A stretch of DNA of 64,000 nt, from positions 682,001 through 746,000 of the forward strand of contig NZ_FOKW01000001.1 of NCBI RefSeq assembly GCF_900112205.1, written 5' to 3'. The notes below the pieces were generated by a model that saw nothing but the letters and a program-made list of their open reading frames with translations, was not told where the DNA came from and did not search any database. This document shows, one piece after another, positions 1 to 64,000 of the stretch (the first letter of the stretch is position 1; the number at the start of each line of letters is the position of its first letter). This stretch comes from Natronobacterium haloterrestre. GTDB lineage: Archaea; Halobacteriota; Halobacteria; Halobacteriales; Natrialbaceae. The translations under genes and the position numbers were made by a program.

Positions 1-246
1 CCACATATCAAGGGGATGGTCCACGGATTCGCCGCGATGGCGACGCTGATCGTGGGGTCGATACTCACCGATGTCGTCTCGGAACACGCGGCGGTATTCC
101 GGGAGCTTTCGGCGCTGTCGATCGAACTGCTGACGGACGTCGGTCAACTCCCGATCGACGAGGAAGTCGCCGGAATCGTCGTTCCGGTGGGGGTACTGAT
201 GGGGATCTGGGTATTCCTGTTCGAACTCAGGCAGGTGACCAACTGA
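1..246 (+). CDS. C-terminal end of a membrane protein (partial)
   Basis: The frame is open from the first base of the window, so the gene starts upstream and only about the last 80 residues are visible. Two hydrophobic stretches (about MATLIVGSIL, and VGVLMGIWVFLFEL near the end) suggest membrane segments separated by a short acidic loop. I do not recognise the family and cannot assign a function. The stop codon overlaps the start of an IS200/IS605-like end sequence, so the last residues could have been altered by an insertion. Confidence 0.6.
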   Translation, partial: PHIKGMVHGFAAMATLIVGSILTDVVSEHAAVFRELSALSIELLTDVGQLPIDEEVAGIVVPVGVLMGIWVFLFELRQVTN

Positions 247-281
247 CATCCTCCCCGCCCTGAAGCCGGGCTTTCTCCTCG
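245..281 (+). mobile_element. Possible IS200/IS605-type right-end remnant
   Basis: Immediately at the stop codon of the preceding gene the sequence begins GACATCCTCCCCGCC and continues with TGAAG and a GGGCTTTCTCCTC tract. This resembles the hairpin end of haloarchaeal IS200/IS605/IS1341 elements, which typically read GACATCCTCC followed by a small GC stem around a GAAG-type loop. Only a 4-bp stem (GCCC/GGGC) is formed here and no transposase or TnpB gene is present in the window, so it would be a decayed end or a solo end. It may also be chance. Confidence 0.3.
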
Positions 282-396
282 CACTTCCGTAACGATCGTC
301 GCCCGCGCGGACGACCTCGAGTGCGGGCCGTAACCGCATACTATTTCGAATCGAAAAAGCGGTACAGTTACCACACCCCAGTGCCACCCATCCCGC

Positions 397-1707
397 ATGA
401 CCGACTGGATCGGCGACTGCTTCACCAGCGACGCCGGGTGGAACCACCTCGAGGAACTGGTCGACATCGGCAACCGGATGGCCGGAAGCGAGGGCGAACG
501 CGAGGCCGCGGAACTGACTCGCGACGCGCTCGAGGCCGCCGGCGCACGGAACGCACGCCTCGAGACGTTCGACATCCAGGGCTGGACCCGGGGCGACAGC
601 GCGGTCCGAGCGGGCGAGGCGGACCTCGACTGTATCGCCCTGCCCCGCAGTCCCGACGACGCGGCGACCGCGCCGCTCGTCGACCTCGGCTACGGCCTGC
701 CCGAGGACTTCGAGGCGGCCGACCTCGAGGGGAAAGTCGCGATGGTTCGCAGCGACATCCCCGACTACTACGAGCGCTACATCCATCGCCGGGAGAAGTA
801 CTACCACGCCGTCGAGCACGGCGCGGCCGCGTTCGTCTACCGCAACCACGTCGAGGGCTGTCTCCCTCCGACCGGCAGCGTCGGGACGGAAGACGATCCG
901 ATCGGCGAGATTCCGGCCGTCGGCGTCTCGAGCGAGGTCGGCGCCAGACTGGCCCGCCGCTACGACGGCGAGGAGATCGAGGTTCGGGTCGACGCGGACC
1001 TCCACGAGGCGGAGAGCCAGAACGTTCACGCCGAACTCGGCCCCGACACGGACGAGTGCGTGCTCGTGACCAGCCACGTCGACGCCCACGACATCGCCGA
1101 GGGGGCGCTGGACAACGGCGCAGGGACGGCCATGGTCGTCGAACTCGCGAACGCCCTCGCGGGCCGGGAAGACGAACTCGAGACCCGCGTCGAGTTCGTC
1201 GCCTACGGCGCGGAGGAGGTCGGCCTGGTCGGGTCCGCGTACCACGCCGACGTCGCGGACCACGACGCGATCAAGGCGATCGTCAACAGCGACGGGGTCG
1301 TCGGCGACCGCACGCTGTCGCTGACCACCCACGGGTTCGACGGACTCGAGTCCGCCGTAGAGGCCGTCGCCGACCGGTTCGATCACCCGATCGAGACGGT
1401 CCCGAAACTCGGGCCCCACAGCGACCACTGGCCGTTCGTCCAGCACGGCGTTCCCGGCTACCACGTCAAGTCGACCTCAGACGAGGTCGGCCGCGGCTGG
1501 GGCCATACCTTCGCCGACACCCTCGAGAAACTCGAGAAGCGCAACCTTCGCGAGCAGGCAATCCTGTTGACCGGACTCGTCGTCGATCTGGCGAGCGACG
1601 AGCGGACGGTCGAACCCCGCGAGCCCGAGGCGATCGCCGCCGACCTCGAGGACCAGGGCCTCGCCGAGGGGATGCGGATCACCGGCGACTGGCCGTACGA
1701 CGAGTGA
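397..1707 (+). CDS. M28 family zinc aminopeptidase/carboxypeptidase
   Basis: A 436-residue M28 (aminopeptidase S / PSMA-like) metallopeptidase. An N-terminal region with an inserted PA-like domain (about residues 85-195) precedes the catalytic domain. The co-catalytic zinc ligands can be read in order: H227 and D229 in SHVDAHD, bridging D239 in ALDNGAG, the E273-E274 pair in GAEEVG, D299 in NSDG, and H370 in GWGHTFADT. The family cleaves N-terminal or C-terminal residues from peptides. No signal peptide is seen, so a cytoplasmic peptide-turnover role is likely (inference). The gene is monocistronic, with about 110 bases to the next gene. Confidence 0.88.
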   Translation: MTDWIGDCFTSDAGWNHLEELVDIGNRMAGSEGEREAAELTRDALEAAGARNARLETFDIQGWTRGDSAVRAGEADLDCIALPRSPDDAATAPLVDLGYGLPEDFEAADLEGKVAMVRSDIPDYYERYIHRREKYYHAVEHGAAAFVYRNHVEGCLPPTGSVGTEDDPIGEIPAVGVSSEVGARLARRYDGEEIEVRVDADLHEAESQNVHAELGPDTDECVLVTSHVDAHDIAEGALDNGAGTAMVVELANALAGREDELETRVEFVAYGAEEVGLVGSAYHADVADHDAIKAIVNSDGVVGDRTLSLTTHGFDGLESAVEAVADRFDHPIETVPKLGPHSDHWPFVQHGVPGYHVKSTSDEVGRGWGHTFADTLEKLEKRNLREQAILLTGLVVDLASDERTVEPREPEAIAADLEDQGLAEGMRITGDWPYDE

Positions 1708-1815
1708 CGCTGTCACCCCGGGCGGTGGCGATCGGAACCGGCGATCTCCGGAACCGACGCCGTGACGGTGGCGGACAACCGCACGCTTTTGATTGGGCCG
1801 TGTGAACTTGGGTAC

Positions 1816-2610
1816 ATGGATGCCGCCCCGTGGCTCGCCGACGACGAGCCGATCGTCGGCGTCGTCGATCCCGGGTCGGAGGCCGCGTCGCCGTCCGGGA
1901 CCGACATCGCCGCTACGATCGAGGCGACCGTACCCGATCTTGAGGGCTCGATCGCGGCGGAGAGCGTCGCGGAGATCCTGTCGGGGGATCCGTCACTCTT
2001 CGTCGCGATCGGCGAGGCCGGGCTGATCGCCGTCGCGCGGCGAGCGTCGGACGTGCCCGTACTCCCCGTGGGTTCCGTACCGGGAATCGAATCGGTGGCC
2101 GAGACGGACGTCGCGGACGCGTTCACGGCGCTTGCCGACGGCGACGCGATCCAGCGCCGGCGGCCGCTGCTCGGCGTCGCCGGCCCCGGGACGGACGACC
2201 GCAGGCGGGCGCTGTTCGACGTAACGCTCGTCACCGACGAACCGGCCCGTATCTCCGAGTACGCAGTCGAGAGTCGTGACGACGCCGTCGCCCAGTTTCG
2301 CGCCGACGGGGTCGTCGTCGCAACGCCCGCGGGGAGTCACGGCTACGCCAGTGCGGTGGACGCCCCGCGTCTCTCGCCGGCGATCGACGCCGTCGCCGTC
2401 GCGCCGATCGCTCCCTTCACGACCGCGACGCGCCGGTGGGTCCTCCCCCACGCGGACCTCGTACTCAGCGTCGAACGTGACGAGGGCGACGTCCGTCTGC
2501 TCGCCGACGGCGAGCCGATCGACACCGTGTTACCGGGCGAACGGGTCGGCGTCGACGCCGACGGGAGACTCACGACGATCGTCGTTCCCGGTATCTCGAC
2601 TCGAGAGTGA
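1816..2610 (+). CDS. NAD kinase-like protein with degenerate nucleotide motif
   Basis: A 264-residue protein related to ATP-NAD kinases. The second hallmark motif is clear at residues 164-177 (DGVVVATPAGSHGY, compare DGxxxSTPTGSTAY), followed by the VAPIAPFT segment near 195 and an RWVLP strand typical of the C-terminal beta-sandwich. The first hallmark, GGDGT, is replaced by VAIGEAGL at about 63-70, and the N terminus is short. Activity as a NAD kinase is therefore doubtful; a lipid- or nucleotide-binding regulatory paralogue is possible. An upstream in-frame ATG at 1762 exists, but a TATA-like CTTTTGAT about 28 bases before 1816 favours the shorter, leaderless start. Confidence 0.7.
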   Translation: MDAAPWLADDEPIVGVVDPGSEAASPSGTDIAATIEATVPDLEGSIAAESVAEILSGDPSLFVAIGEAGLIAVARRASDVPVLPVGSVPGIESVAETDVADAFTALADGDAIQRRRPLLGVAGPGTDDRRRALFDVTLVTDEPARISEYAVESRDDAVAQFRADGVVVATPAGSHGYASAVDAPRLSPAIDAVAVAPIAPFTTATRRWVLPHADLVLSVERDEGDVRLLADGEPIDTVLPGERVGVDADGRLTTIVVPGISTRE

Positions 2611-2654
2611 GGTCCCTCACCACCGTCGTCGACGGTTTTCCGAGTGTGGCTCGA

Positions 2655-3030
2655 TTACTTCGCCGGCGAGCGAGGTATCGACCGATCGGGAAGACGATCT
2701 CCGCGGTCACGGCCGCTCCCGTTCCGACCGCGACGACCGGGACCGACGCCGGCAGATGACGATCGGCGACGACCACAGCAAGTCGCCGGCGGGAAACGCT
2801 GCCCGGACCGACGAGGGGTACGTGGCGGTGATCGGGACGACGAGCGCGAGGAGAAACGACAACCCGCTCTGCCAGACGAACTCTCGCGGAATCGGCGCCG
2901 AAAACAGTACGTGCCGTTCGACGCGCAGTCGCTCGTACGGCGAGTCCTCGAGTAACGCGTCCGCGATCGGTCGCCGGACTGGAGGGAGGTATCTCGGTGT
3001 CGAGCGGGAGAACGGGGGGAAATAGCAGCT
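2655..3030 (-). pseudogene. Frameshifted remnant of a small membrane protein gene
   Basis: On the minus strand one frame reads, from about 2965 downwards, ADALLEDSPYERLRVERH, then a hydrophobic segment FLLALVVPITATYP and DLLWSSPIVI, before turning into arginine/serine-rich shadow sequence and a stop at 2707-2709. Near 2755-2765 a second frame takes over with a protein-like segment (VPVVAVGTGAAVTAEIVFP, then IGRYLA). No good start codon lies upstream. This looks like a two- or three-helix membrane protein broken by one frameshift and lacking its start. The family is not recognised. The call rests only on composition and hydrophobicity. Confidence 0.4.
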
Positions 3031-3138
3031 CCGACCGATCTCGAAAACAGACCAGATCGAGCGAGTTACCGCTTGAGACGGATTTTTTCACTGTTAGAGT
3101 ATCGAGCGATATCGGGACGATCCTTACTGATAATTGCG

Positions 3139-3861
3139 ATGGCAACTGTAGGTCCAGAGTCCCTGTGGCTGTGGGTCGGGACGATCGGGATGACCCTCGG
3201 AACGCTCTATTTCATCGGTCGCGGACGCGGCGTCCGGGACCCGAAGATGCAGCAGTTCTACATCATCACGATCTTCGTGACGACCATCGCGGCGGCGATG
3301 TACTTCGCGATGGCGACGGGTTTTGGCGTCACCGAAGTGACGGTCGGCGACGACGCGCTTACGATCTACTGGGCGCGATACGCCGACTGGATCTTCACGA
3401 CGCCGCTCCTGCTGCTCGACCTCGCACTGCTCGCCGGAGCGAACCGCAACACGATCGCGACGCTGCTCGGTCTCGACGTCTTCATGATCGGGACCGGCAC
3501 GATCGCGGCGTTCGCGGCGACCCCTGGCACCCGCATCGCGTGGTGGGGCATCAGCACCGGCGCCCTGCTCGTGCTCCTGTACGTCCTCGTCGGGACGCTC
3601 TCCAAGAGTGCCCGAAACCAGTCCGCGGAGGTAGCCTCGCTGTTCAGCACGCTGCGAAACCTGCTCATCGTGCTGTGGCTGCTCTACCCCGTCGTCTGGA
3701 TCCTCGGCACCGAAGGAACGTTCGGCATCCTCCCGCTGTACTGGGAGACGGCCGCGTTCATGATCCTCGACCTCTCGGCGAAGGTCGGCTTCGGTGTGCT
3801 CCTGCTCCGGAGCCACACGGTACTCGAACGAGCTATCACACCGACCCCGGCCGCAGCGTAA
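3139..3861 (+). CDS. bop: Bacteriorhodopsin-type light-driven proton pump (deltarhodopsin-like)
   Basis: A seven-helix microbial rhodopsin of 240 residues. Retinal Lys is K215 in DLSAKVGFG with counter-ion D211. Helix C reads YWARYADWIFTTPLLLLD, giving R80, proton acceptor D83 and proton donor D94, the outward H+ pump pattern (halorhodopsin has Thr at the acceptor position). The release-group glutamates E192 (GTEG) and E203 (YWET) are present, as is D113. The sequence closely resembles Haloterrigena deltarhodopsin as I recall it. I start at ATG 3139 (MATVGPES); a TTG 66 bases upstream would add an implausible arginine-rich leader. No brp/blh, bat or opsin-partner gene is adjacent, so retinal supply genes must lie elsewhere. 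Confidence 0.95.
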   Translation: MATVGPESLWLWVGTIGMTLGTLYFIGRGRGVRDPKMQQFYIITIFVTTIAAAMYFAMATGFGVTEVTVGDDALTIYWARYADWIFTTPLLLLDLALLAGANRNTIATLLGLDVFMIGTGTIAAFAATPGTRIAWWGISTGALLVLLYVLVGTLSKSARNQSAEVASLFSTLRNLLIVLWLLYPVVWILGTEGTFGILPLYWETAAFMILDLSAKVGFGVLLLRSHTVLERAITPTPAAA

Positions 3862-3957
3862 GGCTGCTCGTACCGCTTCCGATCACCGATTCGCGCGCTC
3901 GCGGATCGACTTCCAATCCGATTTTCGTGACTCGATCGTCCGACCGTCTCAATGCGT

Positions 3958-4200
3958 CTAGCTGTTGTACGGCTCCTCGTCCCGATGGTTGTCCGGGTTC
4001 ACGTTCTCGAGGGCGTCGGCCTCCCGCTGGTCGGACTTGTGTTCGATGTCCTGACGGCGTTGCTCCTCGTCCTCGCGCTCCCGGGCCTCCATCTCTTCCT
4101 CGGTGAGTTCCTCTTCGTGCTCCTCGTCTTCCTCGTCTGTCCGTTCTTTCGCGAGTTCGACGTCCCGTCCGTGCTCGTCCTTGCCAGTGTCGTCGGTCAT
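3958..4200 (-). CDS. Small highly charged hypothetical protein
   Basis: An 80-residue protein made almost entirely of Glu, Asp, Arg and Lys, with no hydrophobic core (for example EEDEEHEEELTEEEMEARER). It is predicted to be an extended helix or intrinsically disordered. Such short acidic proteins are common in haloarchaea; I cannot assign a function. It is transcribed convergently with the rhodopsin gene and in the same direction as the endonuclease III gene 166 bases upstream; that gap holds no recognisable element. Confidence 0.6.
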   Translation of the reverse strand: MTDDTGKDEHGRDVELAKERTDEEDEEHEEELTEEEMEAREREDEEQRRQDIEHKSDQREADALENVNPDNHRDEEPYNS

Positions 4201-4366
4201 AGTGATTCCGGGCGGGGCTACCGGGAGTCGAAGAAAAGGCGTTGGGCTTGCGACGGACTGCCGTCCGTATTCGGCTACTCTCCCCCCGTCAGCGGCCGTT
4301 AGTGCCGTTCGACGGTTCGACTGTGGGTCTCTCGACCCGGAGTCCGCCGACCGCCAGAACCCGCCG

Positions 4367-5050
4367 TTACCAGGGTTCGCCAGAAGCCAGATCGACGTCG
4401 CTGTCTCCCTTCTCCGAGGGACAGATATCGGCGAGAACGCAGCCGCTACAGTCCGGGTTCCGCGCCGTACAGATCGTGCGGCCGTGGTCGATACAGAGGT
4501 GGGTGAACTGCTGCCAGTAGCCTTCCGGAACGCTCTCCATCAACTCCTGTTCGATCGCCTCGGGTCGCTTCTCCTCCGTGAGCCCGAGTCGCCGCGAGAG
4601 CCGCTGGACGTGCGTGTCGACGACGATCCCCTCGACGACGTCGTGACCGTGCTGGAGGACGACGTTGGCCGTCTTGCGACCGACGCCCGACAACTCGGTC
4701 AACTCGTCCATCGTGTCCGGCACCTCCCCGTCGTGATCCTCGAGGATCGCCTCGCAGGCGCTCTGAATGTAGCCCGCCTTGTTGTTGTAGTAGGTAATCG
4801 AGTTCAGGTCCTCCGCGAGTTCGTCCTGGGGAACCTCGACGTAGTCCGCCGGGCCGTCGTACTTCTCGAACAGGTGCTCGGTTTCCGCGTTCACCCGCTC
4901 GTCCGTACACTGGGCCGAGAGGATCACCGCGATGAGCAACTCGAGTCGGTTCGAGTACCGCAGCGAGATCGTCGAGTCGGGATACTCCGCCTCGAGTCGC
5001 TCGATGACTTCCTCGGCCTGCTCCTCGCGCGTCTCGCGTGGCGTTCCCAT
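4367..5050 (-). CDS. nth: Endonuclease III (DNA glycosylase/AP lyase)
   Basis: A 227-residue HhH-GPD base-excision repair enzyme that removes oxidised pyrimidines and cleaves abasic sites. The helix-hairpin-helix reads LSGVGRKTANVVL with catalytic lysine K126, and the catalytic aspartate is D145 in VVDTHVQRL. The C-terminal 4Fe-4S loop has the standard C-x6-C-x2-C-x5-C spacing (C194, C201, C204, C210). Length and motif order match the family, so it should be fully functional. It is separated from the divergently oriented ABC transporter by about 175 bases. Confidence 0.95.
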   Translation of the reverse strand: MGTPRETREEQAEEVIERLEAEYPDSTISLRYSNRLELLIAVILSAQCTDERVNAETEHLFEKYDGPADYVEVPQDELAEDLNSITYYNNKAGYIQSACEAILEDHDGEVPDTMDELTELSGVGRKTANVVLQHGHDVVEGIVVDTHVQRLSRRLGLTEEKRPEAIEQELMESVPEGYWQQFTHLCIDHGRTICTARNPDCSGCVLADICPSEKGDSDVDLASGEPW

Positions 5051-5225
5051 AGGGGTGTGGTGGGAGGCGGGTCGTTTCAGCGTTCGGATTCGTCGGACTC
5101 GGTTTCGCTACGGGCACCCGACCTCTCCGCCGACCCCGACTCGAGTGTGGGGTGCCGGTCGAGCCGTCCAGGAATGACAACCATTATACACTACCCGCCC
5201 GTCGAGTAATCAACGACCGATACCG

Positions 5226-6299
5226 ATGGACAGATCCGACGAGCGTGGGGCGACGGCCCCGCCCGCGATCCGCGTCGACGGCCTGCACAAGACCTTCGGG
5301 AGCGGCGAGGCCGCGGTGACGGCGGTCGACGACGTCTCGTTCGAGATCGAACGCGGGACCGTCGTCGGCCTGCTCGGGCCGAACGGTGCCGGGAAGACGA
5401 CCACCATCAAATCCATGCTCGGGCTGATCGTCCCCGACGCCGGTACCGTCGAAATCGGCGGGATCGACGTCCACGACCGACCGACGCGGGCCTACGAGCA
5501 CATCGGCGCGATGCTCGAGGGCGCGCGCAACGTCTACTGGCGGCTGACCGTCCGGGAGAACCTCGCGTTCTTCGCCGGGCTTGGCGGTGACTCCCCCGAA
5601 ACCGTAGGCGACCGCCACGACGCGCTGCTCGAGGGGTTCGGCCTCGCCGACCGGGCGGACACGGTGGTCAACGAACTCTCCCGCGGGATGAAACAGAAGG
5701 TGTCGCTGGCTTCGACGCTCGCCCGCGACGTCGACGTCGTCTTCATGGACGAACCGACGCTCGGCTTGGACGTCGAGACGTCGCTGGAACTGCGCGCGGA
5801 GATCCGGCGGCTCGCGGACCGGGACGACGTCACGGTCGTCGTCAGCAGCCACGACATGGACGTGATCGAGGACATCTGCGACGGCGTCCTCGTCCTCCAG
5901 AACGGCCGGATCGTCGCCGACGAGGACGTCGAGGCCCTGCTCGACGTGTTCCGCTCCCGGGAGTACCGGATCGTCGTCGACGCGGCCCTGCCCACGGCGG
6001 CCCGGAACCGACTCGAGGACGCCGTCGACGCCGACATCACCCGGCGGGGAGACCGCAACTCCGGACGCGGACGAACGACGATCAGCTTCACCGCGACCGA
6101 CGGCGACGACCTCTACGACGTCATCACCGTTTTGGGGCGCTTCGACCTCCCGCTCCGTGACGTCGAGTCGGTGACGCCGAACCTCGAGGACGTGTTCCTC
6201 GAACTGACCGGCGACGGGGCGGATCGACTCCCGGAACGGGAACGGGAACGGGAACGGGAACGAGAACGAGAACGAGAGGTGACCGAGCGTGACGACTGA
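5226..6299 (+). CDS. ABC transporter ATP-binding protein (ABC-2 type exporter)
   Basis: A 357-residue ATPase of the DrrA/CcmA/NatA group. Walker A is GPNGAGKTT (51-59), the signature is LSRGMKQK, Walker B is VVFMDEPTLGLD and the H-loop is SSHDMD. A roughly 90-residue C-terminal extension typical of DrrA-type ATPases follows. The last residues are an Arg-Glu dipeptide run encoded by a tandem hexanucleotide (GGAACG and variants). The stop overlaps the GTG start of the permease by 11 bases, indicating translational coupling. The pair would export a lipid, drug or polymer; substrate unknown. A TATA-like ATTATACAC lies near 5183. Confidence 0.92.
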   Translation: MDRSDERGATAPPAIRVDGLHKTFGSGEAAVTAVDDVSFEIERGTVVGLLGPNGAGKTTTIKSMLGLIVPDAGTVEIGGIDVHDRPTRAYEHIGAMLEGARNVYWRLTVRENLAFFAGLGGDSPETVGDRHDALLEGFGLADRADTVVNELSRGMKQKVSLASTLARDVDVVFMDEPTLGLDVETSLELRAEIRRLADRDDVTVVVSSHDMDVIEDICDGVLVLQNGRIVADEDVEALLDVFRSREYRIVVDAALPTAARNRLEDAVDADITRRGDRNSGRGRTTISFTATDGDDLYDVITVLGRFDLPLRDVESVTPNLEDVFLELTGDGADRLPEREREREREREREREVTERDD

Positions 6300-7191
6300 T
6301 CCGGACGGCTCGGACGGGGCCGCAGGGCGGGGGTCGGAGTCCACCCGGACGACCGACGCGGGCGACTCGAGCGCGCTGGCGGCGACCGGGACGGCCAGCG
6401 GAACGGCGTCGATCGCCGACGCCTCGATCCTGCCGCTCCTGCGGGTCATCGCGAAAAAGCAGTTCGTGTTGCTCGTCCGGTACCCGCTGAACACTCTCTC
6501 GCGGTTCCTGACGATGCTGATCTTCTTCCTGGTGGTCTTCTTCGGCGGGCGAGCCGTCGCCGGTCCCGCGATCACGGAGTCGCTCGACGGGATCATCGTC
6601 GGCTTCTTCCTGTTCACGCTGGCGATAACCGGCTACGCCGGACTCGCCTGGAACGTCACCCGCGAGGCCCAGTGGGGGACCCTCGAGCGACTGTTCATGT
6701 CGCCGTACGGGTTCGGAACCGTCATGGCCGTCAAGGCCGTCGTCAACGTCTGCCTGAGCTTTCTGTGGGCCACGGCCCTGCTCCTCGTGATGATGCCCGT
6801 CACCGGCCGGTGGCTCTCCGTCGACGTCGTGACCGTCGTCCCGCTGGCGGCGCTGACGCTCGCGTCCGTGATCGGGATCGGCTTCTGCTTTGCCGGCCTC
6901 GCGCTGGTGTACAAACGCCTCGAGAACCTGTTCCAGCTCGTCCAGTTCGGGTTCGTCCCGCTGATCGCCGCGCCCGTCTGGAGCTACGAGTGGCTGAAGC
7001 TGTTGCCGCTGGCCCACGGCAGTTTCCTCACGCGGGTCGCGATGAGCGAGGGCGTGCGACTCTGGGAGTTCCCGGCGTCGGAACTCGCCGTGCTGACGGC
7101 CGTCAGCGCCGCGTACCTCGCCGCGGGCTACTACTGTTTCGTCCTCGCGAGCCGGAAGGCCCGCCGGGAGGGGCTGCTGGGCCACTACTGA
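6289..7191 (+). CDS. ABC-2 type permease
   Basis: A 300-residue integral membrane protein that pairs with the overlapping ATPase gene. About 60 polar, Ser/Asp/Thr-rich N-terminal residues precede six hydrophobic segments (for example LTMLIFFLVVFFGGRAVAG, ITGYAGLAWNV, FLWATALLLVMMPV), consistent with the ABC-2 transporter fold. The reading frame begins with GTG 11 bases inside the upstream gene. The pattern of a half-size ABC-2 exporter with one ATPase and one permease is complete, so it may function as a homodimer. The substrate cannot be inferred from context. Confidence 0.88.
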   Translation: MTTDPDGSDGAAGRGSESTRTTDAGDSSALAATGTASGTASIADASILPLLRVIAKKQFVLLVRYPLNTLSRFLTMLIFFLVVFFGGRAVAGPAITESLDGIIVGFFLFTLAITGYAGLAWNVTREAQWGTLERLFMSPYGFGTVMAVKAVVNVCLSFLWATALLLVMMPVTGRWLSVDVVTVVPLAALTLASVIGIGFCFAGLALVYKRLENLFQLVQFGFVPLIAAPVWSYEWLKLLPLAHGSFLTRVAMSEGVRLWEFPASELAVLTAVSAAYLAAGYYCFVLASRKARREGLLGHY

Positions 7192-7243
7192 CGTCGGACC
7201 CGACCGGTGGCGAGTCGTATTCTTCGCGACGAGATGCCGTGAG

Positions 7244-7250
7244 CTTTAAG
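7244..7250 (+). promoter_or_regulatory. TATA-like box of mvaD
   Basis: CTTTAAG lies 25-31 bases before the ATG at 7275 in the 83-base gap after the ABC permease. This is the spacing expected for a leaderless haloarchaeal transcript and supports the chosen mvaD start. It is a motif match only. Confidence 0.5.
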
Positions 7251-7274
7251 CGACCGTCACACCCGTGTCAGGGT

Positions 7275-8261
7275 ATGAAAGCCACCGCGATGGCCCACCC
7301 GATCCAGGGCCTGGTGAAGTACCACGGGATGCGAGACGACATCGAGCGGCTCCCCTACCACGACAGCATCAGCGTCTGTACGGCGCCGAGCCACACCCGG
7401 ACGACCGTCGAGTTCTCCATGGACTACGACGAGGACACCTTCGTCGTCGACGGCGAGGAACTCGAGGGCCGCGCTCACGAGCGCGTCGAGGCCGTCGTCG
7501 AGAAGGCCCGCTCGCGGTCCGACGCGGCCCACACCGTCTACCCCGTCCGCCTCGAGAGCGAGAACAGCTTCCCGACGAACGTCGGGCTGGGCTCCTCGTC
7601 GTCGGGCTTCGCCGCGGCGGCGATGGCCTTGGCCGAGGCGGCGGAACTCGACGCCTCGCGCGAGGAGATCTCGACGATCGCTCGGGTGGGCTCCGCCTCG
7701 GCGGCCCGCGCAGTGACGGGTGCCTTCTCGCAACTGCACACCGGCATGAACGACGAGGACTGTCGCTCCCGGCGCATCCCCTCCAATCTCCACGAGGACC
7801 TGAAGATCATCGTCGGACTCGTCCCCTACCACAAGGAGACCGAGGACGCCCACGACGAGGCCGAAGACAGTCACATGTTCCAGGCTCGCAACGCCCACAT
7901 CCACGAACAGATCGCGAAGATGCGCGACTCGCTGCGCAACGACGACTTCGACTCGGCGTTCGAACTCGCCGAACACGACTCGCTGTCGCTCGCGGCGACG
8001 ACCATGACCGGCCCCGAAGGGTGGGTCTACTGGCAGCCCGCGACGCTCGCCATCTTCAACCGCGTGCGCGAACTCCGGGAAGAGGAGGACATCCCCGTCT
8101 ACTTCTCGACCGACACCGGCGCGAGCGTCTACGTCAACACGACCGAGGAACACGCCGAGTACGTCGAGGAGGAGATCAGCGACACCGGCGTCTCGACGAC
8201 CATCTGGGACGTCGGCGGCCCCGCACGCCTGCTCGAGGACGAGGACGACCACCTCTTCTGA
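7275..8261 (+). CDS. mvaD: Phosphomevalonate/diphosphomevalonate decarboxylase
   Basis: A 328-residue GHMP-superfamily enzyme of the archaeal isoprenoid (mevalonate) pathway. The glycine/serine-rich phosphate loop is FPTNVGLGSSSSGFAAAA (99-116), and the MKATAMAHPIQGLVKYHG opening and the DTGASVYV segment near the C terminus are characteristic. In Haloferax the orthologous enzyme acts as phosphomevalonate decarboxylase, making isopentenyl phosphate for isopentenyl phosphate kinase; by homology the same role is likely here, in archaeal lipid and carotenoid/retinal precursor supply. No other mevalonate gene is adjacent. The start is fixed by a TATA-like box about 28 bases upstream. Confidence 0.9.
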   Translation: MKATAMAHPIQGLVKYHGMRDDIERLPYHDSISVCTAPSHTRTTVEFSMDYDEDTFVVDGEELEGRAHERVEAVVEKARSRSDAAHTVYPVRLESENSFPTNVGLGSSSSGFAAAAMALAEAAELDASREEISTIARVGSASAARAVTGAFSQLHTGMNDEDCRSRRIPSNLHEDLKIIVGLVPYHKETEDAHDEAEDSHMFQARNAHIHEQIAKMRDSLRNDDFDSAFELAEHDSLSLAATTMTGPEGWVYWQPATLAIFNRVRELREEEDIPVYFSTDTGASVYVNTTEEHAEYVEEEISDTGVSTTIWDVGGPARLLEDEDDHLF

Positions 8262-8321
8262 GAACCTACCTCCGAAGGCGTATCGAGACCATTACGATCA
8301 TTGACGTTCGCTGTTCCACCG

Positions 8322-9074
8322 TCAATGTCCCCCCAACACGCGACGATACTGTCGATCGGCCCACTCTACCGCGTCCGCAGTGTCGTTAACGAGAATCCCG
8401 GCAATTCCGCGATCGGTAAAGACTGAAACAGCCGCGCGTTCGTCATCACAGATCCAAATGTCGAACGAAAACGGAATCAGCGCATGGTGGACATGTACGT
8501 CCTTATCTTCACGTAACGTGGTTGTGATCGACGGATACGCTGACTGGAATTCTTCGTATACGGTTTCCGGAACGACGATATCGAAGGTTGCGCTGTCACC
8601 GGTTGTCGACTGTTGATAGAGCCGTTCGACGTGTCCAGCAATCAGTTTCGGTGCTACAGCACGCACGTGAGTGGCCGCTCCAACGCACTCGACTAATGTC
8701 GACAGGACGGAATCAGGTATTTCGGGCTGGCTCCGGTGGACGTTCGCTCCGTCGACGAATACAAGACTTAGCTCAGTTCCAGAATCCAACTCGTCGAGGA
8801 CTGGCGAGAGTTCAGTGAGACTGGCGAGTCGCCCCCGGTATTCTTGATGTGCACGGTAGGCCAACCTACCGGAGTACGTCGGTTGCCAGCGCCCATCACG
8901 GTATTCGACGAGTCCATCGGATTCCAATTCCCGGACGATATCGTCGAGCGTTGACCGGGGTATCTCGAGCGCGTCGACTAATTCACGCTTCGTCCGGGCC
9001 TGCTCTACGAGCGCTTGAAGGCACCGGTACCGCTTCTGAAGGGTTTCGGAGAGACGATCGGCTGCTGCAAGCAT
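8322..9074 (-). CDS. HTH transcriptional regulator with FilR1-type domain
   Basis: A 250-residue regulator. Residues about 15-75 form a winged helix-turn-helix (TKRELVDALEIPRSTLDDIV, then a short wing ending WQPTYSGRLAY). The remainder resembles the middle/C-terminal domain of methanogenesis regulator FilR1 (DUF1724), with a conserved IPFSFDIWICDDERAAVSVF segment. Ligand unknown. The base composition is clearly less GC-rich than in mvaD next door, and the gene starts an AT-richer islet. The divergent intergenic region contains a strong AT run (TATATATAATT near 9112) suitable as its promoter. It may control the secreted-protein cassette that diverges from it (inference). Confidence 0.8.
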   Translation of the reverse strand: MLAAADRLSETLQKRYRCLQALVEQARTKRELVDALEIPRSTLDDIVRELESDGLVEYRDGRWQPTYSGRLAYRAHQEYRGRLASLTELSPVLDELDSGTELSLVFVDGANVHRSQPEIPDSVLSTLVECVGAATHVRAVAPKLIAGHVERLYQQSTTGDSATFDIVVPETVYEEFQSAYPSITTTLREDKDVHVHHALIPFSFDIWICDDERAAVSVFTDRGIAGILVNDTADAVEWADRQYRRVLGGH

Positions 9075-9352
9075 TACTCACATCTACTGGATCAGAATCA
9101 ATAACGTCTAGCTATATATAATTGCCAATAGAAATTTATCAGCCAGAATGGGTCCCCATGTGAGAACCTCTCTAAGGACCCCGTTCGTATCGGGATCGTC
9201 TCGATCGGCCTTTCAAAAGATGCCGAGTTCGTAGTAGGGGGTGGTCAAGTTTCGTCATTATTCCTCTTCCCCGTCGTTCCATAATATATCCGTAAAATAG
9301 TAATTGAATAGTATGAATTACCAGTAGGCCAATATTCGTACTGTGGTTCGTA
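9075..9352. other. AT-rich divergent intergenic region of the islet
   Basis: About 280 bases between the FilR1-type regulator and the exported-protein gene. It is the most AT-rich stretch of the window, with TATATATAATT at about 9112 (facing the regulator) and CCATAATATATCC plus AATATTCG (about 9281 and 9331) facing the plus-strand gene. No RNA gene or convincing small reading frame is seen. It probably holds both promoters and any operator for the divergent unit. Confidence 0.45.
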
Positions 9353-10102
9353 ATGTCAGACCACAAATTTAGTGGCACACGGCGCAGCATCCTCCAGTCT
9401 ATCGCTGGACTGAGCGTGCTGTCGATCGGGGCCACTGGCACTGGAACGGCTGCGATAGATCCCAGCGAACTCAACCGGGACACTGTTCAGTTCGTTGAGG
9501 TCACTGAAGAGTACGATGTGCCGGCCGACGTCCCCAGAGCAGCACGGAACGGAACCGCTGGATACGCGGTGGATCGAGAACGGAACATCGTCACCCTGAC
9601 CAACGCCTCGATGGCGTCGTTCACGCCAGATACCGTCGCTACCACCGCTGACGGAAGCTATTACGCGACCGATACGCGGATCTCGGTTACGGGACGCAAC
9701 CGCGGACTTCCGGTCGATACGAACTACCGCGATCTCGGAGCGACGCACGCGATTTTCGACGAAAAACAGCCGGAGAGACCGGTACAGGTTCAGGCAGACG
9801 GCGATCGGATCCGAGTCGCCAGCGATGATCTCGATTTCGACGTTCCGGTCGGGACGGAAGCGGCTGAGACGGAAACCGTTGGATCGCTCGAACGAACGGT
9901 TCGGGTTCGTAATCACGGAACGATGACGGTCTTTGGACACGACGACTATCTGATCTTCCCGGTCGGATCGAACGACTTCTACGCGCGTGCTCGCGTCGAT
10001 TCGATCCGTGCCCTCGCACAGGAGCACGTCTCGGACATCGAGGATGTCGATCTCATCACGGTCCCGAAGTCGCTTGCCGTTACCAAAGGAGGGGGTGAGT
10101 AA
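9353..10102 (+). CDS. Tat-exported hypothetical protein
   Basis: A 249-residue protein with a twin-arginine signal: TRRSILQSIAGLSVLSIG near residue 9, followed by an AlaThr-rich cleavage region ending about residue 34. The mature part is beta-strand-rich, without cysteine or a motif I recognise. The stop codon is followed after one base by the ATG of the metzincin-like gene, so the two are almost certainly co-transcribed. Reasonable possibilities are a chaperone, propeptide or inhibitor for that protease, or the effector itself; none is demonstrated. Codon choice is less GC-rich than in the flanking core genes, suggesting recent acquisition. Confidence 0.7.
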   Translation: MSDHKFSGTRRSILQSIAGLSVLSIGATGTGTAAIDPSELNRDTVQFVEVTEEYDVPADVPRAARNGTAGYAVDRERNIVTLTNASMASFTPDTVATTADGSYYATDTRISVTGRNRGLPVDTNYRDLGATHAIFDEKQPERPVQVQADGDRIRVASDDLDFDVPVGTEAAETETVGSLERTVRVRNHGTMTVFGHDDYLIFPVGSNDFYARARVDSIRALAQEHVSDIEDVDLITVPKSLAVTKGGGE

Positions 10103-10103
10103 A

Positions 10104-10862
10104 ATGGAGCGAGCAGTCGATACGACGACGGTCGATGGGGTGGTCGAATCACGGACGATCTGGCCGAGAGAAGACGTCACAAGCGAGCAAGCGATGCGTC
10201 TCCGTTCGAGTTCCGTCGGCGTACAGCTCGTCGGAACGGAGCCGTTCTGGGACAACCAAGAGTGGAGTCGAATGAGCGACATCCAAGACTGGGTCTCGGA
10301 TGCGTAGAGCTCACACATCGAGGATGGGAGCGGCGATTACGAGGCCTGGTTTACGGCCCAGGGTCCCGCCGGTGTGACGGTTCCCGCGTCCGAGCTCCCC
10401 GACGAAAACGACCTCTCCGAGAGATTATACGATAGCGACGATTACCTCAAAGACAACGAAGACGGACTATACGACGGTGCCGACTCGATCGTTGTCGTCG
10501 ATTACTACGGCGACGACAACAACACCTACGGTTGGGGGTACATCGGCACTGCCGGAAACAACGACAATATCTGTGGGTTGGTAGATGTTCACCACGAAGA
10601 CAACAACAATCTCCCATCGGAACTGTCGCGTGTCGAATCGGACGGGGTAGCGTTCCACGAACTCCTTCACGTCTACGATTCGGAGCATTCGGACGACGTC
10701 AGTACGTACGATACGCCGTCCTGGCAGTCCGACGAGATCAGCCTGATGTACAGCTGGGACGGCGTCGATTGCAACGATCAGGGCGATACGGAAGTGATCG
10801 AAAACAGGGTAAGTAGTTGTACAAAGAGTAGCGTTCGTTCCTACATCGATAGCAACTTCTGA
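10104..10862 (+). pseudogene. Metzincin-like zinc metallopeptidase interrupted by in-frame TAG
   Basis: One frame of 253 codons begins at ATG 10104 and ends at TGA 10860-10862, but codon 68 (10305-10307) is TAG. Both halves are protein-like with no frameshift. The downstream part contains FHELLHVYDSEH, an HExxHxxxxxH zinc site with metzincin spacing, followed about 30 residues later by SLMYSWDG, which fits the Met-turn. No signal peptide is seen in the first half. It could be a nonsense-inactivated gene, a sequencing error, or a readthrough or reinitiation product (a GTG lies at 10374). It is tightly linked to the upstream Tat-exported protein. Confidence 0.65.
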
Positions 10863-10863
10863 G

Positions 10864-10888
10864 ACCGACTATTACCCGTCGGTTTTTT
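10864..10888 (+). terminator. Hairpin plus T-run terminator
   Basis: Directly after the metzincin-like stop codon, ACCGAC and GTCGGT form a 6-bp stem with an 8-base loop (10864-10883), running into six T residues (10883-10888). T-rich tails are normal archaeal termination signals; the additional hairpin looks bacterial. It sits between convergent genes, so it may serve the plus-strand cassette. Confidence 0.55.
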
Positions 10889-11507
10889 AAGCACGCTCGT
10901 CCGTCTCTGATTCCTCACCTGCTTCGAGTCGAACGAGTGCGATGCAAGCGATTCTGTCGCTTTCCCGTTCGGGATCGGGAACAGTTAGTTCCATCGCGTA
11001 CAGTCCCGGATCGAGATCGGGTTCCTCACGAACCGCAGTGACTGCGTCGACGAGCGACCAGGTATGTGTCTCGCCGGCCGAGACGGTCAGGGTTCCGTTA
11101 CCGGCCCGATCTTGTTGTAGTTCGCGCCACCCCGATCCCGAGTCGGAGCGGAGCTGCCAACTGTACGGATTGAACGTGAGTTCGCTGTCGGAGCGGTTGT
11201 GAAGCGTCAGCGTTACCTCGCTTTCGGGCGTTCCGTCGACTACGGTACTGCGTCTCGGACTCGGCTCGAGAAATACCGTTGCCGAGTCCGGATCGACGGT
11301 ATGTGAGCAGACGACTCGGTCGTGGTCGGTTTCGTACGGTGGACACGACTGTGCGTCGATATCGGGAATTGCCGATTCAGTGTCGTCCATGGACGCTGTT
11401 GACTCCGTGTCACTCGGATCGTCGGCGGTGTTGTTTTCACCGAGACAGCCAGCGAGGCCGAGGAGGGCTCCGAAACTGGCGCGTTCGAGGACGCGACGGC
11501 GATGCAT
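10887..11507 (-). CDS. Tat-type lipoprotein, hypothetical
   Basis: I start at MHRRRVLERASFG (ATG 11507), giving 206 residues; an ATG 21 bases upstream is also possible. A twin-arginine motif is followed by a hydrophobic segment and the lipobox LGLAGC, so the protein should be anchored outside the membrane through a lipidated cysteine. After an acidic Ser/Thr/Asp linker, an immunoglobulin-like beta domain (VTLTLHNRSDSELTFNPYSW) follows, a pattern common in haloarchaeal surface lipoproteins. No enzymatic motif is seen. It closes the AT-richer islet. Confidence 0.75.
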   Translation of the reverse strand: MHRRRVLERASFGALLGLAGCLGENNTADDPSDTESTASMDDTESAIPDIDAQSCPPYETDHDRVVCSHTVDPDSATVFLEPSPRRSTVVDGTPESEVTLTLHNRSDSELTFNPYSWQLRSDSGSGWRELQQDRAGNGTLTVSAGETHTWSLVDAVTAVREEPDLDPGLYAMELTVPDPERESDRIACIALVRLEAGEESETDERA

Positions 11508-11584
11508 ATCAAAGACTACACCAGCCATTTGTAAATACGCTATGCTAAGTGAAAGAATCGTTTGAGCAACGTCGTCGAGAGCGA

Positions 11585-12715
11585 CTATCCTTCGAGCGGC
11601 CGCCAGGTGCGCGGCGAGTCGTTCAGCCGCTCGTAGCCGTCCTCGGTGACGACCACCAGATCCTCGATCCGGACGCCGAACTCGCCCTCGAGGTAGACGC
11701 CCGGTTCGACGCTGAAGACCATCCCTGGCTCGAGTTCACGGTCGTTGCCCGCGGTGATGTAGGGCGGCTCGTGGACGTCCAGGCCGACGCCGTGGCCCGT
11801 CCGATGGATGAATTCGTCGCCGTACCCTCGCTCCTCGAGGACGTCGCGGGCGATCCGGTCGATCTCCTCGGCCGGGACGCCGGGCTGGACGGCCTCGATG
11901 GCTTCGTCGTGGGCCTCGAGGACGGCGTCGTGGACTTCCTCGAACTCCGCCGGTGGTTCGCCGTCGAAGACGACGGTGCGGGTCTGGTCGCCCGGATAGC
12001 CGCCGGCCCGGGTGCCGAAGTCGAGGACGACCGGGTCGCCGGCCCCGATCGTTCGATCGCCGCTGCGGTGGTGGGGCCGCGCCCCGTTCGGCCCGGAGCC
12101 GACGACGGTCTCGAAGGAGACCCCTTCGCCGCCCGCGTCGGCGAGTCGCTCCTCGATCTCGGCCGCGAGTTCGTCTTCGGTCATGCCGATCGCCTCGGCC
12201 CCGAGCGCGCGGATCTCCTCGCTGACGGTATCGGAGATTTCGGCGGCCTCGCGCAGGGCCTCGAGTTCGACCTCGTCCTTGCGGAGGCGCAGTTCATCGG
12301 TGACCTCGCTGGCCAGGCCGAACGAGGCCTCGGGGAACGCCGCGCGGAGGTCCTGGGTGAAAAGCGCCCACATCCGATCGTCGACCAGCAACTGGCCGCC
12401 CTCGAGGTCGAGTTCCTCGCCGACCCGTTCGACCAGCGCGACCGGGTCGTCGCCGTCGCTCCACGTGCGGATGTCGGCCACGGGCGAGGCGTCACGGAGC
12501 TGGTCGTCGTACATCTCGGGGGCGACGAACAGCGCGCGGTCGGGCGTGACGAACAGGAACAGGTGTCGTTCCATCGGCTCCTCCTCGAACCCCGAGAGGT
12601 AGCCCATGTTCGAACTCGGGAAACAGACGAGGGCGTCGATCCCTCGCTCCGAGAGGCGTTCGCGGGCGCGCTCGAGTCGACGCTTGACGACGTCGTCGGA
12701 CTGATCCGTGGTCAT
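11585..12715 (-). CDS. M24 family Xaa-Pro aminopeptidase/dipeptidase
   Basis: A 376-residue pita-bread metallopeptidase. An N-terminal creatinase-like domain (to about residue 140) is followed by the catalytic domain with the dinuclear metal ligands in order: Asp in VVLDFGTRAGGYPGDQT (two ligands), His in HRTGHGVGLDVHEPP, Glu in VFSVEPGVY and Glu in FGVRIEDLVV. The family removes N-terminal residues before proline or cleaves Xaa-Pro dipeptides; cytoplasmic. The length is standard. It is divergent from the NDH-2-like gene with about 90 bases between the starts. Confidence 0.92.
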   Translation of the reverse strand: MTTDQSDDVVKRRLERARERLSERGIDALVCFPSSNMGYLSGFEEEPMERHLFLFVTPDRALFVAPEMYDDQLRDASPVADIRTWSDGDDPVALVERVGEELDLEGGQLLVDDRMWALFTQDLRAAFPEASFGLASEVTDELRLRKDEVELEALREAAEISDTVSEEIRALGAEAIGMTEDELAAEIEERLADAGGEGVSFETVVGSGPNGARPHHRSGDRTIGAGDPVVLDFGTRAGGYPGDQTRTVVFDGEPPAEFEEVHDAVLEAHDEAIEAVQPGVPAEEIDRIARDVLEERGYGDEFIHRTGHGVGLDVHEPPYITAGNDRELEPGMVFSVEPGVYLEGEFGVRIEDLVVVTEDGYERLNDSPRTWRPLEG

Positions 12716-12803
12716 AGCCGACGATTCGGGAGCAGGGGTAAAGTTCCCGCCGATACCGACCGTTTGGCTGCCAGTATATGGGCGTGGACTCCCAACGTGG
12801 AGT

Positions 12804-13994
12804 ATGCACGTCGTCGTTCTCGGCGGTGGCTACGCCGGGCTGACCCTGACGCGACTGCTCGAGCGGTCGTTGCCGGCCGAGGCCGAGTTGACGCTAGTCA
12901 ACGAGACGCCGGACCACCTCGTCCAGCACGAACTCCACCGCGTCATCAGGCGTCCGGAACTCGCCGACGCGATCACCGTCTCGCTCCCCGCCGCCCTCGA
13001 TCGGGCGAGCGTCCGCGTCGCCCGCGTGGAGGGGATCGAGCGGGACCGACGGGTCGTTTCCCTCTCGAGCGGCCGGCTCGAGTACGACGTCGCGGCGATC
13101 TGTCTCGGTGCCCGCACGGCGTACTACGGGCTCGAGGGCGTCCGCGAGCACTCCCTGCCGCTCAAGCGACTGCGACACGCAAACCGGATCCGAAAGCGCG
13201 TTCGGGAGGTCTGCCACGGGGACCACGGCGGGGAACCGCCGCGGATCGTCGTCGGCGGGGCCGGTCTCTCGGGGGTTCAGATCGCCGGCGAACTGGCCGA
13301 ACTCGTCCGCGAAGAGGGGAGTCGGGCGACGATCACGCTCATAGAGCAGCGCGAACGCGTCGCGCCGAACTTCCCGGCGAACTTCCAGCGGGCGGTCCGG
13401 GACGCGCTCGAGGACCAGGGCGTCGAGGTTCGCACCGCGACGGCGGTCCAGCGCGCCGACGACGACCGTGTCTTCCTCGAGTCCGACGAGACGCTCCCCT
13501 ACGACGCCTTCGTCTGGGCCGGCGGGATCGGCGGCCCCGACGCGCTCGAGGGGGAGCGGCCGACGGTCGGGAGCGACCTGCGACTCGACGACCGGACGTT
13601 CGTCGTCGGCGACGCGGCCCGGGTGGTCGACGCCGACGAGGAGTTCGTTCCGGCGAGCGCGCAGGCGGCGGTCCGCGAGGCGCGGACGGTCGCGACGAAC
13701 GTCTCCCGGGTGGTCGATGGACGACTCGATTCCGAATTCGATCCCGAACCCGCCCACCCACCCGACGGAGACCCCGACCTCGAGTCGTTCAGGTTCGAAT
13801 CGCCCGGTTGGGTCGTCAGCGTCGGCGACGAGGCTGTCGCGACGGTTGGCTCTCGAGTCCTCACGGGCCGATCCGCGAAGGCGCTGAAGGCGAGCATCGG
13901 CGTGGGTTACCTCTCCGGGGTCGGCGGCGTCGGTAACGCGGCCGACCTCGCCTCCAAGGAGTTCGTCCCGGAGCGGTTCCGACGGGGAGGGTGA
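12804..13994 (+). CDS. FAD-dependent pyridine nucleotide-disulfide oxidoreductase (NDH-2-like)
   Basis: A 396-residue two-dinucleotide-binding-domain flavoprotein. The N-terminal FAD motif is MHVVVLGGGYAGLTLTRLL; a second Rossmann motif IVVGGAGLSGVQIAGELAEL begins near residue 148; a third FAD-contact segment is RTFVVGDAARVVD. This layout matches type II NADH dehydrogenases and sulfide:quinone reductase relatives, which pass electrons from NADH (or sulfide) to membrane quinone. No conserved sulfide-reductase cysteine pair is seen, so NDH-2-like is preferred. The start is the first Met of the FAD fold. Confidence 0.85.
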   Translation: MHVVVLGGGYAGLTLTRLLERSLPAEAELTLVNETPDHLVQHELHRVIRRPELADAITVSLPAALDRASVRVARVEGIERDRRVVSLSSGRLEYDVAAICLGARTAYYGLEGVREHSLPLKRLRHANRIRKRVREVCHGDHGGEPPRIVVGGAGLSGVQIAGELAELVREEGSRATITLIEQRERVAPNFPANFQRAVRDALEDQGVEVRTATAVQRADDDRVFLESDETLPYDAFVWAGGIGGPDALEGERPTVGSDLRLDDRTFVVGDAARVVDADEEFVPASAQAAVREARTVATNVSRVVDGRLDSEFDPEPAHPPDGDPDLESFRFESPGWVVSVGDEAVATVGSRVLTGRSAKALKASIGVGYLSGVGGVGNAADLASKEFVPERFRRGG

Positions 13995-14046
13995 GCGGTC
14001 GATCGTCGCGACGACGAAACCGAAGACCCTCGTGGGTACGGTCGCG

Positions 14047-15024
14047 TCAGGTCCAGCGATCCAGTCCCGTCTGCGTGACGCTTTCCTCGATCCGTTCGAA
14101 GCCGCGGGCGACCTCGTCCCGGTCGACGCCCCACTCGTCGCAGACGTACTCGCGGGCCGCCTCGAGGTCCGGGTCGAGCGTCGTCTCGAACTCGTAGTCG
14201 TCCGTGACGTTCGGATCGCGGAACAGTTGCCGCACGCGGTCACCGTACTCGACGGTGTCGCCGCGGGCCTCGAGGACGCTCCAGAGGTCGCCGTGCTCGG
14301 TGATCTCCTTGATGGCCGTCTTGGGGCCGATGCCCGAGACGCCCTCGTTGAAGTCCGTCCCGATCAGGATGGCGGCGTCGATCAGTTGCTCGAGCGTGAG
14401 GTCGTGCTCCTCGAGGGTCGCCTCGAGGTCCATCAGTTCGGGGTCGCCCTTGCTCGTGAGCTGGCGCAGCGTGAGCGGCGCGCCGAACAGCAGGGCGTCG
14501 TAGTCCTCGGAGCCGACGTAATCGGCGTCGCCGTGCCGGACCATGTGTGCCGCCTGGGCCTCGCCCTCCGCGGGGGCCTCGACGATCGGCACGTCGAGCA
14601 AGCGCAGCAACTCGCGGCTGGTCTCCTGAATGGTCGGCGTCAGCCGCTGGGTTCGGGACTCGAGTTGGGCGATAGCGACCTCGTCACCCTCCTCGCGGGC
14701 GGTTTCGAGCTGTTCCTCGTAGGAGCGGCGCTGTTCTCGCCGGGACTCGATTTCGTCTTCCTTCAACTCGGAGGGGCCGCCGTCGAAGACCATCACGGGC
14801 GTGACGTCGTTCTCGAAAAACTTCGGTAGACCCTGGACGATCCCGACGAGGTTGGCCACCTCGGTCCCGTCGGCGGTCGTGTAGATGTCGCTGTTGGTCC
14901 ACTTGACCGTCGTCGTCAGATACCGGTAGAGCCAGTTGTGCGCGTCGACGGCGACCACGCCCTCGATCTCGTCGAAGGGGACCTCCTCGATGACCGCGAT
15001 GTCCCGAAGTGCAGCGTTTCCCAT
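14047..15024 (-). CDS. fen: Flap endonuclease 1
   Basis: A 325-residue structure-specific 5' nuclease that removes Okazaki fragment flaps in replication and repair. It has the N domain ([16 protein letters not shown]), the catalytic acidic clusters ([40 protein letters not shown]), and the H3TH region with [19 protein letters not shown]. The C terminus QTGLDRWT is a PCNA-interacting (PIP) box with Trp-Thr in place of the usual paired aromatics. An upstream ATG at 15103 belongs to another frame; the conserved MGN start is used. Confidence 0.95.
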
Positions 15025-15137
15025 TACGTATGCGTTGGCGCGACTGGGATTTGAAACGTTGGCTTCCCGGCCGACGGTTCTCGCCCGCGTCGCTCGAGGG
15101 CAAAGTATTTACGAGTCAGTTATGACAGTAAAGTTGA

Positions 15138-16553
15138 ATGAATCTGGTCCCCGAACCGGCACCGAGTCGGCGGGCGTTGCTCGCCGGATTCGGATCCCTC
15201 CTCGGCACGGGCTGTCTCGGAGCCGACCGTTCCCGCAGCCCCGAGCGGCCGGCGGCCGACCGGGACGAGTGGCGCATGTACGGCCGCGACCCGGGTCGGA
15301 CACGATACGTTCCGGACGTCGCCGTCAGCGGCGACGAACCCGAAGTCGTCTGGGATCGACAGGTCGGCGCGTCCGGCTGGCGGCCGCCCGTCGTCGCCGA
15401 CGGCACCGTCTTCTGCCAGTATGCGAACGGGCTCTTCGTCCTCGACCTCGAAACGGGTGCGGGACAGCTCGCGAACACCTACGGCGGGTTCGGGCGGGAA
15501 ACCGGACCGATGGCCCTTCCACGGACGGAGATTTATCGAGACGGATCGCTGGTCGTCCCCTACGGCGAGGCCATCGCCGGCTACGCGGCCGACCCGGACC
15601 GCTTTCCCCAGGAAATCTCGGGGTTCGGCGACGGATTGCTGCGGTGGTGGTCCGACGGGGAGACCGTCGGCACCGACGCCGCGGGGATCGGTTCCCGGTC
15701 GCTCGGTCCGGGGTTCACCTCCGTCTCGTTCGCGCCGGTCGCGGTCGCCGGCGATCTCGTCACCGTCCACGCCATCTCCGACACCGTCTCCGCCGTCCGG
15801 GCCGACGACGGCAATCCCCGCTGGCGCTACGACCTCGAGGACGCGGCCCCCGACGACTGGGATCACGGCGTCGGCCCGCTCGGTCACGTCGTCGACGAGA
15901 CGACCGACACGGTCGTCGTCGCGGGACGGCTGTTCACGGCGCCGTACCTGTTCGGGCTCGATCGCGCCACGGGTTCGCTCGAGTGGACCGTCGACGGGCG
16001 AACGACCGACGCACGGGCGCGCTCGAGCGACGAACCGAACGGACTGCTCGCACGCGACGGCAGGGTATACGTCGTTTCGATGAGCGAGGACCGGGACCTG
16101 CGGCTGCTCGCGGTCGACGCCGCCTCGGGCGAACGCGGCTGGGAGCGAACGCTGTCGCGCTCGAGCCACGTCGGACTCGCCGCCGGAGACGACCGGCTGT
16201 ACTCCGTCGCGACCGTCTCGCGGGAGGGGACCGACCCGCTCGCGATCACGGCGCTGGACCTCGAAGACGGGCAGGTCCGCTGGGGACGCGTGCTCGAGGA
16301 TCCGACGCGTGGCCCGCCGCTCGGCGGGGGACAACCGCCGACCGTCGCCGGGAACGCGGTGCTCGTCCCGGGCGAACGCGGACTCCACGCCCTCGAGCGG
16401 ACGACCGGCGACCACCTGTGGACGTTCACCGAGACCGTCGGAACCTCCGGTGGGGGCGAAACCGAACGGGCCGCGGTGACGCCCGCGGTCGTGGCGGACG
16501 ATCGTCTCGTCGTCGGAACGACGCTCGCGCTGTACGGACTCGAGGTGGCCTGA
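15138..16553 (+). CDS. PQQ-type beta-propeller Tat lipoprotein
   Basis: A 471-residue exported protein. SRRALLAGFGSLLGTGC is a twin-arginine signal with a lipobox ending in the lipidated cysteine. The mature protein carries repeated propeller blades of the PQQ/YncE class (for example GLFVLDLETG, VSAVRADDGNPRWRYDL, LFGLDRATGSLEWTVDG, LLAVDAASGERGWERTL, ALERTTGDHLWTF), consistent with an eight-bladed propeller. Such proteins act outside the membrane as quinoprotein-like or scaffold proteins; cofactor residues cannot be confirmed. A TATA-like AGTATTTACG at 15104 implies a leaderless transcript. The membrane protein gene begins one base after its stop. Confidence 0.85.
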   Translation: MNLVPEPAPSRRALLAGFGSLLGTGCLGADRSRSPERPAADRDEWRMYGRDPGRTRYVPDVAVSGDEPEVVWDRQVGASGWRPPVVADGTVFCQYANGLFVLDLETGAGQLANTYGGFGRETGPMALPRTEIYRDGSLVVPYGEAIAGYAADPDRFPQEISGFGDGLLRWWSDGETVGTDAAGIGSRSLGPGFTSVSFAPVAVAGDLVTVHAISDTVSAVRADDGNPRWRYDLEDAAPDDWDHGVGPLGHVVDETTDTVVVAGRLFTAPYLFGLDRATGSLEWTVDGRTTDARARSSDEPNGLLARDGRVYVVSMSEDRDLRLLAVDAASGERGWERTLSRSSHVGLAAGDDRLYSVATVSREGTDPLAITALDLEDGQVRWGRVLEDPTRGPPLGGGQPPTVAGNAVLVPGERGLHALERTTGDHLWTFTETVGTSGGGETERAAVTPAVVADDRLVVGTTLALYGLEVA

Positions 16554-16554
16554 A

Positions 16555-17421
16555 ATGGGCGGCTTTCCACCTTCCGACCGGGATGCGAACGAGCCGAGCG
16601 ATACCGGGACCGGCAACGACTCCAGTCCGGGCTTCGTGGCGCTGCTTCGATCGGCGGCTGGCACGGTTCGCGACCGACCGGCAGCCGTCGTCCCGTTCCT
16701 TCTCGCCGGGATCGTCGGCGCAGTCAGCACGCTCGCCAGGATCCAGACGCCCTACCCCGTCGGGATGGCGTCGATCGCCCGCGGCTCGTTCACGATTCCG
16801 ATTCCACTCGTCCCCCGCCTCGAGCCCGCGATCGAACTTTCGCCGACGCTGCTGTACGGCCTGGAACTCGAGTACGCCGCCGGATTCGTCGGCTGGCAGG
16901 CGGCGATCGCCGTCGTCACGACCGTTGCCTTCGGTATCGGCCTCCGGACGGCGGCGAGCGTGCGGGGCCATCGTCCGCCGGCGGCCCGTCTCGGCTGGCT
17001 CGCGGCGTACGTCCTCGCGGTCCAGGCGCTCCCCTTCGCTCTCGCGGTCGCCGTCGGGCGCTGGAACGGGTACGGGTACGGGTACGGGTACGGGTCCGGG
17101 TTCGGACTCGGCACGGGGCTGCCTGTCGTCGCCGCGGTAGTCGTCGGGAGCGTGTTGCTGGTCGCACCCGCGTCGATCGTCCTCGGCGGAAATCGTCCCG
17201 TCCGGGCGGTCCACGAGAGTCTCGCCATCGCGGCCGCTCGGCCGCTCTCGAGCGTGGCGCTTGTCCTCTGTCTCGGCGTCCTCGCCGCGGCCCCCGTATC
17301 GGCTGCGACCGCCGTTTCCCGCTCCGCGCTCGCGCTCGGCCTCGGAACCGTCGCGAGCGTGACTCTCGCCGGAACGGCACAGGCGGCCGTCGTCGCCGAA
17401 TTCTACGAGGAGCGAGGCTAG
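16555..17421 (+). CDS. Multi-pass membrane protein, partner of PQQ-propeller lipoprotein
   Basis: A 288-residue protein with about six hydrophobic segments (for example VVPFLLAGIVGAVSTLA, AAYVLAVQALPFALAVAVG, LVLCLGVLAAAPVSAATAV). Between predicted segments is a glycine-tyrosine loop GYGYGYGYGSGFG encoded by a tandem hexanucleotide. The ATG lies one base past the preceding stop, so the two genes form an operon; the membrane protein might anchor or cooperate with the surface propeller. No transporter signature is recognised. Confidence 0.75.
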   Translation: MGGFPPSDRDANEPSDTGTGNDSSPGFVALLRSAAGTVRDRPAAVVPFLLAGIVGAVSTLARIQTPYPVGMASIARGSFTIPIPLVPRLEPAIELSPTLLYGLELEYAAGFVGWQAAIAVVTTVAFGIGLRTAASVRGHRPPAARLGWLAAYVLAVQALPFALAVAVGRWNGYGYGYGYGSGFGLGTGLPVVAAVVVGSVLLVAPASIVLGGNRPVRAVHESLAIAAARPLSSVALVLCLGVLAAAPVSAATAVSRSALALGLGTVASVTLAGTAQAAVVAEFYEERG

Positions 17422-17445
17422 CGGTTCGACGGCGCGTTCGGCACC

Positions 17446-18024
17446 CTACGACTCCGTTCGATCAGCTTCCGGCGGCTCGCCGTCTACTCGATCCGCGAGG
17501 AACCCCTCCTCCTCGACCGAGAGGTCGCGGTCGCGAAACTCCTCGAGTCCCGCCCGATAGCGTTCGACGGGGTCCGCCCCACCGTCGCCCGTCGGCCGCG
17601 GATACTCGAGCACCAGTTCGGCGATCCCGGTCGTCTCCCCGGTGTAGCCGAACCCGGCGCGGTACAGCGCCTCGTAGGCGAAGGGGTTGTTGACCGCGAT
17701 CCGGAGCCGCTCGTAGCCGCGCTCGAGGGCGCGATCCCGGACGAGCCGACAGAGCCGCGGTCCGATCCCCTCCCCGCGGCGGTCGAGCGCGACCGTGACG
17801 TAGCGCAGCCACAGCGTGTCCTCGTCGGTTCGATCCTCGTTGAACGCGACGGCGGCGACGATGTCCGCTGGTTCAGTTCCCCGGTCGGCCCCGTCGGTCT
17901 CGCGGGCGATTGCCTTCCCCGTGTTCGACATGACGAACTTGCCGGCGTAGCTGAACCGCTCGTGATCGAGTCGGAGCGTGGGTCCGTCCGGCGGCCAGCC
18001 GAGTATCTCGTACTCCAGGTCCAC
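17446..18024 (-). CDS. GNAT family N-acetyltransferase
   Basis: A 192-residue protein with the acetyl-CoA-binding signature around WLRYVTVALDRRGEGIGPRL followed by ALERGYERLRIAVNNPFAYEALYRAGFGY, the usual motif A/B region of GNAT enzymes. The substrate is unknown. The frame remains open far upstream, but that extension is a serine-rich shadow of the acidic gene on the other strand; GTG 18024 (VDLEYEILGW) is the plausible start and lies just after a 157-base divergent promoter region. Confidence 0.82.
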   Translation of the reverse strand: MDLEYEILGWPPDGPTLRLDHERFSYAGKFVMSNTGKAIARETDGADRGTEPADIVAAVAFNEDRTDEDTLWLRYVTVALDRRGEGIGPRLCRLVRDRALERGYERLRIAVNNPFAYEALYRAGFGYTGETTGIAELVLEYPRPTGDGGADPVERYRAGLEEFRDRDLSVEEEGFLADRVDGEPPEADRTES

Positions 18025-18181
18025 GGCGGGCGTACGACCGCCGGCAACTAAGTCCCTCGTTCCCGTCTCCCGTTCCCGTCTCTCGGCCCCCATTCCCCGT
18101 CCCCGCTCATCGCAGAGACTCCACTCACGGCTCGAGAGCAGCCGAGCGGATTTTTGTCGGTCGGCGTGGAACCCTCGAGCG

Positions 18182-18679
18182 ATGTCCGACGACGAACACG
18201 ATCCCCAGAACGAGACGGAGATCGAAGACGACGAGGAGAGCGAATCGGAAGAGGAAGTAGAGGAAGAGGCCGAGAAAGAGGAAGAACTCGAGGAGGAGGA
18301 AGCCGAAGAAGAACTCGAGGAAGAGGAAGCCGAGGAAGAGGAAGACGAAGACGACCTCCTCGAGACGGAACTCGAGGTCCCGCTCCGGGAAGTACCGGAT
18401 AGCCTCCGCGAACTCGCGGACGCCCTCGAGGAGGCCGCCGAAGGCGGCGACGGTGACGACCGAGAGGGAGGCGAACTGACGCTCGAGGCCGAAGGCGCCT
18501 CCGTGACGGTTCCGACGCCGGCGGGCGACGAAATCGTAGAGTACGAGATCGAACTCGAGCGCGAACGCGAAGACGAGGGCGACGAGTTCGAACTCGAGGT
18601 CGAACTCGAGTGGACGGTTCCCGGCGAGGAGTCGTCTGTCGATATGGAGGAGGACGCCGAAGACGACGAGGATTCCTGA
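18182..18679 (+). CDS. Amphi-Trp domain protein with poly-Glu N terminus
   Basis: A 165-residue protein. The first ~60 residues are almost entirely glutamate and aspartate. The rest resembles the haloarchaeal amphi-Trp domain: an amphipathic helix (EVPDSLRELADALEEAAEG), then LTLEAEGASVTVPTPA, and alternating acidic strands ending in VELEWTVPG with the conserved Trp. The function of this family is not known to me. The acidic N-terminal extension is unusually long and repetitive (GAGGAAGAG-type codons), suggesting expansion by slippage. Confidence 0.75.
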   Translation: MSDDEHDPQNETEIEDDEESESEEEVEEEAEKEEELEEEEAEEELEEEEAEEEEDEDDLLETELEVPLREVPDSLRELADALEEAAEGGDGDDREGGELTLEAEGASVTVPTPAGDEIVEYEIELEREREDEGDEFELEVELEWTVPGEESSVDMEEDAEDDEDS

Positions 18680-18689
18680 GGACCCGCGA

Positions 18690-19187
18690 TCAGAACCGGT
18701 TGCGCCACCGCGTCGTCCGCAACACTTCGTCTTTCATCGCCGAGCAGTGTTCCTTCGCTCGTTCCTCCTCGAACTCGTCGGTCATATCGTCGACACAGGA
18801 CTCCCAGGAGCCGCCGATCGACGACCAGTACTCGAGGACGCTGTCGCGGTCCCACCCCTCCGGTAGCCCGTCCAGTGCGTCGACGTCCTCGTCGACGACG
18901 TCAGTCAGCGCCTCGCCGTCCGTCGCGTCGGTCGCCTCCTCATCCTCGAGATCGGTCTTCTCGAGCGCCGATGCCCGGTAGACCGCGGAGCCGACGGTCT
19001 CGAGGCCGACGACGTAGGCCGGCCGGTCGTCGCTGGCGTCGACTGCGGTGTACTCGTCATCCCCACCCTCGTCCCCGTCGCTCCCACCCTGTGGAAACTC
19101 GAAGTCGTCGGTCAGGACGGCAGCCACGACGCCACTCCCGTCGGGCGTGGCCACCTGGTCGCCTTCCTCGTACCGGGTATCGCTCAT
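18690..19187 (-). CDS. Conserved haloarchaeal hypothetical protein
   Basis: A 165-residue protein starting at ATG 19187 (MSDTRYEEGDQVATPDGSG). The N-terminal ~60 residues look like a small SH3-like beta barrel (GDQVATPDGSGVVAAVL, later YVVGLETVGSAVYRASALE). The C-terminal half is helical with two cysteines (SWESCVDDMTDEF, AKEHCSAMKDEV). I do not recognise a named function. It is convergent with the amphi-Trp gene (10-base gap) and divergent from the MscS gene. Confidence 0.65.
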   Translation of the reverse strand: MSDTRYEEGDQVATPDGSGVVAAVLTDDFEFPQGGSDGDEGGDDEYTAVDASDDRPAYVVGLETVGSAVYRASALEKTDLEDEEATDATDGEALTDVVDEDVDALDGLPEGWDRDSVLEYWSSIGGSWESCVDDMTDEFEEERAKEHCSAMKDEVLRTTRWRNRF

Positions 19188-19305
19188 AGGGGGACGTTCG
19201 GCCGGAACCGGCGTAGGGACAGTGCACGGATTCGCAAGGGATCGGCAATCAGCGTTAACTGGATACGGTCGCGAGTGGGGAACGGTGCTCGGAAGCGTCG
19301 ATACG

Positions 19306-20523
19306 ATGCGGACCGCCCTCGAGGCGGTCACATCGACGGAAGGTCGGATGGCAGTCAGCGTGGGCATGGTTCTGGTCGCGGCACTCGTGGGCTTCGTCCT
19401 CGCGCCGATCGCCGTCCGACGAGCCGTGGCGCTCGTCGGCCGTACCCTCCGGGAGAGCGAGGCCGGAACCCTGCTCGAGACCGTCGACGACCTGCTCGAG
19501 GTGCCGTTCCCGATGCGGGCGGTGGTCCGGACCCTGCAGGCGGCGGTGCTCGCCGCAACCGGCCTCGGGTTGCTCGTCGTCTGGGGATACGCCTCGCTGG
19601 CGGCGCTTGCCGTCTCCGGGTTCGCCGAAGTGCTCCCGTACTTCCTCAAAGTGCTTCTGACGGTCGGGCTCTTGACCGGCGCCGTCGTCGGGACGCGATA
19701 CCTCGAGCAGCGCCTCGAGGACTGGCTCGCGGACGCGAACTACGTGACGGCCCACCAGGAGGGCGTCGTCTTCCGGGTGTTGCAGGTGACGATCTTCATC
19801 GCGGTCGGCCTCGCGACGCTCTCGCTGTGGCGGGTCGATCTCGGCGGCCTGCTCGTCGGGGCCGGGTTCCTCGGGATCGTACTCGGCATGGCCGCCAGGC
19901 AGACGCTCGGCTCGCTGATCGCCGGCTTCGTACTGATGTTCTCCCGGCCGTTCGAGATCGGCGACTGGGTCCGGGTCGACGACCACGAGGGGATGGTGAT
20001 CGACATCACGATCATCAACACGCGACTGCGGAGTTTCGACGGCGAGATCGTCGTCCTGCCGAACGATCGCGTCTCCTCGAGCACGGTCATCAACCGGAGC
20101 AAACGCAACCGCCTGCGACTGCGCCTCGAGGTCGGCGTCGACTACGAGACCGATCTGGAGCGCGCCGAGGACGTCGCGATCGAGGCGATGGACGCGGTCG
20201 ACGACGTCGCCCCGGCCCCGAAGCCGCAGGTGATCCCGACCGAGTTCGGCGACTCGGCGATCACCCTCGAGTGTCGGTTCTGGATCGACCAGCCCAACGC
20301 CCACAAGAAGTGGACGACGATCCGGTCGGTCGTCCACGAACTCAAGTCGGCCTACGACCGCGAGGGGATCGGGATTCCCTACCCCCAGCGGCAACTCAGC
20401 GCCCGCGGGGACGGGGTTCGCGTCCTCGAGGATCTCGAGGATGGGACTTCCGGGGGAGCAGGCCGTGCGGACGCCGAGAACGGCGGGAACGGCGACGAGT
20501 TCGCGTACTCCGAACCGGAGTGA
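19306..20523 (+). CDS. MscS-family mechanosensitive channel
   Basis: A 405-residue channel that would release solutes on osmotic downshock. Four hydrophobic segments precede the pore helix and MscS core (LLVGAGFLGIVLGMAARQTL, then AGFVLMFSRPFEIGDWVRV), and the cytosolic beta and alpha-beta domain follows (VIDITIINTRLRSFDGEIVV, VLPNDRV, NRSKRNRLRL). A polar, Gly/Asn/Asp-rich tail closes the protein. ATG 19306 is chosen; a GTG 21 bases upstream is an alternative. Regulation is not evident. Confidence 0.9.
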   Translation: MRTALEAVTSTEGRMAVSVGMVLVAALVGFVLAPIAVRRAVALVGRTLRESEAGTLLETVDDLLEVPFPMRAVVRTLQAAVLAATGLGLLVVWGYASLAALAVSGFAEVLPYFLKVLLTVGLLTGAVVGTRYLEQRLEDWLADANYVTAHQEGVVFRVLQVTIFIAVGLATLSLWRVDLGGLLVGAGFLGIVLGMAARQTLGSLIAGFVLMFSRPFEIGDWVRVDDHEGMVIDITIINTRLRSFDGEIVVLPNDRVSSSTVINRSKRNRLRLRLEVGVDYETDLERAEDVAIEAMDAVDDVAPAPKPQVIPTEFGDSAITLECRFWIDQPNAHKKWTTIRSVVHELKSAYDREGIGIPYPQRQLSARGDGVRVLEDLEDGTSGGAGRADAENGGNGDEFAYSEPE

Positions 20524-20574
20524 TAGGGTTGGATGATCCCGACGTCGTCGCTGTTCGGTCGAGTACGGGAGACG

Positions 20575-20596
20575 TGCGCGGACCGGGATTTGAACC
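20575..20596 (-). repeat. Partial duplicate of tRNA-Gly 3' end (att-like)
   Basis: The 22 bases TGCGCGGACCGGGATTTGAA plus CC are identical to positions 20693-20714, the 3' end of the tRNA-Gly gene (T-arm 3' half, acceptor strand and discriminator). The rest of the tRNA is absent here. A truncated 3' copy of a tRNA next to the intact gene is the usual footprint of tyrosine-integrase insertion, so this is probably an attachment-site relic. The 96 bases between copies contain no gene. Confidence 0.65.
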
Positions 20597-20692
20597 ACGC
20601 CCGAGAACCCGCTCACTTCGTTCGCAGAACCTCGGTCTGATTCGAATCCCTCGTACGATCGCTGTCGCTCACGAGTTTGTTCGCGACAGCAA

Positions 20693-20763
20693 TGCGCGGA
20701 CCGGGATTTGAACCCGGGCCATGAGCTTGGAAGGCTCAGGTCCTACCACTAGACCATCCGCGC
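20693..20763 (-). tRNA. tRNA-Gly (anticodon UCC)
   Basis: The minus strand folds as a 71-base tRNA: acceptor GCGCGGA/TCCGCGC, discriminator A, D-arm with TGGTCTAGTGGTAGGA, anticodon stem TGAGC/GCTCA with loop CTTCCAA (anticodon TCC, glycine), and T-arm with GGTTCAAATCC. No CCA is encoded and no intron is seen. A TATA-like TTTAAG on the opposite strand at 20788-20793 lies about 28 bases upstream of the 5' end. Confidence 0.95.
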
Positions 20764-21122
20764 GCACCCTCTCGTTTTCGCTCCGTGTTTAAGGGTCTTC
20801 CTTTTTCGTCCGGCCGTCCTCTATCGATCTCGAGTCGAGAATCGGCCGGAAACCGCCGTCGTCTCGGTTCCGGAACCGGGTGGATCGGTGCGTGGGCCGT
20901 CGAAGCGGCCTCGGTGGTGGGGAATGTGGGGATGTCGGCTGTGGTGGTCGTGAGGGGGACGTCGGTGGTGGCTCGGTGATCGGGAAGCACACCCGGTCGG
21001 GAACCGACACGCGGCGGGAAACGGACTCCGGGGAATCGGCAACGGAGTCCACCCGTAGGCGGGAGTGTGGGGGAGCGAACGGGTGGATCGAGGATCGATC
21101 ATCGACCCGCCGCTCGAGCGCG
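20764..21122. other. Intergenic region between tRNA-Gly and the propeller gene
   Basis: About 360 bases. The first ~30 bases hold the tRNA promoter (TTTAAG at 20788). The remainder is GC-rich and repetitive in GGT/GGG-type triplets, with short open frames of non-biological composition. I see no RNA gene, repeat or convincing coding region. Given the tRNA 3' duplication nearby it may include remnant flank of an excised element, but nothing shows this directly. Confidence 0.4.
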
Positions 21123-22079
21123 TTACCGCTCGAGGACGACGCCGCCGCTGCCGACCGCGAGGTCGACGCTGCCGCGGTCGACGGCCTGCAGGTTCTCGCC
21201 GACCGGGGTCGCGTTCTGGGTCCACTCGCCGTCCTGCTGCTCGAAGATCACGCCGCCGCCGCCGACGGCGTAGCCGTCGCGGCCCTCGGTCTCGACGTCG
21301 AAGAGGTCGGCGTCCCCGAGGCTCTCGGGGACCCACTGGCTCCCGTCGTACTCGAAGATCGAGGCGTTACCGCCGCTGACGGTGACGTCGTCCGAAGCAT
21401 CGCTGTCGAGGCCGTAGAACGTCACGTCGGCGTCCTCGATGCCGATCGGGTTCCAGGTGACGCCGTCGTCGGTGGCGAAGACCTTGCCGTTCGTGTCGAT
21501 GGCGTGGCCCGCACGGTCGTCGTGGAACTCGATGGCGGGAAGGCCGGAGCCGCTGCCGGGGACCTCGTACTCCCAGGTCCCTTCCTCGCCGTTCTCGAAG
21601 CTGTAGTGGATCGACCCGGAGTCGTCGGCGACGTAGACGTCCGCGTCGCCGGCGGGACCGGTGACCGCGACGTCGTTGAAGTTCGCGGTGAAGTCGTTGG
21701 GCGCGGAGCGGTCGACGAGGTTGCCGGTGATCACGTCGTACTCGCCGATCGCGCCGCTCGCGCCGACGATCCAGAGCCGCTCGCCGTCGTCGGTGACGTC
21801 CGCGCCGAAGAGGTCGTTGCCGTTGCCGGTGGGGCCGCCCTGGAGGACGACTTCCCAGCCCGCGTCGGTGCGCTCGATCACGAGGCCGCCGTCCGCGACC
21901 GCATGTGCGTTCGTCGCCGTGTGAGTGACGTCGTGGAGGGTACTGTCGATGGGGGTCTCGGCGACGGTCCAGAGCGTCTCCTCGTCCTCGGCGTCGGCGG
22001 AAACCGTCGCGGGGACGGTAACTGCGGCAAGCGATGCGCCTGCGAGCTTCATCATCGAACGTCGGGTGGTACGCGTCAT
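21123..22079 (-). CDS. Tat-exported beta-propeller protein (YCF48-like)
   Basis: A 318-residue protein with a twin-arginine signal (TRTTRRSMMKLAGASLAAVT, cleaved near the SADAEDEE junction). The mature part contains repeated blades ending in AIDTNGKVFATDDGVTWNPI-like segments (VGASGAIGEYD, VADDSGSIHYSF, VSGGNASIFEYDGSQW, VGGGGVIFEQQDGEW, VGSGGVVLER), the pattern of YCF48/BNR-type propellers. It is likely a secreted or surface scaffold; no catalytic residues are seen. A CTTTTATGA box on the coding strand about 30 bases upstream indicates a leaderless start. Confidence 0.8.
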   Translation of the reverse strand: MTRTTRRSMMKLAGASLAAVTVPATVSADAEDEETLWTVAETPIDSTLHDVTHTATNAHAVADGGLVIERTDAGWEVVLQGGPTGNGNDLFGADVTDDGERLWIVGASGAIGEYDVITGNLVDRSAPNDFTANFNDVAVTGPAGDADVYVADDSGSIHYSFENGEEGTWEYEVPGSGSGLPAIEFHDDRAGHAIDTNGKVFATDDGVTWNPIGIEDADVTFYGLDSDASDDVTVSGGNASIFEYDGSQWVPESLGDADLFDVETEGRDGYAVGGGGVIFEQQDGEWTQNATPVGENLQAVDRGSVDLAVGSGGVVLER

Positions 22080-22270
22080 GGCGCATTCGGGCCTGGGGGT
22101 GTGGAGATCATAAAAGCCGGAAGCGGTTAACGAGGATTCCGGACCCTTGCAGACGTTTTACTTCATTTAATTCCGTTATCCAAAGAACAATATTTTATCG
22201 TTCGGCCCTGACTGACGGAAAATCACTGAATATGCTCGCGGCTGATAATTCCGCTACGCGTGAGATTACA

Positions 22271-23023
22271 TTACCGGTCTCGTCGTGCAGAACCGTCGGC
22301 CCCGGCGACCGTCGCGTAACAGTTGCCGCTCGAGAGTTCCCAGTCGACGACCTCGAGGTCGCTGCGCTCGAGTTGCCGTTCGAACTCCTCGGGGGCGTAG
22401 ATGTGGTAGAACCGGTCGACCGTCTCGCCGCCGGGCAGGGTCCACTCGACGGTCGTGTCGAACCCCTCGCCGGTCCCGTCGGCATCGAACCGGTCGTGGG
22501 CCGTCGACCACGCGCTGACGAGCGCACGCCCGTTCGGCGAGAGGACGCGCGCGAGTTCGTCGAGGCTCTCGCGGCGCACGGACGCGGTCGGGAGGTGGTG
22601 CAGCGTCGCGACGTAGACAGCGAGTTCGACGGCGTCGGCAGCAAGCGGGAGCGTGGACGCGTCCCCCTGGCAGAGTTCGACGTCGAACCCTCGCTCGCCC
22701 GCTCGCTCACGGCCGGTCTCGAGCAGGCAGCGACTGGCGTCGACGCCGACGACGGTCTCGAGGTCCGGAACGCCGGCCAGCAGTTCGGCGTGACGGCAGT
22801 TGCCACAGCCGAGGTCGAGGCCGACTCCAGGGGCCTCGAGACCCCCGTGGTCGTCGACGAACGCCTCGACTTCGGGCCAGGGGTACTCCCGGGTGGAGGC
22901 AAAATGCGAGGCGATCCGGTCGTAGGTGTCACGGACCGCGGCCCGATCCTGCTCCCCCGGTTCCGTCGATTTCGACCCGGCTTCCGGTTCGGCACCCGTT
23001 CCGTCCGGCTGATCGTCGGCCAT
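22271..23023 (-). CDS. Trm9-like class I SAM methyltransferase
   Basis: A 250-residue enzyme with motif I LDLGCGNCRHAELL, motif II VVGVDASRCLLETG and motif post-I/IV region ELCQGDASTLPLAADAVELAV. The opening YDRIASHFASTREYPWPEV and the later YHIYAPEEFERQLE match the Trm9/ALKBH8 methyltransferase family, which methylates the wobble-uridine side chain of tRNA together with Trm112. A Trm112 homologue is present in this window (34789). Its tRNA role here is inference from family membership. The first 25 residues are acidic and poorly conserved. Confidence 0.78.
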   Translation of the reverse strand: MADDQPDGTGAEPEAGSKSTEPGEQDRAAVRDTYDRIASHFASTREYPWPEVEAFVDDHGGLEAPGVGLDLGCGNCRHAELLAGVPDLETVVGVDASRCLLETGRERAGERGFDVELCQGDASTLPLAADAVELAVYVATLHHLPTASVRRESLDELARVLSPNGRALVSAWSTAHDRFDADGTGEGFDTTVEWTLPGGETVDRFYHIYAPEEFERQLERSDLEVVDWELSSGNCYATVAGADGSARRDR

Positions 23024-23078
23024 CGTCGGCCGTTCGTCGTGCGCGTAAAAAGGGTTCGCGGTACGGCGACGACGGGAC

Positions 23079-25217
23079 CTATCCGAGGAACGTAAACAGC
23101 ACGACCGTCAGCGCGATCATGACCGCAGCGTGTTTCGCGCCGGCCCGGACGTCGCCGGTGCTCAGTTGGCCGGCGATCAACCCGGACAGCAGCCCTTGGA
23201 CGAGGGTCGCGTGGTAGAAGAGGGTGCTGTAGGTCGTCGCTGCGTCATCGGAGAGGCCGCCGAGGCCGTCGACCTCCGGGCCGCCGCTCGCCGCATCGAC
23301 GCCCTCGGTCGGCAGGTTCGGCAGCAGGTAACCCGCGAGCACGGCGATGATAAAGAGGAAGACGAAAAACGAGACGTAGACGACGATCGTGTACTCCATC
23401 ATCGCCTGCTTTCGCTCCCGCTTGAGCCGACGGTCGGCCGCGGCCTGGCGAGCGGCGATCCGAAGCACCGTCGAGAGGTTGCCGCTCGCGTTCATCGCCT
23501 CCGTCAGCAGCGTTACGACCCGCGAGGTTGCCCGGGTTCGAACGCGGGTCTCGAACCGCCGGAGAGCGGTCTGGAGATCCGACCCCCACTGGACGTCGGC
23601 CCAGACGCGATCCAGTTCGGTCCCCAGCGGCCCGAGATCGGACTCTCGGACCTTGTCGAACGCGGAGACGACGGACATCCCTGCCTCGTTGACGCTCGCG
23701 AGTCGATCGAGCAGGTCCGGGACGGCGGCCTCGATCGCGTTGATCCGCCGGCGGTGGAGTTCGTAACAGATCGCGAAGACTGTCAATACTCCGAACGCAC
23801 CGACCGCGATCGTGTCGTCGACGACCGTCGGATCGAAGCCGGCCCCGGTAAACGCCGCGGGAAGTTTCCGGAGCACCGCGGCGAGTGCAACCGGTGCGGA
23901 CACCGCAACCGCCAGGTTCGGTCGCTCGAGCAGGGTTTCGACCGGCCGTCCGAGTTGCTGCCGGACTCGGTCTACATGGCGGTAGTAGCGGACGCGCTCG
24001 ACGTTCGCGGAGACGGTGTCCGTCTTCCCATCGACGTCCCCGACCGTCGAACCGCCGTCGGTCCGTCCACCTGTGGGCCGTCTCGAGTCCGTGCCGGCGG
24101 CCGGGCGGGAAGCGACGTCGTGATCGTCCGCATTCGATCCCGAACCCGAACTCGAACCCGAACCCGGCACCACCGACTCGGTCACCATGCTCAGGTAGAC
24201 GATGAACCCGAAGTTAGCGAACGGCAGGATCAGGTAGATCAGCGCCCGGAGCGGGGTGATCGTGTTGCCGACGGCGATTCCGATGACGACGAGGATCGTA
24301 ATGAGAAAGAGCGGACCGGCGACGAGAACCGTCACGTAGGCCTCGGCGAGCGTCCCGAGCAGTTCGATGGTCGACTCCTGCTGTGACTCGGACTCCTCCT
24401 GGTAGTCGTGGTACTGGCGCTCGAGGAACGACGAGAGGCTGTGTCCGCTCTGGAGGACGCTGACGAGGTTCTCGGTGAACTCCTGAAACTGTGGGCTGGG
24501 GGTGCGCCGCCCCATCTCCTGGAGGGCACTGACGAGGTCCATCCCGAAGGTGTCCATGTTCCGGACCGCGACTTCGAACTCGGCGGCGGCCTCACCGTAC
24601 GTGTCCTCCTGGGCGGCGACGATCCGGACCACCTTCGGGAACTCCATGCCGCTCTTCGAGAGGGCGTAGACGAACGCGACCGTCGAGGGCAACGCGGTCT
24701 CGATCCGCCTGGCCCGTTCGTCGGCGACGTACCCGGGATACCACCAGCGCAGCCAGTAGGTCGCGGTACCCGAAAGCGTCCCGACCGTCAGCGAGGAGAC
24801 GAGCACGAGGACGAACAGTTCGCCCGCCGATAGCGTCGGGACACCCCCCAGATTCGCCAGGAACTCGAGGGCGCCCGGCAGCGCCTCGCGCATCATTTCG
24901 GGGTCGATCGCGAGCAGTCGAAGCAGTCCCCAGATGGCGTAGATACCGAAGATCGCCCCGACGAGCGCGAGGGTCGCCGCGTACAGCACCGTCTTCGAGC
25001 CGTACTCCCGGTAGGTGACCGGGAACTGCGCGGCCCGCAGCGCCGACTGTCTGTCTGGGTGTTCGCTGCGGAACTCGTCGACGTAGTCCCCGAACAGCCG
25101 GATCGAGGTCCGGGTAACGAGACGATCGAATCCGCTGTGGACCGTCCCGACGGCGAGGACTGCACACAGGAGCAAGGCGAAAGCCAGCGGAACGGCGTTC
25201 GCAAGCGCGGGGCTCAT
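23079..25217 (-). CDS. pilC: Type IV pilus assembly membrane protein (PilC/TadC family)
   Basis: A 712-residue archaeal type II secretion F-domain protein, the membrane platform of the type IV pilus. Two GspF-like domains are seen: the first around GMEFPKVVRIVAAQEDTYGE and LVSVLQSGHSLSSFLERQ, the second around LASVNEAGMSVVSAFDKV and ALRRFETRVRTRATSRV. Hydrophobic segments flank each domain. A low-complexity linker (SGSGSSSGSGSNADD, from a CGAACC-type hexamer repeat) lies between them. The start overlaps the stop of the ATPase gene by 4 bases (ATGA). The pair resembles the PilB3-PilC3 arrangement of Haloferax. Confidence 0.9.
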   Translation of the reverse strand: MSPALANAVPLAFALLLCAVLAVGTVHSGFDRLVTRTSIRLFGDYVDEFRSEHPDRQSALRAAQFPVTYREYGSKTVLYAATLALVGAIFGIYAIWGLLRLLAIDPEMMREALPGALEFLANLGGVPTLSAGELFVLVLVSSLTVGTLSGTATYWLRWWYPGYVADERARRIETALPSTVAFVYALSKSGMEFPKVVRIVAAQEDTYGEAAAEFEVAVRNMDTFGMDLVSALQEMGRRTPSPQFQEFTENLVSVLQSGHSLSSFLERQYHDYQEESESQQESTIELLGTLAEAYVTVLVAGPLFLITILVVIGIAVGNTITPLRALIYLILPFANFGFIVYLSMVTESVVPGSGSSSGSGSNADDHDVASRPAAGTDSRRPTGGRTDGGSTVGDVDGKTDTVSANVERVRYYRHVDRVRQQLGRPVETLLERPNLAVAVSAPVALAAVLRKLPAAFTGAGFDPTVVDDTIAVGAFGVLTVFAICYELHRRRINAIEAAVPDLLDRLASVNEAGMSVVSAFDKVRESDLGPLGTELDRVWADVQWGSDLQTALRRFETRVRTRATSRVVTLLTEAMNASGNLSTVLRIAARQAAADRRLKRERKQAMMEYTIVVYVSFFVFLFIIAVLAGYLLPNLPTEGVDAASGGPEVDGLGGLSDDAATTYSTLFYHATLVQGLLSGLIAGQLSTGDVRAGAKHAAVMIALTVVLFTFLG

Positions 25218-33281: not shown

Positions 33282-34661
33282 ATGACCGTCACAATCGTCG
33301 GGTCGCAACTCGGCGACGAAGGCAAGGGTGGCGTCGTCGATCTCTACGGCGACGCCGCCGATGTCGTCGCCCGGTATCAGGGCGGCGACAACGCTGGACA
33401 TACCGTCGTCCACGACGGCGAGACGTACAAGCTATCGCTCGTTCCCTCCGGGGCCGTTCGCGGCAAGATCGGCGTGCTCGGCAACGGTTGCGTGATCAAC
33501 CCGCGAACCCTCTTCGACGAGATCTCTACCCTCCAGGAAAAGGGCCTCAACCCGGACGTTCGGGTCGCGGAACGGGCTCACGTCATCCTGCCGTTCCACC
33601 GCGTACTCGACGGCATCGAGGAGGACGTCAAAAGCGAGTCCGACCAGGAGGTCGGCACTACCGGACGCGGCATCGGCCCGACCTACGAGGACAAGGCCGG
33701 CCGACGCGGGGTCCGGATCGGCGACCTGCTCGACCCCGACGTGTTGCGGGAGCGCCTCGAGTACGTCGTTCCGCAAAAGCGGGCGCTCGTGGAGGACGTC
33801 TACGACATCGCCGTCGAGGACCTCGACGATCCCGACGCGTTCGACGTCGACGCGCTCTTCGAGGAGTTCCGCGAGTTCGGCGAGCGCCTCGAGGAGGAAG
33901 ACATGACCGTCAACGCCAGCACGTTCCTCACGGACGCGATGGCCGACGGGCAGACCGTCATGTTCGAGGGCGCGCAGGGGACGATCATCGACATCGACCA
34001 CGGCAACTACCCCTACGTCACGTCCTCGAACCCGACCGCGGGCGGCGCTGCCGTCGGAACGGGACTCAGCCCCGGCGTCATCGCCGACGGTGAGGTCATC
34101 GGCATCGTCAAGGCGTATCTGACCCGCGTCGGCAGCGGTCCGCTCCCGACCGAACTCGGCGGCGTCGTCGGCGACACGCCGGGCTACGACGAGCAGGGCG
34201 ACGGCGAAAACGAGGAACTGGCGACGTACATCCGCGAGGAGGGCGGCGAGTACGGCACCGTCACCGGCCGTCCCCGCCGCGTCGGCTGGCTCGACATGCC
34301 GATGCTTCGTCACTCCGCCCGCGTGAACGGCTTTACCGGGCTCGCGGTCAACCACGTCGACGTCCTCGCCGGGCTCGACGAGGTGAAGGTCGGCCACAGC
34401 TACGACCTCGAGGGCGAGGAGATCCTCACGATGCCCTCGACCACCGAGAAGTGGGGCGAGTGCGAGGCCAACTTCCGCAGCTTCGACGGCTGGCCCGAGG
34501 TCGACTGGGCCGACGTCGCCGAGAACGGGTACGACGCGATTCCGGAGAACGCCCGGACCTACCTCGAGTACCTCGCCGACGAACTCGACACGCCGATCTA
34601 CGCGGTCGGAGTCGGGCCCGGTCGCGAGGAGACGGTCGTCGTCGAGGACCCCTACGAATAA
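33282..34661 (+). CDS. purA: Adenylosuccinate synthetase
   Basis: A 459-residue GTP-dependent enzyme joining IMP and aspartate in AMP synthesis. The N-terminal GTP-binding loop GSQLGDEGKGGVVD, the NAGHTVVH IMP-binding segment, TTGRGIGPTYEDKAGRRGVR, the VMFEGAQGTIIDIDHGNYPY strand, and GTVTGRPRRVGWLD are all present in order. A 25-residue acidic insertion near 300-325 (GYDEQGDGENEELATYIREE) is typical of halophile enzymes. A TATA-like TTTATC lies ~28 bases before the ATG. trm112 follows after 127 bases in the same direction. Confidence 0.96.
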   Translation: MTVTIVGSQLGDEGKGGVVDLYGDAADVVARYQGGDNAGHTVVHDGETYKLSLVPSGAVRGKIGVLGNGCVINPRTLFDEISTLQEKGLNPDVRVAERAHVILPFHRVLDGIEEDVKSESDQEVGTTGRGIGPTYEDKAGRRGVRIGDLLDPDVLRERLEYVVPQKRALVEDVYDIAVEDLDDPDAFDVDALFEEFREFGERLEEEDMTVNASTFLTDAMADGQTVMFEGAQGTIIDIDHGNYPYVTSSNPTAGGAAVGTGLSPGVIADGEVIGIVKAYLTRVGSGPLPTELGGVVGDTPGYDEQGDGENEELATYIREEGGEYGTVTGRPRRVGWLDMPMLRHSARVNGFTGLAVNHVDVLAGLDEVKVGHSYDLEGEEILTMPSTTEKWGECEANFRSFDGWPEVDWADVAENGYDAIPENARTYLEYLADELDTPIYAVGVGPGREETVVVEDPYE

Positions 34662-34788
34662 CGCCCGCCCCCGTGGAATCCGGATCGGGGCGGTTCGGAT
34701 CGTCGGCCGACCGATCCGGCCCGATCGACGGACCGCGGTACCGTCGCATTCCCGAAACCTTTTGCTGGAGGCGGCCACCCTTCGTACT

Positions 34789-35001
34789 ATGAAGGAGTCG
34801 TTGCTTGAGATCCTCCGCTGTCCGCTCGATAAACACGAACTCGAACTCGAGGACGCCGAGTACGCCGACGACGAGAACGCAAACGAAGACGAGGTCGTCT
34901 CCGGCACGCTCGTCTGTACGGAGTGTGGCGAGCGGTACCCGATCGAGGACGGCATTCCGAACCTGCTGCCGCCGGACATGCGCGAAGAGACGCCCGCGTA
35001 G
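34789..35001 (+). CDS. trm112: Trm112 family methyltransferase activator
   Basis: A 70-residue zinc-ribbon-like protein: LEILRCPLDKHELEL at the start (C11) and LVCTECGERYPIEDGIPNLL near the end (C43, C46). Trm112 proteins stabilise and activate several tRNA, rRNA and protein methyltransferases; in Haloferax Trm112 partners with multiple enzymes including a Trm9 homologue. A Trm9-like gene is at 22271-23023 in this window, a plausible partner. The family start is the ATG at 34789, preceded by a TATA-like CCTTTTGC about 27 bases upstream. Confidence 0.85.
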   Translation: MKESLLEILRCPLDKHELELEDAEYADDENANEDEVVSGTLVCTECGERYPIEDGIPNLLPPDMREETPA

Positions 35002-35072
35002 TCGGCCGTCGGACCGCAACCAGTCCAGTATCGCGCCGACACCGAACGCGGAACCGATATCACCGATCCACC

Positions 35073-35720
35073 GTGTCGACGAACGAGATCACCGTCCACG
35101 TCAACCGGGGCGACAGCGACTCGCTCGAGGTCGAAGCCACCGGCGACGACACGGCGACCGACACCGAGCCCGCGTCTGCAGCCGCGTCTCCCGACCCCAG
35201 CCTCGAGTTCGAGGGGGCACGGTCGGGAACGCTGATTCTCCGGGGGCACGGAACCCCCGCGCACGTCCACTGTCGACTCGACGGTGATCTCGCCCGCGTC
35301 GCCTCGATCGACCGGCCGAACTACTACGTCGAACCGGACGACGTCACCGCGGTGCCGATCGCCCTCGGGGCCGACGTCGACCTCGAGGGGCCGATCGAGG
35401 GTCGTCTGGAGGTGCTGACCGGCTACGGATCGGAGTCGGTAGCGATCGACGTGATCGTGCGACCCGGCCCCCCCGAGATCGACGTCGACGAGACGCTCGC
35501 GGAGCCCTCGAGGACGGAGCCCGATCCGTCGCTCGTCGAGCGCCTGGCTGCCGGCAGCGGAATCGATCCCGGCACGATCGCGGTCGGCGCGCTCGGCCTC
35601 GTCGCGGTCGCCATCGCCACGATGACTGCGATGACGATCGGCGGGTTGGCGGCGATGGCCGGGCTCGTGGCGGTCGTCGTCGGCGTCGTCGTCGCCGGAT
35701 TTCTCCTCCTCTCGCAGTAG
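35073..35720 (+). CDS. Hypothetical protein with C-terminal membrane hairpin
   Basis: A 215-residue protein beginning at GTG (VSTNEITVHV). The first ~145 residues are beta-rich and soluble (SGTLILRGHGTPAHVHCRLD; RPNYYVEPDDVTAVPIALGA). Two adjacent hydrophobic stretches (about 170-213: AVGALGLVAVAIATMTAMTI and AGLVAVVVGVVVAGFLLL) end the protein, suggesting a tail-anchored hairpin. Family not named with certainty. It lies 71 bases after trm112 in the same direction. Confidence 0.65.
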   Translation: MSTNEITVHVNRGDSDSLEVEATGDDTATDTEPASAAASPDPSLEFEGARSGTLILRGHGTPAHVHCRLDGDLARVASIDRPNYYVEPDDVTAVPIALGADVDLEGPIEGRLEVLTGYGSESVAIDVIVRPGPPEIDVDETLAEPSRTEPDPSLVERLAAGSGIDPGTIAVGALGLVAVAIATMTAMTIGGLAAMAGLVAVVVGVVVAGFLLLSQ

Positions 35721-35787
35721 CTAGGGCGTTCCCGACGATGTCACCGCTCGGGCCAGGGGGGCCAGGGACCGGACCGCCGGGAGTCGT

Positions 35788-36987
35788 TCACTCGCCCGAC
35801 TCGCCGTCCGTCTCGGCGGTCGAGACCTCCCGAACGTCGAGTCCGTCCTCGTCGAACCGTTTCGCCCGGAGGTACCGCGCCCGGTAGCGGTTCGCGCCGT
35901 CCGCGACGTCGGCCTCCCGGATCTCGTCGGTTCGACCCTCCGCGACCGCGTCGATCAGGGCCTCGAGTTGCCGGACCTCGCTGGGCGTCAACTCGAGTTC
36001 GTAGGTGCGTTCGGGTTCCTGCTCGAGGTCGGTCCACGTCCGCGCGGCGGCGACGACGAGCGAACAGGGTTCCCGGCAGGGGAACGGCCCGTCGCCGCCC
36101 TCGACCTCGAGTTCGTCGTCGGGCGCGTACTCCCACTCGCGGCGCTTGAGACACTGGGAGTCGACGCAGCAGGCTTCGGCCATCCACTCGACGGTCTCCC
36201 GCGGAAGGTCGGCGACGTCGGCGTACATGCCGGTCTGTCTGTCGGCCGTCTCCCGCCAGTGGTCGACGTCGAGGTCGCCGCGCAGTTCGCGGTGCCAGTT
36301 GGCGATCGTCGCCGGGTAGAAGGTATCGACCGTCTCGACGAGTTCTGCGCCGGAGAGGCCGACGAAGGCCCATCCGGAAACGAGCGTCGGCGCGGTCTTC
36401 AGCGGCCGGTACCGTCCGTCGCCGTCCTCGGTCGCGATCCGACGGGCGTCCCGTGGCTCGTCCTGGATCTCGAGGTCGGCGGGGTCGCGGCCGGCGTCCA
36501 CGCGGTGGGTGAGGTCGTAGACGCGCTCGCCGGACGCGGTTTCGGGGTCGTCGGCCAACCGCGGCGTGATCCGCAACTGCCCCCACTCGCGGTCGATCCC
36601 GTCCTCGAGCGCGGCGTACCGTTCCGGGACCGGCAGCGGCTCGCGGTCGTCCCGGGGGGTCGTTTCCGTCTCGGTCTCCGGCTCCGGACGGGGCGCGCGT
36701 TCGCACCACCGCAGGAAGGCCCGGCGGGCGGTCCCCTCGCCGCCGACGTCCTGCCAGTAGCGCCAGTTGGTGAGGTAGGCCGGCACGGGCGGCTCGGCGT
36801 CGGCGAGGTCCGCCGGGGAGACCGCTCGTCGGGTCGTCTCGGGCGTGACGAGGTCGTACTCGCCGCCGCCTGCGGGCTCGAGTCGTAACCCGTCGAAGTC
36901 GACACCGTCGGGGTCGATTCGGGCCAGCAGCGACTCGAGGGCGTCGGGGTCGAGCGTCGCCTCGAACCGCGGCTCGGACGCGGTCAT
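35788..36987 (-). CDS. DR2241 family Fe-S protein
   Basis: A 399-residue protein of the DR2241 type, found next to cobaltochelatase genes. A cysteine cluster (EACCVDSQCLKRREWEY, then PFPCREPCSLV, about residues 270-315) fits a 4Fe-4S-binding site. An acidic linker with a Glu/Thr repeat is near residue 110. The start overlaps the cbiX stop by 4 bases (ATGA), so the proteins are translationally coupled and probably act together in cobalt/sirohydrochlorin handling. The biochemical role of DR2241 is not known to me. Confidence 0.8.
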   Translation of the reverse strand: MTASEPRFEATLDPDALESLLARIDPDGVDFDGLRLEPAGGGEYDLVTPETTRRAVSPADLADAEPPVPAYLTNWRYWQDVGGEGTARRAFLRWCERAPRPEPETETETTPRDDREPLPVPERYAALEDGIDREWGQLRITPRLADDPETASGERVYDLTHRVDAGRDPADLEIQDEPRDARRIATEDGDGRYRPLKTAPTLVSGWAFVGLSGAELVETVDTFYPATIANWHRELRGDLDVDHWRETADRQTGMYADVADLPRETVEWMAEACCVDSQCLKRREWEYAPDDELEVEGGDGPFPCREPCSLVVAAARTWTDLEQEPERTYELELTPSEVRQLEALIDAVAEGRTDEIREADVADGANRYRARYLRAKRFDEDGLDVREVSTAETDGESGE

Positions 36988-37922
36988 GTCTCCCCACCTC
37001 CGGCCTCGAGCGTCCGCTCTTTCCCCGACTCAGGCTCCGACTCCGGGGGCGTACCGGCGCCCTCCGCGGTCGAGTCCGGGTCCACCGCCGCGTCGATATC
37101 GACGTCGACGTCGGCCCCGGCGTCGATCGCCCGCTCGAGGAGCACGTCGGCCAGCAACCCCTCGGTACCGACCGCGCCCGCGTACCAGACCCGGTGGCCG
37201 TCGACGTCGGCCGGGACGTCCCAGCCGCGCCGGTAGTCGTCGGTCAGGCCCACGTCCTCGGGGATGTCCTCCCGGGTGTGGTAGCCGTCGGCGACGAACA
37301 GCGGCACGAGGACGACGTCCCGACTCTCGAAGTAGTCGGTGACGTCGTCGACCTCCGGCTCCTCGTCCATGAACAGCGCGCGGACCTCGTCGAACCGCTC
37401 GCGGTCGCGGACCCGGTCCGCGTGGTACTCGATCGCCTTCGCCGAGTTCTCGTTTCGCTCGGTGCCGTGGCCGACGACCGCGAGGCCGAACCCCTCGCCG
37501 ACCTCGGGGTCGCCCGTCACCGACTCCGCCCGCCGAACGATCACGTCGGTCATCGCGTCGTGGGTCCCGACCGGCCCGCAGTAGTGGACCGTCTTCCCGA
37601 CGTCTTCCGCCTCGAGGGTCGCGTGGGTCGCGCTCGTCCCGTCGGAATCCCACAGGTCGGGCTCCCACCCCTCGAGCCGGAGTTCGCGGGGGATCACCCG
37701 CTCGGTGAAGTACCCCTCGCTGATGAAAAGCGGGACGACGAAGACCTCGTCGGACTCGAGGGTGCGAAGCACCTCTCGGAAGTGTGGCTCCTCCTTCCAG
37801 AACGCTTCCCGGACCTCGTCGAACGCGCCGCGTTCGCGGACGGCGTCCGCGTGGGCGTACGCGGGATCGGAAGCGTCCGGATTGAGGTGCGACCCGTGGG
37901 CCGCGACGACCAGCGCTTGCAT
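36984..37922 (-). CDS. cbiX: Sirohydrochlorin cobaltochelatase (CbiX)
   Basis: A 312-residue class II chelatase with two tandem CbiX domains, the long form. Each has an HG-type metal motif and a following acidic/His loop: ALVVAAHGSHLNP ... FVVPLFISEGYFTERVIP in the first half, LAVVGHGTERNEN ... VLVPLFVADGYHTREDIP in the second. It inserts Co(II) into sirohydrochlorin for the anaerobic cobalamin pathway. Its last residues are acidic. The DR2241 gene overlaps its stop codon. B12 is needed by the methylmalonyl-CoA mutase system at 61.4 kb. Confidence 0.9.
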   Translation of the reverse strand: MQALVVAAHGSHLNPDASDPAYAHADAVRERGAFDEVREAFWKEEPHFREVLRTLESDEVFVVPLFISEGYFTERVIPRELRLEGWEPDLWDSDGTSATHATLEAEDVGKTVHYCGPVGTHDAMTDVIVRRAESVTGDPEVGEGFGLAVVGHGTERNENSAKAIEYHADRVRDRERFDEVRALFMDEEPEVDDVTDYFESRDVVLVPLFVADGYHTREDIPEDVGLTDDYRRGWDVPADVDGHRVWYAGAVGTEGLLADVLLERAIDAGADVDVDIDAAVDPDSTAEGAGTPPESEPESGKERTLEAGGGET

Positions 37923-37974
37923 ACGGGCGGGTTGGGACGGCGGCCGCTTATAGGCCCTGCCGAATATCGTTTCC

Positions 37975-38325
37975 TTACTCCGGGACCGTAAAGTCGGTCC
38001 GGGCCTCGCAACTCGTTTCCCGCGCCCGCAGTTGCGCGACCGCGGTGTAGTCTCCCGGGATGGGGTCGGGCCACTCGGCCCCGTAGGTGGCCGTCTCGTC
38101 GGGTGCGAGCCGCTCGGAACTGATCATCTGTGCGAACGCGCGGCCGTCCGTGTACCGCCAGACCTCGCGCCCCTCGTCCTCGACGACGAACTCGGCCTTG
38201 GCCGCGTCGGCGAACTGGAGTTCTTCGGGGGTCGATCCCGCGTTCGTCACCGTAAACTCGAACGCGACGGTGTCGTCGACGCCGTCGGTCGATACGTCCG
38301 CCTCGAGCGTGCCCTCGAGTGTCAT
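37975..38325 (-). CDS. BsuPI-type (intracellular proteinase inhibitor) domain protein
   Basis: A 116-residue all-beta protein matching the BsuPI fold: VAFEFTVTNAGSTPEELQFA, then EFVVEDEGREVWRYTDGRAF, and the closing APDETATYGAEWP strand with YTAVAQL. Bacterial members inhibit serine proteinases, but many archaeal homologues are of unknown role. No signal peptide, so cytoplasmic. One conserved pair of acidic loops; one cysteine near the C terminus. Confidence 0.75.
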   Translation of the reverse strand: MTLEGTLEADVSTDGVDDTVAFEFTVTNAGSTPEELQFADAAKAEFVVEDEGREVWRYTDGRAFAQMISSERLAPDETATYGAEWPDPIPGDYTAVAQLRARETSCEARTDFTVPE

Positions 38326-38425
38326 AGCTGTTCGCCCCTTCGAGGGTGCGGTGGATAGTTCTTCCTCCGGCCGGCGTCGAACGGTATATCCGTTCCGACC
38401 CCCAACCGGGAGACGGGACGTACAC

Positions 38426-39247
38426 GTGCAACTGGTCGGATACGAGCCGAGCGGTCGGGGGTCGGCGCTGTTGCTCGCCGCCGGCGACGGTCCGGTCGAC
38501 CGGCGCGAACTCGCCGCCGGCGATCGCCTCTCGTACTCGCTTGGTACTCGTCGCTGTGCAGGGACGATCGACGACGGCGACCACGTCGCCTGCGATCGCC
38601 CGAGCGCGCCCTACTGCGAGTACCACACGGACACCTGGGTCTGTGCCCGCTGTACCGGCACCTGCCTGAAAGCGGAGATGGACTGCTACGAGGAGCACGC
38701 GGTCTATCTCGCGGCATTCGCCCCGGGGACGTTCAAAGTGGGCGTCACCCGCGAGTGGCGACTCGAGACGCGGCTCCGCGAACAGGGGGCCGACCGGGCG
38801 GCCCACCTCTATACGGTCTCGAACGGCCGAATCGCCCGCGAGATCGAGGCCGAAATCGCACGCCTACTCACCGACAGGGTCCGGACCGGGCCGAAGGTCG
38901 CCGCGCTCGCGAGCGAGGTCGACGAGGACGCCTGGGCGGCGACGCTCGCGGAGCTAGAGGGGTTCGTCGCCGACGCCGAAATCGACTTCGAGTTCGATCC
39001 CGCCGCCGAGGACCTCGAGCGCGGCGTCCGCGAGGAGTTCGCCTTCGACTACGGGATCGATCTCGAGACCCGTCCCGTCCGGGAGACGATCGCGAGCGGG
39101 ACCGTCGTCGGCGTCAAGGGCCGACTGCTCGTCCTCGAGAACGGCGGGACGATCTACGCGGTCGACATGCGCGACCTGGTCGGCTACGAACTCGAGGACG
39201 GGGGGACGGATCGGGAGCTTCAGTCGTCGCTGGGGTCGTTCGGCTGA
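38426..39247 (+). CDS. DUF2797 family protein
   Basis: A 273-residue protein starting at GTG 38426 (VQLVGYEPSG). A cysteine-rich N-terminal half (RRCAGTIDDGDHVACDRP, SAPYCEYH, WVCARCTGTCLK) probably binds zinc. The central segment YLAAFAPGTFKVGVTREWRL followed by LREQGADRA resembles a GIY-YIG-like nuclease core, as noted in findings. The C-terminal part is a small beta domain. The DUF2797 function is unknown. The gene is divergent from the BsuPI gene by 100 bases. Confidence 0.78.
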   Translation: MQLVGYEPSGRGSALLLAAGDGPVDRRELAAGDRLSYSLGTRRCAGTIDDGDHVACDRPSAPYCEYHTDTWVCARCTGTCLKAEMDCYEEHAVYLAAFAPGTFKVGVTREWRLETRLREQGADRAAHLYTVSNGRIAREIEAEIARLLTDRVRTGPKVAALASEVDEDAWAATLAELEGFVADAEIDFEFDPAAEDLERGVREEFAFDYGIDLETRPVRETIASGTVVGVKGRLLVLENGGTIYAVDMRDLVGYELEDGGTDRELQSSLGSFG

Positions 39248-39292
39248 CGGCCGTCACGGACGCGAGGGGAGTACCTCGACGGGACGATGCGT

Positions 39293-39562
39293 TCAGTCCC
39301 GCTCCGAAACGACCGCGTCCCCGACCTCGGCCGTCCGCTCCGCGACGTCGACCAGCGAAAACCAGGTGTTCAACGCCGCACGAAGGGCGACGACGTCCTC
39401 GGCGTCGATCTCGAGGATAAGCGTCGCGCCGGTCCGGTCGATGGTCGTCCGCGAGCGCTCGTCGTCGATCTCGCCGATCTCGCGGGCGACGCTGTCGGCG
39501 ACGAGGCGCGCACGGGACGTCGAGTCGTAGGCGAACTCGAGCGTCGCGCCGTGAGAAGACAC
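39293..39562 (-). CDS. pcc1: KEOPS complex subunit Pcc1
   Basis: An 89-residue protein of the Pcc1 fold (LEFAYDSTSRARLVADSVAR, then RTGATLILEIDAEDVVALRA and LNTWFSLVDVAERT). Pcc1 dimerises the KEOPS complex that makes t6A37 in tRNA. It lies seven bases after rpoP on the same strand, in the ribosomal/RNA polymerase cluster typical of archaea. Full length. Confidence 0.9.
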   Translation of the reverse strand: MSSHGATLEFAYDSTSRARLVADSVAREIGEIDDERSRTTIDRTGATLILEIDAEDVVALRAALNTWFSLVDVAERTAEVGDAVVSERD

Positions 39563-39569
39563 CGTTTCG

Positions 39570-39704
39570 TTACTGGACGTCGACTTCCTTGACGTCGCGG
39601 CTGCGTTCTTTCAGGAGTACGCGGTGTCCGCAGTACGGACAGCGGACGCCGCCGTACTCGTCGAGCTGGACGTCGCGTTTACAGCGGGAGCACTTGTAGC
39701 TCAT
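39570..39704 (-). CDS. rpoP: DNA-directed RNA polymerase subunit P (Rpo12)
   Basis: A 44-residue protein read on the minus strand from ATG 39704 to TAA 39570. It begins [19 protein letters not shown] and continues [15 protein letters not shown], giving the CxxC...CxxC zinc ribbon of archaeal RpoP/eukaryotic Rpb12. The length matches the family. It lies between rpl37ae (23 bases upstream) and pcc1 (7 bases downstream). Confidence 0.92.
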
Positions 39705-39727
39705 GCGAATATGGTCCGTATCGCTCG

Positions 39728-39991
39728 TTATTCGTCGTCCTCGGCCAGTGCGGCGCGGATCGAGCGCTGGACGGTGCGGCCGGCGGGGGTCTCCGGACGG
39801 TACGCGCCGCCGGTGAAGACCTCGCCGGTCTCCTCGTTCTTCCAGATGCCGGTGCCGACGCGGGTGACGTCGTCACCGTCGATCTGGGCGTTCTCCATGT
39901 CGTCTTCGATCTCGCTGACGCGACGTCGGGCGACGCGGCCGTAGCGTGCGCCGAAGCGGCCCGCACTACCGACGGTTCCTTTCTCGCTCAT
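39728..39991 (-). CDS. rpl37ae: 50S ribosomal protein L37Ae (cysteine-free)
   Basis: An 87-residue L37Ae with the conserved start [19 protein letters not shown], the central [20 protein letters not shown] and [20 protein letters not shown]. The four cysteines that form the zinc finger in most archaeal and eukaryotic L37Ae proteins are missing (KNEETG where C-x2-C is usual), so it must fold without zinc. A longer open frame upstream to 40066 is not used; ATG 39991 is the conserved start. Confidence 0.9.
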
Positions 39992-40062
39992 AGTAGGGGT
40001 AGCTATCCCCAGCGGATTATTAAACCTGTTGAGTCGCGTCGGCCCGACGGGGAACGCGGCGG

Positions 40063-40260
40063 TCACGCCGACCGGCCGACCGGGCCGACGAGCAACTCCC
40101 GGAAGACGAGCGCGAGCGCGGCCAGGTAGCCGGCCGGGGCCAGCGGGGCGGCGAGCAGCCCGGTGGCGAGGCCGGTCGTCGCGATCAGCGATCGGAGGAC
40201 GAGTCCGCTGAGGGCCAGCAACGGGATCGCGGCCAGGACGGCGTCCGGTCGCTCGGGCAT
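40063..40260 (-). CDS. Small two-helix membrane protein
   Basis: A 65-residue protein with two hydrophobic stretches ([20 protein letters not shown] and [21 protein letters not shown]). A TATA-like TTTATAAG on the coding strand about 30 bases upstream (complement near 40290) and an AT-rich run CTAATTACATCTAATTACA support the start at 40260. It precedes the L37Ae gene on the same strand and may share transcription. Function unknown. Confidence 0.6.
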
Positions 40261-40477
40261 GGCTAATTACATCTAATTACACCCGTGCTTATAAACCCGG
40301 GATAACCAGCAGAGGGTGTCACTTCCACGAGTCCGTGACCACAACGGCCGGCGACCGGTTCCGCCAGGAGCGGCCAAGCCGGCGGCCGTTCGTTCACGGC
40401 GCGGATCGGTGGGAACGAACGACAGTCACTCGAGTTCGTGACAGTATATTAAGACTCTAGTCGTGGTAATATCGCCC

Positions 40478-42736
40478 ATGCGGCGCCGGAAGTACCTCGC
40501 TGCTGGGGGGAGTCTGGTGGCGACACTGGCGGAGGGGAGGGAAGCGATCGCACGCGAGCGTCCGGTACGGGACGTCCGTACCGACGACCACGCCGACGGG
40601 GACGGGAGCGACGTCGAAGCACGCATTCTCGAGACTAACGCCCCGGTTCGGGGCGGTTCGCTGCTGGAGGCGACCATAGAGATCGAGAACGTCGGAACGA
40701 CGCGGGTCAGACCGGGGATCGATCTCTTGTACGAGGGCGAGCACCGGTGGACGATTCGCACGACGGTCGAGGCAGGCGAAAGGAAGACGATCGACCCCGT
40801 CCGGTTTCGAACCTACCCCGTCGAGTCGGACGACGAAGTGACCGTGGGGGTCGAAGTCGAGAACGGCGGCGACGCCGACGAGCGGACGGCCACCGTACTC
40901 GCGGTCGACCCCCTGCACCCCGATCGGACCCGCCCGGACCGGCATCTCTCGGTACGGCCGGAAACGTCGCTCCTGTTCGAGGTCCTGGGCCTCGAGCGGG
41001 ACGGCGACCCATCGCAGTGGTTCGTCGACCACGAGCACGCGGGCGCGTCGATGGGGCCCTGGTACGGCGCGTACTACGAGCGGGAAGGGGCCGACTTCTG
41101 GCGGACGTCGTTCGAGTCGCCGGGGACCCACGAGGTCGCCGTTGCCGTCTTCGAGGACGACGAGATTCGCCGAGCGACGTGGTCGGTCGAGGTGACCGAA
41201 ACCGGGGTCGAACCGCCGACGGTCGAGAGGAGCCGCCCCGACGAGGAGTCGCTCGAGGTGAGTCGCGGCGAACCGACCGAACTGCAACTCGACGTGGCCC
41301 ACCCGGACGGGCTGCTCGATCGGGTCGTCTGGTGGCTCGGCCACGCTGACGTCGTCCTCGACGTTACCCCAGTGAGCGGAACGACGGATACGGCATCGTA
41401 CGAACTCGAGAGCTACTGTCACGGCTGCCCCATCGTCGTCTGGGTCGTCGCCGAGAACGGGAGCGTGGCGTCCGAGAGTCCCTGGGTGATCGACAGGGTC
41501 GAGGACGCCCCCGACGCGGAACTGGGCGTGACGATCACGGAGACGAACGACCCCGTCGACGCGGGGGAGGTCCTCGAGGTGAGTGCACGCGTCGAGAACC
41601 GAACCGGCGAGACGGTCACCCGGGACGCCGAGTTGATCGTCGGCCACGATCCGACGCTGGTCGACCGGGCGTCGGTGACCGTCGGCGGCGGCGAAACGGA
41701 GACGGTCGACCTCGAGTTCGAGACGGCGGTGGTCAGGCGAACCCAGACGTTCCCAGCGCGGGTCGAAATCGGGGACGCCGCCGACGAACGGACGGTCGAG
41801 GTGATCGGTACCGAGGACGTCGGCCCCTCGGTGACGATTACGGGGACCAACTCCCCGGTCCGGACCGGCGACGTCCTCGAGGTGACCGCCGAACTCGAGA
41901 ACTCTCACTCGTCGACGTTGACGCGGGAGGTACAGCTCGTCGTCGGCCACGATCCCGAGGTCGTCGAGACGAGGACGGTGACGCTCGAGCCGGGTACGAC
42001 CGAGACGATCGTCCTCGAGTTCGAGACGGCCCTCGTCGAGCACGACCAGGAGTTCCCCGTTCGGGTCGAGACGGAGGGCGACGCCGACGAAGTCCCCGTC
42101 TTCGTGTACGTCGAGGGGCCGCCGACGCTGGTGCGCATCCTCGACACGAACGATCCCGTCGCTACGGGGGACGTCCTCGAGGTGACCGCCGAGGTCGAGA
42201 ACCTCGCCCGGTCGACGGCGACGCGGGACGTCGATCTCGTCGTCGGTCACGACCCGACGCTCGTCGACACCGAGACGGTGACCCTCGGCGGCGGCGAGAC
42301 GCGGACGGTGGTCCTCGAGTTCGAGACGGCGTTCGTCAGGCGGACCCAGACGTTCCCCGCGCGGGTCGAGAGCGGCAACGACGCGGCCGTCAGAGACGTC
42401 GAGGTGATCGGCACCGAGGACCTCGACGTCGACGTGACGATTACGGGGAGCAACGATCCCGTGGACGCGGGCGAGTGGCTCGCGGTGACGGCAGTCGTCG
42501 AGAACCGAAGTGCCGTCGCGGTCACCGGGGAGTTCGAGTTCGTCGTCGGCCACGATCCGACGATCGAAGACCGCGCGACGGTTCGGCTCGGCCCGGGCGG
42601 GACGACGACCCTCGAGATGGGGTTCCGGACGGCGACCGTGGAAAACGACCAGACGTTCCCGGTCCGGGTCGAGAGCGCGCTCGCGAGCGACGAACGGACG
42701 GTCGAAGTCCGGGGCACCGACGGCGAGGGAGCGTAG
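40478..42736 (+). CDS. Surface protein with tandem CARDB-like repeats
   Basis: A 752-residue protein starting MRRRKYLAAGGSLVATLAEG, a probable but weak Tat signal. A first repeat-like domain (ETNAPVRGGSLLEATIEIEN) is followed by an irregular central region, then four tandem ~100-residue repeats each opening with a T/SNDPVxxGxxLEV-type segment, a VVGHDPTLVD-type turn and a FETAxVxxxQTFPxRVE strand (starting near 41525, 41830, 42130 and 42430). The repeats are similar at DNA level, indicating recent duplication. The fold resembles CARDB/immunoglobulin adhesion domains. No anchor motif at the C terminus is seen. Confidence 0.75.
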   Translation: MRRRKYLAAGGSLVATLAEGREAIARERPVRDVRTDDHADGDGSDVEARILETNAPVRGGSLLEATIEIENVGTTRVRPGIDLLYEGEHRWTIRTTVEAGERKTIDPVRFRTYPVESDDEVTVGVEVENGGDADERTATVLAVDPLHPDRTRPDRHLSVRPETSLLFEVLGLERDGDPSQWFVDHEHAGASMGPWYGAYYEREGADFWRTSFESPGTHEVAVAVFEDDEIRRATWSVEVTETGVEPPTVERSRPDEESLEVSRGEPTELQLDVAHPDGLLDRVVWWLGHADVVLDVTPVSGTTDTASYELESYCHGCPIVVWVVAENGSVASESPWVIDRVEDAPDAELGVTITETNDPVDAGEVLEVSARVENRTGETVTRDAELIVGHDPTLVDRASVTVGGGETETVDLEFETAVVRRTQTFPARVEIGDAADERTVEVIGTEDVGPSVTITGTNSPVRTGDVLEVTAELENSHSSTLTREVQLVVGHDPEVVETRTVTLEPGTTETIVLEFETALVEHDQEFPVRVETEGDADEVPVFVYVEGPPTLVRILDTNDPVATGDVLEVTAEVENLARSTATRDVDLVVGHDPTLVDTETVTLGGGETRTVVLEFETAFVRRTQTFPARVESGNDAAVRDVEVIGTEDLDVDVTITGSNDPVDAGEWLAVTAVVENRSAVAVTGEFEFVVGHDPTIEDRATVRLGPGGTTTLEMGFRTATVENDQTFPVRVESALASDERTVEVRGTDGEGA

Positions 42737-42790
42737 CCGTCGATCGCGTCCCTCGGCTGGACGCGGCCGGGTGCGGCCGACTCCCCAACG

Positions 42791-43519
42791 CTACTGGAAG
42801 TCCGCCTCCGACAGCACGTCGTTGAGGTCTTCCCGAATCCGCTCGCCCATCTCCCGGTCCCGAGCCGTCGTCACTACCCGGTTCTCCTGGACGCTCGAGC
42901 CGTCCCGAAGGAGCATACGAACGTTGCCGCCGTCGTCGGCCCTGGTAACCTTCGCGCGCATTCCCGACTGTGATCCCTTCCCGCCGGCGTCGATCGGACC
43001 GGGGATCACCTTCTTGACGTGGGGGTGGCCCGCGACGGCCTGGATCGCCTGCATGCCCGTCCGGCCGCCGATCAGCGTCGAGTGACTGCCGCCGATCTTC
43101 TCCGCCGGTGGGGTGTCGACCACGTCGAGCGCCCGGTTCCCCCGCCGATCGCGGACCGCCTGGACCGGATCGTCGTCGTCGACACGGTAGAAGGGGTGGT
43201 GGATGTCCTCGCGGACGGCGCGGATCACCGCCCGGTCACCGCCGGCGTAGACCTCCTCGGGGCGTTTCCGTCGGATTTCGTCGCCGATCAGCCCCGCGAA
43301 GTTCCGGAGTTCGACGACCTCGTTGTCGCCCTCCTCGGGCATCGTCGTGATCGTCGTCTTCCCCAGCACCGGCTCCTCGCAGTCCTCGTCCGCGAGCATC
43401 GTCAGCGTCGCCCGGTCGCGCGCCGCCTCGAGGACCACTGCTTCCGTGTTGGTTTCCCGGCAGACGAGACAGAAGTCCCCGGGTTTCTCGAGCGGCGACG
43501 CGCAGTGGCGACACTCCAT
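42791..43519 (-). CDS. DUF2103 zinc-ribbon protein
   Basis: A 242-residue protein with an N-terminal zinc ribbon (MECRHCASPL ... GDFCLVCRETN), a segment PEEVYAGGDRAVIRAVREDI, a Gly-rich patch KIGGSHSTLIGGRTGMQAIQ, and HPHVKKVIPGPIDAGGKGSQ, which match DUF2103. The family is conserved in haloarchaea and may be RNA-related; no function is demonstrated to my knowledge. It is convergent with the repeat surface protein and upstream of surE on the same strand. Confidence 0.75.
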   Translation of the reverse strand: MECRHCASPLEKPGDFCLVCRETNTEAVVLEAARDRATLTMLADEDCEEPVLGKTTITTMPEEGDNEVVELRNFAGLIGDEIRRKRPEEVYAGGDRAVIRAVREDIHHPFYRVDDDDPVQAVRDRRGNRALDVVDTPPAEKIGGSHSTLIGGRTGMQAIQAVAGHPHVKKVIPGPIDAGGKGSQSGMRAKVTRADDGGNVRMLLRDGSSVQENRVVTTARDREMGERIREDLNDVLSEADFQ

Positions 43520-43576
43520 ACCGGCGGTTGCCGTCGGACGTGTAAAACCGACGCGTTTTCCTTCGGGGCCGGCCGG

Positions 43577-44554
43577 TCAAAGCGACACGGCGTCCTCGAG
43601 GAGCCGTCGGACCGGCTCCGAGTCGACGAGTTCGTACGGTGCGACCAGCGGCGAGATCGCCAGTTCGTCCTCGAGGAGGGCGTGCCGGTCGGTGTCCGGT
43701 GGGTCCGGGATGTCCCGGTTGGCCATCTGCTGCCAGAGGCGGTTCGTCAGCCGGAAGCGGCCGTCCTCCATCGTCGCATCCATCTCGTAGACTTCCGTCG
43801 GACGCACGATCGAGACGTCGTCGATGGGGCGATCCGGCCGGGGGACGTTGACGTTGAGGTAGTCGACGCGGTCGAAGAGACCGGTGCCGGGTGCGCTCTC
43901 GACGATCGAGGCGGTGACCGCCGCCGCGCGCTCGAAGTCGACGGGCTCGAGATCACCGTCGGACTCGAGGTTGTCGCCCGCCCGCTCGTAGCCGAGGGTG
44001 TCCATCGAGACGGCGATCGAGGGGACGCCGAGGAACGCGGCCTCCATCGCCGCGCTGACGGTGCCCGACCGGGAGAGGACGTACGCGCCGAGGTTGGCAC
44101 CCGCGTTACAGCCCGAGACCACGATATCGGGGTTCGGCTCGATGGCGTTGACGCCGACGATGGCGCAGTCGCAGGGGGTGCCATCGACCGCGTAGCCGAG
44201 TTCGTGGTCGACGTGGGGGACCGGGGAGGTAAACGAGTCCGCGGGGATGTCGACGGCGAACCCGCCGTCCCTCGAGGCGGTCGCGGCGGCGTCGGCGTTC
44301 GTGTCGGGGGAGTTCGATGGGGAGTCCGCGTCCCCATCCCTGTTCGCGTTCCCGTCCCCGTCCTCGTCCCTTTCCCCGTCCTCGTCGTCGCTCGTCCGGC
44401 CGTAAGTCAGCGCCCGTCCGACCGCGCTGCGGTTCCGGTCCGGGGCCACGACCGTCACCGAACCGACCTCCGAGAGCGCGTCGTACAGCGCCCGAATGCC
44501 GGGCGCGTCGATCCCGTCGTCGTTGGTCAACAGAATCTCCGGCGATGAATCCAT
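43577..44554 (-). CDS. surE: 5'-nucleotidase SurE with acidic insertion
   Basis: A 325-residue SurE phosphatase that hydrolyses nucleoside 5'-monophosphates. The metal site is read as NDDGIDAPG (two Asp near residues 11-12), Ser of APDRNRSAVGRALT and Asn of VVSGCNAGANLGAYV. A ~45-residue Asp/Glu/Asn-rich insertion (about residues 53-97, DEDGERDEDGDGNANRDGDA) breaks the usual loop after RALTYG; it is encoded by CCCGTC-type hexamers. The length is otherwise family-like. ATG 44554 (MDSSPEILL) is the family start. Confidence 0.9.
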   Translation of the reverse strand: MDSSPEILLTNDDGIDAPGIRALYDALSEVGSVTVVAPDRNRSAVGRALTYGRTSDDEDGERDEDGDGNANRDGDADSPSNSPDTNADAAATASRDGGFAVDIPADSFTSPVPHVDHELGYAVDGTPCDCAIVGVNAIEPNPDIVVSGCNAGANLGAYVLSRSGTVSAAMEAAFLGVPSIAVSMDTLGYERAGDNLESDGDLEPVDFERAAAVTASIVESAPGTGLFDRVDYLNVNVPRPDRPIDDVSIVRPTEVYEMDATMEDGRFRLTNRLWQQMANRDIPDPPDTDRHALLEDELAISPLVAPYELVDSEPVRRLLEDAVSL

Positions 44555-44687
44555 GTGCCGTCCCTTGGGTGGCCGGATGGATATGCGTATCCGTCGCGGG
44601 CTCCGGGGCCGATCGGACTCGAGACGTGTCCCGGGCCTTCGTTTCCCTCCCGAACGCTCAAGACTCGTCCCCGCCAATACGGGATCG

Positions 44688-45089
44688 ATGCACCGTCGTG
44701 CGTTCCTCCCGCTCGCGCTCGGCCCACTGGCAGCCGGGGTCGGCGCCGGGTGCCTCGAGTACCTCGACGACGACGGCGAGGAGATCACCGACCCGGGCGA
44801 CGTCGAGATCGTCTGGCACGACCTCGTCCGGGACGATCCCGGGACCGAAGACGAACGCGTCGCCGTCTGGGGGATCGTCAGGAACGTCGGCGACCGAACG
44901 CTGACCTACATCGAGATCCGAGCGACGTTCTTCGGGCCGGACGACGAGGAACTCGAGAGCGTCATCGAGAACGTCGACGAGGACGTCAGTTCGGGCGAAG
45001 AGTGGGCGGTCGAGGTCGAGTTCCCCCACTTCGGGGAGCGGGCCGCCGAGGTCGAACGATACGAACTGGAACCGGCGACGGGCGTGTGA
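44688..45089 (+). CDS. FxLYD-type Tat lipoprotein
   Basis: A 133-residue exported lipoprotein: MHRRAFLPLALGPLAAGVGA is a short Tat/lipid signal ending in the lipobox GAGC. The mature domain (VAVWGIVRNVGDRTLTYIEI, RATFFGPDDEELES, WAVEVEFP) is the FxLYD beta-sandwich common in archaeal and bacterial lipoproteins. Function unknown. It is divergent from surE with 133 bases between the starts. Confidence 0.75.
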   Translation: MHRRAFLPLALGPLAAGVGAGCLEYLDDDGEEITDPGDVEIVWHDLVRDDPGTEDERVAVWGIVRNVGDRTLTYIEIRATFFGPDDEELESVIENVDEDVSSGEEWAVEVEFPHFGERAAEVERYELEPATGV

Positions 45090-45225
45090 GCGTGGGAGAC
45101 AAGCAAGCGGGGAAAGCCGGGACGCCCGCCTGGACGGAGGGCGTTCCGGTCGCGGCCGCGGTTCGCTCCCGGCTTCGCTCCCGCACCGGACTCGAGGCCG
45201 AACCGGACGAAGACAGGCGAACCCC

Positions 45226-46734
45226 ATGACCGATCACGACGAAGGTGTCTCGACGCTGGCGAAACAGGGAAGCATCACGTTCGTCGGGAACGTGGTCAAT
45301 GGGATCCTCGGCTTCGGGATCGTCATGCTGATGACCCGGTTCGTCAGCCCCTCGGTTTACGGCCTGTTCGTCCTCGCGACCTCGGTCATCCTCTTCATGC
45401 AGGTGTTCGCCAACCTCGGGCTCCCACTGGCGATCGACTACTTCGTCCCCCAGTACCTCGCCGACGACGAGCGGGGGAAGGCCAAGGGGGTGATCGTCCA
45501 GGTCACCGCGACGGTACTCGTGACCTCGTCGCTGGTGGCGTTCGCACTGGCGGCGAGCGCGGGGTTCGTCGGCGACTTCTTCCGGGAGCCGTCGATGGAG
45601 GTCGCGCTGTTGCTCCTGTCGGTGACGATCCCGATGCTGGCGATCTACAACGTCCTCCTGACCTCCTACTACAGCATCAAGAAGCTACAGTACCGGGTCA
45701 TCATGCGGGACCTCGTCCGCCCGATCGTCCGGTTTAGCATCACGGCGGGCCTCCTGCTGATCGGCTACGGGCTCCTCGGACTCATCGTCGGCTACGTCGT
45801 CGGCCTCTTCGTCGCGATCTCGATCGGTGCGGCGGTCTTCACCTACAAGGCCTGGGACCTCCTGACGGCCGACATCGAACTCGTCGCCCCGAAACCCCTC
45901 GTCACCTACTCCGTGCCGCTGGCCATGACGAGCGTCGTCTTCGTCCTGATGGGCCACGTCGACTACTTCGTGCTGGGCTTTTACCTCTCGTCGGACGACG
46001 TCGGCATCTACCGGGTCGGCTACATGCTCGGGTCGGGGCTGATGATCATCTTCAACTCGCTGTCGCCGGTGTTCAAACCGCTGATCGCCGAGACACGCGA
46101 GGACGTCGAACTCGTCCAGGCGCGGTTCCGGACGATGGCGAGGTGGATCGCCGGGATCACGCTGCCGATCGCGATCGTCGTCTCGCTGGGAGCCAGTTCG
46201 TACCTCTCGGTGCTGTATACCCCCCAGTACGCCGAAGCCAGCGCCGTCGTCGCGTTGCTCGCCGCCGCCTTCCTCTTCAACGTCACCTTCGGCGGCCCGG
46301 ACGGCTCCTTGCTGCAGGGGATGGGCTACTCGCGGATGGTCTTCGCGAACACGCTCGTCCTCTTCGGCGCGAACTTCCTCGTCTCGCTGGCACTGGTGCC
46401 GATCGTGGGCATCGAGGGGGCCGCGATCGGTTCGGCCACTGCGCTCTTCCTCGTCGGGGTCCTTACCCTGTTCGAGATTTACTACCTCGACGGGATCCAC
46501 CCCTTCACCCGGGAGTTCGGCAAGATCGTCGCCGCGGGCGTCCCCGCGGCGATCGCCGGCGCACCGGTCGTCTACCTCCTCGAGTCGGACCTCCTCGTCG
46601 TCGTCGCACTCCCGGCCGTCGTCATCGGCACCTACCTGCTCACGCTGCTCGCGAGCGACGCGTTCACCGAGGAAGACGCCCGGATGCTCGGGGAGTTCAG
46701 CCCGCGACTCGAGAAGTGGTTGCCGGTGGGCTGA
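45226..46734 (+). CDS. Polysaccharide/oligosaccharide flippase (MOP superfamily)
   Basis: A 502-residue membrane protein with about 12-14 helices. The N-terminal QGSITFVGNVVNGILGFGIV and FVSPSVYGLFVLATSVILFM are typical of Wzx/RfbX-like flippases, which move lipid-linked sugars across the membrane. Likely roles are surface glycan or glycoprotein glycosylation. No glycosyltransferase genes are adjacent. It is convergent with the MATE gene (14-base gap). Confidence 0.85.
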   Translation: MTDHDEGVSTLAKQGSITFVGNVVNGILGFGIVMLMTRFVSPSVYGLFVLATSVILFMQVFANLGLPLAIDYFVPQYLADDERGKAKGVIVQVTATVLVTSSLVAFALAASAGFVGDFFREPSMEVALLLLSVTIPMLAIYNVLLTSYYSIKKLQYRVIMRDLVRPIVRFSITAGLLLIGYGLLGLIVGYVVGLFVAISIGAAVFTYKAWDLLTADIELVAPKPLVTYSVPLAMTSVVFVLMGHVDYFVLGFYLSSDDVGIYRVGYMLGSGLMIIFNSLSPVFKPLIAETREDVELVQARFRTMARWIAGITLPIAIVVSLGASSYLSVLYTPQYAEASAVVALLAAAFLFNVTFGGPDGSLLQGMGYSRMVFANTLVLFGANFLVSLALVPIVGIEGAAIGSATALFLVGVLTLFEIYYLDGIHPFTREFGKIVAAGVPAAIAGAPVVYLLESDLLVVVALPAVVIGTYLLTLLASDAFTEEDARMLGEFSPRLEKWLPVG

Positions 46735-46748
46735 CGCCGTCGGGCAGT

Positions 46749-48305
46749 TCAGTCGTCGACCGACTCCCGCTCGCCGTCGGCGGGGACGTCCGGCCGGCCC
46801 GTCGACTCCCCGCCGGGCGGTTCCCCGGCGTCCGCATCCTCGTCGATGACCTCCTCGCGCCAGGTGCCGAGCCGGAACCACGCGACGGCGACGACGAACG
46901 AGGCGATCATCCCGAACGAGTAGGCCCACCAGATCCCCTCGATCCCGAGGTCGACCCCGGGAACGGTCGGGACCGTCACGCCGAGGACCGGAATCGTCAC
47001 GGCGGTGAATCCAAGCGCGAGCGCCACGGGAACCCGGAAGATCCACCGCGAGAGGAAGGAAAGCACCATCGCCTCGCGGGTGTTGCCGGCCCCGCGGAAC
47101 GCCCCCTGGATGACCATCACGCCGGCGAACAGCGCCCAGAAGGGCCCCATGATCCGCAGGAAGACCACCCCTTCGGCGATCACGTCGGGATCCGCGACGA
47201 AGACGCTCATCGCCTGTGCCGGGAAGGCGACGAGCACGGCCGCGACCCCGAAGATCAGCACCATCGTTCCGGCGGTGGCGGTCCTGGCGACGGCGGCGGC
47301 GCGGTCGGGCGTCTTCGCCCCCAGGTTCTGTCCGACCCCGGTCGCCGCGGCGTTGCCGACCGCGCCGGCGACTGCCCACGTGACCGACATGTACCGGACG
47401 CCGATCCCGTAGGCCGCGGTCGGGGCCGCCCCGAAACGGGCGACGAAGCCGGCCATCGCGACGGCCGCGAAGCTCCTGGCCCAGCCGTCGATCGTCGACG
47501 GGTAGCCGACGTCGATCAACTTCCGCTGGATGCCGAGATTCGGCGCGAGGTCCCGCGGCCGAAGTCTGACCCCGAACCGCCCGTCGAGCAGGATGTAGAT
47601 CCCGACCGCGGCCGCGACCGCCCGCGAGAGGAACGTCGCGATGGCCGCCCCGCGGGTCCCCATCGCGGGGAACGGCCCCCAGCCGAGGATGAAGAAGGGG
47701 TCGATGACGACGTTGATCCCGGCCGAAACGAAGACGAGCCACATCGCCGTCTTCGTGTCGCCGGCACCCTGGAGCGAGGCCCGGAAGGCGAAGAAGAGGA
47801 AGGTCAGCGGCAAGGCGAGGAAGATCACCTCGATGTAGGCCAGCGCCTCGAGGAACACCTGTCCGCGGGCCCCGATCAGCCACAGCAGCGGGCGCCGGAA
47901 GTAAAGGCCTGCGAGCGCGAGCGCGCTCGAGACGGCCAGCGCGAGCAGGATCGTCTGGGCGACGACCCTGTCGGCCATCCGGTCGTCGTCGGCCCCGACG
48001 TACTGGGAGACCAGCGCGATGGTGGCGGCGGTGATCCCCATCGCGGTCGAGACGAACATCCACGAGAGGGGGAACATCAGCGAGACGGCGGCGACGGCGT
48101 CGCTCCCTACCCGGCCGACCCAGAACATGTCCGCCAGGTTGTAGACCGTCTGGAGGAGGTTCCCCAGGACCAGCGGCCAGGCCAGGTGGAGGAGTTTCGG
48201 GGGGATCGCCCCGGTCGTCATGTCGACCCGCTTGCGCTCGGGTTCCGCTCCCACGTCGGGATCGGTGGCCGAGTCCGGGTCGCTCGGCGTCTCGTTTTCT
48301 CCCAC
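46749..48305 (-). CDS. MATE family efflux transporter
   Basis: A 518-residue Na+/H+-coupled exporter with 12 predicted helices in two homologous halves. Marks of the family include PKLLHLAWPLVLGNLLQTVY near the N terminus, ALPLTFLFFAFRASLQGAGD at the end of the first half, and VMVIQGAFRGAGNTREAM in the second. The N and C termini are polar and acidic. Substrates may be drugs or cationic metabolites. Transcribed leftward from a promoter just before a palindromic repeat. Confidence 0.9.
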   Translation of the reverse strand: MGENETPSDPDSATDPDVGAEPERKRVDMTTGAIPPKLLHLAWPLVLGNLLQTVYNLADMFWVGRVGSDAVAAVSLMFPLSWMFVSTAMGITAATIALVSQYVGADDDRMADRVVAQTILLALAVSSALALAGLYFRRPLLWLIGARGQVFLEALAYIEVIFLALPLTFLFFAFRASLQGAGDTKTAMWLVFVSAGINVVIDPFFILGWGPFPAMGTRGAAIATFLSRAVAAAVGIYILLDGRFGVRLRPRDLAPNLGIQRKLIDVGYPSTIDGWARSFAAVAMAGFVARFGAAPTAAYGIGVRYMSVTWAVAGAVGNAAATGVGQNLGAKTPDRAAAVARTATAGTMVLIFGVAAVLVAFPAQAMSVFVADPDVIAEGVVFLRIMGPFWALFAGVMVIQGAFRGAGNTREAMVLSFLSRWIFRVPVALALGFTAVTIPVLGVTVPTVPGVDLGIEGIWWAYSFGMIASFVVAVAWFRLGTWREEVIDEDADAGEPPGGESTGRPDVPADGERESVDD

Positions 48306-48442
48306 GACGGTTCATGGCTCGCCCGGGTAGCCAAAAAGGCCTCGGCTCCCGTAGTCGGTTGCCGGCTTCGATCTCCCCGGCTCCCGGTCCGGAGCCGGCC
48401 GTCCTGTGGGGGGTTCTCAACATTGATGCGGCCGGGGCCTGA

Positions 48443-48522
48443 TACGGTTTACCGTACGTCAGTTCCGGCGCAACCGCGACCCGAGCGGCGATAGCGCCGG
48501 GACATCGCCACAGCGATCCGTA
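48443..48522. repeat. Dispersed palindromic repeat, copy 2 (inverted)
   Basis: An 80-bp copy in the reverse orientation relative to copies 1 and 3. On the plus strand it begins TACGGTTTACCGTACG and ends AGCGATCCGTA; on the minus strand it reads TACGGATCGCTGT ... GGTAAACCGTA. The central stem CCGGCGC/GCGCCGG is shorter than in copy 1, with mismatches inside. It ends 14 bases before the ATG of the serine hydrolase, inside that gene's promoter region. Confidence 0.7.
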
Positions 48523-48535
48523 CGAGGGAACACCC

Positions 48536-49957
48536 ATGTCGAACGCACTCGAACTCGAGGACGAGGCGACCGAGCGCATCGATTCCCTGCTTCGCGAACG
48601 ACTGCGGGCGGACGGGATCCCGGGGCTGAGCCTCGCGATCACCGACGGGGACGGGACGATCTACGCCCGCGGCTACGGCTCCCGGGACCTCGCGTCGAAC
48701 GCCCCCGCGACCCCCGAGACCGTCTATGGAGTCGGCTCGGTCTCGAAGTCGGTCGCCGCACTCGCGGTCGCTCGACTGGTCGGCGAGGGGACCCTCGCGT
48801 ACGACGATCGGATCGTCGATCACCTCGAGGTCGACGTTCCCGAGGACATCCGGCTCCACCATCTGCTCAGCCATACCTCCGGCTACCCGTCGCTGGCGGT
48901 CAGCGAGGCGCTGATCGCCAGGCAACTCGAGGTCGGCGAGGCCGGCGTCCCCCTGGGATCTCGCGAGGACTTCCACGCTCACATGGAGGGCGCGCGCGAC
49001 GAGATCGCGGGCGACCCGGGAGAGCGATGGCTGTACTGCAACTCCGGCTACACGCTGATCGGCGAGGCGATCGAGGCGGTGACGGGCCGGTCGTTCACGG
49101 AGTACGTCGCCGACGAGATCCTCGCGCCCCTCGGAATGGACCGGTCGACCTACGACGGCGAGGTCTTCGAATCGTTCGAGGATCGGATGACGCCGTACTT
49201 CCCGGAAGACCCGGACAGGGACGGAGACGCGGACGGGAACGACAGCGAGGGCGGAACCGCCGACCTCGAGCCCGCCCCGCTCCCGATCCGCGAACAAAGC
49301 GCGGCCGCGGGCGGGCTGCTCGCCCCCGTGACGGACCTCGCGAACTACCTGCGTCTCCACCTCAACGGAGGGGTCGCCGCGGACGGGGCCGAACGCCGGC
49401 TGGTCGCCGCCGAACCGCTCGAGCGGTGTTACGACGCCCACGCCGAGACGCCGTCGGGACCGTACGGCTACGGCTGGCGGACCCGGGAGGTCCGCGGCCG
49501 CGAACTGATCGGCCACGGCGGTTCGATCGCGGTCTCGACGGCCTACGTCGGCTTCTCCCCGGCGGAGGACGTCGGGATCGCACTGCTCGCCAACGCCGCC
49601 CCGGGGTACGGGCTGGCCGAACTCGGAAAAGGGGTGTTCGCGGCGGCAGTCGGCGAGGATCCCCGCGACCTCCCCTTCTTCGCCCGAAAGCGCCGCCTCG
49701 AGGAGTTCGCCGGCGAGTACGAAACGTACCGCGGGATCAAACGCGGGGAGGTCCGCGTCGAGGGCGGGACGCTCCGGATGCGGATCGGCGGTCCGATCGA
49801 GGAGGGGGCGTGGACGCCGCTCGTGCCCGAGAACCTCGAGGCCGGCGAGTTCGCCGCGCTCACGACTGCCGGCGAGCGACGGCCGGTCACGTTCGAGCGC
49901 GACGCGGACGGCAACCTGAACTTGTTCGTCGATCGCTGGCGGCTACACCGCCAGTAG
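48536..49957 (+). CDS. Serine hydrolase, class C beta-lactamase-related
   Basis: A 473-residue enzyme of the beta-lactamase/penicillin-binding (esterase EstB) fold. Catalytic S-x-x-K is GSVSKSVAAL, the second motif Y-x-N is WLYCNSGYTLIG and the third, H-x-G, is LIGHGGSIAV. A negatively charged insertion with PDRDGDADGN is near residue 225. As archaea lack peptidoglycan, it is probably an esterase or peptidase. No signal peptide, so cytoplasmic. A dispersed palindromic repeat ends 14 bases upstream of the ATG. Confidence 0.88.
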   Translation: MSNALELEDEATERIDSLLRERLRADGIPGLSLAITDGDGTIYARGYGSRDLASNAPATPETVYGVGSVSKSVAALAVARLVGEGTLAYDDRIVDHLEVDVPEDIRLHHLLSHTSGYPSLAVSEALIARQLEVGEAGVPLGSREDFHAHMEGARDEIAGDPGERWLYCNSGYTLIGEAIEAVTGRSFTEYVADEILAPLGMDRSTYDGEVFESFEDRMTPYFPEDPDRDGDADGNDSEGGTADLEPAPLPIREQSAAAGGLLAPVTDLANYLRLHLNGGVAADGAERRLVAAEPLERCYDAHAETPSGPYGYGWRTREVRGRELIGHGGSIAVSTAYVGFSPAEDVGIALLANAAPGYGLAELGKGVFAAAVGEDPRDLPFFARKRRLEEFAGEYETYRGIKRGEVRVEGGTLRMRIGGPIEEGAWTPLVPENLEAGEFAALTTAGERRPVTFERDADGNLNLFVDRWRLHRQ

Positions 49958-50057
49958 TGGCTGAATCAGTGAAGTACCGACCCGATACGTGCACGACGTC
50001 CGTGAAAAGCGGCCAAAAAGTTGAATTATCTATCACACAGCGTGTCGACATATACCG

Positions 50058-52883
50058 ATGGGAGGGGGATCCGTGGAGACGGCCGCTCGGCGGGACGGAG
50101 CGATGGACCCGGTGACAGTACTCGTCGCAGCGGCCGACCCAGGTCGGGGGCGGTCGGTGAAGGGCCGACTCGAGCGGGCCGCGGAGTCCCTGACGGCGAC
50201 CGTCGAAACCGGCGAGGGCGCGCTCGCGGGGATCGATTCCAGAGGGGTCGACTGCGTTCTCTGTACGGAGCGGTGGGTGGCCGCTGCCGACAACGGCGAC
50301 AACGGAGTGCGGGGTGATCTCGAGCACGTCCTCGACCGCGACGCGGACCGCGTGACGCCGCCGATCCTGTGTCTCGGCGACGGGAGCACCGTCTCGCCGC
50401 GGGCCGCGCTCGATGCGGGGCTGACCGACTACGTGCTGGAACCGTCCGGCGGCGACCCGGAGACGCCCGGGACGGATCGAAACGCCCTCCTCGCGCGCCG
50501 GCTCCGGAACGCCGGGGAGCGCCACCGGGCCGAACGGGCGGCGACGGAGTACCGGTCCATCTTCGAGGCCCTGCCGGACGCCGTCGTCGTTCACGACGCC
50601 GCCGGCAACTACTCCCACGTGAACCGGCGCGCGACCGAACTGCTGGGGTACGATCGGGAACGGCTCCTCGAGGAGACGACCGTCGCGGACGTCGAAAGCA
50701 AACTCGGGCCGGACGACCTCGAGTCGGAACTTCGGGGGATCGATCCCGGGGACACGCTGACCCTCGAGGGGCGGAACAGACGCGCCGACGGGACCGAGAT
50801 GCCGGTCCGGGTGAGCGTTCGACGGGACGGGGCCGACGACGACCGGTACATCGCGGTCGTCCGCGACGTGACGGAACTGCGGGACAGGGAGCGGGAACTC
50901 GAGCGGAGCCTCGATCTCCTCGAGAAGACGGAGGAACTGGCCGACGCCGGCGGCTGGGAACTCGATCTCCGGACCGACGACCTCCGGTGGACGAACGGGA
51001 CACGGCGGATCCACGCGGTCGACGACGAGTTCGAGCCGACCCTGGAGCGGGCGATCGAGTTCTACCACCCGGACGACCGCGACCGGATCGACGCGACGAT
51101 CCGGGCCGCGATCACGGAGGGGACATCGTTCGACGACACCGCCCGGATCCTCACCGCCGACGGGACGACCAAACGGATCCGCTTGCGGGGCGAGGCCTAC
51201 TGTGAGGACGGGAGAACGGTCCGGCTCCGGGGCGCGATCTGGGACGTCACCGAACGACACCGACAGCGCCAGGAGATCCGCGCCAGCAACGCGAAACTCG
51301 AGGCGCTCGCGACGGCGTTCCCGGACGTCGCGCTCGTCCTCGACGAGGAGGGGCGCTACCTCGAGGTGTACGCGAGCGAGGAGTCCGAAGCGCGGCTGAT
51401 CGACGCTCCCGAGGCGATGGTCGGCGAACCGGTCGAAGACATCCTTCCGCGGCGACAGGCCGAGACGATCCGGGAGGGCGTCGAGCGCGCGGTCGAGACG
51501 GGCGCGACCCAGACGGTCGAGTACCGGCTCGAGGTGCCGGCCGGAAACCGGTGGTTCGAAGGGCGGATCGCGCCGGTCGGCGACCGTATCGGCGGCTCGC
51601 GGGCGGTCGTGCTGGTCGCCCGCGACGTGACCGAGCGCAAGGAGACCGCGGCGGAACTCCGCCAGCGGGAGGCCCACCTCGAACAGGCCCAGGCGGTCGC
51701 GAACATCGGCAGTTGGCACAAAGACGTCCCCTCGGACCAGATCTACTGGTCCGACGAGGTCTACGAAATCTTCGGCCTCGAGAGGGAGGACGGACCGATC
51801 GACCACGACCGCTTCATGGCTCACATCCACCCCGACGACAGGACGTTCGTCGATCGGAAGTGGGAAGCGGCGAAACGGGGCGACACCTACGACGTCGAAC
51901 ACCGGATCGTTACCGCCGACGGCGGAACGAAGTGGGTCAGACAGAAGGCCGAACTGACTTTCGACGACGGCCAGCCGGTCAGCGCCGTCGGCGTCGTCCA
52001 GGACGTGACCGACCGCAAGGAGTACGAGCGCCGCCTCGAGTCCCAGAACGAACGGCTCGAGGTGTTCAACCGCGTCATCCGTCACGACCTCCGCAACCGG
52101 ATGAACGTGATCGAAGGGTACGCCTCGATGCTCGAGGACCGCGTCGATGACGAGAACCCCTTCGCCAGCCGAATCCGCGTCGCGGCCGAGGAACTGCTCT
52201 CGGTCGGCGAGGAGATCCACAGAGCGAACCGACTCGTCACCGATCCGGGGCACGACCGCCGTCCCGTCGACCTCCGTGCCGCCCTCGAGAACGCGCTCGA
52301 CTCGCTCCGGGAGCGGTACGAGGAGTTCGGGTGTACGATGACCGCGCCGGAGTCGGCGTGGGTCCGCGGTGCGGATGGGATCGAAGTCGCGCTCGAGAAC
52401 GTCCTCGAGAACGCGATCGAACACAACGACGCGGCTCGGCCGCGGGTCGAGATCGACGTGGACGTCGACCCGAACGCGGACGCCGACGGGAACGGGGAAC
52501 GCGACACGGACCGCGACGATGCGATCGAGGTGACGATCGCCGACAACGGACCGGGGATCCCGAAACGCGAGCGCGAACTCCTCACCGGGCGAAGGGAACG
52601 ATCGCAACTCGAGCACACGAGCGGGCTCGGCCTCTGGATCGCCACCTGGGTCGTCTCGAGTCTCGACGGGGAACTCGAACTCGCGGAGAGGGAGGGAGAG
52701 CAACGCGGCACCGTCGTCCGTATCCGACTCCCCCGAACGGAGCGCCGATCGGCCGGCGGTTCGCCCTCGGATCCGGACCACGAATTCGGTTCGGGATCGA
52801 AACCGACCACGAACTCGACCGGGAACACGAACGCGAACGCAGGCATCGAGCCGGGCCCCGCCCGACCGCCCCGCGACGGATAG
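50058..52883 (+). CDS. Multi-PAS sensor histidine kinase
   Basis: A 941-residue cytoplasmic sensor. Residues about 15-150 form a response-regulator-like domain whose phosphoacceptor Asp seems replaced (DCVLCTERW). Four PAS domains follow (about 165-285, 295-410, 420-535 and 545-660), the second and fourth of the PAS_3 type (DAGGWELDL, NIGSWHKDV). The HisKA H-box is VFNRVIRHDLRNRMNVIEGY with His 676; HATPase boxes are LENVLENAIEHND, IADNGPGIP and TSGLGLWIA. A polar tail ends the protein. No membrane segment. A TATA-like GAATTATC 28 bases before the ATG supports the start. Confidence 0.9.
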   Translation: MGGGSVETAARRDGAMDPVTVLVAAADPGRGRSVKGRLERAAESLTATVETGEGALAGIDSRGVDCVLCTERWVAAADNGDNGVRGDLEHVLDRDADRVTPPILCLGDGSTVSPRAALDAGLTDYVLEPSGGDPETPGTDRNALLARRLRNAGERHRAERAATEYRSIFEALPDAVVVHDAAGNYSHVNRRATELLGYDRERLLEETTVADVESKLGPDDLESELRGIDPGDTLTLEGRNRRADGTEMPVRVSVRRDGADDDRYIAVVRDVTELRDRERELERSLDLLEKTEELADAGGWELDLRTDDLRWTNGTRRIHAVDDEFEPTLERAIEFYHPDDRDRIDATIRAAITEGTSFDDTARILTADGTTKRIRLRGEAYCEDGRTVRLRGAIWDVTERHRQRQEIRASNAKLEALATAFPDVALVLDEEGRYLEVYASEESEARLIDAPEAMVGEPVEDILPRRQAETIREGVERAVETGATQTVEYRLEVPAGNRWFEGRIAPVGDRIGGSRAVVLVARDVTERKETAAELRQREAHLEQAQAVANIGSWHKDVPSDQIYWSDEVYEIFGLEREDGPIDHDRFMAHIHPDDRTFVDRKWEAAKRGDTYDVEHRIVTADGGTKWVRQKAELTFDDGQPVSAVGVVQDVTDRKEYERRLESQNERLEVFNRVIRHDLRNRMNVIEGYASMLEDRVDDENPFASRIRVAAEELLSVGEEIHRANRLVTDPGHDRRPVDLRAALENALDSLRERYEEFGCTMTAPESAWVRGADGIEVALENVLENAIEHNDAARPRVEIDVDVDPNADADGNGERDTDRDDAIEVTIADNGPGIPKRERELLTGRRERSQLEHTSGLGLWIATWVVSSLDGELELAEREGEQRGTVVRIRLPRTERRSAGGSPSDPDHEFGSGSKPTTNSTGNTNANAGIEPGPARPPRDG

Positions 52884-52963
52884 TTCGCCGTCGGCACGAG
52901 AGCTTTCGGTCTCGAGTGTGACTCTCTCTGAGGAATTCGGGCTGACAGCTTCAGGCCGAGATC

Positions 52964-52998
52964 GGCGCGTGCCCGCGCTGCCCAAGCGGGCGCGCGCC
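52964..52998. other. Strong GC hairpin upstream of topA
   Basis: GGCGCGTGCCCGC (52964-52976) pairs with GCGGGCGCGCGCC (52986-52998) over 13 positions with one G-T wobble and a 9-base loop. It lies 80 bases after the histidine kinase stop and about 70 bases before the topA leader frame. It could be a terminator-like structure or a supercoiling-sensitive cruciform near the topoisomerase gene; no T-run follows it. Confidence 0.45.
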
Positions 52999-53070
52999 GC
53001 ACGCACACCCGCGCTGTCTGCCGGTTTGGCCCCGAAAGGGTTATCAGATCCTCCATCGTAGCGGCCGACG

Positions 53071-53136
53071 ATGAACGACACGCCTCGCCCGCGCGAGCCG
53101 ACCGCCCGCCACGGAGGTGATCCGCCGTGGAACTGA
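53071..53136 (+). CDS. 21-residue upstream reading frame overlapping topA
   Basis: A reading frame from ATG 53071 to TGA 53134-53136 encodes a 21-residue peptide starting MNDTPRPREPTARHGG. It lies 28 bases after TATA-like TTATC (53041), the position of a leaderless start. Its last four codons overlap the first codons of topA, whose GTG is preceded by the ribosome-binding sequence GGAGGTGA (53113-53120) inside this frame. It may translationally couple or attenuate topA. Its coding status is not proven. Confidence 0.4.
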   Translation: MNDTPRPREPTARHGGDPPWN

Positions 53137-55613
53137 TCATCACCGAGAAGGACAACGCCGCGAGACGGATCGCCGACATCCTGAGCGGCGGGACCTACGA
53201 CTCGAGCCGCGAGAACGGCGTCAACGTCTACGAGTGGGGCGGCAAGCGCTGCGTCGGGCTGTCGGGCCACGTCGTCGGCGTCGACTTCCCCTCGGAGTAC
53301 TCCGACTGGCGGGACGTCGAGCCGGTCGAGTTGATCGACGCCGACGTCGAGAAGACGGCGACGAAGGAGAACATCGTCGCCACGCTGCGGATCCTCGCGC
53401 GCAAGGCAAACCGCGTGACGATCGCGACGGACTACGACCGCGAGGGCGAACTCATCGGCAAGGAGGCCTACGAGATCGTCCGGGACGTCAACGAGGAGGT
53501 GCCGATCCGTCGGGTACGGTTCTCATCGATCACCGAGAACGAGGTACAAGACGCCTTCGAGAACCCCGACGAACTGGACTTCGACCTCGCGGCCGCGGGG
53601 GAGGCCCGCCAGATCATCGACTTGATCTGGGGCGCTGCCCTGACTCGCTTCCTCTCGCTGTCGGCGGGCCAGCTCGGCGACGACTTCATCTCCGTCGGCC
53701 GGGTCCAGTCGCCGACGCTGAAGCTGATCGTCGACCGCGAACGGGAGATCCAGGCGTTCGACCCGGAGGACTACTGGGAGCTGTTCGCCGACCTACACAA
53801 AGACGACACGGCGTTCGAGGCCCAGTACTTCTACCGCGACGAGGACGGCAACGAAGCCGAGCGCGTCCGGGAGGAGGCGACCGCCGACGAGGTCCACGAG
53901 ACCCTCGCCGAACGCGAGGCGGCGACCGTCGTCGACGTCAACCGCCGCACGCGGACCGACGCGCCGCCGACGCCGTTCAACACGACCCAGTTCATCCGCG
54001 CCGCGGGCGCGCTGGGCTACTCCGCCCAGCGGGCGATGTCGATCGCCGAAGACCTCTACACCGCCGGCTACATCACCTACCCGCGTACGGACAACACCGT
54101 CTACCCCGACGACCTCGAGCCCGCGGACCTGCTCGACGAGTTCGTCGGCCACTCGGCGCTGGGTGACTCGGCCGAGTCGCTGCTCGAGGACGCCGACGAC
54201 GAGATCGAACCCACCCGGGGCGACGAGGAGACGACCGACCACCCGCCGATCCACCCGACCGGCGAGATCCCCTCGCGGGGCGACGTCTCCGAGGACGAGT
54301 GGGAGATCTTCGAACTCGTCGTTCGGCGGTTCTACGCCACGGTCGCCGACGCCGCGGTCTGGGAGCACCTCAAGGTCGTCACCGAGGTCGACGAGTACCG
54401 GCTCAAGTCCAACGGCAAGCGACTGGTCGAGCCGGGCTACCACGACGTCTACCCGTACTTCAGCACGGCCGAGAACTACGTGCCGGACGTCGACGAGGGC
54501 GAGGAGCTTCGCCTCACCGACGTCGAACTCGAGGAGAAACAGACCCAGCCGCCCCGCCGTTACGGCCAGTCCCGGCTCATCGAGACCATGGAGGACATGG
54601 GGATCGGAACGAAGAGTACCCGCCACAACACCCTCGAGAAGCTGTACGACCGGGGCTACATCGAGGGCGATCCGCCGCGGCCGACGAAGCTCGCGATGGC
54701 GGTCGTCGACGCCGCCGAGAACTACGCCGACCGCGTCGTCAGCGAGGAGATGACTGCCCAGCTCGAGGCTGACATGGACGCCATCGCCTCGGGCGAGGCC
54801 GACCTCTCCGAGGTCACCGACGAGTCCCGCGAGATGTTAGAAGAGATCTTCGCGAACCTCGCGGAGTCCCGCGACGAGATCGGCGACCACCTCCGGAAGT
54901 CGCTCAAGGACGACAAGCGCCTGGGGCCGTGTCCCGAGTGCGGCGAGGACCTGCTCGTGCGCAGCAGTCGCCACGGCTCGTACTTCGTCGGCTGCGACGG
55001 CTACCCCGACTGCGAGTACACGCTGCCGCTGCCCTCGACTGGCAAGCCGCTCATCCTCGACGAGGAGTGTGAGGAACACGGGCTGAACGAGGTGAAGATG
55101 CTCGCCGGCCGACAGACGTTCGTCCACGGCTGCCCGCTGTGCAAGGCCGAGGAGGCCGGCGAAGGGCCGGTGCTCGGCGACTGTCCCGAGTGTGGCGACG
55201 AACACGGCGGCGAACTCGCCGTCAAGACCCTCCAGAGCGGCTCGCGGCTCGTCGGCTGTACCCGCTATCCCGACTGCGAGTACTCGCTGCCGCTTCCGCG
55301 CCGCGGCGAGATCGAGGTCACCGACGAGCACTGCGAGGAACACGACCTCCCCGAACTCGTGATCCACAGCGGCGACGAGCCATGGGAACTCGGTTGTCCG
55401 ATCTGCAACTACCAGGAGTTCCAGGCCCGCGAGAGCGAGTCGGGGTCGGACCTCGAGGCGCTCGACGGTCTCGGCGCGAAGACCGTCGAAAAACTGGCCG
55501 ACGCGGGGATCGAGAGCATCGACGATCTGACGGACGCCGACCCGGACGCGGTCGCGGAGGCCGTCGACGGTGTGTCGGCCGACCGAATCAGGAGCTGGCA
55601 GGCCGAGGCCTGA
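53127..55613 (+). CDS. topA: DNA topoisomerase I (type IA)
   Basis: An 828-residue enzyme that relaxes negative supercoils. The toprim opening LIITEKDNAARRIADIL and DYDREGE (about 110), and the active-site Tyr318 in GYITYPRTDNTVYP are seen. Three C-terminal zinc ribbons (CPECGEDLLV ... GYPDCEYTL; GCPLCKAEEA; CPECGDEHGGELA ... YPDCEYSL) and a final helix-hairpin-helix (LEALDGLGAKTVEKLADAGI) follow. The start is GTG 53127 with an unusually good ribosome-binding site GGAGGTGA six bases upstream. It is preceded by an overlapping upstream frame. Confidence 0.95.
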   Translation: MELIITEKDNAARRIADILSGGTYDSSRENGVNVYEWGGKRCVGLSGHVVGVDFPSEYSDWRDVEPVELIDADVEKTATKENIVATLRILARKANRVTIATDYDREGELIGKEAYEIVRDVNEEVPIRRVRFSSITENEVQDAFENPDELDFDLAAAGEARQIIDLIWGAALTRFLSLSAGQLGDDFISVGRVQSPTLKLIVDREREIQAFDPEDYWELFADLHKDDTAFEAQYFYRDEDGNEAERVREEATADEVHETLAEREAATVVDVNRRTRTDAPPTPFNTTQFIRAAGALGYSAQRAMSIAEDLYTAGYITYPRTDNTVYPDDLEPADLLDEFVGHSALGDSAESLLEDADDEIEPTRGDEETTDHPPIHPTGEIPSRGDVSEDEWEIFELVVRRFYATVADAAVWEHLKVVTEVDEYRLKSNGKRLVEPGYHDVYPYFSTAENYVPDVDEGEELRLTDVELEEKQTQPPRRYGQSRLIETMEDMGIGTKSTRHNTLEKLYDRGYIEGDPPRPTKLAMAVVDAAENYADRVVSEEMTAQLEADMDAIASGEADLSEVTDESREMLEEIFANLAESRDEIGDHLRKSLKDDKRLGPCPECGEDLLVRSSRHGSYFVGCDGYPDCEYTLPLPSTGKPLILDEECEEHGLNEVKMLAGRQTFVHGCPLCKAEEAGEGPVLGDCPECGDEHGGELAVKTLQSGSRLVGCTRYPDCEYSLPLPRRGEIEVTDEHCEEHDLPELVIHSGDEPWELGCPICNYQEFQARESESGSDLEALDGLGAKTVEKLADAGIESIDDLTDADPDAVAEAVDGVSADRIRSWQAEA

Positions 55614-55649
55614 CGGCGCTGGGATTCGGGGCTAACTCGAGGGGTCGGA

Positions 55650-56411
55650 TCAGGATTCGTCGCTGTCGTCACCGTCGTCGCCAGCGTTACCGTTGCCATC
55701 CGCGGGTTCCGTCTCGGCTTCCGTTTCGCCTTCCGCTTCGGATTCCCCATCGTCGGCCGTTTCGTTCCCGTCCAACTCGCCGGACTCGCTTCCCGAGTCG
55801 TCCGACGAGAGGGCGTCCTCGAGCAGGGGCTCGACGTTCCTGACGATCCGATCGGCACTGACGACTCCCGTGTCCGTCCACCGGCTGTTTCCATCCTCGT
55901 CGACCGCGACGAGCACGGGATAGCCGACGACCTGGTACTGCGCCGCGAGCGACCGGCCCGGATCGAAGCCGAGGTACCAGTTCCCCTCGTACTCGAGCCA
56001 CCACTCGCGGAGGCTGGATTCGGACTGTCTGGCGGTGACCGAGACGACGGTCAGCGCGTCGCCGTACCCCGCGTCGACGAGCCGTTCCCGCGCGGCGGCG
56101 AGGTGTGGCATCAGTTTCCGGCACGTGCCACAGGCCGGCGAGAAGAACATGACGACCGTCACGCCGTCGTTCGGGACGGGCAGCGTTCCGGCTTCGCTCC
56201 CGCGGGCGTCGATCGTCTCGAGTTCGATGGGGCCACCGCTGTCGTTTTCGTTTCCGTCTCCGTCACTGCCCCCGTCGCCCCCGCTCGAGTCCGCGGTCGA
56301 TCCCGCTCCGGCAGGGGTCGCGAACGACGGCAGGCCGAACCGGAACGTCGCCGCGGCACCGCCGAGGACGCCCGCGCTCGTGACACCGGCGAGGAGTTCG
56401 CGCCGCTTCAC
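55650..56411 (-). CDS. Exported thioredoxin-like protein (TlpA type), copy A
   Basis: A 253-residue protein with a Tat/Sec-like signal (MKRRELLAGVTSAGVLGGAA). After an acidic Ser/Gly linker comes a TlpA/AhpC-like domain with active-site CGTC in FFSPACGTCRKLMPHL and cis-proline YPVLVAVDEDG. The tail of ~50 residues is Glu/Asp/Ser-rich. Such proteins reduce or oxidise disulfides outside the membrane, often for c-type cytochromes. Two relatives lie within 3 kb on the same strand. Confidence 0.82.
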   Translation of the reverse strand: MKRRELLAGVTSAGVLGGAAATFRFGLPSFATPAGAGSTADSSGGDGGSDGDGNENDSGGPIELETIDARGSEAGTLPVPNDGVTVVMFFSPACGTCRKLMPHLAAARERLVDAGYGDALTVVSVTARQSESSLREWWLEYEGNWYLGFDPGRSLAAQYQVVGYPVLVAVDEDGNSRWTDTGVVSADRIVRNVEPLLEDALSSDDSGSESGELDGNETADDGESEAEGETEAETEPADGNGNAGDDGDDSDES

Positions 56412-56690
56412 GGGCGGCTCACCCCGTAGTTTGGCGTTCGAGTCGCCGGCTCCGGACGCGAGAGGGAACGGTGGAGGGGGCTACCGAGGACGCGGGCCGG
56501 TTCGGTTTTTTCGACGCGCACACGCTCGACGCACCCAGGGATCTCGACGGGCACCGTAACGGGACCTGACGAAAGGCCGGGCGGGCGGCCGGTCATATCC
56601 CTGTATACTCGCGCCAACGAAAATAGGATACCGGTTCGATCGTCGAGTTTCGGTCCGGACCATCGCGTCTCGAGTGTAGACTGCTATAGG

Positions 56691-57347
56691 TCAGTCGTCG
56701 CCGTCCGTTTCGTTGGCCGCTTTCTCCTCTTGCTCCGTCCCGTCTCCCGACTCCTCGCCGACCGCCTCGAGAACTCGTTCGACGTTGCGGACGATCCTCT
56801 CGGTCTCGAGGACGCCCTCGTCCTCCCAGCGAACCGTTCCGGAGTCGTCAAGCGCCAGGAGAACGGGGTGGCTGGCGACGCCGTACTCATTCGCCAGTCT
56901 GCGGTCGCCGTCGTACGCGAGGGTCCAGTTCCCGTCGTGTTCGATCCACCAGTCCCGGAGCTGTTCCTCGGTCTGGTGGGCTGCGACCGAGACGACGGTG
57001 AGGGCGTCGTCTTCGTCGTTCCCGTACGTCTCTGCCAGTTGGGCCTGCGCGTCGACGAGGTTCGGCATCAGCGATCGACAGCGGTGACAGACCGGCGAGA
57101 AGAACACGACGAGGGCAACGCCGTCGGTCGGGATCGATATCGTCCCGGCATCGCTCCCTGGGGCTTCGATCGTCTCGAGTTCGATCGCCCCGTCCTCGGC
57201 GTCCTCGCTCGAGTCGGTCTCGGCGTCGGCCTCCGGCCGGTCGGAACTGCCGCCTATCGGGGAGCGAAGGCCGCGCCACACGACCGCGGCACCGCCGCCG
57301 AGGACGCCCGCGCTCGCGACCCCTGCGACGAGTTCGCGCCGTTTCAC
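56691..57347 (-). CDS. Exported thioredoxin-like protein, copy B
   Basis: A 218-residue paralogue of copy A: signal MKRRELVAGVASAGVLGGGA, acidic linker, then FFSPVCHRCRSLMPNLVDAQ with a CxxC (CHRC) active site and cis-Pro SHPVLLALDDSG. The ALTVVSVAAHQTEEQLRDWW segment matches copy A (ALTVVSVTARQSESSLREWW), showing descent by duplication. The change CGTC to CHRC is expected to alter redox potential. The 279 bases between A and B hold no gene. Confidence 0.82.
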   Translation of the reverse strand: MKRRELVAGVASAGVLGGGAAVVWRGLRSPIGGSSDRPEADAETDSSEDAEDGAIELETIEAPGSDAGTISIPTDGVALVVFFSPVCHRCRSLMPNLVDAQAQLAETYGNDEDDALTVVSVAAHQTEEQLRDWWIEHDGNWTLAYDGDRRLANEYGVASHPVLLALDDSGTVRWEDEGVLETERIVRNVERVLEAVGEESGDGTEQEEKAANETDGDD

Positions 57348-57539
57348 ACGGCATCACCCCCCGTGAACGCGGCCCGGACGGACTGCCGGCGTCCGCGACC
57401 GTCGACGCTATCCCGCCCGCGCCCTCGAGCGGACCGAGCCGAGCACGGCCGCCCGCGTGCCGGTCCCGGCTGACGAATGTGCATACGTGACACAGGGTCC
57501 GGAGGGGAAAATAATCACCGGTGGGGCGACGGGAGCGGC

Positions 57540-58196
57540 GTGCCAACCTACAAGGCCGCTCGGGTCCTGGTCGCGACCGTGACCGACGACCGAGCGCGGT
57601 GGAACGAGAAGTACGACGACCCGGACTTCGACCTGCCCGACGACCCGATCCCGGAACTCGAGCGTCGGATCGACACCGTCCCGGACGGTCGCGCCCTCGA
57701 CGTCGCGACGGGGACGGGCCGAAACGCGCTCTTTCTCGCCGAACACGGGTACGACGTCGACGCTATCGACGTCTCCGACGCGGCCCTCGAGCGGGCGCGC
57801 GACCGGGCCGCCGAACGCGGGGTCGAGGTCGACTGGATCCGGACCGATCTCGCCGAGTTCGACCTCGAAGGGGAACGAGCCGCCGAGTACGACGTCATCT
57901 CGGTGAGTTTCTTCGCCGCCCTCGAGCACCTGCCCGCGCTCAAGGAGGCGCTCGCGCCCGGCGGCGTCCTCGTCTACGAACACCACCTCCGCTCGAGCGA
58001 CCCGATCGAGGTCGGTCCCTCGAGCGACGGTCACCGGTACCGGTCGAACGACCTGCTTCGGGCGTGTCTCGACCTGACGATCCTGCACTACGAGGAACGC
58101 CGCCGCGAGGTCATCGGGGGCACTGCAGCCGTCGTGACGCTCGTGGCGCGAAACTCCCGCGGCGGCGCGCAGTCGTATCCGCTGCTGGAGGAGTGA
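57540..58196 (+). CDS. SAM-dependent methyltransferase (TehB-like)
   Basis: A 218-residue class I methyltransferase: DARW-type start region (RARWNEKYDDPDFDL), motif I ALDVATGTGRNALFLAEHGY, motif II VDAIDVSDAALERARD, and YDVISVSFFAALEHLPALKE. The WNEKY... plus GLGxG pattern is that of TehB/tellurite-resistance or small-molecule methyltransferases; the substrate is unknown. GTG 57540 is preferred, though GTGs further downstream are possible. It lies between the thioredoxin-like genes on the opposite strand. A dispersed repeat starts four bases after its stop. Confidence 0.78.
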   Translation: MPTYKAARVLVATVTDDRARWNEKYDDPDFDLPDDPIPELERRIDTVPDGRALDVATGTGRNALFLAEHGYDVDAIDVSDAALERARDRAAERGVEVDWIRTDLAEFDLEGERAAEYDVISVSFFAALEHLPALKEALAPGGVLVYEHHLRSSDPIEVGPSSDGHRYRSNDLLRACLDLTILHYEERRREVIGGTAAVVTLVARNSRGGAQSYPLLEE

Positions 58197-58199
58197 CTC

Positions 58200-58277
58200 T
58201 ACGGATTGCTGTCCCGATGTCCCGGTGCAACCGCGACCCGGGGCGATTGTGCCGGAACTGACGGACAGTAAACCGTA
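58200..58277. repeat. Dispersed palindromic repeat, copy 3
   Basis: A 78-bp copy three bases after a stop codon, in the same orientation as copy 1. Ends TACGGATTGCTGT and ACAGTAAACCGTA are inverted repeats matching at 11 of 13 positions. The central hairpin CCGGTGCAACCGC / GCGATTGTGCCGG keeps pairing through two G-T wobbles and one mismatch compared with copy 1, suggesting selection for the fold. No coding capacity. Confidence 0.72.
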
Positions 58278-58324
58278 TCGAGGAGCAGTCGTGAGCCGTC
58301 CTCGGGGGTCGGCACCCGTCGAGT

Positions 58325-58930
58325 TCAGTCCGAGTTCGCGCTCGATTCGGCCTCGATCGCCTCCTCGACGGTGAACGCGATCGTTCCCGCCCGCATACTG
58401 CCTCGATCACGCCACCGGACCTCCCCGTCGCCGTCGAGCACGGCGACCGCCGGAAAGCCGGCCACGCCGTAGTACTCGTTGAGCCGGCCGTTCTCGTCGA
58501 TCCCCACCGGCCAGTCGCCGTCGTGTTCCCGCCACCAGTCGGCGAGTTCCGCCGGGGTCGGATCGAGTCCCCTCGTCTCGTCGGTCACCGAGAGGAACAC
58601 GACGGTACCGTCCGGGCCGAACTCGTAGTCGTCCTCGAGTCGGTCCCTCGCCTCCCCGATCGTCCCGAGGACCCCCTCGCTCGTCGGGCATTCCGTTCTG
58701 GTGAAGTTGACGAGCGTGACGCGTCCCTCCGTCGGCACCGTGATCGTCCCCTCTCGGCTCCCTGGCGCGTCGATGGTGGGGATCTCGAACGGCGGTTCGG
58801 CGTCCGCTTCGTCGTCCTCGCCCGGCCCGGTCGTCGCCTCCTCTTCGGCCCCCGAACCGTCGTCGATACATCCCGCGAACGGAACGGAGCCGAGGCCGCC
58901 GGCCGCTACCAGGAGTTCGCGCCGGTTCAT
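58325..58930 (-). CDS. Exported TlpA/SCO1-like lipoprotein, copy C
   Basis: A 201-residue Tat lipoprotein: NRRELLVAAGGLGSVPFAGC has the twin-arginine and lipobox. The thioredoxin-like domain has TRTECPTSEGVLG, where the second active-site cysteine is Ser (CPTS), and cis-Pro GFPAVAVLDGDG. It is thus more like a peroxidase or copper-handling (SCO-type) protein than a disulfide oxidoreductase. The upstream ATG at 58990 would add sequence before the signal, so the Met of MNRRELLV is used. Confidence 0.8.
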   Translation of the reverse strand: MNRRELLVAAGGLGSVPFAGCIDDGSGAEEEATTGPGEDDEADAEPPFEIPTIDAPGSREGTITVPTEGRVTLVNFTRTECPTSEGVLGTIGEARDRLEDDYEFGPDGTVVFLSVTDETRGLDPTPAELADWWREHDGDWPVGIDENGRLNEYYGVAGFPAVAVLDGDGEVRWRDRGSMRAGTIAFTVEEAIEAESSANSD

Positions 58931-59085
58931 TCGTCGCCCCGTTCCCGATCGATCGTCGCGGGGTCCGTTACCACACCCATACGTGGTCAAGCGACCGGAC
59001 GGTAAAGAATCGGGAGGGTACGGAGAGAGCGGGACTCACCGCGACCACTATCCTTTTTACGCTCCCAGGCCGACTCGAGACAGAC

Positions 59086-59760
59086 GTGGCACTGGTAACG
59101 ACCCTCGCGGGCGCGGTTTTCGGAATCGCGCTCGCCGCACCGCCCGGCCCGATGAACGCGATCATCGCGGAGGAGAGCGTCGTCCGCGGCTGGGCCGCCG
59201 GCTTCTGGGCCGGCCTCGGCGCGATGCTCGCGGACGTGCTCTTTTTCGTCCTGACGCTGCTCGGCGTCGTCGCCGTGATCGATCAGTACCCGACGATACG
59301 ACCGGTCCTCTACCTCGCGGGCGGCGTGCTCATGCTGTACTTCGCCGTCGGCGCGATCTCGGAGGCCCGATCGGCCGCGTCGTTCACGGACGGCGGGCGC
59401 GTCGAGTCCAAGGGGTTCCGGAAGACGTTCGCGCTCTCGCTGACGAACCCCTACCAGATCGGCTTCTGGCTCACCGTCGGCGTCGGCCTGCTCGAGTCCG
59501 GAACGCTCGACGTCTTCGCTCACGTGCCCGCGGTCGGCGACGCGCTCGCAGGCACGTTGATCGTCGAGACGGGATCGCCGGCGCTGCTGGTCGGCTTTTT
59601 CGCCGGCATCGGGGTCTGGATCGTCGCCTATCCCGCGGCGCTGTCGTCGGCGGGGCGGCGGGTCGATTCGCTCGCGCCCGTGATCGCGGCGCTGAGCGCG
59701 GCCGTGCTGGCCGGGTTCGGCGCGCTCTTCCTGGCGATGGGCACGATGGGTCTGCTGTGA
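59086..59760 (+). CDS. LysE family transporter
   Basis: A 224-residue membrane protein with six hydrophobic segments. The opening FGIALAAPPGPMNAIIAEES and later LSLTNPYQIGFWLTVG are the LysE/RhtB exporter signatures (amino-acid or metabolite efflux). It starts at GTG 59086. It diverges from copy C of the thioredoxin group and is convergent with the following gene (22-base gap). Substrate unknown. Confidence 0.85.
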   Translation: MALVTTLAGAVFGIALAAPPGPMNAIIAEESVVRGWAAGFWAGLGAMLADVLFFVLTLLGVVAVIDQYPTIRPVLYLAGGVLMLYFAVGAISEARSAASFTDGGRVESKGFRKTFALSLTNPYQIGFWLTVGVGLLESGTLDVFAHVPAVGDALAGTLIVETGSPALLVGFFAGIGVWIVAYPAALSSAGRRVDSLAPVIAALSAAVLAGFGALFLAMGTMGLL

Positions 59761-59781
59761 TCGGTTCCGGTCGGCGGTCGG

Positions 59782-60354
59782 TTAACACTCGAGCGTATCG
59801 AACGGCCCCTCGAGAACGATGTCGTCCGAACTCCCGTTCTCGGCGGTCGTATCCACCGTCGGCGTCCGCTCTTCCTCGAGTCCCCCCGACCCGAGGTCGT
59901 CGAAGACCGGGAGCCGGAACTCGAACCCCGTAACGACCGCGAACGCCTCGAGCGGGTCACGGAGGAGCGTATCGACACCGTCGGCGACGTACTCGGCACC
60001 CGCGGCGACCTCGATCGTCGCCGCACCCTCCGCCGAGCCGACGAGTTCGCCGCCGAACGCGGTGCCGGAGTCCGTAAGCGGCCCCAGGTGAAGCCGGACC
60101 CAGATGTGGGTATCGTCGCTCGAGCCGATCGTGAACGAACTGCCGCCTGTGAAACAGCCCTGGGTCTCGCGGGCAGTGGTGTTGGCGTTTGCCTCCGCTT
60201 GTGCCTCGTCGACCTGTCCGACGTTCTCCGCGACCCGATCGCTCGAGCCGGCATCGACGGCGCCGCCGGCAGCGATTGCGGGACCCGCCAGCAGCGCCAT
60301 CAGACAGAAGAAACCGACGGTGAGCAGCGGGACCGTTCGGCGGCTGTGACACAT
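59782..60354 (-). CDS. Secreted hypothetical protein
   Basis: A 190-residue protein with a Sec signal peptide (RRTVPLLTVGFFCLMALLAG, cleaved near AGPAIAAGG). The mature part is polar, with an all-beta domain (GCFTGGSSFTIGSSDDTHIW, VRLHLGPLTDSGTAFGGELV) and one conserved cysteine at each end. Family not recognised. ATG 60354 is chosen because it fits a signal peptide; the frame extends further upstream without one. Confidence 0.65.
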   Translation of the reverse strand: MCHSRRTVPLLTVGFFCLMALLAGPAIAAGGAVDAGSSDRVAENVGQVDEAQAEANANTTARETQGCFTGGSSFTIGSSDDTHIWVRLHLGPLTDSGTAFGGELVGSAEGAATIEVAAGAEYVADGVDTLLRDPLEAFAVVTGFEFRLPVFDDLGSGGLEEERTPTVDTTAENGSSDDIVLEGPFDTLEC

Positions 60355-60535
60355 TACAGGTACGTCGTTCGCTCGGAAGCAAGAAGACAACGGCCGCTTC
60401 TCACGCCGTGGAGACATGGAGATCACACTCGTTCGGTGTTCGAAGCGTGACCGACTCGGGGAACGATCTGCGTCGATCAGTACCGCTACCGACCTCTCCT
60501 CGGGCCCAACCGCCGAGGTCGCGGGGAGTTCCGCT

Positions 60536-61210
60536 TCAGTCCCCGAGCGCGGCGATCTCGTCCTCGAGCCACTCGCGGAACCACTTCACCCGTTTGAGCC
60601 GCTGGTGGGCGATGCTCTCGGCGGTGTCGCTCTCGACGCGGGCGGCCGCGTCGTAGCCACGTTCGAGGACGCGTTCGACCATTTCGTCGGCGTCCATGTG
60701 GGTCCGGGCCTCGTACCCCATCCGCAACAACATGAGGGCGGTCCCGTTGGCACCGATCTTGTCCAGCAGGTCGGCCTCGATGAGACACTGCGTCTCAAGG
60801 GCGACGTCGTTCAGGTCCCCCTGGTAGGAGTGGTGTTCGACGGCGCGACATACCTGCGTGATGAACGACTCGGGGTAGTCCGCGCGCGACTCGAGGTACT
60901 CGCGGGCGACGCGAGCGCCCGCCTCGGCGTGGAGTTCCTGGTCGGTCTCGAGTTTCGCCACGTCGTGAAACAGGGCGGCGACGCGCGTGACGTCGACGTC
61001 AGCGCCCTCCTCCCGCGCGATCTCCTCGGCGAGATCGACCACGTTGAGGATGTGGTTGTGCCGGTACTCCGCGGAGTGCCACGGATACCAGCGCATGCGA
61101 CCGCCCTCCTCCTCCTTTTCGACGCTAGCGGCGAGGTACTCGAAGACGAACGCCTTCATTTCCTCGAACTCGGCGTCGGACACCCTGGTTTCTTTTATTT
61201 CGACGCCCAC
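60536..61210 (-). CDS. HD domain phosphohydrolase
   Basis: A 224-residue protein with an HD fold: first His in RHNHILNVVDLAEEIA, the HD pair AALFHDVAK, further ligands in AVEHHSYQGD and LIEADLLDKIGANG. The last segments resemble the YedJ-type HD hydrolases. It would cleave phosphate esters; substrate unknown. GTG 61210 (VGVEIKETRV) is the likely start; longer in-frame extension (to 61327) reads as non-coding, and Met at 61159 is another option. Confidence 0.75.
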   Translation of the reverse strand: MGVEIKETRVSDAEFEEMKAFVFEYLAASVEKEEEGGRMRWYPWHSAEYRHNHILNVVDLAEEIAREEGADVDVTRVAALFHDVAKLETDQELHAEAGARVAREYLESRADYPESFITQVCRAVEHHSYQGDLNDVALETQCLIEADLLDKIGANGTALMLLRMGYEARTHMDADEMVERVLERGYDAAARVESDTAESIAHQRLKRVKWFREWLEDEIAALGD

Positions 61211-61431
61211 GAGAGATCCCTCCGCAGTAGACGAACGATAGTCATTGACAGAATGTTCGGTAGTTTCGCTCTTTAGCCTTTGGTTCGGGGTGCTGGACGC
61301 CGCGACGACAGTCACGGTTCCGATCACGACAGCGATTCGTCCCCGGACGGCGGTTCAGTCACCGGTATGTGACCGAACAACGTCCACCAACTTCCGTTAA
61401 AGTCAAACATACGGCCCGGGAACGTGGGGGT

Positions 61432-61848
61432 ATGAGCAGCGAACAGGAAGGTGAGTCGATCCGGTGTCTGGTCGCCAAGGTCGGCCTCGACGGCCACGAT
61501 CGCGGTGCACACGTCATCTCGCGCGCGTTCCGCGACGCCGGATTCGAAGTCATCTACTCGGGGCTTCACAAGTCGCCGGACGACATCGTACAGGCAGCCG
61601 TCCAGGAGGACGTCGACGTCCTCGGAATCTCCATCCTCTCGGGTGCCCACAACACGCTCGTTCCGAAGATCATCGACGGCCTCGAGGAGTACGACGCGGC
61701 CGACGACACGCTCGTTCTGGTCGGCGGCGTCATCCCCGAGGAGGACCGCGAGGGACTCAAGGAAGAGGGTGTCGCCGCCATCTTCGGTCCCGGGACGTCG
61801 ATCGAGGAGACCATCGAGTTCGTTCGCGAAAACGCACCCGAGCGATGA
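61432..61848 (+). CDS. mcmA2: Methylmalonyl-CoA mutase, B12-binding subunit
   Basis: A 138-residue cobalamin-binding protein. The motif LVAKVGLDGHDRGAHVISRA contains DGHDRG, whose His is the lower axial cobalt ligand; SILSGAHNTLVPKIIDGL and LVGGVIPEED are also characteristic. It binds B12 in the mutase that converts methylmalonyl-CoA to succinyl-CoA, as a separate small subunit (the large one is not in the window). The following MeaB gene overlaps its stop by four bases. Confidence 0.92.
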   Translation: MSSEQEGESIRCLVAKVGLDGHDRGAHVISRAFRDAGFEVIYSGLHKSPDDIVQAAVQEDVDVLGISILSGAHNTLVPKIIDGLEEYDAADDTLVLVGGVIPEEDREGLKEEGVAAIFGPGTSIEETIEFVRENAPER

Positions 61849-62954
61849 CCGAAGGCGGCGACGACGAACGACTGCTCGAGGAACTGCTCGCCGGGAAACA
61901 CCGGGCACTGGCCCGTACCATCTCCAAGATCGAGAACCGCGCGCCGGGGTATCGCGACCTCGTCTCCGAACTCTACGCCCACACCGGCGAGGCCGACGTC
62001 ATCGGGATCACCGGCTCGCCGGGGGCCGGAAAGTCGACCCTGGTCGACAAACTCGCCGAGGCCTACCGCGAGCGCGGCGAGACGGTCGGCATCATCGCGA
62101 TCGACCCCTCGTCGCCGTTCTCCGGTGGGGCCGTTCTGGGCGATCGTATCCGGATGGGATCGACCATCGGCGACATGGACGTCTTCGTCCGCTCGATGAG
62201 CGCCCGCGGGACGCTGGGCGGCCTCTCGACGGCGACGGCGGACGCCGTGAAGGCGATGGACGCCTTCGGCAAGGACAAAGTCATCATCGAGACGGTCGGT
62301 GCCGGACAGAACGAGATCGACATCGTCCGGACCGCCGACACCGTGGCCGTGCTCGTCCCGCCGGGGTCCGGCGACGACGTCCAGACCCTGAAAGCCGGTA
62401 TCCTCGAGATCGGCGACATCTTCGTGGTGAACAAGGCCGACCGCGACGGAGCCGACCGCACCGTTCAGGAGCTCAGGGACATGGTTGCGATGGACGCGGG
62501 CGACGGGTTCGGCATGTCGGGAGCGGGTCATCACGGGGCCGACGCGATGCAGATGGACGATCACGGCCACGACCAGGGCCACGGCCAGGCCCACGACCAG
62601 GACCCCGATCCCCACGGCGACGAACCCGAGACCTGGATCCCACCCATCGTCGAAACCATCGCCACCCACGGGACCGGCGTCGAGGAGTTCATCGAGGAAC
62701 TCGAGAACCACCAGCAGTACCTCGTCGCGTCCGGCACCCGCGCCGAGATGGCTCGAAAGCGGTACGCCGAAGAGATCCGAACCCTCCTGCGCGAGGACGT
62801 CCACGGCCTCCTCGAGGACGAACTCGAGGACGCTGGCGGGATCGACGACCTCGCGGAGGCCGTTCGGACCGGCGAGACCGACCCGTACACGATCGCGGAC
62901 GAGTTGCTCGAACCCGTCGAGATGTGTCTCGAGGATCTCGAGCGGGAGGGCTAG
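61845..62954 (+). CDS. meaB: MeaB/ArgK GTPase chaperone of methylmalonyl-CoA mutase
   Basis: A 369-residue G3E GTPase. Walker A is GITGSPGAGKSTLVDKL, followed by IIAIDPSSPFSGGAVLGDRI and RMGSTIGDMD, the Mg/Walker B region IIETVGAGQNEIDIV, and NKAD in FVVNKADRDG. MeaB protects the mutase from inactivation and gates B12 loading. A 40-residue insertion (about 226-265) is rich in His, Asp and Gln (HHGADAMQMDDHGHDQGHGQ), unusual for the family and able to bind metal. Overlap of ATGA with the upstream gene indicates translational coupling. Confidence 0.92.
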   Translation: MTEGGDDERLLEELLAGKHRALARTISKIENRAPGYRDLVSELYAHTGEADVIGITGSPGAGKSTLVDKLAEAYRERGETVGIIAIDPSSPFSGGAVLGDRIRMGSTIGDMDVFVRSMSARGTLGGLSTATADAVKAMDAFGKDKVIIETVGAGQNEIDIVRTADTVAVLVPPGSGDDVQTLKAGILEIGDIFVVNKADRDGADRTVQELRDMVAMDAGDGFGMSGAGHHGADAMQMDDHGHDQGHGQAHDQDPDPHGDEPETWIPPIVETIATHGTGVEEFIEELENHQQYLVASGTRAEMARKRYAEEIRTLLREDVHGLLEDELEDAGGIDDLAEAVRTGETDPYTIADELLEPVEMCLEDLEREG

Positions 62955-63017
62955 CGCGGTTCCCGCTCGCCGAATACCAACCGCACTCCTAAGAGCGTCC
63001 TCGTCTTATGGCCCCGT

Positions 63018-63986
63018 ATGAAAGCCCGAACAGTCCTCGGTACGGCGGTCGGCGCAGTCGGCGCGGCCGTCCTCGGGAACCGGCTGCTCACGAAGCGCGC
63101 TGGCGACCTCGAGAACCCGCTGCCCGGCATCGAACGAACGTACCGCTGGCGGGGGATCGAAACGACCTACACCGTCGCCGGCGACCCGAACGATCCGGAC
63201 CTGTTGCTGTGTCACGGCATCTACGCGGGTGCGAGCAGCCACGAGTTCGAACCGATCGTCGAGCGCCTCGCGGAGGACTACCGCGTCGTCGCAGTCGATC
63301 TGCCCGGCTTCGGGCGGTCGGAGCGCCCGCCGCTGGTCTACTCGTCGACGCTGTACGCCGAGTTCCTCCGTGACTTCGCGGAGGAGCGCCTCGAGAACCC
63401 GATCGTCGTCGCCTCGTCGCTGACCGGCGCGTTCGCCGCGGATGCCGCCGGCGAGACGGAGTTCAGCCACCTCGTGTTGATCTGTCCGACCGACGAGACC
63501 GCGCCCGAGCGATCGTGGCTGCGGACCCTCATCCGGTCGCCGATCGTCGGGACGACGGTCTTCAACCTGATCGCGAGCAAGCCCGCGATCCGGTACTTTT
63601 ACGATCGAGATGGCTACTACGATTCCGACCGAATCGACGAGGCGGAGGTCGAGTACGCCTGGGACAGCGCTCACCAGCCCGGCGCGCGGTACGCACCGGC
63701 CTCGTTCGCGTCGGGAACGCTCGACCCCGACTTCGATCTGGCGACCGAACTCGCGGCGCTGGAGACGCCGACGACGCTTGTCTGGGGCCGGGACGCCGAA
63801 CTCGTCCCGCTGCGGGAGGGCCGGGATCTCGCGGAGGCCGCGGACCTGGACCTGGTCGTCGTCGACTACGCGACGCAGTTGCCACACAGCGAACACCCGG
63901 AGCAGTTCCTCGAGTACCTGCTGGCGGAGCTGTTACACGCCGGGGCCGACGCTGACGTCGACGTCGATACTGGCCCAGGAGAATAG
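63018..63986 (+). CDS. Alpha/beta hydrolase
   Basis: A 322-residue hydrolase. A short hydrophobic N terminus (ARTVLGTAVGAVGAAVLGNR) may be a membrane anchor. The oxyanion region LLLCHGIYAGASSHEFEP, strand VVAVDLPGFGRSERPP, nucleophile elbow IVVASSLTGAFAADAAG (Ser, in an unusual A-S-S-L-T setting), acid WGRDAELVP and His LPHSEHPEQFLEYL are seen in order. Substrate unknown. The C-terminal ~15 residues are acidic. Confidence 0.82.
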   Translation: MKARTVLGTAVGAVGAAVLGNRLLTKRAGDLENPLPGIERTYRWRGIETTYTVAGDPNDPDLLLCHGIYAGASSHEFEPIVERLAEDYRVVAVDLPGFGRSERPPLVYSSTLYAEFLRDFAEERLENPIVVASSLTGAFAADAAGETEFSHLVLICPTDETAPERSWLRTLIRSPIVGTTVFNLIASKPAIRYFYDRDGYYDSDRIDEAEVEYAWDSAHQPGARYAPASFASGTLDPDFDLATELAALETPTTLVWGRDAELVPLREGRDLAEAADLDLVVVDYATQLPHSEHPEQFLEYLLAELLHAGADADVDVDTGPGE

Positions 63987-64000
63987 GACCCGGGTTTCGA

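What the first reader, a model, noticed from the sequence alone, without database searches (positions are those of the whole stretch)
10104..10862. Metzincin-like protease frame broken only by one TAG
The 253-codon frame has HELLHVYDSEH and a Met-turn candidate, but codon 68 (10305-10307) is TAG with intact protein-like sequence on both sides and no frameshift. Nonsense inactivation, sequencing error, reinitiation at GTG 10374 and readthrough are all open. A pyrrolysine explanation is unlikely because Halobacteria generally lack that machinery, but it is not excluded by the sequence alone.
Basis: partly seen in the sequence, partly recalled or inferred. Interest (0 to 1): 0.7.

Follow-up and report, generated by a model that had tools for sequence, protein, structure and literature searches.

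The report
Stop-broken protease gene beside Tat partner
A salt-loving archaeon carries a protease gene broken, apparently recently, by one stop codon where its intact relatives have tryptophan; the break is ordinary, but the gene belongs to a little-described two-gene set in which a neighbour with an export tag may carry the untagged protease out of the cell.

Summary
In detail: window 10104-10862 is one frame broken only by TAG at codon 68. All 21 confident homologues have Trp there; TAG is one transition from the Trp codon. After the TAG the sequence shows no excess of window-specific changes (13 of 179 columns, against 24 and 28 in the two nearest homologues). No pyl gene passed its cut-off and no CTA-anticodon tRNA was found. 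Best reading: a young nonsense mutation; sequencing error or leaky readthrough cannot be excluded.

Beyond the finding: the gene is the second of a two-gene cassette inside a low-GC stretch of 3.3 kb that the closest relative held lacks. In this halobacterial metzincin-like family the protease either has its own twin-arginine (Tat) motif (6 of 22), or has none and follows a Tat-type partner gene almost without gap (14 of 22, two of these partners frameshifted), or is fused to that partner (2 of 22). None of the 22 has both. I infer that the partner carries the protease out through Tat ("hitchhiker"); this is untested.

The parts
10104..10862 (+). broken metzincin-like protease gene, second gene of the cassette; no signal peptide of its own seen
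   Evidence: homologues; no RR motif or strong hydrophobic run in the frame upstream of the match
10305..10307 (+). in-frame TAG, codon 68; Trp in all 21 confident homologues
10656..10688 (+). zinc-site motif HELLHVYDSEH
   Evidence: H185, E186, H189 invariant and H195 nearly so in A4
10746..10748 (+). Met-turn candidate (Met 215, nearly invariant in A4)
10374..10376 (+). GTG, possible but unlikely restart codon
9353..10102 (+). intact partner gene, 249 aa, twin-arginine motif TRRSIL near its N-terminus; one base lies between its stop and the protease ATG
8322..9074 (-). divergent HTH regulator (Pfam FilR1_middle and HVO_A0261_N above cut-off)
10887..11528 (-). convergent gene, lipoprotein-like (LAGC near the N-terminus, read by eye); no Pfam family above cut-off
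8260..11578 (.). low-GC stretch of 3319 bases absent from G001, the closest of four same-genus genomes held; its flanks align at 94-97% and enclose 916 bases without similarity to the window

Best explanation
A recent base change at the codon for an invariant tryptophan created TAG in the second gene of a horizontally acquired, Tat-linked two-gene cassette. Translation now ends after 67 residues, before the zinc site, so the cell most likely makes no active protease, while the upstream Tat-signal partner is still intact. Shown: the stop, the Trp in homologues, no visible decay after it, absence of the segment from the closest relative held, the recurring two-gene order. Inferred: that the stop is real in the organism, that it is young, that it abolishes activity, and that in intact relatives the partner protein binds the signal-less metzincin-like protein and carries it folded through the Tat pore.
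For: Trp at the TAG column in 21 of 21 confident homologues (20 distinct, L012 and L013 being identical); TGG read directly in 4 of 4 checked. A stop inside is listed for 2 of 21 matches (the window's TAG and a TGA in G198, a 62%-complete genome), and for the window's alone among 12 and 24. After the TAG, differences to L003 by codon position are 45/34/123 over 179 codons, and window-specific changes (13) are fewer than L003-specific (24) or L010-specific (28) ones; terminal branch 0.16 against 0.17 and 0.37. TAG ends 12 of 48 mechanically chosen ORFs of the window (some of the 48 are probably not genes), so it is not rare as a stop. PylS, PylB and PylC hits lie far below cut-off and PylD gave none. 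No CTA anticodon among the tRNAs found.
Against: No reads and no second strain were available, so an assembly error is open. The lack of decay after the stop is also what an error or a leaky, still used gene would show. A published analysis reports many in-frame stops in bacterial genes with dN/dS below 1 (PMC7918605, abstract and outline only). Horizontal gain is inferred; loss in relatives would leave the same gap.
Confidence: 0.75

Rival explanations
1. Sequencing or assembly error: the organism has a sense codon here and the gene is intact.
For: Everything else in the gene is intact and evolves no faster than in relatives; draft genome in 31 contigs.
Against: A single substitution error in a finished contig is uncommon (general knowledge, not tested here); long ORFs around it are open. 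Neither is decisive.
Confidence: 0.12
2. Leaky stop: near-cognate readthrough of TAG makes a small amount of full-length protease, so the frame downstream stays under selection.
For: No visible decay downstream; in-frame stops with dN/dS below 1 reported in bacteria (PMC7918605, abstract).
Against: None of the 21 confident homologues has a stop at this column, so nothing shows that the stop itself is kept; a young stop predicts the same downstream pattern.
Confidence: 0.1
3. Translation restarts at GTG 10374 and gives a working 162-aa protease.
For: The codon exists and the ORF is open.
Against: All 21 confident homologues carry the N-terminal stretch with the Trp, which the restart product would lack.
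Confidence: 0.02
4. TAG is decoded as pyrrolysine or by a suppressor tRNA.
For: None found; the sequence alone could not exclude it.
Against: PylS 30.8 bits against a cut-off of 178.15, PylB 20.1 against 348.2, PylC 28.5 against 248.3, PylD no match; 53 tRNA matches without CTA; the one tRNA-Trp-like place has CCA; TAG is a common ORF end in the window.
Confidence: 0.01

Closest known systems
Metzincin zinc proteases, M12B / Pfam Reprolysin models
   Same: HExxH with a further conserved His, and a conserved Met downstream; family member L020 passes the Reprolysin_3 cut-off (25.6 against 22.4 bits), L006, L021, L026 and L105 match below cut-off.
   Different: The window pieces, L003, L010, L011 and L015 match no metzincin model (NCBIfam none for the window and L003); the Gly of HExxHxxGxxH is Asp in the window and varies (Asp, Asn, Gly, others); most members have no signal of their own.
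Tat hitchhiker co-export (Rodrigue 1999, seen only as a reference entry in PMC6708511; heterodimer export also named in the abstract start of PMC10924467, listing)
   Same: One protein of an adjacent gene pair has the Tat signal and the other none.
   Different: Here the passenger would be a protease in archaea, and fused as well as self-signalled versions exist; co-export is inferred, not shown.
Young nonsense pseudogenes (general knowledge)
   Same: One stop, otherwise intact frame, intact homologues elsewhere.
   Different: Nothing unusual except that the stop replaces a residue invariant in the confident family members.

Membership tests
Metzincin | HExxHxxGxxH zinc motif (recalled definition) | tested here: inconclusive
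   HE..H and the last H present in the window, Gly position is Asp; 5 of 22 confident rows lack HExxH
Metzincin | Met-turn downstream of the motif (recalled definition) | tested here: inconclusive
   Met 215 nearly invariant in A4; the turn itself not shown
Metzincin | metzincin fold | tested here: inconclusive
   AlphaFold2 model from two sequences too poor (mean pLDDT 37.4); no fold search made
M12B Reprolysin Pfam models | score above curated cut-off | tested here: not met
   window pieces: no match; only homologue L020 passes
Tat hitchhiker pair | partner has an RR signal, passenger has no signal | tested here: met
   window and 11 of the other 13 partner-type rows; L009 and L022 partners are frameshifted; motif and hydropathy only, no signal-peptide predictor was run
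Tat hitchhiker pair | physical complex and co-export through Tat | not testable with these tools
   needs a bench test
Nonsense pseudogene | premature stop where intact homologues have a sense codon | tested here: met
Nonsense pseudogene | no functional product | not testable with these tools
   no proteomics
Pyrrolysine-decoded gene | pylS, pylB, pylC, pylD in the genome | tested here: not met
   in each, 1 of 14 control genomes passed the cut-off
Pyrrolysine-decoded gene | tRNA with anticodon CUA | tested here: not met
   an odd or intron-bearing tRNA could escape, as tRNA-Trp escaped

The most novel reading that the evidence does not exclude
This halobacterial metzincin-like family is an archaeal Tat co-export system: a dedicated Tat-signal partner escorts a signal-less, pre-folded protease out of the cell; in evolution the pair fuses into one protein, or the protease has its own Tat signal and no partner. 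The cassette moves between replicons and is broken again and again.
Probability: 0.5. Interest if true: 0.6.

Novelty: new variant of a known kind. Interest (0 to 1): 0.38.

Why it matters
The stop itself matters little beyond a warning not to annotate a recoded gene here. The cassette matters more. If the partner does carry the protease through Tat, it would be a protease hitchhiker pair in archaea with naturally fused and self-signalled relatives, which makes the idea 'one Tat signal per exported complex' testable by comparing relatives. I found no description of it in the open-access library searched: 'hitchhiker' + 'twin-arginine' + 'haloarchaea' and 'metzincin' + 'haloarchaea' gave 0 papers; 'hitchhiker' + 'Tat pathway' + 'archaea' gave 7, a five-term search on heterodimer/piggyback export gave 1, and 'haloarchaea' + 'metalloprotease' + 'twin-arginine' gave 7. 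Those 15 listings were seen as listings only, except passages of PMC6708511, so a description inside one of them, or in a subscription journal, could have been missed.

Tried and rejected
Structure: two AlphaFold2 jobs gave poor models (mean pLDDT 37.4 for the protease; 41.9 for the partner), so no fold search was made. The PDB sequence search gave only a weak match to fragilysin around the zinc motif (E 0.3) and one to a glycosyl transferase (E 0.93). PHROGs gave one match at E 0.042 of unknown function and PADLOC none.

Programmed frameshift fusing the two ORFs: considered and set aside, because stop and start lie differently from cassette to cassette. Fused genes: L104 aligns end to end with the split pair of L026; L023 is more distant (hhalign 93.7% and 92.3%).

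Limits of the Tat rule. Of the 7 weak or fragmentary matches outside the 22, three have their own RR motif (L095, L097, L098), one has a Tat partner (L096), two are fragments (L108, L110), and L109 shows neither signal nor partner in the DNA held, which counts against the rule if it is a true member. The partner profile also touched three self-signalled proteases weakly (L092, L011, L018; E 0.0006 to 0.004 in a small test set); for L011 the hhalign match covers 24 columns at the signal, and none of the three reached the six-frame threshold. The split into 22 and 7 was mine, made after seeing scores (rows kept: profile E of about 1e-12 or better in the searches or the script, and covering codon 68). 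A Halomarina plasmid match (L113), partial, was not among the 29 and was not classified. The tree has 8 open forks of 18; the three arrangements need at least 5 changes (shuffled mean 7.3, as low in 1 of 200).

Full report
What is there. The window (G000:C15:682001-746000) holds at 10104-10862 one frame of 252 codons plus its final stop, broken only by TAG at codon 68. The zinc motif HELLHVYDSEH and a downstream Met are present. The frame is not chance: an intact homologue on Halopiger xanaduensis SH-6 plasmid pHALXA02, annotated as a hypothetical protein, matches over residues 4-252 at 63%.

What stands at codon 68 elsewhere. Profile searches (order 392 genomes, family 125, class 391, overlapping sets) gave 21, 12 and 24 matches, together 29 distinct places, all in the window's own order. 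I treat 22 including the window as confident; the other 7 are weak or fragments, a division made after seeing scores. In the alignment of all 29 the 21 confident homologues all have Trp at the TAG column. Of the 7 others, five (L095, L096, L097, L098, L109) have no Trp there, their alignment being doubtful, and two fragments (L024/L108, L110) do not reach it properly. Four codons were read directly and are TGG.

Age of the stop. In 179 columns after the TAG shared by the window, L003 and L010, 93 are the same in all three; changes special to the window are 13, to L003 24, to L010 28. Window-L003 differences fall 45/34/123 on codon positions 1/2/3. Before the TAG (47 columns) the numbers are 6, 4 and 10, and in the partner gene (248 columns) 24, 27 and 51 (all). 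So no relaxed selection is visible. This fits a young stop, an error, or a leaky stop; it does not decide between them.

Recoding. PylS, PylB and PylC matches are far below cut-off and PylD has none; in each of these searches 1 of 14 control genomes passed the cut-off. Of 53 tRNA matches ARAGORN named 51, none with CTA; the other two seem to contain introns and read as CAT and TTG by eye. tRNA-Trp escaped that search; a pattern from memory found one place, with CCA. TAG ends 12 of 48 mechanically chosen ORFs in the window, among them the peptidase-like gene at 11585-12715, whose relative in G001 ends two codons earlier with TAA.

Where it came from. In G001, the closest of four same-genus genomes held, the flanks align at 97% (up to 8259) and 94% (from 11579) and enclose 916 bases without similarity. 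The window instead has 3319 bases of lower GC (about 0.49-0.61 against 0.65-0.72) with a FilR1-type regulator, the two-gene cassette and a lipoprotein-like gene. Relatives of the cassette are patchy; three plasmid records hold a match, one of them partial and outside the 29, and two genomes of different families share one copy identical over 3248 bases (L012, L013). The window's lineage gained the segment, or others lost or replaced it; gain is the simpler reading. A weak match exists in same-genus G003 at another place (L096).

The cassette. In 14 of the 22 confident members the protease has no RR motif followed by a hydrophobic run, and its likely ATG overlaps the end of an upstream gene by at most 11 bases or follows it by at most 2; the upstream genes form one loose family. 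In 12 of these 14 the partner has a Tat motif in frame; in L009 and L022 it is frameshifted. In 6 members the protease has its own RR motif and hydrophobic run and the partner profiles found nothing in the DNA held, about 1.5 kb each side. In 2 the partner domain and the protease are one protein; L104 aligns from end to end with the split pair of L026. None of the 22 has both. L109, a weak match, shows neither. Signals were judged by motif and hydropathy only. Tree: at least 5 changes between arrangements. I infer co-export of the folded pair by Tat. That the partner is an inhibitor or chaperone instead, or as well, is not excluded.

Repeated breakage. Besides the window, L022 has a TGA in the protease and a shifted partner, L009 has a shifted partner, and L110 looks like a broken relative of the fused gene in the same genome. 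Five confident rows, four distinct, lack HExxH. The cassette seems dispensable and often damaged; why is unknown. L022 comes from a 62%-complete genome, so errors are possible there.

Verdict. The TAG is best read as an ordinary young nonsense mutation; the surrounding two-gene Tat arrangement is the more interesting result and is testable.

Noticed in passing
G000:C17:15318-19504 (L059): Twelve tRNA genes lie within about 4.2 kb of one contig, some with anticodons also found elsewhere in the genome (for example Arg tcg, Glu ttc); possibly a mobile or viral tRNA cluster.
   Followed up: no
L009 / L112, Halorubrum hochsteinianum plasmid NZ_CP098416: The partner gene is split into two frames and annotated as two hypothetical proteins; a TnpB gene lies nearby.
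   Followed up: partly
L104 and L110 (G234:C5): One genome holds an intact fused partner-protease gene and a broken relative of it about 104 kb away on the same contig.
   Followed up: partly
L012, L013, L014, L016, L018: Five rows of the family (L012 and L013 identical) have lost the HExxH motif, so some may be non-enzymatic.
   Followed up: no
window 39071-39150: ARAGORN calls a tRNA-Gln here that the Rfam tRNA search did not list; possibly a false call.
   Followed up: no
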